A DNA stretch of 27,512 bases from positions 1 through 27,512 of the IMG/VR virus record IMGVR_UViG_3300025168_000518, one strand, 5' to 3'. This DNA is from a virus. The position numbers and the translations under genes are program-made. Shown one piece after another: positions 1 through 27,512 of the stretch. Position 1 is the first letter of the stretch, and the number at the start of each line of letters is the position of its first letter. A model generated the notes under the pieces. That model did not search any database, had not been told where the DNA came from, and saw only the letters and a program-made list of their open reading frames with translations.

Positions 1-360
1 TAAATACATTTGTGAAGATGAAGTACTTCTTGTTTCACCAGTACCACCTGCACTATCTTGTATTTCAAAAGCATATTGATAATTGCCAGTTTCAAAAGAA
101 CTACCACTATCATTAGAAAATCTTATATAGTTTTGAGTGTCTGCACTTGGTTTAATATTATATGTAACAAAATGCACATCATAATTTTGTTCTTGAATTG
201 AAGTAAAATCTACTTGTGATACACCACTTACTGTTTGACTTTGTATAAGTTCTAATGAGCCACCCCAACTACCGTCTTTAGTTAATTCAAGTATTTCACT
301 AGGTGTGTATAAACCTGTATTTTGTTTTACATTATTTGGTTGTGTACCTATATAGGACAT
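1..360 (-). CDS. Putative tail-fibre or virion surface protein, N-terminal part
   Basis: This is an open frame running off the left edge; 120 residues are visible from the ATG at 358-360. It begins MSYIGTQPNNVKQNTG and continues with a polar, Ser/Thr/Gly-rich beta-type sequence including the stretches GSWGGSLELI and IRFSNDSGSSFE, the style of phage fibre or adhesin proteins. It is the last visible gene of the leftward structural block, 9 nt after the 109-aa gene, so it probably belongs to the tail or receptor-binding set. I do not recognise a specific family. The C-terminal part and total length lie outside the window. Confidence 0.7.
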   Translation of the reverse strand, partial: MSYIGTQPNNVKQNTGLYTPSEILELTKDGSWGGSLELIQSQTVSGVSQVDFTSIQEQNYDVHFVTYNIKPSADTQNYIRFSNDSGSSFETGNYQYAFEIQDSAGGTGETRSTSSSQMYL

Positions 361-369
361 TTAGATTCC

Positions 370-699
370 TTAGGTTTGTTTCAAATAATTAATTGTAAAA
401 TCTACACTTGAAGCTGCCGAACACAGTCCTTGTATTTTATCACCTGTTGTTAAAACTACTTTAGTTTGCCATACGAGTGTAGTTCCATGTGGAACGCTAA
501 CATCATTTAATAAATGTGGAGTGACAGAGCCACCTTGTTTAACTATTTCAATGTCTATTGTTACATCTGCACTACTTGCACTAACATTAGAAAAAGTCAT
601 TCCAATAATAGTTTCAGTAGTAGAAGAATCTACTGCGTTTAATAAATCTGCGTTGCTACTTCCTAAAGTTCCAACTACACCTTCTAATACATCTGCCAT
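370..699 (-). CDS. Small putative virion or tail decoration protein (109 aa)
   Basis: The protein has 109 residues and starts MADVLEGVVG. It is predominantly beta-strand in character, with alternating hydrophobic and Thr/Ser residues, and has no signal peptide or membrane segment. Size and position between two fibre-like genes suggest a small structural or decoration protein, for example a fibre-associated jelly-roll-like domain. The gap to the upstream 208-aa gene is only 13 nt, and an AGGAAAGG-like Shine-Dalgarno sits before the ATG. Function is inferred from context only; no catalytic motif is visible. Confidence 0.65.
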   Translation of the reverse strand: MADVLEGVVGTLGSSNADLLNAVDSSTTETIIGMTFSNVSASSADVTIDIEIVKQGGSVTPHLLNDVSVPHGTTLVWQTKVVLTTGDKIQGLCSAASSVDFTINYLKQT

Positions 700-712
700 A
701 ACTTATCCTTTC

Positions 713-1339
713 CTAGCTTAGAGCTAATACTAATCCCAATGATACTCCTCCAGAGGTAGCTAGCACACCGTTAGTAGCGGTTAAACCACTTCCAGCCATA
801 CCTGACACTAAATCTGTAATACTTTCTTTTTTGGATGAATTATCATCTGCATCAATTATTGCAATAAAATCATTAGCAACATTAACAGTTGCAGCTGATA
901 GCTCGTGTAAATCTAATGCTAGAACTCCAGAGGCAGCTACTAAACCCACACCAGCGATAGCGGTAATTAAGTCTGCAATAGCTTCTTTTTTGCTTCCATT
1001 ACTAGCATCTGCATCAATTATTGCAATACTATCGTTTGCAACATTAACTACGGCTGCAGTTAATTCATTTAAATCTAAAGCAATACTTGGAGATCCGCTT
1101 GTTCCTCCGCCACTAAGTCCGTCTCCTGCGGTTACTGCTTCAATATCTCCAGCAACAGTTCCCCATTCCATAGCATTAGCAGCAGCATTTGTTCTTAAAT
1201 ATTGTAAAGCAGATCCTAATGCAGCTAAACCAGTTCCTCCATGTGTGTAAGAAAGAGTATCACCTGATACAAATTCTGATAAACCATCTGCTTCACCAGC
1301 AGAATCAAACGTTCCTTTTATAGGTACCTTATCAGCCAT
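713..1339 (-). CDS. Tail-fibre-like protein with an internal duplication (208 aa)
   Basis: The N-terminal third carries the GGTGLAALGSALQYL...AMEWGTV pattern common in phage tail fibres. Residues about 88-141 and 142-194 are two tandem copies of a roughly 53-residue unit. Each runs LDL-x-ELxAA-x-VNVAND-x-IAIIDAD...KKExIxDL, then a Gly/Ala-rich tail ending GVLA. A repeated beta unit of this kind fits a trimeric fibre shaft. The ATG (1337-1339) shares one base with the TAA of the gene upstream. The likely role is tail fibre or adhesin. It might also be a shaft segment that needs another protein for the receptor-binding tip, since only a short tail follows the second repeat. Confidence 0.72.
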   Translation of the reverse strand: MADKVPIKGTFDSAGEADGLSEFVSGDTLSYTHGGTGLAALGSALQYLRTNAAANAMEWGTVAGDIEAVTAGDGLSGGGTSGSPSIALDLNELTAAVVNVANDSIAIIDADASNGSKKEAIADLITAIAGVGLVAASGVLALDLHELSAATVNVANDFIAIIDADDNSSKKESITDLVSGMAGSGLTATNGVLATSGGVSLGLVLALS

Positions 1340-1536
1340 TACCCAATCCTTAATTTAATATTACTTGTTGATCCATTTGTTTTCACAAAAGGAAGTTTAG
1401 TCTGATTATCTTCAGTTATCAAAGATACGTTACTTTTGACACCATTTGCTTTTACAAATTGCAAACTACGAGTAACGTCAAATCTTGCTTCTCTTGAAGG
1501 TCTTAGGTCAAAAAAATCACTTATTGGTTGATACAC
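1339..1536 (-). CDS. Small unknown structural-block protein (about 65 aa, GTG start)
   Basis: The frame stays open further upstream to a TTG at 1572, inside the preceding gene. I prefer the GTG at 1534-1536: it lies directly after the preceding stop (1538-1540) and has GGAG four bases upstream, whereas the TTG would give a 34-nt overlap and a poorly placed AAGG. The product begins (M)YQPISDFFDLRPSREARFDV. It contains two similar segments, LQFVKANGVKSNVSLI and LPFVKTNGSTSNIKLRI, so it is an internally duplicated beta-hairpin-like protein. The stop overlaps the next ATG by one base, which supports a real gene. No known family is recognised. Confidence 0.6.
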   Translation of the reverse strand: MYQPISDFFDLRPSREARFDVTRSLQFVKANGVKSNVSLITEDNQTKLPFVKTNGSTSNIKLRIG

Positions 1537-1537
1537 A

Positions 1538-3442
1538 TTACTCCACTTCTCTAATTTTAATATTAGCAACACCTTGTCCAGGAGTATCTAATTGCAAACT
1601 ATATTCTCTTATCATTACACTATGCGTATCGAAAGAGCCACTAGCTGCAACCTCATAGCCATTTTGAAAAGTTAATATGTTTTCTGTATTTGCCTCAGCT
1701 TTTATGTAGTCTATTAATTGAGATCCGCTAAATGCCCTACTTTGCGCTTGTGCGTCTTCATCGCTTATATCTAGCACTAAATCCCATTCTTTAACATACT
1801 CAGAAGGAGTAGATCTAACCTGAAGAGACCTGACTACAGGTGTAACTGCAGTATTACTTGTTGCTAATGTTATTTTTAATTGTAAATTTTTAAACTTAAC
1901 AGAAGAAGAACTAGAAGATATTTTAAAAGTAACTCCTGTTCCGTCATCTGTATTATATGTTCCAGCAGATGTCCAAGTTCCATCTTGGTCTTTTTGATAG
2001 TGAACTTGCACAGAGGTATTTGCTGGCAATGGCTCTGTAGCTAATCTAATAGACATTAAAGTTTTTTCTTCAGCTATATCAAAATCGTGTACTGAACTAT
2101 AAAGAGATCCAGTAGAGGCAAAAGTTGCAGCAGTTCTATACGATTGTGTATTAGAGCTTCCTTTATTTTCAGATACAAATGTTCTTCCTAAAAAATCTAC
2201 TACTGAGTTTGGATCTCTTACTGCCGTAAACTCTGGACCACCAAATATACCTCCAGTTAACAAGTCTATAGTAAACAATGTCCAAGTATTAGCAGATGAT
2301 CCAGTAGGAGCTAAGAAGAAAGTTCTATCCATACGAGAAGCATCTGTGCTTGTTACTAATTTACCTGCAGTAAAATCTTCATCTTGCCTTAAAATTCCAA
2401 ATGTACCAAATTCAGTTCCTCTTACATAATAAATTGTTCTTTCGTCTATACCTGTAGTTGAAGATGTACCAGCCATAAGTAGAACACCAGCTGCATACCA
2501 AATACAATCTACTGAAAAACCAGGCATTCTAGCTACTTCTACTCCAAAGCTATCACCTAAAGCAGTACCAGGAACAATTCTATACAAAACACTTTCACCA
2601 GCTTTAGTTCTTACACAAACAAACAACTCATTGTCCCCTCTAGCAACAATACCTTGATTACTTCCAGCGTCTAAGTTACCTTCGTGCACTACAAATATTT
2701 CAGTACCAGTAACTGGAGGTGTAGAAGTTGAGAAAGCATTGTATTCTATAACAGAAATCTTTTCTCCTGTTAAATGAACTACATACAAATGACTTCCTAT
2801 TTTAACTAAAGGTCTTGTAAAGACATCTTGACTGTCTGCGTCTACCCATTTGTCTGTATCTGCAAAATCATCTGTATAAGTATCTTGTACTTCAAATCTA
2901 TATATATCACTTAGTCCTCCACTAACTGGTATAAATACATATTTACCGTCTCCATCTCCTCTTACTGCAAAGAAGTCATCATCTGCTATATTTGTTCCAG
3001 CAGCATCTTGTATATCCCAAGTTGTGTTAGCTAAAGTACCAGAGTAAGTAGCAACAGAATCATCAGAAGAAGAAAAGTGCAGTAATTTGTCTGATGCTTT
3101 AATTAATGTACCTGTTTTGTTTACATTAGTTCCAGCTGACTCAACACCTTTAGAAAGTCTTATACTTCCAGGAGTGTGTAGTGCGTCTATGTTTGTGCTA
3201 AAATCGTAAGCGTTACCTTTTTCTCTGTCCCACTTTTTAAAACCTTCACCAGCTGACCAGTCAGTTAACTCCCATACGGCAGTATCTGGTCTTAAGTCAT
3301 ACTTAGGCTCAGATGATTGCACAACTTGTGCATTTGAAATGTTAAGAGGAAGTAGTCTAGCTTTATAATGGTCGTCTGCTGCATTGACTGCTAGACGATA
3401 TTTATAAGTCCCCAATTTAATGTGAAAATACCCATCAATCAC
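1538..3442 (-). CDS. Large tail or virion structural protein (634 aa)
   Basis: The protein has 634 residues with a GTG start; its first 8 nt overlap the end of the 299-aa gene. Sequence is beta-rich throughout, without membrane segments. The middle (about 100-430) has many repeats of short hydrophobic strands ending in aromatic-Asp turns, a pattern that could be a beta-propeller. The last third (about 440-560) looks like a carbohydrate-binding or jelly-roll-like region, with a Ser run followed by VKFKNLQLKI and PVVRSLQVR. Position after the connector gene and before small fibre genes suggests a tail tubular, tail-tip or receptor-binding component. The exact family is not recognised; the structural role is inferred from context. 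Confidence 0.7.
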   Translation of the reverse strand: MIDGYFHIKLGTYKYRLAVNAADDHYKARLLPLNISNAQVVQSSEPKYDLRPDTAVWELTDWSAGEGFKKWDREKGNAYDFSTNIDALHTPGSIRLSKGVESAGTNVNKTGTLIKASDKLLHFSSSDDSVATYSGTLANTTWDIQDAAGTNIADDDFFAVRGDGDGKYVFIPVSGGLSDIYRFEVQDTYTDDFADTDKWVDADSQDVFTRPLVKIGSHLYVVHLTGEKISVIEYNAFSTSTPPVTGTEIFVVHEGNLDAGSNQGIVARGDNELFVCVRTKAGESVLYRIVPGTALGDSFGVEVARMPGFSVDCIWYAAGVLLMAGTSSTTGIDERTIYYVRGTEFGTFGILRQDEDFTAGKLVTSTDASRMDRTFFLAPTGSSANTWTLFTIDLLTGGIFGGPEFTAVRDPNSVVDFLGRTFVSENKGSSNTQSYRTAATFASTGSLYSSVHDFDIAEEKTLMSIRLATEPLPANTSVQVHYQKDQDGTWTSAGTYNTDDGTGVTFKISSSSSSVKFKNLQLKITLATSNTAVTPVVRSLQVRSTPSEYVKEWDLVLDISDEDAQAQSRAFSGSQLIDYIKAEANTENILTFQNGYEVAASGSFDTHSVMIREYSLQLDTPGQGVANIKIREVE

Positions 3443-4334
3443 GATATGTTCTTTGTCTTCTAGTTTGCCTACTTGTTAAAACAAATCTTTCTTCTTCCTT
3501 AAGACGCATATTCTCTTCTTTTCTAGCTCTTAGATATTCACCATAAAACCAATTAGAATCTCTAGCTTCTTGTCCTGGTTGTACTACTTGGCGTTGATCT
3601 CTTGTGTCGTTAGTACTAGAAGGCACAGTAGAGCCCATAAGTTTATAGACTGCACCGATAACAACGAGTTCGACTTGCCTATCATCTAAATCTGTAGTAG
3701 CTCCTATTTTCTTTTTAAAGGTGTAGTAAAAAGTATCGCCGTGAGATAGCTCTCCATAATCCCACATAGTTATACCTATGCCGTTTGCAAAACCAGATGT
3801 ATGCATGTGCTTTGTCATCTTCCAAGTATTTAAAACCCATGGCTCGTCACTACCAAGTGACCCTGACCTTGGATAATAAACTGATAAAATTTCTTTAAGT
3901 CCAGCATCGTTAGTTGTGTAGAAATAACTGTTCTTGTTTGCAGTTGAACTACCAGTACCAAATATATAAACTTCTGGATACAATTCTTTTATTATTGAAT
4001 CAATTGCATTATTTATTTTAGATAGAGTAAACTTAGGATTTTTTTCAATTGCGGTTAGATCTGTTACAGTTGCTGCGGTAGTTCCGTTCCAAGCTCTAGC
4101 AACAGTAAATCTACTGTTGTCTACATCAATGCTTTTTATATAAGCTTGTTCTCCAGTAGCAAACTCAACAACATCTCCTGCTGCCCAACTGTTTATATTA
4201 GTAACAGTAATAACTGTGGCTGAATTAGATACATTTCCGCTTTGATTTAAAAAATCTGTAAAAGGTCTTTTGAGATAATCAGATCCATATAAGTAATCTT
4301 TTATGCGTTGTTGAACAACGGCTGCAGTTGCCAT
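3435..4334 (-). CDS. Putative head-tail connector or adaptor protein (299 aa)
   Basis: The protein has 299 residues and begins MATAAVVQQRIKDYLYGSDY. The N-terminus is helical (about 1-30). It is followed by a small beta domain (about 33-90) with the pattern VITVTNINSWAAGDVVEF and IKSIDVDNSRFTV, typical of phage structural Ig- or barrel-like inserts. A helix then contains NNAIDSIIKELYPEVY. The C-terminus is basic and charged (RARKEENMRLKEEERF). Gene order capsid - two small genes - this gene - large tail protein matches the position of head-completion and adaptor proteins. The start codon shares one base with the upstream stop. The function is therefore positional and the family is not proved from sequence. 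Confidence 0.62.
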   Translation of the reverse strand: MATAAVVQQRIKDYLYGSDYLKRPFTDFLNQSGNVSNSATVITVTNINSWAAGDVVEFATGEQAYIKSIDVDNSRFTVARAWNGTTAATVTDLTAIEKNPKFTLSKINNAIDSIIKELYPEVYIFGTGSSTANKNSYFYTTNDAGLKEILSVYYPRSGSLGSDEPWVLNTWKMTKHMHTSGFANGIGITMWDYGELSHGDTFYYTFKKKIGATTDLDDRQVELVVIGAVYKLMGSTVPSSTNDTRDQRQVVQPGQEARDSNWFYGEYLRARKEENMRLKEEERFVLTSRQTRRQRTYRD

Positions 4335-4894
4335 TACTTACTCTCTTTACTAGAGTCCACTATGTTAGCTCTTCGCTTTACCATCTCTACTATCCAATCG
4401 TATACCTCTTGTGCTGATGCCGTCCACTTTCTGGGACCGAGCTTATCTTGACCACAGAAATCCACACATCCAATTTCACTCTTAATAGGGCATGCACAAC
4501 CTGGTATACCATCTCTAAGTGGATTCGGTCTAGTCATATTGCTCGCATTCTTAACATAGTCTTGAAATAGTCGAGTTGCAAGTATATGAATTACTTTTCC
4601 TCTATCTGTCCTAGGAGGTTGCTTAATTACAGGAGGTTGCTCTGCAACTTTAGAATACACTTTCATTTGTGCCATTTCTTCTTCTTTAGTTAGAGGTGAA
4701 TCAGCATCAATTAATTGAGAAACTTCTCCAGCAGCATCTCTATGAACTCTAACTTTCTTTTGGAACATCCCATCACCTAGGTCTTCATCACCTAACTCAG
4801 AAGCCCTAGGTTTGAGATGTTTGTCTAAACCAAAAGAATCTTCCATTAATTTGGAAGCGTCCTTTAATTTAGGTTTATCTTTTTTCTTAGACAC
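4334..4894 (-). CDS. Unknown charged protein with a four-cysteine cluster (186 aa)
   Basis: The frame is open further upstream to 5044, but that part lies inside the 171-aa gene and reads as its out-of-frame shadow. The GTG at 4892-4894 overlaps the upstream stop (4887-4889), has AGGA nine bases before it and gives (M)SKKKDKPKLKDASKLMEDSFG. The product is highly charged with low-complexity linkers. Near the C-terminus is GCACPIKSEIGCVDFCG, a C-x-C-x7-C-x3-C set that could bind metal or form disulfides. It sits between capsid and connector genes, so a head-completion or packaging-accessory role is possible. No family is recognised. Confidence 0.62.
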   Translation of the reverse strand: MSKKKDKPKLKDASKLMEDSFGLDKHLKPRASELGDEDLGDGMFQKKVRVHRDAAGEVSQLIDADSPLTKEEEMAQMKVYSKVAEQPPVIKQPPRTDRGKVIHILATRLFQDYVKNASNMTRPNPLRDGIPGCACPIKSEIGCVDFCGQDKLGPRKWTASAQEVYDWIVEMVKRRANIVDSSKESK

Positions 4895-5402
4895 CAGCCA
4901 TTGTCCTGCTTGTCGTAGCATTAGCACCAAACTTACCAGCTTCGCCTTGAAATGCTTTTCTTTTTTTAGCTTCGTAAACTGCATCATATTCAGACCAGTC
5001 GTCCCAAAGAGTAGAAAATAAAGGTGTACCATCTGAGTCAACACAGAAAATAAAACCTTTTCTTTCGTACTTCTTTAGACCTATTTGGTCATTAGGATCT
5101 CCTGCTACACCGTTGTTAACAGTAGCTTCCCAAGGTAATTGAACTACATTTCCTGTAATCATTCCGTCAGGATCTACTTGTAAAGCTTTCATAGTTTTCA
5201 TATTCTTAAATGGAACTTTTCTTCCATCAGGATATTTACCTTGAGCAGTAAACTTTAAAGTTATTTTTTTAAACTTTTTAGTGTTTACATATCCAGAATC
5301 TTTATCTTCCTGGACATAAGCTTCATTAACATCAGGCGTGCTTGGATCATCAGCTATAAATTGACCTTTGTCATCTTTAGCTCTTGTTTTCTTTTCAGCC
5401 AT
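4887..5402 (-). CDS. Unknown protein encoded just after the major capsid gene (171 aa)
   Basis: The product begins MAEKKTRAKDDKGQFIADDP, with a highly charged, probably disordered N-terminus of about 40 residues. A mixed beta region follows, with TLKFTAQGKYPDGRKVPFKN and KGFIFCVDSDGTPLF. The C-terminal part is basic and Ala/Gly-rich (EAKKRKAFQGEAGKFG). AAGGAG stands four bases before the ATG. It is the first gene after a stem-loop that separates it from the capsid gene. In many phages a head decoration or head-tail joining protein occupies this place, but nothing in the sequence proves either. Its stop overlaps the GTG start of the next gene. Confidence 0.68.
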   Translation of the reverse strand: MAEKKTRAKDDKGQFIADDPSTPDVNEAYVQEDKDSGYVNTKKFKKITLKFTAQGKYPDGRKVPFKNMKTMKALQVDPDGMITGNVVQLPWEATVNNGVAGDPNDQIGLKKYERKGFIFCVDSDGTPLFSTLWDDWSEYDAVYEAKKRKAFQGEAGKFGANATTSRTMAGV

Positions 5403-5414
5403 AAATTCTCCTTA

Positions 5415-5442
5415 GTCGTGTGTGTTGATAGGAACACACGAC
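5415..5442 (-). other. Stem-loop between the major capsid gene and the next gene
   Basis: GTCGTGTGT (5415-5423) and ACACACGAC (5434-5442) are perfect 9-bp arms around a 10-nt loop, in the 74-nt gap between the capsid stop and the next ATG. On the transcribed minus strand the helix is followed by TAAGGAG and the start codon, not by a U-run. It is therefore unlikely to be a classical intrinsic terminator. It may protect the 3' end of a processed capsid mRNA or partly attenuate transcription, giving more capsid than downstream product. That role is inference. Confidence 0.5.
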
Positions 5443-5476
5443 AATAAAACTTTCTGCCTACCCAGATTTTAAACGC

Positions 5477-6355
5477 CTAAGCGTCTGTTGTGATTTCCAC
5501 ACCAGCCGAGTCAACGATTTCTCCAACGCCATACATAGATGACACTACTACAACGAAACCACGAATTGGAGCCCAACGCATGATTTCTGTTTTAGCAGGC
5601 CATTTCTGTACCATACCGAGTGCATAATCTTTAGAAAATACACCACCAGCACGGTCAGCGGCAGAGTTAGCGGTAGGAACGTTGGTAGATTGATAAAAAT
5701 CAATTCCCATAAAGTTACCGAAATATCCAGTATCTGTGTTTGTTCCTATTTCGCCAGCACCTGATCTCACGCCACCACCTGTGAAGATTCCTGAAGAGGA
5801 TCCTTCTACGGCAGTTCTTAAGTCAGCAATTTGAACTGGATGTAAAACACCCACATACGGTCCAGGAGCATTAGCTGCTTCTAGAGTGTAAATTGCTGAG
5901 AATAAGTTAGCAAGAGATAAGTTTGCACCAGAACCACCAACGGATGTTGCGAATCCAGCTAACAATGCACAGATATCAACGTCTATCTTTTGTGCTATTG
6001 CGTTACCCATTTGTCTCATTTGAGCACCACGAGTAGCCGCAATAGAAGATACGTCTAATACGTCTGTGATTGTTGCCATGATTCCAACTTCAGAAGCAGT
6101 AAGAGTAGCTTTAGAAGTTGAGAGAGCTGTATTTGCAAGCTCTGCACCTTCTGCAACTGCGGCAGCTGATTCAGCATCAGCTATCGGAATGTCTACTGCT
6201 TTAGATGGTTGTCCTGATAAATCGAACATAGCTAAAAGTGGAGGAGTCACAACGGCTGCTTGTAAAGCATCGAGAATATCATCGTTAATGATTGCAGCGT
6301 AAACTGTATCATTATACGTAGTTGTATTCGTATCGTTACTTGTAAAGTCGACCAT
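5477..6355 (-). CDS. Major capsid protein, HK97-type fold
   Basis: The protein has 292 residues, starting MVDFTSNDTN. Order after a scaffold gene, length and composition (Ala/Ser/Val-rich, very few Cys or Trp) are those of an HK97-fold coat protein. Visible elements are an early hydrophobic helix (DILDALQAAVV), an E-loop-like stretch (DIPIADAESAAAVAEGAEL), and a spine-helix-like segment (RGAQMRQMGNAIAQKIDVDICALLAGF). Next come an A-domain LHPVQIADLRTAV motif and a C-terminal beta part with IRGFVVVVSSMYGVGE. It forms the icosahedral shell around DNA driven in by the terminase. A strong GGGAAG-type ribosome site precedes the ATG. I did not see a cleaved prohead protease region, consistent with the separate scaffold gene. 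Confidence 0.92.
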   Translation of the reverse strand: MVDFTSNDTNTTTYNDTVYAAIINDDILDALQAAVVTPPLLAMFDLSGQPSKAVDIPIADAESAAAVAEGAELANTALSTSKATLTASEVGIMATITDVLDVSSIAATRGAQMRQMGNAIAQKIDVDICALLAGFATSVGGSGANLSLANLFSAIYTLEAANAPGPYVGVLHPVQIADLRTAVEGSSSGIFTGGGVRSGAGEIGTNTDTGYFGNFMGIDFYQSTNVPTANSAADRAGGVFSKDYALGMVQKWPAKTEIMRWAPIRGFVVVVSSMYGVGEIVDSAGVEITTDA

Positions 6356-6381
6356 TTAAGTCACTTCCCTTCTTTTATTAA

Positions 6382-6879
6382 TTACTTATCAAAAGCTTGG
6401 TTAGCAACGTAATTGTCTTCTCTCATCTGAACGTTTCCTTTTAGTAAAGCTTCGTGTGCAAGAGTTGGATCAGATACTTGTAACTTTTTATATTGCTGCT
6501 TAGTCATTTTTCCTGCTTCCGCAGTTCCAATAACAGCAGGACTTGAGTTATCAGCAACTTTTCCTATATCTGTTAAACCAGCAGATTGCTCCACAGGTGC
6601 ACTTTGAGGCGTTAAATTATACGAAGTAACAAACTCTGTAACTGTATCATTATTGATTTCTGCTTCAGGGTTTGCTTTTAAAAACAATTCAGCGTGAGAA
6701 TCTTGAAAACCACCAGCTCTGAAAGCTTCTTTTGCTTTCATCCCTTTGAGTTCACCTGATACTTCGTTAAATTGATCTTGCAGCGTATTTTTATCGCTAG
6801 TAGCTTTGTCTAAAGCTTCGCGTAAATTTGGGATAGATTCTTCGTTTGACAAACCAGCTCCTTCTTGTTGTTCTGACAT
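6382..6879 (-). CDS. Capsid scaffolding protein (165 aa)
   Basis: This short, acidic, Gln/Glu/Lys-rich protein lies immediately upstream of the major capsid gene (26-nt gap), the usual position of a scaffold. Residues about 18-55 (LREALDKATSDKNTLQDQ and following) show the spacing of a coiled coil. The middle is Ser/Ala/Pro-rich and likely flexible. The C-terminal part holds a basic helix (KMTKQQYKKLQ) of the kind by which scaffolds touch coat protein. Scaffolds assemble with coat subunits into the procapsid and leave before packaging. Direct homology cannot be tested here; the call rests on position, length and composition. Confidence 0.75.
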   Translation of the reverse strand: MSEQQEGAGLSNEESIPNLREALDKATSDKNTLQDQFNEVSGELKGMKAKEAFRAGGFQDSHAELFLKANPEAEINNDTVTEFVTSYNLTPQSAPVEQSAGLTDIGKVADNSSPAVIGTAEAGKMTKQQYKKLQVSDPTLAHEALLKGNVQMREDNYVANQAFDK

Positions 6880-6961
6880 TATTACTCCTATTATGTCTAC
6901 GCACTCTTATAGGGATCGAGTGGTATTCTTTTACTTACTTAACTCAAAGCCAGTTATTTCA

Positions 6962-6988
6962 AACAAGAGGTTTGAGTAATCTCTTGTT
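6962..6988 (-). other. Stem-loop in the gap before the scaffold-capsid pair
   Basis: AACAAGAG (6962-6969) and CTCTTGTT (6981-6988) are perfect 8-bp arms with an 11-nt loop, 11 nt after the stop of the 612-aa gene. On the minus strand no U-run follows, so it is a poor terminator. The same 119-nt gap (6880-6998) has a further short CACTC/GAGTG hairpin at about 6903-6923. The gap separates internal virion genes from the scaffold-capsid pair and may hold a processing site or a promoter for the abundantly needed capsid proteins. I could not find a convincing -35/-10 pair. Confidence 0.35.
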
Positions 6989-6998
6989 ATTACCAATT

Positions 6999-8837
6999 TT
7001 AACCAATAGATCTGATTTGTCTACCTTGTTGAAGATTATTGTTTTGTAACAAGTTACCAGAAAGATTTTGTAAATTTTCGTCTTGTTGCATTATTCTAGA
7101 CATAGCACTTGCCATTTCTATTTCAGTCATACCACCTGGCTCTTTGTATCCTAAAGATAGGTTTATAACTTGGTCAGCATCTAATCCATAGCTTCCTAAA
7201 TCAATGTATTCTCTGAATTTAAGAAGTGATTGAGCTGCTGACTGCAAAGCGCTAGATACTTGTTGATTAGTTAATTGACCTGGTGTATTTTTAGCTATCT
7301 CTAAAGCTTCCTCCACAGAGAGGTTATCTAGATTTAATTTAGAAGCTTGTTCAGTAATAGAGCTTGCTTCGTATAGGTCGTATATCTGCGTAGGAGCAGC
7401 TCCTTTAAAGAAGTCTACAATACCTTGTGGGCTTGTTACATCAAAATCTAAACCTTCTGCTTTTACAACACTTTGAAATGCTAACAACGCACCTGCATTT
7501 TGTTCTGCTCTTTCAAAAATATCATAAGTTTGACTTAAGTCATCTAAAGTAAAACCTTTCTTAATAGACTCAGCTGCTAACGCAATTGGGTCTGTTTCTT
7601 CTCCATACCTATTATTAAGTTCTCTAACTCTTCTTTCATATCCTTGATAGTTGACTAAAGCTTGTTCGTGATCTCCACCTGTTAAAGAAAGCATATCTTG
7701 AAAAGCAGGATATCTTTCTTTAAAAGAATTCTTTTTAGACATTTCTCTTAAGAACTTAGTGTCGCTCCATTGTTCAGCAACTGCAATATAAAACAAATCT
7801 TTTATTTCTAAATCATTGTTTGCCCATTCTGGTAAAAGTAAATCTCCAGTAGGAGCCATTAATGTTCTTTCTACTCTAGTTGCATAATTTTCATCTGTTC
7901 CAACAACATCGGCAATACTGCCTCCAGATATTCTTCCTTGTTTAAAATCATTATAAGAAACAGTTGCTGCGATAGGTGGCTCATTACCTGAACCTATTCC
8001 TTCTAGAGCATCTAAATCTGATCTATCTGCATAATAATAAATTTTGTTTCCGCCAGGCAAAGTGTATTCAATAAAATAAGCAACCGGTAAACCAGGATAT
8101 CCTGTAACTGCGTACCAAGTTCCGCCTTTAGCGTAATTAGTTAAAGCAACAGTAGGTACTACTGGAGGTACTACTGGAGGTACTACAGTTTTTGGTTTTG
8201 GAGGATTGTACACATCATCTGGTGTAGGTATTTCTCCTCCCGGAGCTCCTAGTCCTGATCCAAAATAATCTGTAAAATCATCTGACCCACCACTAGGTTG
8301 GTTGTATATAGACTCTCTTCCTTCAGCAACAGCTTCTTGAGATTCTTTAATAACATCTTCTGCAGGAACTCCTGGAGCAAAATCAAATTCTAATCCAGTA
8401 GAAACTTGTACAGAAGCATTAGGATCTCCTCCGTCTGCTTCAAATTGAGCTTCACTAGGTCTATTAATTGGGCTAATGACTTTATCATCAACGTATTTTG
8501 GTTTTTCATCAGGTTCAGGTCTTTGCGGAAACCTACTATTAGGAGGATCATCATTATCTGCTACTGCATTGTAAACTTGGTCTACTTCATCAGGAGTTGA
8601 GTTTCCTACATCAGAAGAAATAACAGGATTAGAAGCAAAACTTCCTACAGGTGGAGTAATTGTTGCAGAATCATCATTTATTTGAATTTTCTTAACAACT
8701 TCTTCTACAGTAGTTCCTTTAGGCGCAGATTCAATCTCTGCTTTAATAACTTCTTTAATTGCTTTTTCTCGAATTTCTTTTATAACTGAAGCAGCACTTC
8801 TACCTGGTGCAAAGTCAAATGATATTTGTCTCCTCAT
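6999..8837 (-). CDS. Putative internal virion protein with duplicated FDFAPG motif (612 aa)
   Basis: The ATG overlaps the TGA of the transglycosylase gene (ATGA). The N-terminal 230 residues are polar, Pro/Asp-rich and probably disordered. The motif FDFAPG followed by S/P-A-x-x-VIKE occurs at residues 7-21 and again at 151-165. A Pro/Val linker (about 212-230, PPVVPPVVPTV) leads to a short beta domain (about 231-290) containing GTWYAVTGYPGLPVAYFIEY. The rest is helical, Gln/Leu/Glu-rich. Position between transglycosylase and scaffold and tight coupling with two other large genes suggest a third internal or ejected protein. No enzyme motif is visible. It is not recognised as a named family. 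Confidence 0.68.
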   Translation of the reverse strand: MRRQISFDFAPGRSAASVIKEIREKAIKEVIKAEIESAPKGTTVEEVVKKIQINDDSATITPPVGSFASNPVISSDVGNSTPDEVDQVYNAVADNDDPPNSRFPQRPEPDEKPKYVDDKVISPINRPSEAQFEADGGDPNASVQVSTGLEFDFAPGVPAEDVIKESQEAVAEGRESIYNQPSGGSDDFTDYFGSGLGAPGGEIPTPDDVYNPPKPKTVVPPVVPPVVPTVALTNYAKGGTWYAVTGYPGLPVAYFIEYTLPGGNKIYYYADRSDLDALEGIGSGNEPPIAATVSYNDFKQGRISGGSIADVVGTDENYATRVERTLMAPTGDLLLPEWANNDLEIKDLFYIAVAEQWSDTKFLREMSKKNSFKERYPAFQDMLSLTGGDHEQALVNYQGYERRVRELNNRYGEETDPIALAAESIKKGFTLDDLSQTYDIFERAEQNAGALLAFQSVVKAEGLDFDVTSPQGIVDFFKGAAPTQIYDLYEASSITEQASKLNLDNLSVEEALEIAKNTPGQLTNQQVSSALQSAAQSLLKFREYIDLGSYGLDADQVINLSLGYKEPGGMTEIEMASAMSRIMQQDENLQNLSGNLLQNNNLQQGRQIRSIG

Positions 8838-10513
8838 TTGTTAAACATTCCTCCTATTCGTTCTCCTAAAGCCGATACCTTGTCTCTAAATGTATCTCCT
8901 AATCCTACACCAGGACTTCCAAAAGTAGCAGCAGTTTGTGTTTCTTGATTAGTTGCTCCCACAGATGCTGAACTTGTAACTGCGTTATTGTAATTAGGAT
9001 CTCCTGAACTCATAACTCCGCCAACGGCGCTACTGTACTGTCCTATGTATTGTTCTTCACTAAATTGTGGTGGTTTCTGTAGATATATTCTGTTATACCT
9101 TCTTGTATCTTTTATGAAAGGCATAGCAAAATCTTCTATAGAAACTTGCGTATTTGGATTCATAATTTTGTAATCTGTATACGATCTCTTTATTTGGTCT
9201 GTTAATCCAGGGTCATTAATTAAAAGCACAGAACTAACTTTGTCGTTTATTCTCTTAGCTATTGCATTTTGTTCTGGTATTCTTGCATCTTTAAATTCTG
9301 GTAATCTATAAGTCCAAGATTTAGTTTCGTTGTTATTTGTGTAAGAAGCCACGGATTGAGAAACTTGATCTACCATTTCAGGTAAAGCAAGTCCACTTTC
9401 TAATCCTCTTGTTACGGCTCTATTCATTAAATCGATAGTGTAAGGGTTTGCTAAATGAGTTAAAGCTATTCCTTCAGAAATTGATTTAGAAAAACCTTGA
9501 TCAAAAGCAGAGGCTGCATATCTTTCATAAACTGCAATTTTAACAGTATCAGCAACAGTTGGAGGTCCACTTAATGCAGATAATCTAAATGGATTATAAA
9601 AACCTGTTTGTGCAGTAACTTTACCAAATGTTTCTTCTACTTTCTCAGAAGCAGCACCTACACTACCATAATTATCTAAATAATCACCATAAGATACATC
9701 GTTATCATCCTCTAAACCATTATCAAAAATCAAACTCCATTGTTTAAACCCGTCAGTATCTTCAGCTTCTGGCAGCCATTTATCAGTTTCATAATCATAA
9801 AAATCTTTACCATAATATTGTTTGATTTGCTTCCATTGTTCCTCTGGTACAGTTGGCTCTCCTGAAAACATATTTGAGTTAGCTGGTTCATATGTACTTA
9901 AATCACCAGTAACGCCATAAGTCTTTGGACCACCTGCGTCAGTTTGTTGTGCAAACCCAAGTAATTCTCTTTCATCTTTATTAAGATAAATGTTGCTTGG
10001 AGGTATATGTTTTTTCATGTATTGTCTATATGGACCTGATCCATCTTTTCTAGTAGGATAATCTGTATAAGCAGACCAATCTGAAAATATGTTATCTCCC
10101 ATACTTGATCTAATGTCCATTAAATATTTTGCGTATTGAAATTGAAAATCTAAATCTGCAATAATATCTATAAATTTTGCGTGTTCATCTATACTCATGT
10201 TTTTTACATCAGTATTAGATATTCCTGCTTCTCTAAATTGTGGAAAATCTTCGTATATTGTATCATGGTGCACTCCCCAATTAATCTGGAATAAACCATA
10301 AGAAGATTCAGAATCTTTTGCAGCTTTAACATATTTATTAAATCCATCAGATTCATGTTCTATCACAGAGAATAAAACAGGTAAGAAATCTTCTCCCAGT
10401 ACTTTAGTTCTTAAATATTTATTTAAATGTTTGTAAGCGTAACCAACAATAGTATCAGCGTCTATTATTGTTTGTGGATACCCTTCATATGGGTCTTTAG
10501 TCATATCAATCAT
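8834..10513 (-). CDS. Virion lytic transglycosylase / internal protein (559 aa)
   Basis: An SLT-type lysozyme-fold domain occupies about residues 20-150. The predicted catalytic Glu is E52 in SVIEHESDGFN, followed by the family motif SYGLFQINWGVH (about 71-82) and a later helix with QFQYAKYLMDI. Such enzymes cleave the glycan chain of peptidoglycan. When fused to a long C-terminal region (here about 400 residues, no membrane segment seen), they act as virion proteins that open the cell wall during DNA entry. I prefer the ATG at 10511-10513, which has GAGG six bases upstream, over the TTG two codons earlier. The frame overlaps the 2402-aa gene by 8 nt, so the two proteins are probably made together. 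Confidence 0.88.
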   Translation of the reverse strand: MIDMTKDPYEGYPQTIIDADTIVGYAYKHLNKYLRTKVLGEDFLPVLFSVIEHESDGFNKYVKAAKDSESSYGLFQINWGVHHDTIYEDFPQFREAGISNTDVKNMSIDEHAKFIDIIADLDFQFQYAKYLMDIRSSMGDNIFSDWSAYTDYPTRKDGSGPYRQYMKKHIPPSNIYLNKDERELLGFAQQTDAGGPKTYGVTGDLSTYEPANSNMFSGEPTVPEEQWKQIKQYYGKDFYDYETDKWLPEAEDTDGFKQWSLIFDNGLEDDNDVSYGDYLDNYGSVGAASEKVEETFGKVTAQTGFYNPFRLSALSGPPTVADTVKIAVYERYAASAFDQGFSKSISEGIALTHLANPYTIDLMNRAVTRGLESGLALPEMVDQVSQSVASYTNNNETKSWTYRLPEFKDARIPEQNAIAKRINDKVSSVLLINDPGLTDQIKRSYTDYKIMNPNTQVSIEDFAMPFIKDTRRYNRIYLQKPPQFSEEQYIGQYSSAVGGVMSSGDPNYNNAVTSSASVGATNQETQTAATFGSPGVGLGDTFRDKVSALGERIGGMFNK

Positions 10514-13500
10514 TTTCAACCTCTATCATATCAGTAAATTTCCTTAAATCCCATTTAATGTTGCCTTTGTCTGTTGTGTAATCGCCATCTATAACAGGCT
10601 CATCACTATTTATATTATAATAGTTATCAGCTGGACTAAAGTGGTCTGAGAAAAATACGTATTCTCCTGTACCATCTGCTAAATCTCCATCTAATCCATT
10701 TTCTATATACAACCAACCTAAAGTTCTACCATAAAGATCTTTTCTATTATCGTTACCAAATCTAGTATCAGTAACATAATACAATCTACCTTCATAGGTA
10801 TCTACAAGTTGTTGTAAGAATGCTTTTTGAGTAATAGCTATTTCACTTTCTTCTGGATATTCTGTTGGATCTAGTCCCCTTTCATAAGCCATAATTCCTA
10901 TAACACGAATTGCATCTACATCCATATTTGAGTACTTTGTATTTATTGTGTCACCGTCAGGAACATTACTGCCGTTTGCATTTATCTTTATAGCTTTAAA
11001 TGGTCTCTTAGAAGTAATTGTTTGAAACTCTGCTATTTGGTCTTGGTCACTTAAAGTTACATTAAAGGTAGCGTTGTTCACAGTACCTTCAGCTGGGACA
11101 GGTTGTTTCCACTCTAAAGACAGAGCTTTAAAATTTGGCTTAACATAAAAATTCCACCATTGTTCTCCGCTTAATACGTTTGATCCGTCAAAAGAATAAA
11201 TGTCTCCCATAATGTGGTTAAAGATTGTAAATGTTTCAAAAACATCATCTACAAGATATTGTAAATCATCATTGTTAGCTATCTGACCATCGTTGCTTTC
11301 CCACTCTTCTTTAAGTGCAAACATTTTACTTTCAAATCTTTCTAAAAATTCTAATTGTTCAGGACCATCAGCATCTTCATTAAAAAACATTTTGGCTTTA
11401 GTTAAACCTGACAACAATGCCATACCTTTATTAAATTGTTGGTCAGCAGGGTCTTGAGAAGAAAACACATATGCAGGATTTAATTTTCCAGCTTTTTGTG
11501 CAGCATATAAACGTGGTATTAAATCATAAGATTTATAACTTCCATTTACAATTTCTAAATCAGAGTTTTGTGTTACTTCTTGTATTAAAGCAACGATGTC
11601 AGGACCTAACTCATCAAGAGAATATTTTACTAAAAGTTTTTCATTTATCTCTTCTATATTTTTTACATCATCTGAAACAAGCTCTATACCAAAACTTTCT
11701 CTTAACTCAGCATTCATTAAAATTTCGCTTAAAGAAAATTTACCTTCTGCAACAGCTTCTGCTTCTTCAAGTTCACTTTCATTGACAATTTCGGCAAGAC
11801 GGTCATAAATTACATTTACTGCGTTAACATTAAAACCTGCATTCTCGTGAATTATGTGTTTTACTTTTTCATCAGGTAATCTAACTGAGATTAAACCTTC
11901 TGCTAAATAATCTTTATATTGATTTGAGTTGTCTTGATTACCAGTTCTAAAAACTTCTCCTTGTTGATAAAGTTTGCCTTCTCTCTCTTCTAGCAATCCT
12001 TCACCTAATTCAGTAACAATGTAACTAGGAATTGTTAAAGAAATTACTTCTGGATGTTGTCTTTGTAATAAAAGTTGTTTAGCTCTACCTTCAGTAGTAT
12101 TTCCTAAATCAAACCACCAGGATCTAATATCATTTAACACTTGAATTTTGTTGTCTTCGTTATAAGGATTTGCTCTGTATTCTGTTAATGAAACAGGTCT
12201 CACAATATCGTCAAACACACCAGCGTCTTTACCAAAAGAAATCCAGTTATCTGCTACATCGACATATCTTGATGAAAAAGCAACATTTGCTGGTACACCC
12301 ATTCTTATTACTGTTTGACCAGATATAGATAGTCCAGCATTGTTTCTTGCTGCCTTAGCAATAGTGTTAACATAACTAGTAAAATCCCCAATATTTTCCC
12401 AATTAGTTTCCATACTTAAAATTACAGGAGTACTGTCATAAAAATAATTATTTTCTGTTCTAGCATATTTTAAAGATGTCGGAACATCTTCTATTGATTG
12501 AGGAGTTTCTCCCATACCTAGAGCTTCTACTACGAATCTTGATGATCTTACAGCAGAATCTATAACGCCGCCTCCCAGAAGAAATCTTCTCACAGTTGTT
12601 CCTGTGTTATATTTCCATTGTTCTTCAGGCGGGAAAAAAGATTGAGAAGGGAAAAGATCCTCTATAGTATCTTGTAACTCCATACCTTTGTTATCGTCAA
12701 GAGTATTCATCATAGCCCCAATTAACATAACAGGTATGATTCCGCCGATTGGATTTATAACAAACATAGCGTTGTTTCCATTAGGTAGGAATGTTAAAGG
12801 AGAGAAATCAACATTAATGTTTTCTTCTCCATATCCTTTACCAAAATTGTGTAATGGATTCTTAAAAGTTGCCTCAAGTTCAGTATTTGCTATTCTTGAC
12901 ATATAAGAATGTCTTCTTAGATTTGGCACAAAATTTAATGTGTCATTTATTGTAGATTTAACAAAATTACTTGCAGTTTTTTCATCTGTATAAGCCCACC
13001 AATTTCCTCTTAATTGAGAACGCCTACCTAAGTCTTTAAGATATCTTCCCCAGAAATCAGCCCAAGGACCACCGAATGGTGCAATAGATCTAAACTCTTT
13101 TCCTAATGGTGTACTTAAATGAAACTTTAACATCATATCGTCTACTTCGTTTGTAGCATAATCTGCTGCTAAAGCTTCAATGTAATCATCAGTTACATAA
13201 CCAGCTTTAAATAAATTTTCGTCAAAGTAAGACATACCCCAAATATCTGATTGATATCTTGGATCTATTGCTTGAGCATGCACAGATAAATCTTGACCTA
13301 TCTCTCGACTGTTAATAATTTTTTTTCCTTGAGAATCAAACAAAGCTATTAATTGTTCTTTTCTTGTTGCATGAGCTTTGTTGGCAATTAAGTTAGCTCT
13401 GTTCCAAGCTGGATTACCAAACATCTGCTCCATTACACCTGTCTCTCTACCAGTAAGTTTTGCAAGTCCTCTTTCACCTAAGAAACCGTTTTGTTTCTTA

Positions 13501-16500
13501 ACTCCAGGAACTCTTATGTATCCAATAATGTTTGCATCTGGTAAAGCTTTTAGATTAGTTTTTGTTCCTCGTTCTTTTGCAGCTTTAAGAAACGCATTCC
13601 AAACGCTATCTACTTTGTTTGCTGGTACACCTAATGTATACCATGCTTTCATTGACTCATAATACTTCCAACCTTCTTCAGCATTGACTAAATAATGTTG
13701 ATAAGGAACAGGTGGTAAATTAAGTCCTACATGTGTAGCCATACCTTCACCTTGCTTATAACCAAACATTTTTAAACCTTTTATGTAATCTGCATCTGAA
13801 GTTCCAAACCAATTTACCCAATCTTTGTCAGTTCCCTTTTTAATAAGATCATCTAATTGAGCTTTTGTTAAATCTTTACCGACTTTTAATTGTTTAATTT
13901 TTTCTAATACTTGAGCGTATTGTTGAAATCCATAATCATTTAACAAAGAATCAATGTGTTGAGTAGCGTACTGAAAGAAACCAGCGTCTGTATTTTTTAA
14001 TAATTCTACAGGTGCGTTGTTATCAAATCCCATTTTATAACGTTGCGCAACTTCTATAGGAAGTTGTTGTTGTGTTTCTAAAGCATCGTTAACCCATTTA
14101 TTTATTTCTTTTTCTAATTTTGGATTTTTCATAGCTTCATCAATTCCACCAAGTTTTCTAATTTCTTTTAAATTTTGCCTAACGCCTCTATTAAAAAGAT
14201 AATCTCTCCTAGTACCTTTCCAACCATAAATAGATTTGTAAAAGAACACTTCGTCAAAAGCAGCAACGAAAGCAGTAGCTGGTCTTGCAACTTTATCTAG
14301 AATCCAAGCTCTGTTAAAATTTTCTAATGCTTGATAAATTACATTACCATTAATTTTTCTCATTAAAGCAGTTATATTTTTTCCCTCAATGGCTTGATTC
14401 ATCACAAAGAATTCTAAGGGACTTATAGGGAGTTCTCCTTCAACAACTTGATTAGTAGCTCTCCTAGTATTTCTAACGTCTCCTATAAATTGTTCTATAA
14501 GTTCTTCTGTTGTTTCTGTATTTGTATTTTTAAATTTTTTATTTTTTCTAAGTTCAGCTATTAAACGAGAATCGTATTTTCTACCAGATGCTAAGAAAGC
14601 ATCTTCTGCTTCGTTAAGCATAAATTTAGTTCCTTGAGCTCTATCAGTATATTTTGCTTGTCCCCTAAGAACTGCTGATGCTGCACCGACTTCATCTTTG
14701 TACTGCATCATAACTTTAAGAGTTACCCAATTTATGTTTATATCAGTAACTTCTCCAGCTTTGTTTTTTATAATTTTTATTGGGTTTTCTATGTAGAAGA
14801 CCTCTTGACCTTTAGCTTCGGCTTGCGCTATACGTTTTCCTTCTACGTTGTTTTCTAACTTCTGTCCTTTAAATTTTATTTTTGATGCTTGATCATATAA
14901 GTTATCTCCAACTTTAGACAAAGTAAACCAACCGCCTTGTAAATTATCAAATTTATCCCATCCTAATTTGTACACAAGCGTGTCTAAAGCTTTCTGCATA
15001 ACTTGTTGTTGTTGTGACCTGATAGAAGTATTTAACAATTCATCGTAAGCTCTCATTTGTTTGTCTAATTTGTTTAAAAGTTTTCTATGTTCTTTTTTAA
15101 TAAATATATTCATTTTATTATAATTTACACCTTTTCCAGCTTGTTCAGCTATTTCGTTAAGTTGAGAACTAAAATCATCTAAAAATTTAGTAAAATTTTT
15201 TGATGCATTTATAGATTCTTTTGATCCTGGTACTAAACCTGCTAATTCGTTAGCCTCAACCATAAATCTTTGCATTTGAGCTCTACCTTGAGGATTACCC
15301 ATAAAACTTTCATCATTAAATAATTGCTCTATATCAAATGTATCGTAATCTACGATCTCTCCTTGTTTCTGTCCCTTACGAGGTCTCACAATACCTGCTG
15401 ATTTGTTCTTCTGTAATTTAGAGATATATGCTTGTTGACCTAAAATAATATCTTCTGCAGCACCTTCAGCTTTTAAAGTTTGTAATTTGGTTTTAGCTTT
15501 TGTTAAAAGTTTATCGACTGTACCATATTCAATTGCAGGTTTGCCAACACCTTGTCTGACATCAGCTATTTCATCTAAATCTAAATTTCTAATAGATTGA
15601 CCAGAAACAGTAGTGTCATCTCCTAAATGTTTTACAACATTTCTTGAATTTTTTCCTAAAGCTCCCATTTCAAAAAAGTTTATTAAATCAGATTGATTAA
15701 TTATTTTTAACCTAAGTGCAGCTAAAGCGCTTCCATTAAAATTAGTTCCACTATTTAAAGTAGCTTGAAACAATTCTTCTAATGAATCATCTAGTGTTTG
15801 CAGTAAAGTATTAATTTCTCCTTCAGGCAACTTAGTACCATGAACCATGCTTTCAATAGCTTCCATAACACTTCTTCTTGCATTAGGACCAGCAAGATTA
15901 ACTTTGGTTGAAATATTTTTAGTTGTTAATAATTTGTCAAAAGCTCTTAAAGATTTTCCATCTCCATTAATAGCTTTTCCTATTATCTTTACATTTCTCT
16001 GTGATTTAAATCTATTCCAATAAGTCTTATGAAATATGTAGGGATTATCTCCTTGCAATAAAGTATCTGTATAAACTTTATAAAATCTTTCGCTTGTAAC
16101 TTCAGCAGTTTCTCTAGCAAGATCGTCTTTAACAATGTTTTTTAATCTACCTTGATTAGCGTCTGAAAAGTTTTTAAGCAATTCTTTTTTTTGTAAATAT
16201 GTTCCTTCTTTTAAAATTTTATAAAGGTCATCAGCAAATGCTTTACCTAACCCTCTATTCATAAACCCTTTTATATATTTTGCATGAGAAAATTGTTTTA
16301 TTGCTCCGCCTCTAACACCAGTTGCTGGTGTAAATAACCATACTGTCGGATCAAATGCAAAAGAAGATCCTATATCCATCATAGAGCCTGTAAAAGTTCC
16401 ATTCATACCAAGAACTTCTGAAGGTTTATAATCCATTTTTTTAATTAAATTTTTATATTCTTTTCTCCCTTCCTTACTACCCAATTCAGCACCAAATTCA

Positions 16501-17714
16501 GCAGCCATTTGTCTTCCATCTTCTGTTGCAAGTAAAAAAGCTCCTGTAGATATACTTCCTACAACATATTTAGAGTACGCACCCAAAGCATTAACTACTA
16601 ACTCTCCAACAGTATCTTCTCCAGAAGCAATTTTTTTAATTTGTTCTGCAGTTGCTTGATGAATAGCTTCTACAAATTCGTTGTTAGCATCCATCAACTG
16701 AGGATTGTTCGCTTCTATCATTACAGTTACTATTGCTTTAGCTTTAGCTTCATCTCCTTGCACAAAAGGCATATCTAGAATTTGCTGAGCAAATATTGGA
16801 TCGTTTTGACTTAAAGACTCCCAAGTCTGGTCTTGAGTAACTGTTTGAAAATTTTTAATAGATTGATCTCTTTGTTTTTGAACATCTGAAATTTGATTTT
16901 CTTCATATCCTGAATTTCTTTTATTTACATCATCTTGACCATCAAAAACAGTACCAACCCAACTTAAATATTTTCCTGCCATTACTGCTACAGTTATTGG
17001 ATTTATTCTATTAGATAAATCTTCTGGTATTTCATTATCTTTTATTCTTGCAGGAAAAAAAGTTGAATCTCCATAATATATTCCTGATTTATAAGCATTA
17101 CTTGTTGCATCTTTTATTCTATTCCATAACTTACCCATCATGCCTTCTTGAACATTGTTAGGTATTTTATTGTTTACAACTATCTCATCTGCTTTATCTT
17201 GCGTTTCAAACAACGACAAAGTTTCTCCTAATTTTTCTTGAGTAACTTCATCTAAAGATTCTTGATACTCTTTTTCAAGATCAAATGGTTTTGTAACAGG
17301 AGAAGTTCCAGCCATTCCAGGAGTCCCTGCTGAAAGGGCTGCTCCAAATTTACTAGCAAGTTCTTTAGTATTAAGTTTTCTTTTAGCAGTATCTTCTATA
17401 TCTTTTGTAACACTTGTACCAGTTTCGTAATAGTCATATACTCTTGGAAGATGTTCTATCATTTCTGGACTAAGGTCACTTAATTCTTTTTGTTGTTCTG
17501 GAGTCAAACTCATAACCCAATTTGAAGGCACTTCTCCCACAGTATGTAAAATAGCTTTTTCCATGCCTTGTACATTTCCTGTAGAAGGAGGATAATAATT
17601 TGTTAAATCTTTTTTAGATGGTAAATGATAACTTAAAGCACCATCATATTCTTGGTCTTCTAATGAATATTTAGATTCTTCTTTTAATCTATCTTCTAAT
17701 GGTTTATCACTCAT
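10506..17714 (-). CDS. Giant internal/ejection virion protein with C-terminal nuclease-like domain (2402 aa)
   Basis: The protein is mostly helical, with Lys/Glu/Gln-rich stretches. Its size, position after the portal and coupling to a transglycosylase gene match giant ejection proteins of podovirus-like phages. Residues about 2240-2345 resemble a staphylococcal-nuclease fold: VPDGDT (D2253-T2256), then IRVIGI with R2270, E2278, and DLYGRTLGWLY with R2330. These align with D21, R35, E43 and R87 of the Staphylococcus enzyme, but the position of its metal ligand D40 is Met (M2275) and T41 is Ala. The domain may be an altered nuclease or a binding fold. Other parts are unassigned. The start has AGGG before ATG and overlaps the previous gene by 8 nt. 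Confidence 0.82.
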   Translation of the reverse strand: MSDKPLEDRLKEESKYSLEDQEYDGALSYHLPSKKDLTNYYPPSTGNVQGMEKAILHTVGEVPSNWVMSLTPEQQKELSDLSPEMIEHLPRVYDYYETGTSVTKDIEDTAKRKLNTKELASKFGAALSAGTPGMAGTSPVTKPFDLEKEYQESLDEVTQEKLGETLSLFETQDKADEIVVNNKIPNNVQEGMMGKLWNRIKDATSNAYKSGIYYGDSTFFPARIKDNEIPEDLSNRINPITVAVMAGKYLSWVGTVFDGQDDVNKRNSGYEENQISDVQKQRDQSIKNFQTVTQDQTWESLSQNDPIFAQQILDMPFVQGDEAKAKAIVTVMIEANNPQLMDANNEFVEAIHQATAEQIKKIASGEDTVGELVVNALGAYSKYVVGSISTGAFLLATEDGRQMAAEFGAELGSKEGRKEYKNLIKKMDYKPSEVLGMNGTFTGSMMDIGSSFAFDPTVWLFTPATGVRGGAIKQFSHAKYIKGFMNRGLGKAFADDLYKILKEGTYLQKKELLKNFSDANQGRLKNIVKDDLARETAEVTSERFYKVYTDTLLQGDNPYIFHKTYWNRFKSQRNVKIIGKAINGDGKSLRAFDKLLTTKNISTKVNLAGPNARRSVMEAIESMVHGTKLPEGEINTLLQTLDDSLEELFQATLNSGTNFNGSALAALRLKIINQSDLINFFEMGALGKNSRNVVKHLGDDTTVSGQSIRNLDLDEIADVRQGVGKPAIEYGTVDKLLTKAKTKLQTLKAEGAAEDIILGQQAYISKLQKNKSAGIVRPRKGQKQGEIVDYDTFDIEQLFNDESFMGNPQGRAQMQRFMVEANELAGLVPGSKESINASKNFTKFLDDFSSQLNEIAEQAGKGVNYNKMNIFIKKEHRKLLNKLDKQMRAYDELLNTSIRSQQQQVMQKALDTLVYKLGWDKFDNLQGGWFTLSKVGDNLYDQASKIKFKGQKLENNVEGKRIAQAEAKGQEVFYIENPIKIIKNKAGEVTDININWVTLKVMMQYKDEVGAASAVLRGQAKYTDRAQGTKFMLNEAEDAFLASGRKYDSRLIAELRKNKKFKNTNTETTEELIEQFIGDVRNTRRATNQVVEGELPISPLEFFVMNQAIEGKNITALMRKINGNVIYQALENFNRAWILDKVARPATAFVAAFDEVFFYKSIYGWKGTRRDYLFNRGVRQNLKEIRKLGGIDEAMKNPKLEKEINKWVNDALETQQQLPIEVAQRYKMGFDNNAPVELLKNTDAGFFQYATQHIDSLLNDYGFQQYAQVLEKIKQLKVGKDLTKAQLDDLIKKGTDKDWVNWFGTSDADYIKGLKMFGYKQGEGMATHVGLNLPPVPYQHYLVNAEEGWKYYESMKAWYTLGVPANKVDSVWNAFLKAAKERGTKTNLKALPDANIIGYIRVPGVKKQNGFLGERGLAKLTGRETGVMEQMFGNPAWNRANLIANKAHATRKEQLIALFDSQGKKIINSREIGQDLSVHAQAIDPRYQSDIWGMSYFDENLFKAGYVTDDYIEALAADYATNEVDDMMLKFHLSTPLGKEFRSIAPFGGPWADFWGRYLKDLGRRSQLRGNWWAYTDEKTASNFVKSTINDTLNFVPNLRRHSYMSRIANTELEATFKNPLHNFGKGYGEENINVDFSPLTFLPNGNNAMFVINPIGGIIPVMLIGAMMNTLDDNKGMELQDTIEDLFPSQSFFPPEEQWKYNTGTTVRRFLLGGGVIDSAVRSSRFVVEALGMGETPQSIEDVPTSLKYARTENNYFYDSTPVILSMETNWENIGDFTSYVNTIAKAARNNAGLSISGQTVIRMGVPANVAFSSRYVDVADNWISFGKDAGVFDDIVRPVSLTEYRANPYNEDNKIQVLNDIRSWWFDLGNTTEGRAKQLLLQRQHPEVISLTIPSYIVTELGEGLLEEREGKLYQQGEVFRTGNQDNSNQYKDYLAEGLISVRLPDEKVKHIIHENAGFNVNAVNVIYDRLAEIVNESELEEAEAVAEGKFSLSEILMNAELRESFGIELVSDDVKNIEEINEKLLVKYSLDELGPDIVALIQEVTQNSDLEIVNGSYKSYDLIPRLYAAQKAGKLNPAYVFSSQDPADQQFNKGMALLSGLTKAKMFFNEDADGPEQLEFLERFESKMFALKEEWESNDGQIANNDDLQYLVDDVFETFTIFNHIMGDIYSFDGSNVLSGEQWWNFYVKPNFKALSLEWKQPVPAEGTVNNATFNVTLSDQDQIAEFQTITSKRPFKAIKINANGSNVPDGDTINTKYSNMDVDAIRVIGIMAYERGLDPTEYPEESEIAITQKAFLQQLVDTYEGRLYYVTDTRFGNDNRKDLYGRTLGWLYIENGLDGDLADGTGEYVFFSDHFSPADNYYNINSDEPVIDGDYTTDKGNIKWDLRKFTDMIEVEND

Positions 17715-18129
17715 TGTCGCCCTGCAACTGAGAAATAACTGCTCCTCTAATTACTTGGGCTGCGGCAGCTCTAACTGCTGGAATTTTTGAATTTGCAAAC
17801 AAGTCCATAGCGTTATCTATTGCAGTTGCTCGTTGTTGTTCTAATTCTGTAATAGGAGGAGCTTGAACTCCCATACCTTGACCAAATGGTAAACCATCAC
17901 TAGCTAATCCACCTTGATTAGTAGAGTTAGCTACAAAGTCTCCAATGCCACCTAAGCTTAAACTTCCAGGAGCTTGCGGAGCTATTCTTTGAGCTCCAGC
18001 ACCAGGTAATGGATTATCTCCTTGTACTCCTAAAGACATACCAGCATTAGCTGCCATGTTTTCTATTTGTTGTTTACCACCAGAAGGCAAACCACCTAAG
18101 TCAGTAATCTGTGACGGTCCTTCAGACAT
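17707..18129 (-). CDS. Small Gly/Pro/Gln-rich protein after the portal (140 aa)
   Basis: The product begins MSEGPSQITDLGGLPSGG. The first 90 residues are Gly/Pro/Ala/Gln-rich and look disordered. The last 45 form a plausible amphipathic helix (LEQQRATAIDNAMDLFANSK) and a second short helix (PAVRAAAAQVIRGAVISQL). One base separates its start from the portal stop, and it overlaps the giant gene by 8 nt, so it is translated as part of the same operon. It may help assemble the portal or internal core. No family is recognised; the composition is shared with the Gly/Pro/Gln-rich C-terminus of the portal. Confidence 0.7.
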   Translation of the reverse strand: MSEGPSQITDLGGLPSGGKQQIENMAANAGMSLGVQGDNPLPGAGAQRIAPQAPGSLSLGGIGDFVANSTNQGGLASDGLPFGQGMGVQAPPITELEQQRATAIDNAMDLFANSKIPAVRAAAAQVIRGAVISQLQGDNE

Positions 18130-18130
18130 A

Positions 18131-19900
18131 TTAACCTCCTATACCTAATGCTCCTAAAGAAGGCAAACTAGCAGCTTCAGGTGGTAATTGTCCACCTTGC
18201 GGTAAACCACCTTGCGGTAAACCACCTTGCGGCGGACCACCAGGAGCTGCACCTTGCGGTAAAGCTTGTTCTTCAGGTTGCAAATCTTCTAACAATTTAT
18301 TTACTACTTCATTTAAATCTACATTTTCTTTGCCCATGTTTTGCAACAGTTGAGCTGCAATCTGTACATTACCTTGAGCAGCTTGTTGGTAAATACCTTC
18401 CATCAGAGAATCTGTTACTCTCTGTCTCACAATTCTCACTTCTTCCCTAGAAGGGTCTTCTAAGAAATCCATTTCATCTCTTGCAGTCTCTCTGGATATT
18501 AAATTTTGATTAAGATTCATAGCAAGTCGCATTTCTCTGTTAGATGGATCTGTTCCAGCACCAATACCGTACCTGACATTGTTGTCATAATGACCTGCAA
18601 TATCTCTTGACGGTATAAAAATTTCTGGTTTCTTTCTGTCAGCTGCATCTCCGTGAATAGTTTTTTCTCCATCACAGTAATGCTCATCAAAAGCTAACAA
18701 TATTTGCGTAGCTTTTTCTAAGAACGTTTCAAACTGTTTATGTGCTAAAGCAAGTCGTGCATCAATTTGTCCCATAGATGCTTCAATACCACGAGCAGAA
18801 ACAATACTTGCACCTGGATCACCACTAAGTTGACCAGGAAAAGATGCTTGCGAACGTGCTTCAGAAGCAAGTCGTCCAATTAAATCTTTTGCATCGAAGT
18901 GACTACGAGATTGCATTCTCTCCATACGAGCTTCAGGACTTCTTCCGTGTATTACGGCACCAGGACCGAAGTCATCTGGATTCATAACATCATACTCGAA
19001 CACAGGTGGATAGACTTCTTCTTCAGAACTTGTGATTGTAAGAGTCATTAACCTGTGCATTGTTCGTAGTATGTGTCTCGTTTGATCAAATATTCCCCTG
19101 CATTGTCCGTCAAAAGACGGAACTGATACTTCAACAACAGGTACTTTACCAAGCTTATTCTTTTCTTCTGTAAGAATAATGCCTGTTCTTTTTTGCATAC
19201 CTTCTCTTGACGCATCAGCAATCATGTGTATATATTTATCAGGGAAAAACCAAAACCATTCCTCTACTTCTGTAATCTTAGGATCTAAGACTCCTCTAGC
19301 AGCAGGATATTGTTTAAGGATAACGTCTGTAGATACTTTTTTAGCTACCAATAATTCAATGATATTTCCTTTAGTATCTTTAATTGGATAGCAATATCTA
19401 GGGTCTAATCGTTGTAGATAAGGATCTCTTTTAGCAGGGTCTTCGGAAAAATCAGCCCAAACACCACAATATGCTGCTCCAGCTCCTGCGTAATCGCCCC
19501 ACCATTGAGCCATAAGCTCATTAATGTTAGAACTTGACCATAGTTCTTTTGTTCTACGCTCTCTTTTTCTTGCAGCTCTTTCGCCGCCTTTTAAATCTTT
19601 ATTAACAGGTACAGGAATTCTTACGGATGGAATGACTGCACCACCAATAGCAGACCAATGGTGTATACCCATTTCTATAATATTTGCAACAGAAGGAGCT
19701 TCAGCAGTTGCAGTTAAGTTAGCCCAAAGCATGTGCCACTCTCCATTAACAACAGTTGTTATTTCTTTTACTCGTTCTTTCCACTCAGCATGTGTTTCAA
19801 TTAATTGATTTCTCCTGTCCCAATATTGTTGTGACGGAGATAAGTTTCTACCTGCTGAACTTGCATTTTCTAAAGGTGTACCAAAATTTAAGTTGCTCAT
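18131..19900 (-). CDS. Portal protein (589 aa)
   Basis: A twelve-fold portal ring is expected directly after the large terminase. The protein is 589 residues, in the normal range, begins MSNLNFGTPLENASSAGRN and has the helical stem and mixed wing composition of portals. Motifs include YLQRLDPRYCYPIKD, VEEWFWFFPDKYI and a long helix with GIEASMGQIDARLALAHKQFETFLEKA. The C-terminus (about 530-589) is low-complexity, with PQGGL repeated in tandem. It forms the channel for DNA entry and exit and docks the terminase. Its ATG overlaps the terminase TGA (ATGA). I assign it by position, length and general pattern, not by a single signature. Confidence 0.92.
   Translation of the reverse strand: MSNLNFGTPLENASSAGRNLSPSQQYWDRRNQLIETHAEWKERVKEITTVVNGEWHMLWANLTATAEAPSVANIIEMGIHHWSAIGGAVIPSVRIPVPVNKDLKGGERAARKRERRTKELWSSSNINELMAQWWGDYAGAGAAYCGVWADFSEDPAKRDPYLQRLDPRYCYPIKDTKGNIIELLVAKKVSTDVILKQYPAARGVLDPKITEVEEWFWFFPDKYIHMIADASREGMQKRTGIILTEEKNKLGKVPVVEVSVPSFDGQCRGIFDQTRHILRTMHRLMTLTITSSEEEVYPPVFEYDVMNPDDFGPGAVIHGRSPEARMERMQSRSHFDAKDLIGRLASEARSQASFPGQLSGDPGASIVSARGIEASMGQIDARLALAHKQFETFLEKATQILLAFDEHYCDGEKTIHGDAADRKKPEIFIPSRDIAGHYDNNVRYGIGAGTDPSNREMRLAMNLNQNLISRETARDEMDFLEDPSREEVRIVRQRVTDSLMEGIYQQAAQGNVQIAAQLLQNMGKENVDLNEVVNKLLEDLQPEEQALPQGAAPGGPPQGGLPQGGLPQGGQLPPEAASLPSLGALGIGG
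18186..18236 (-). repeat. Tandem 15-bp repeat in the portal 3' end
   Basis: The 15-base unit CCACCTTGCGGTAAA appears about three times in direct succession (last copy ends CGGCGG). On the coding strand it encodes the PQGGL repeats of the portal C-terminus. It is a short in-frame minisatellite that could expand or contract by slippage without breaking the gene. Confidence 0.85.
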
Positions 19901-21807
19901 TTATTCCTTGTAAACATTCTATCTCTTATAATAGGCGGAATATTTCGTCTTGACACGACTTTTGTTAAATCTACACTAAAAAATGAAGAATTCTTACATT
20001 CTCCATTTGCAATCCACAAAGCGATCAAAGCGTCTTGTTGTTTCGCCCAAGGAAATACTAGCATATCATCTATCAATGGTTCAAGTTTTGTTTTATCTTG
20101 TACGGTAGCTGAAGGGAAAGCTATTAAGCCACTATAAAATAATGATTGCATAGCACCTACGCCATACTCTTCATCCCATTTAGATCCTCGTTTTTTACCA
20201 GCACCAGTTGTTATATGTTGTATCATTCTAGTACCTGCCCATTCAGCACGTTGTTTCACAGTATCATCTCCTAAGATAGTTGGAGCAAAGTTTGTTTCTA
20301 TAACTGTATAAGCAACTCTATGGTCTTTATACTTCTCCCAGAACTCATACATTAATTTATTTCTGACACCAGTAGCACCTAATCTAAATCCTACAAAAAT
20401 GTCAACAACAGTTCTCACCCCTGTTTGAGGATTGTACGCAAGCAAAATTGATGCAGCCCTACCAGTCGTTGCTGGATCAATACCAAGTATTAAAATTTCT
20501 TCAGGATACACTTGACCAATACTCCGAGAAGAACCTAACTCTAAAGCATTGTCTATAAGTTCTTGCTTAAAAATACCTTCTTCGTTTTGTACATCTTGTT
20601 GTTGGTACACAAGTTTCCACCTGAGCGGATCTCTAGAAGATATCTCATTTCGTATGTCTCTTAGTCCAGGTATAAAAACTTCTGTATCAATTGTTTCATC
20701 ATGTTCCCATTTGCCATCTAAAGACCAATACTCGCTCCAATTAGCTTTTTCCTTGTCAGTATGTTCATCTAAAATTGCAGGTATAGAAACATGTTTAAAT
20801 ATTCTATGTTCTTTCCAAGATTCTTTCCATTGTCCATAATTATCTAGTGGGTGAATTCTTGTACCATTGACTAAGGTTTGTCCTCTCTGTGCCCTAGACC
20901 TTGCCTCCTGCGTAAACCATTCGTCAATTCTTCTACGCCTAACATCAGTCTGTTGATTCTCTAAGGTCAAAGCATCATCAAGAATAAGCAAGTCAAGTCG
21001 TGATCCATATATCTGTTTACCAACAGACAAAGCTTGTACGGTCGGATCTCTTTCTCCAGACTTTCTTTGTCGTATGGTTATCTGGTCTTTAGACCAGCCA
21101 AAACCGTCAGCTTTTTGTGATTTAAATCCGTTAAAATCTTCTATTAGATTTCTTTCGCAGCCTTCATAAAGATGCGGGTCAACTAAATATCTTTTAATTC
21201 TACCTAACAAGTCTTGTGCCTTTTCCCCAGACTTCGTAACCAGGGCAATTCGAATGTCTGGGTTTTGGCACATTTTATATATTGGATACCACAAAGCTGA
21301 TAACGTAGATTTACCAGACTCAGGATGCCCTAAAACTAAAACAAGTCTTCCTGTAGGATCAGCTAGATTTTTTTCTATCTCAAATTGATGCGGAGCAAAC
21401 TCAACGTTAAAATATAATTTGCAAAATTCAGAAAAGGACATATTCGATAAATCGGGGTAGGAATCCTTAACCGCATCACCAGATCTAATTTGTCGTGCTT
21501 CAGCAGCCCAGTCCTTATGTCGCTGCGAGTTTTCTTCCCACCATTTCCTTGTAACACCGATACGCTTACAAGCTTCCGTGTAGGTGAGTCCGTACCTAAT
21601 ACATTCCAGGAAAGACTCCATAGCCCATGCTTTCCAAAGACTTGTACCCTTTTTTGCTGGCGGTGGAGGTAAATATACTTCTGCATCTTTATCGAATTGA
21701 AAAACTTCATTGTTGGCTCCAAATATTTGTGCCTTAACTTTTGCCCTATCAGACAACAAATCGGCATCAGATCTTTTAGGTCTACCTGCTTTTACTTCAT
21801 CGGTCAT
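19897..21807 (-). CDS. terL: Terminase large subunit with an extra N-terminal helix-turn-helix region (636 aa)
   Basis: The ATPase domain (about 130-400) holds Walker A GHPESGKST (160-168) and Walker B LLILDD (273-278). The RNase H-like nuclease (about 435-600) shows GIDPATTG with D444, VIETN with E504 and KQQDALIAL with D592, the three acidic positions. Together they pump DNA into the procapsid and cut the concatemer. Residues about 66-102 (ECIRYGLTYTEACKRIGVTR then KWWEENSQ) look like a helix-turn-helix, as in small terminase subunits or transposase-type regulators. No separate small terminase gene is visible next to it. The gene is followed by the portal with an ATGA overlap. Length is at the upper end for TerL because of the 120-residue N-terminal extension. 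Confidence 0.97.
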   Translation of the reverse strand: MTDEVKAGRPKRSDADLLSDRAKVKAQIFGANNEVFQFDKDAEVYLPPPPAKKGTSLWKAWAMESFLECIRYGLTYTEACKRIGVTRKWWEENSQRHKDWAAEARQIRSGDAVKDSYPDLSNMSFSEFCKLYFNVEFAPHQFEIEKNLADPTGRLVLVLGHPESGKSTLSALWYPIYKMCQNPDIRIALVTKSGEKAQDLLGRIKRYLVDPHLYEGCERNLIEDFNGFKSQKADGFGWSKDQITIRQRKSGERDPTVQALSVGKQIYGSRLDLLILDDALTLENQQTDVRRRRIDEWFTQEARSRAQRGQTLVNGTRIHPLDNYGQWKESWKEHRIFKHVSIPAILDEHTDKEKANWSEYWSLDGKWEHDETIDTEVFIPGLRDIRNEISSRDPLRWKLVYQQQDVQNEEGIFKQELIDNALELGSSRSIGQVYPEEILILGIDPATTGRAASILLAYNPQTGVRTVVDIFVGFRLGATGVRNKLMYEFWEKYKDHRVAYTVIETNFAPTILGDDTVKQRAEWAGTRMIQHITTGAGKKRGSKWDEEYGVGAMQSLFYSGLIAFPSATVQDKTKLEPLIDDMLVFPWAKQQDALIALWIANGECKNSSFFSVDLTKVVSRRNIPPIIRDRMFTRNK

Positions 21808-21822
21808 AAAATTACTATAACA

Positions 21823-21948
21823 CTAAGTTTTAGCTTTACGCCAGGTATTAGACAAGATATCTCGACAAGACCTACACATCCCTTTTTTAATGTCTGAAGG
21901 TAAGCCAAACACGTTAATCTGTTTTACACCACAACTTCGGCATCTCAT
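21823..21948 (-). CDS. Zinc-ribbon microprotein (41 aa)
   Basis: This short frame begins MRCRSCGVKQINVFGLPSDI and continues to GMCRSCRDILSNTWRKAKT. Four cysteines form two CxxC knuckles (C3/C6 and C26/C29) spaced 19 residues apart, the geometry of a zinc ribbon. The C-terminus is basic. Its ATG overlaps the TGA of the ATPase gene (ATGA), and GAGGAGG stands just upstream, so translation coupling and a good ribosome site both support it. It fills most of the gap before the terminase. It may bind nucleic acid or a partner in replication, transcription or packaging; a specific role cannot be read from the sequence. Confidence 0.78.
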   Translation of the reverse strand: MRCRSCGVKQINVFGLPSDIKKGMCRSCRDILSNTWRKAKT

Positions 21949-23039
21949 TCGTCCTCCTCTAACAGAGACTCCTGTACCTGTTCAACTCTAGGAACAGGTC
22001 TAGAAGTTTCACTCTCTATTATATCCCAACCTTCCTTAGTTACACTATATTGTTTAGATCTTCCTTCACCAGTTTGCTCTACAAGCTCTTCTCTGATAAG
22101 CTGAGCCTTTGGACGTTCAAAGCGACCTCCGTCCATATTTGCAGCTTCTCTCCAAGCTTTATTAAAGAACTTCTCTCCTCTGTGTGTTGTAATGTCTCCT
22201 AAAGCTTTTAGTAAGGAGTAATCTCTTGCTTTTACACCTTCTTGGTACGCAGTCAAACCTGCGGAGCCACTCTCTTGGTCAGCAGTCAACATAAGGGACC
22301 ATGGCTTAAATGGTTCAGCATCCTTTTGCTTAGTGCATTCCATTTCAATAAAGCCAGAGTCTTGTCCACGTGCAGTTAAGTGAATCGTTGTATCTGCTGA
22401 TGCTCGTATAACAGAAGATCCTCTCATGCTTTCTCCAGATTTTGTGTCGTGGTGTATCGCTAGTACGGCTGCATTAAAGTTTTGCCTTAGTGTATCTATC
22501 ATAGCCACCACTTGACCCATATCTTGTTGTAGGTTTTCATTAGCACCAACGGTACATCTCTGCAACGTATCAATAACAATAAGTCCTGGGTCCACAGATT
22601 CAACTAGGTCAAGAAAATCCAGTTGCTCAGTTGTAGGAAGTTTTCCTGGTGGAGCAAATAAGGGTACTGCGCTCGTGTAATAGAAGACAGGTGGAAATAT
22701 GGAGGCATTTCTCCTATTCTTCCAAGCGGTTACACGAGCACCTAAGTACCCAACTCCTTCGGCTAGGACATATAAAACTGTGGTCTTTTGTGTCTTCTTA
22801 CCAAACCATGTCCAACCGTTAGCTATGGTGTTAGCCCAGTCTAATGCTAAAAATGTTTTTCCGACACCTGCATCAGAGTGCAACACCGTAAAGCCCTCTT
22901 CCATAATAAAATCCTCAATAAGCCATTCAGGTGGTTTGAGCTTGGTAACGTCTTCGCCTTTGAGGACTTTTAACTGTCGATAGTTATCTGCCTGCCGATG
23001 ATGCTTTAATAAAAGCTTTAGTCTCTCTGGTATAATCAT
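21945..23039 (-). CDS. RecA-fold replication ATPase, RepA/DnaB-type helicase-like (364 aa)
   Basis: A RecA/AAA_25-type core spans about residues 35-260. Walker A is SDAGVGKT (55-62), Walker B is LIVID (153-157), and an AIHHD motif lies at 194-198, as in RepA-like hexameric helicases. Residues about 280-345 (KFFNKAWREAANMDGGRF, then KAQLIREEL and SKQYSVTKEGW) fit a winged-helix domain that could bind DNA. The predicted role is ATP-driven DNA unwinding or helicase loading in phage replication. It starts with GGAGGAAT before the ATG at 23037-23039 and is the first gene of the leftward block, downstream of a dense inverted-repeat cluster that may be its origin or operator. A cytosolic enzyme is expected; no membrane segment is seen. 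Confidence 0.87.
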   Translation of the reverse strand: MIIPERLKLLLKHHRQADNYRQLKVLKGEDVTKLKPPEWLIEDFIMEEGFTVLHSDAGVGKTFLALDWANTIANGWTWFGKKTQKTTVLYVLAEGVGYLGARVTAWKNRRNASIFPPVFYYTSAVPLFAPPGKLPTTEQLDFLDLVESVDPGLIVIDTLQRCTVGANENLQQDMGQVVAMIDTLRQNFNAAVLAIHHDTKSGESMRGSSVIRASADTTIHLTARGQDSGFIEMECTKQKDAEPFKPWSLMLTADQESGSAGLTAYQEGVKARDYSLLKALGDITTHRGEKFFNKAWREAANMDGGRFERPKAQLIREELVEQTGEGRSKQYSVTKEGWDIIESETSRPVPRVEQVQESLLEEDE

Positions 23040-23080
23040 ATTCCTCCATATTCGTATTGTTATACTACAACACCTGTAAT

Positions 23081-23268
23081 TTTAGTCCAACAGATTTGGA
23101 CTAAAAGTTAGTCCAAAGGCATCTGGACTAACTTACACAAATGTTTACCTATGTTTCTTGTTTAGTCCAGGTGCTATAAGGGTTTTTAAGAATGCCAAAG
23201 TTAGTCCACTTATGTCCACTCTTTAGAGTGGACTAAGGGACTAATGGGACTCTGTTTAGGGGACTTAG
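23081..23268. repeat. TTAGTCCA / TGGACTAA inverted-repeat cluster (candidate origin iterons or operators)
   Basis: In under 190 bases an 8-9-mer recurs in both directions. First pair: TTTAGTCCA 23081-23089 and TGGACTAAA 23097-23105. Second pair: arms of 11 bp, 23105-23115 and 23124-23134. A lone TTTAGTCCA stands at 23161-23169. A further TTAGTCCACT (23201-23210) pairs with AGTGGACTAA (23227-23236), and GTCCACTC/GAGTGGAC (23214-23221/23226-23233) makes a tighter hairpin. Degenerate GGGACTAA and GGGACT copies follow to about 23268. The cluster lies 42 bases before the ATPase start. Such arrays are typical of replication initiator or repressor sites. No known initiator box is recognised. Confidence 0.8.
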
Positions 23269-23273
23269 TAAAG

Positions 23274-23292
23274 GATATATGATCAATATATC
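23274..23292. other. AT-rich perfect hairpin beside the repeat cluster
   Basis: GATATAT (23274-23280) and ATATATC (23286-23292) are separated by GATCA. The stretch 23270-23335 is AT-rich and could serve as a melting element next to the repeats. I see nothing else of note between 23293 and 23370. Confidence 0.4.
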
Positions 23293-23372
23293 TATTAATC
23301 AGTCTATATATAGGTTTTTGAGAGTTTTTAAGGGTTTTCGCAAAATTAATGTGGGGACTTTCCTTAGGTTAG

Positions 23373-23439
23373 GGAAGGGGCTTCTTATGTTTGTCGTTTG
23401 TCTTGTTCTCTCGATTGGTGTACTAAGAAGGCCCCTTCC
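23373..23439. other. Long inverted repeat GGAAGGGG...CCCCTTCC
   Basis: Arms of 15 bp, 23373-23387 and 23424-23439, pair fully with one bulged G and enclose 36 bases. Neither strand has a following U-run, so it is not an ordinary terminator. It could be an RNA element in the leader of the ATPase operon or a protein site. A second pair, GTAAACAA (23443-23450) and TTGTTTAC (23471-23478), stands next to it. Confidence 0.55.
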
Positions 23440-23481
23440 ATTGTAAACAATGTCGGTCGTGCCTCCCTCGTTGTTTACTAA

Positions 23482-23510
23482 AGCAAGAAAAGGAAAAAAA
23501 AACATATATA
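23482..23510 (-). repeat. Purine-tract repeat, left copy (AGCAAGAAAAGG plus nine A, then ATATATATA)
   Basis: The 21-base identity AGCAAGAAAAGG-A9 is followed by CATATATATA. The same 21 bases followed by TATATATATA stand in reverse orientation at 25069-25100. Read leftward, this copy is an AT palindrome followed by T9, so it may also be the 3' end of a leftward transcript through the structured RNA. Alternatively it is a promoter-type AT/T-tract element in front of the ATPase operon. Confidence 0.7.
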
Positions 23511-23529
23511 TACGTATCGCCATTTATAA

Positions 23530-23673
23530 TTACTTTGTATGCACAAAGTAAAACAAAAGCAATTACTTTGAAAAGTAATCAAACCAAGTAAGATACAGTC
23601 TCGTAACTGCAGTACGAAACCTTTTATTAAAATAAAAGCTTTACCAAAACAACTTACTAAACAAGAGTTACGA
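23530..23673 (-). other. Cluster of small hairpins flanking the structured RNA
   Basis: Successive perfect stems are TTACTTTGT/ACAAAGTAA (23530-23538/23543-23551), ATTACTT/AAGTAAT (23562-23568/23573-23579) and CTTTTATT/AATAAAAG (23621-23628/23631-23638). AGTAAG/CTTACT (23587-23592/23653-23658) encloses the third. TCGTAACT (23601-23608) can pair with AGTTACGA (23666-23673), crossing the AGTAAG helix, which would be a pseudoknot, or it can fold locally on ACTGCAGT. These lie outside the long closing helix and probably form the 3' flank if the RNA is leftward. Confidence 0.55.
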
Positions 23674-23866
23674 CGCTGGAACCACACACGGTCATCCCAG
23701 AGTGGAAATTTCGCACTATATTGGTAACCCAAGCACTTTCAGATGATAGTCAACTGCGTAGGATGCCATGTATAAGTTCACCAAAACGGTGTTTTCGGAA
23801 CGGCAATCTACGAACGCAAGCGTTCTGTGAATCCAAAATCTTGTCCAAAGAGCACAATCTCTAAGC

Positions 23867-23891
23867 AGAAACGCTCGTAAACTCGCTGGCT
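23867..23891 (-). repeat. 25-nt capped-stem module, copy 1 (CTCG core)
   Basis: AGAAACG, a 12-base core CTCGTAAACTCG, then CTGGCT. The module caps a variable 11-bp stem (ATCTC-t-AAGCAG with CTGCTTGAGAT). The identical 25 bases recur at 24321-24345 on a different stem. Confidence 0.8.
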
Positions 23892-23958
23892 GCTTGAGAT
23901 AGTAGGACAGAATTTTGGTTTGCCTAAACAGAAAGCATGGCATCTTACAAGTCATAGT

Positions 23959-23983
23959 CGAAACGAACGCAAGCGTTCTGGCT
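23959..23983 (-). repeat. 25-nt capped-stem module, copy 2 (palindromic core)
   Basis: This copy has the same ends as the others except for one first-base change (C for A). The core is AACGCAAGCGTT, making the hairpin GAACG-CAAG-CGTTC (23965-23978). Its flanking stem is weak (CAAG/CTTG only). A related hairpin without the conserved ends lies at 23812-23825. Confidence 0.75.
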
Positions 23984-24004
23984 CCTTGACATTGGTTTCA
24001 ATTC

Positions 24005-24029
24005 AGAAACGAACGCAAGCGTTCTGGCT
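24005..24029 (-). repeat. 25-nt capped-stem module, copy 3 (palindromic core)
   Basis: AGAAACG, core AACGCAAGCGTT, CTGGCT. The flanks CAATTCAG (23999-24006) and CTGAATTG (24028-24035) pair perfectly and differ from the stems of the other copies. Confidence 0.8.
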
Positions 24030-24320
24030 GAATTGCAAATCCACTGACTATCATGTGAAAGCACTTGTGCTACCAATTAAAAAACTGTACAAAATCAGCA
24101 CGGAACTACAAAAACAACACAAAACTTTATTTTCCCGGACCCTAGAGTTAAAGCAAGTTTTAGCGCCAAGGCGTTGTCACTAAAACTTAAACTCTATCCG
24201 AAAAAAGAAAGTTTAACGTTGTTTTTCAAGTTACCTGAGCTAATGTTTGTCCCCGCGCGTTTTTGAGCAAGTCTATTAGTCAAGTCACCGAAAATCACTT
24301 TAGGATTCTTTTGGTTTTTT

Positions 24321-24345
24321 AGAAACGCTCGTAAACTCGCTGGCT
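24321..24345 (-). repeat. 25-nt capped-stem module, copy 4 (CTCG core)
   Basis: Identical to copy 1 over 25 bases. It is flanked by TTTTTAG (24316-24322) and CTAAAAA (24344-24350), then TTTTGG/CCAAAA further out. It forms one arm of a three-way junction with the GCAC/GTGC hairpin at 24365-24377. Confidence 0.8.
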
Positions 24346-24512
24346 AAAAACTCCAAAACAATCAGCACAGGCGGTGCAAAGCAATTTTCGCTGACTTGAC
24401 AAACTACTTACAAGATCGACGCAAGCGCCGAGTAAGTAGCGATCCGAAATTTCCAAACTGGGATAGACAGTGTGTTCAAAAATGAATATGCAAATATATA
24501 AAGGATATAATA

Positions 24513-24875
24513 ATGATAGTAATAGGTACATTAATGACATTTGATGCTACAACACTAGGAATAAATGATAAAGGTTGGGGACAATCTTTATACTTTCAAC
24601 CAGATTATGAGGGTGCAGATGAGGCATTTGTTAATGCATTTAAATTATCAGCTAAATTAAATAGAGTTGAAAATCTACAAGATATAGTTGATAGTTTAAC
24701 TAATAAACTAAAAGCTTTTGCACCAGATAATGATTTGTCTAAGCTAACAGGTGCTAATGCATATAGTGGTATTCATGTTGAGATTGACGGTTATTTTAAA
24801 GCTAATAATTGGACTAATGCTAAAACTGGTGAAAAAGTATTTTCTAATAATCTAGTCGTAGATAGTATTAAATAA
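24513..24875 (+). CDS. Unknown early protein, weakly OB-fold/SSB-like (120 aa)
   Basis: The protein begins MIVIGTLMTFDATTLGINDK, with AGGA nine bases before the ATG; a second ATG lies seven codons on (24534). No membrane segment is seen. The last 40 residues (HVEIDGYFKANNWT, then GEKVFSNNLVVDSIK) recall the end of single-stranded DNA-binding OB folds, where a strand, an aromatic-Asn-Trp turn and a final strand follow one another. The resemblance is short and I hold it weakly. It is the first gene of the rightward block, and its stop overlaps the next ATG by one base, so a replication or early regulatory role is reasonable but unproved. Confidence 0.7.
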   Translation: MIVIGTLMTFDATTLGINDKGWGQSLYFQPDYEGADEAFVNAFKLSAKLNRVENLQDIVDSLTNKLKAFAPDNDLSKLTGANAYSGIHVEIDGYFKANNWTNAKTGEKVFSNNLVVDSIK

Positions 24876-24991
24876 TGTGTATACATTGTTCTACTACAAA
24901 TAATATTGTACATAGTGGTACAGATGCATTAATGCTAGGTTGTTTAAATGACCTACATAGAATATGTTATTCATGCGCTAATACAATGTAA
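24875..24991 (+). CDS. Zinc-ribbon-like microprotein (38 aa)
   Basis: The protein reads MCIHCSTTNN...ICYSCANTM, with CxxC at C2/C5 and a second CxxC near the C-terminus (C31/C34), plus one further Cys at about residue 23. This is a compact zinc-ribbon geometry. The ATG shares one base with the TAA of the preceding gene, giving translational coupling. A strong terminator follows within 10 bases. No family is recognised. It is the second four-cysteine microprotein in the window, with the other in the leftward replication operon. Confidence 0.68.
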   Translation: MCIHCSTTNNIVHSGTDALMLGCLNDLHRICYSCANTM

Positions 24992-24998
24992 ATAAGAG

Positions 24999-25050
24999 AT
25001 CGATTGGTGGTTATGTTCCCCTACATGACCACTAATTGATTTTATTTTTT
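24999..25050 (+). terminator. Intrinsic terminator after the 38-aa gene
   Basis: ATCGATTGGTGGT (24999-25011) pairs with ACCACTAATTGAT (25028-25040) through 13 bp, including two G-U pairs that exist only on the plus strand. A U-rich tract (TTTATTTTTT) follows at 25041-25050. Orientation, position 8 bases after the stop and the plus-only wobble pairs all indicate a rightward terminator that ends the 24513-24991 transcript. Confidence 0.85.
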
Positions 25051-25068
25051 TAAGCCCTTGACGACAAC

Positions 25069-25100
25069 ATATATATATATTTTTTTTTCCTTTTCTTGCT
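25069..25100 (+). repeat. Purine-tract repeat, right copy (inverted relative to 23482-23510)
   Basis: Read rightward this is ATATATATAT, T9, CCTTTTCTTGCT. The 21 bases T9-CCTTTTCTTGCT are the exact reverse complement of the left copy. It lies between the terminator and the next operon, so here it is better placed to be promoter-associated than to be a terminator. Confidence 0.75.
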
Positions 25101-25105
25101 AATAT
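25097..25105 (+). promoter_or_regulatory. Candidate extended -10 promoter for the 25212 operon
   Basis: TGCTAATAT fits an extended -10 (TGn followed by a TATAAT-like hexamer) directly after the repeated T-tract. A TTGACG at 25058-25063 is too far away to be its -35. Transcription would start near 25112, placing the two palindromes at 25132-25183 in the leader. The evidence is motif-level only. Confidence 0.3.
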
Positions 25106-25131
25106 TTTATATCTTTTGGTATGGACTATAG

Positions 25132-25183
25132 CTACTAACACATTTCAATGTTGTGTGTTAGTAGGTATACAACAGTTGTATAC
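25132..25183 (+). promoter_or_regulatory. Two back-to-back palindromes in front of the amidoligase operon
   Basis: CTACTAACACA (25132-25142) pairs with TGTGTTAGTAG (25154-25164), 11 of 11. Directly next, GTATACAAC-A-GTTGTATAC (25165-25183) is a perfect odd palindrome. The second has the look of a dimeric repressor operator. Both could also fold as leader hairpins if transcription starts near 25112. They lie 28 bases before the ribosome site of the 105-aa gene. Confidence 0.6.
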
Positions 25184-25211
25184 TTATTGTAATAATTATA
25201 TGGAGGTAATT

Positions 25212-25529
25212 ATGAGCGGAAAATATAATGTGCCAAACGGTGCATCTATACGCCAAATTAGTAATCGTGTTATGCGATTTCCAGACTTTGGTGGACCACG
25301 AAAATACCCTACAAAATATGTATGGAGTATTGTGCACAATCATCTAACAATACAAGAAGTTAGATACTTCAAAAATAAAAGAGATAGAGGTTATTATTTC
25401 TTTTTCTATATTGACGGAGTAACAACTAGGCGTACAAAAGTTGCAGATGATCGTGAGGTTTTTGACAGTTATCAATTAGCTGTTAACAATCAACCAGAAT
25501 TTGTTAGTAACTTACAGGTTGGGTTATGA
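25212..25529 (+). CDS. Unknown small protein, first gene of the amidoligase operon (105 aa)
   Basis: The frame is open further upstream, to a TTG at 25116, but I choose the ATG at 25212. GGAGG stands six bases before it, and the upstream extension would run through both palindromes. The protein begins MSGKYNVPNGASIRQISNRV, is basic and aromatic-rich (YYFFFYIDGVTTRRTKVADD), and has no signal peptide. A small alpha/beta fold that binds nucleic acid or a partner is possible. I do not recognise the family. Its TGA overlaps the next ATG (ATGA). Confidence 0.7.
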   Translation: MSGKYNVPNGASIRQISNRVMRFPDFGGPRKYPTKYVWSIVHNHLTIQEVRYFKNKRDRGYYFFFYIDGVTTRRTKVADDREVFDSYQLAVNNQPEFVSNLQVGL

Positions 25530-25696
25530 ATAAAATAGAAATAATGTTCTGGTTATCTGTTCCAGTTTATCTTGTTGGTGCTTATGTACTAAGTAATTGG
25601 CTAACAGATATTATGTTATATAGATTTTATAACATTCAATTAAAAATATGGAGGTGGAGAGCATTTGCTATACGAAATAATAGAACTAATAGATAG
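25526..25696 (+). CDS. Small membrane protein (56 aa)
   Basis: The protein starts MNKIEIMFWLSVPVYLVGAY and has one hydrophobic span, about residues 6-27. A basic, aromatic C-terminal tail follows (IWRWRAFAIRNNRTNR). The polarity suggests a single-pass protein with the basic tail inside the cell. The ATG overlaps the upstream TGA by ATGA, and its 3' end overlaps the next small frame. Without accessory domains it could be a holin-like or inhibitor peptide, or a membrane anchor for the operon; nothing decides this. Confidence 0.62.
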   Translation: MNKIEIMFWLSVPVYLVGAYVLSNWLTDIMLYRFYNIQLKIWRWRAFAIRNNRTNR

Positions 25697-25778
25697 ATGT
25701 AATAAAGAACAACTATTAGATGTCCAAGCAATAGTTACTGGACGATTAGAAAGAATGGAGGAACAAAGTGACAAATAA
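25665..25778 (+). CDS. Acidic helical microprotein (37 aa, TTG start)
   Basis: The frame begins at a TTG (25665-25667) with GGAG five bases upstream, and reads (M)LYEIIELIDRCNKEQLLDVQ... to EEQSDK. It is a single amphipathic helix-turn-helix-like hairpin, acidic, with one Cys. It overlaps the membrane protein by 32 nt and the next gene by 11 nt. Most bases here would otherwise be non-coding in a very compact operon, which favours a real gene, but the TTG start is a guess. Confidence 0.45.
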   Translation: MLYEIIELIDRCNKEQLLDVQAIVTGRLERMEEQSDK

Positions 25779-25959
25779 TGAATATGTTAAATTAGCAAAA
25801 GACATAGTTAAATATAGCCAAAATATAGAGGAATTAGCTACTAATAGCTTAATTGCGTTATATAAAATAAGTCCTAATCACTACGTAGGTGACCAAGACT
25901 TTGTTAAAGGTTATAAAAAACTACATGACATTATAGAAAAAGTAGAGGATAAAACATGA
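25768..25959 (+). CDS. Unknown small helical protein (63 aa, GTG start)
   Basis: GTG at 25768-25770 has GGAGG six bases before it. The product, MTNNEYVKLAKDIVKYSQNI...EKVEDKT, is a small helical bundle-like protein. A central segment contains SLIALYKISPNHYVGDQDF. The stop overlaps the amidoligase ATG (ATGA), so it is likely to be translated together with that enzyme and could be its partner. No family is recognised. Confidence 0.65.
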   Translation: MTNNEYVKLAKDIVKYSQNIEELATNSLIALYKISPNHYVGDQDFVKGYKKLHDIIEKVEDKT

Positions 25960-27356
25960 AAGGTAATAGAAAACGAACTGTTGATAGTACAGGTATGCAT
26001 AGCATAAATTTAGCATATGTAGATAGCTACTTCAGAAAAAGAATACCTGGATTTATGAATGTAAATACATTGTCGGCAATAAATCTAGAACGTTTAATAG
26101 ATACTATGAGAGATGCGTATGCAAAAAGTAGTGTTCCTAATAAAGTGCAACAAAGATCATATCAAGGTGATATAAGAAATGCTGCAATATCAGGACATCA
26201 CTACCCTATAAATACGCAAACAATAAAACCATTCCCTTATACCCATAAACCATTTGGTTATAATGTATTGGATTTTAATCCAGATACTGGAGAATTCATA
26301 GTGTATAACAAACAAGAATGGAATGAAAATAACTACTATAAATCTGTAACAAAAGGTAAAAGTAGTTTACCAAGCTTAATGCAATATGTACCAATGGGTA
26401 TGGAAATAGAGATTATTTATCGTAATAATTCTTCTAATTACATGCAATGTGAGGATTGTAGAGAATACGATGAGGATCATGACATAGAACTAGAAACATT
26501 TTGTGAAAATGCAGATTGTAATAGTGATAATACTGGTAATGATCTTTCTAACTTAGCATCAAATCCAAGAATAAAAGCATACAAATTCTTAGCAGAATTA
26601 AATATTGCTTTTGGTTCAGTGACTAAAAACTCAGAGCCAGTATGGATAGTTAAAAATGACGCTACAGTTGACTTAGAATATGTATCTATGCCTATGACAT
26701 TACGAGCTTGGCGTGCTGGACTAGAATTAACAGATTATCTATTTCAGTCATTTAAAGTTGCATCGGAATGGAGTAAAGCATTTTACGGACCATGTGGAGG
26801 ACATATACATTTAGATAAAGACGTGTTTAATAATACCTATCAGTATTATGCATTTCTATCTATGCATTATGATAATCCTAAATTTATTGCAGCTATTGCA
26901 CAAAGACCAATAGATAGTAATAGTCAATGGTGTTACTTGCAAAAACCTAACGAATTTGCTAGATATGCCAAACATAAATTACGATCACCTAACAGAGGTG
27001 CAGTAAATGTATCAAGTAATACAATAGAATTGCGTTATTTTAGATCTAATCTAAAAGTAGATAGATTACTTAAAAATCTAGAATTTGCGCAATCGTTGTT
27101 TCATTATACATCACAACTAACATATCAAGATATAGCTAGAGATAAAGCGCATAATCTAAAATATTACTTGTTGTGGGTAAAAGCATATAGAAATACGTAT
27201 AGAAACTTGTTCGCATATTTAGTTGAACGTAAATGGATCAAATATACGGAACGTAGAAATCTAGGTTGGCAACTGGTATATGGTGATGATAATCAAATGC
27301 AACCAGATCATATGGAAATAAATAACATAGAACAATATAATGGAGGTAACTGGTAA
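25956..27356 (+). CDS. Amidoligase-family enzyme (466 aa)
   Basis: This matches the glutamine-synthetase-like amidoligase group (Pfam Amidoligase_2 type). MGMEIEI (147-153) carries the metal-binding E150 and E152. NDATVDLEYVSMPM (234-247) corresponds to the DxS..EiVS strand. PCGGHIHLDKD (279-289) gives the conserved H283 and H285, and NTIELRYFRS (355-364) the EfR strand. Such enzymes use ATP to join an amine to a carboxylate, forming amide or isopeptide bonds. Four cysteines (C165, C168, C183, C188) make an inserted zinc-knuckle-like loop after the first motif. The N-terminal 140 residues are unassigned. It overlaps its upstream neighbour by 4 nt and the downstream amidotransferase by 1 nt. 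Substrate is unknown. Confidence 0.9.
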   Translation: MKGNRKRTVDSTGMHSINLAYVDSYFRKRIPGFMNVNTLSAINLERLIDTMRDAYAKSSVPNKVQQRSYQGDIRNAAISGHHYPINTQTIKPFPYTHKPFGYNVLDFNPDTGEFIVYNKQEWNENNYYKSVTKGKSSLPSLMQYVPMGMEIEIIYRNNSSNYMQCEDCREYDEDHDIELETFCENADCNSDNTGNDLSNLASNPRIKAYKFLAELNIAFGSVTKNSEPVWIVKNDATVDLEYVSMPMTLRAWRAGLELTDYLFQSFKVASEWSKAFYGPCGGHIHLDKDVFNNTYQYYAFLSMHYDNPKFIAAIAQRPIDSNSQWCYLQKPNEFARYAKHKLRSPNRGAVNVSSNTIELRYFRSNLKVDRLLKNLEFAQSLFHYTSQLTYQDIARDKAHNLKYYLLWVKAYRNTYRNLFAYLVERKWIKYTERRNLGWQLVYGDDNQMQPDHMEINNIEQYNGGNW

Positions 27357-27512
27357 TGTGTATTATCGCAAATGTTCCTAAAGGGGTTGGTACAATTAAT
27401 CAATCAACTTTAGAAAATATGACAAATAATAATGGACATGGTTTTGGAGTTTCATACATAGAAAATGATGAAATAAAAGTATTCAAAACTATGGATAGTA
27501 AAAAGTTCGTAA
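27356..27512 (+). CDS. Class II glutamine amidotransferase (Ntn hydrolase), N-terminal part
   Basis: Only 52 residues are visible before the right edge. The sequence begins MCIIANVPKG, so Cys2 would be the N-terminal nucleophile after Met removal. NNNGHGFGVSYIEND (24-38) matches the N-x-x-GxG strand of class II amidotransferases. These hydrolyse glutamine and supply ammonia, or act on a gamma-glutamyl bond. Its ATG shares one base with the amidoligase stop and has GGAGG upstream, so the two proteins are likely to work on one product. The remaining residues and any fused domain lie outside the window. Confidence 0.82.
   Translation, partial: MCIIANVPKGVGTINQSTLENMTNNNGHGFGVSYIENDEIKVFKTMDSKKFV

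Follow-up and report, generated by a model that had tools for sequence, protein, structure and literature searches.

We analysed a linear marine phage window of 27.5 kb, which is the whole stretch of DNA taken from record IMGVR_UViG_3300025168_000518 and whose genes are arranged in two divergent blocks. Genes across positions 1–23039, a portal and a terminase among them, are oriented leftward, those from 24513 onward are oriented rightward, and the putative RNA element described here sits in the 1.47-kb gap between the two blocks. The terminase has phage terminases as its nearest matches (27–29% identity, mainly from Streptomyces and Mycobacterium phages). On the right, an amidoligase-like gene (25956–27353) gave only a weak Pfam match below the cut-off, and directly after it the start of a class II glutamine amidotransferase gene can be recognized by eye (27358–27512). 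No tRNA was predicted by ARAGORN anywhere in the 27.5 kb, a window that may not cover the complete genome. The metagenome-assembled genomes that contain relatives of the phage (L074, L075 and L076) carry the labels Flavobacteriaceae, Pelagibacter and Gammaproteobacteria; these binning labels conflict and thus point to no single host.

The left side of the gap is bordered by a replicative helicase gene (AAA_25, DnaB- or RepA-like; 21945–23039, minus strand). Upstream of it lie eight TTAGTCC/GGACTAA sites at 23082–23244, a possible origin or operator that is kept as palindromes in relatives, followed by a strongly conserved box common to relatives, GGGTTTTCGCAAAATTAATGTGGGGACTTTC (23332–23362); neither was assigned to a strand. 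The conserved leader was also considered as a part of the RNA and rejected, its alignment consisting of the palindromic TTAGTCC sites with about equal support on both strands. On the right, a small plus-strand gene (24513–24875) encodes a protein of 120 amino acids, with 29% identity between the window and L030/L031 and greater distance to the proteins of L024, L027 and L029. Its AlphaFold model is weak (pLDDT 60), and the top Foldseek matches of this model are nearly all single-strand-DNA-binding (SSB) proteins (best E 1e-3), making an SSB the probable identity by predicted fold; Pfam and PDB sequence searches returned no match for this gene, leaving the call without profile support. An intrinsic-terminator-like hairpin with a T-run lies 3' of it on the plus strand (24996–25043). 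Together, the helicase, the iterated TTAGTCC sites and the SSB-like gene point to a replication module.

Architecture and stability of the folded core

A preliminary description, made from the letters alone, had proposed a large closed structure in the gap, with paired ends and three multibranched domains. The ends do pair exactly where it placed them, 24458–24475 with 23684–23700 through 16 pairs, and 13 further pairs lie inside this end helix (24442–24455 with 23703–23716). On the minus strand this gives a core of ~790 nt (23684–24475), with its 5' end near 24475 and its 3' end near 23684, which is supported by stability and by pairs kept in relatives and is closed by a stem, P1, with a 5' arm of 16 + 13 bp at 24442–24475 and a 3' arm at 23684–23716. 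Within P1 the helix list gives, in order, a hairpin capped by a G(CUUG)C tetraloop (24403–24440); Domain I (24279–24400), with a 22-bp helix, inner helices and one repeated cap; Domain II (24089–24250), a long stacked helix of 11+6+10+18+6+15 bp; and Domain III (23720–24077), a 30-bp helix around a multibranch domain. All three domains of the earlier proposal are thus present, but the limits given for the middle one did not hold, its outer helix really spanning 24089–24250. A cap module is repeated on the minus strand, as AGCCAG-CGAGUUUACGAG-CGUUUC with tandem GA at 24322–24345 and 23868–23891, and as AGCCAG-AACGCUUGCGUU-CGUUUC at 24006–24029 and 23960–23983, the copy at 24006–24029 giving a CUUG tetraloop when it is folded locally into a hairpin.

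That the helices exceed chance was borne out by folding: 23684–24475 is far more stable than its dinucleotide shuffles (z about -12 to -19). Its minimum free energy is -269 kcal/mol on the plus strand and -315 kcal/mol on the minus strand, with z of -15.6 (plus) and -11.6 (minus) against 20 shuffles and -15.9 (plus) and -18.9 (minus) against 12. When the entire window was scanned in pieces of 200 nt, the median z was near -0.3, most of the window being background. The region holds only short ORFs, in line with the earlier view that it contains no convincing gene, and a check for a reading frame conserved over the region found none, as relatives carry unrelated sequence at the locus.

Covariation and strand assignment

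A pattern search with the cap module recovered five contigs 97% identical to the window. The one-hit loci from the same pattern (L005–L008, L011, L013, L014, L016 and L017) were dismissed as chance, the pattern lying there within or next to ordinary ORFs on unrelated contigs. The window group therefore comprises six near-identical sequences only, limiting covariation to 3–4 doubly changed pairs. Within this limit, the check for covariation above background came out positive, with compensatory changes in relatives supporting the pairs: four pairs of the close set are altered on both sides with pairing retained, namely 23740/24057 and 23813/23824 in Domain III, 24367/24375 in Domain I, and one via G.U. 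Domain II carries one-sided changes that remain paired on the minus strand only. Sliding the pairing partners by 1–3 columns lowered the paired cells from 99.8% to 37–44%, a control that favours a structure derived from the same sequences, and 33 of 500 shuffles reached the observed number of doubly changed pairs, which lends that count weak support.

A stronger test folded the window sequence alone and then scored the effect of the substitutions found in its 97%-identical relatives. The minus fold showed 2–3 double compensations, 6–9 consistent single changes and 1–2 broken pairs, compared with 0.1, 4–5 and 10–14, respectively, when the same substitutions were placed at random, whereas the plus fold behaved about as random (8–12 broken pairs versus 10–14). 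Mismatches inside helices agree with this strand. Using folds made without G.U pairs at eight loci, A.C mismatches on the plus strand, equivalent to G.U on the minus strand, outnumbered G.T by 49:7, compared with 172:74 in shuffled sequences (p = 0.002). Tandem GA occupied 27 of the 81 two-by-two internal loops in minus folds of eleven loci, as opposed to 6 of 292 in shuffled sequences and none in plus folds; the energy model rewards tandem GA, in shuffles too, and related loci were counted separately, leaving the loops not all independent. The G(CUUG)C tetraloops of the core also fit the minus strand, and some caps, whether tandem GA or G(CUUG)C, are meaningful on that strand alone. In more distant groups the substitution test supports the folds of both strands, and so strand assignment there rests on the G.U and tandem-GA tests. 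Excess stability, covariation and the two strand signatures support a large, closed, ornate phage RNA as first proposed, and we hold an RNA identity, the minus strand and the core itself with high confidence, in the absence of transcript data. To the preliminary description we add the strand, an outer helix and the finding that the element is replaced across the phage family.

An outer helix and replacement of the locus among relatives

The strongest inverted repeat of the region lies outside the limits first drawn and joins 23482–23522 to 25059–25100 over 40–41 bp. Read on the minus strand, this outer helix, P0, has its 5' arm at 25059–25100 and its 3' arm at 23482–23522 and counts 41 bp, 4 of them G.U, compared with 37 pairs on the plus strand. 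It encloses the core together with the antisense of the small gene, producing a unit of ~1.62 kb, in which the minus-strand stretch antisense to the small gene is not itself structured in the 200-nt folding scan. Three length and sequence variants of P0 occur among the 97% relatives (A9/T9, A8/T8 and GAG/CTC), and in every case where both arms are present, the partner arm at a distance of 1.6 kb carries the matching variant. In other groups the arms differ in sequence with pairing retained, the strand signal of P0 outside the window group is mixed, and no outer helix is present in the L069/L057/L055 group. We consider P0 probably a part of the RNA and go no further than this, because the likeness of the two arms could also be maintained by gene conversion or by a protein that binds both; the arms could instead be matched DNA sites.

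Searches with the helicase and the conserved leader box expanded the family to about 30 related viral contigs, and every examined contig that extends across the locus carries a folded element on the minus strand at that place. A wider probe based on the helicase alignment retrieved the same family again, which looks saturated in this collection. Even phages with flanks of 93–97% identity differ in the element, its sequence and its layout both being replaced. L064, on the same contig as L024, matches the window at 93% up to 23490 and resumes at 24994 (89%), with 23491–24993 unrelated, and L019 follows the window at 97.5% identity up to 23501. The right boundary of the exchanged cassette falls at the terminator-like hairpin behind the small gene, and the sequence comparison indicates that RNA and small gene are exchanged as one block between relatives. 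The replacement elements also keep their pairs: the L019 and L024 RNAs are 86–88% identical with 9–12 double compensations versus ~1.3–1.4 at random, and the L041/L039/L043 groups show 12–18 versus 3.4–4.5 (16–18 versus 3.4 for L041/L043). Stability beyond that of shuffled sequence was likewise seen, less extremely, for the elements of L029, L031 and L041 (z -5 to -8 on the minus strand). Three RNA types have only short terminal pieces in common (TTGTAGTATGGTTA), a similarity that would be compatible with common descent at the element ends; no common covariance model was built, since the shared sequence is limited to these pieces.

About 12 of the 26 leader-box contigs end within 900 nt beyond the box, which is what a locus too variable for assembly would produce. 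L022, L023, L032, L033, L034, L040, L042 and L044, from different samples, end 39–260 nt past the same box, inside the variable locus. The 55.7-kb contig 3300029448_000050 carries two helicase/leader loci of different types (L027/L054 and L043/L055), being either a chimera or two joined genomes. In L076 and L069, rightward coding genes 900–4500 bases right of the leader box are packed with hairpins without tandem GA; for L076 the summed folding energy of these genes is -1031 versus -575 in shuffled sequence, with the leftward genes near background.

A giant phage RNA and its possible role

The preliminary description had left open whether the element is GOLLD, ROOL or a new class. As far as Rfam allows an answer, it is none of the known families: neither the window nor any of seven relatives contains a match at the gathering score, and GOLLD, ROOL, OLE and HEARO are absent even from a permissive list (E<=10) for the region. 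The permissive hits, miRNA models on the long hairpin 24105–24231 and chance matches, were rejected. Blastn against 50,697 phage records gave no match, and no earlier description was found in the open-access subset of the literature. By Rfam and this literature, the element is a giant ornate phage RNA of a new kind, which differs in location, turnover and outer helix. It resembles GOLLD in being phage or prophage encoded, in its 800-nt class, its ornateness and its unknown function, but differs in that Rfam gives no match, the window contains no tRNA (GOLLD often lies near tRNA genes in phages), its position is between an SSB-like gene and a helicase, and no conserved 3' domain was found among relatives. 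Like ROOL, it is large, ornate, phage associated and non-coding; it differs from ROOL in lacking an Rfam match, in its genomic setting and in the exchange of the entire fold between close relatives. OLE and HEARO are also large structured non-coding RNAs, theirs bacterial, but neither matches in Rfam and no OLE-type membrane-protein or HNH-endonuclease gene was identified adjacent, although these were not searched for specifically. P0 recalls the processing stalk of rRNA precursors, where a long helix with arms more than 1 kb apart encloses a large RNA, but the phage locus has no rRNA and cutting by RNase III has not been shown.

Overall, the best explanation is a minus-strand RNA held in P0 that would act in the replication module as a control RNA encoded in cis, to which we assign a probability of roughly 0.6. 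The function within this explanation, control of replication or of the SSB-like gene, most likely by a cis-encoded antisense-type RNA, remains a tentative inference made without transcript data. It is drawn from three points: the outer helix requires a transcript through the small gene in antisense, the RNA and the small gene travel together, and fast turnover is typical of replicon-control RNAs. In the mechanism we propose, a minus transcript would start right of 25100, and a ~1.6-kb precursor would pass antisense through 24513–24875, heading for the iterated sites and then the helicase gene; no minus-strand promoter or terminator for the RNA is proven. The P0 helix would hold the RNA, perhaps with excision there by an RNase III-like enzyme, and the ornate core may provide stability and recognition. 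By being antisense to the SSB-like gene, the RNA could set the timing or strength of its expression and hence DNA replication. The proposed likeness to replicon-control antisense RNAs lies in an antisense position relative to a replication gene, in the nearby iterated sites and in fast divergence. These RNAs (ColE1 RNA I/II, R1 CopA, phage P1 c4) are roughly 70–550 nt long, and none known to us has an ornate core of 800 nt or is closed by a helix of 41 bp. Fast turnover would suit an RNA marking self versus related phages, as in replicon-control antisense RNAs, and we regard as conceivable, if speculative, a new giant RNA class exchanged in a cassette with the SSB-like gene, its minus fold kept while sequence and layout are replaced, that acts as an identity tag controlling replication and excluding related phages.

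Nearly as likely as antisense replication control is a free-standing, abundant RNA-only assembly formed during infection, without an antisense or replication role. GOLLD and ROOL, phage and prophage RNAs of unknown function and of similar size and ornateness, form homo-oligomeric cages (PMC12286853), and the repeated caps, with their tandem GA and their CUUG loops, might serve for docking, yet the absence of an Rfam match and of a tRNA in the window counts against such an assembly, and rapid whole-fold replacement among close relatives is unlike a conserved cage. It is rather doubtful that the element is a very long structured 5' leader of the helicase–terminase operon acting in cis, for example through antitermination or translation delay: the helicase gene is on the same strand and no terminator-like site was found on the minus strand between 23684 and the helicase start, but the core is self-closed and ends ~640 nt from the start codon, the conserved intervening leader has no RNA strand signal of its own, and the exchanged cassette stops before that leader.

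The remaining explanations have to contend with the strand evidence. A plus-strand 5' untranslated leader of the SSB-like gene, autoregulatory in the manner of T4 gene 32, would account for the position directly upstream of the small gene and for the outer inverted repeat covering the Shine-Dalgarno sequence in L024, L027 and L029. We judge it improbable: substitutions in the window group give the plus fold no support, the G.U and tandem-GA signals are on the minus strand, and the A of GGAGG faces a C in L024 and L027, which makes a C.A mismatch on plus and G.U on minus. Inverted-repeat-rich DNA without RNA function, for instance an origin of replication or palindromes propagated through template switching, would fit the adjoining iterated sites and helicase gene and the hairpin-dense coding genes to the right in L076 and L069, but palindromes offer no reason for a one-strand preference in G.U or tandem GA, and those same coding genes show zero tandem GA. 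As a DNA-only structure has no reason for strand asymmetry, we read the structure as RNA and give the DNA-only explanation very little credence.

Very few families of giant ornate phage RNAs are known (GOLLD and ROOL), neither with a known function. The minus-strand element described here offers a replication context and a natural series of unrelated folds at one site in close relatives, and the persistence of recurrent motifs (tandem GA and CUUG caps) while sequence goes provides comparative material on the role of giant phage RNAs. It also suggests that such RNAs can escape family models by turning over too fast.
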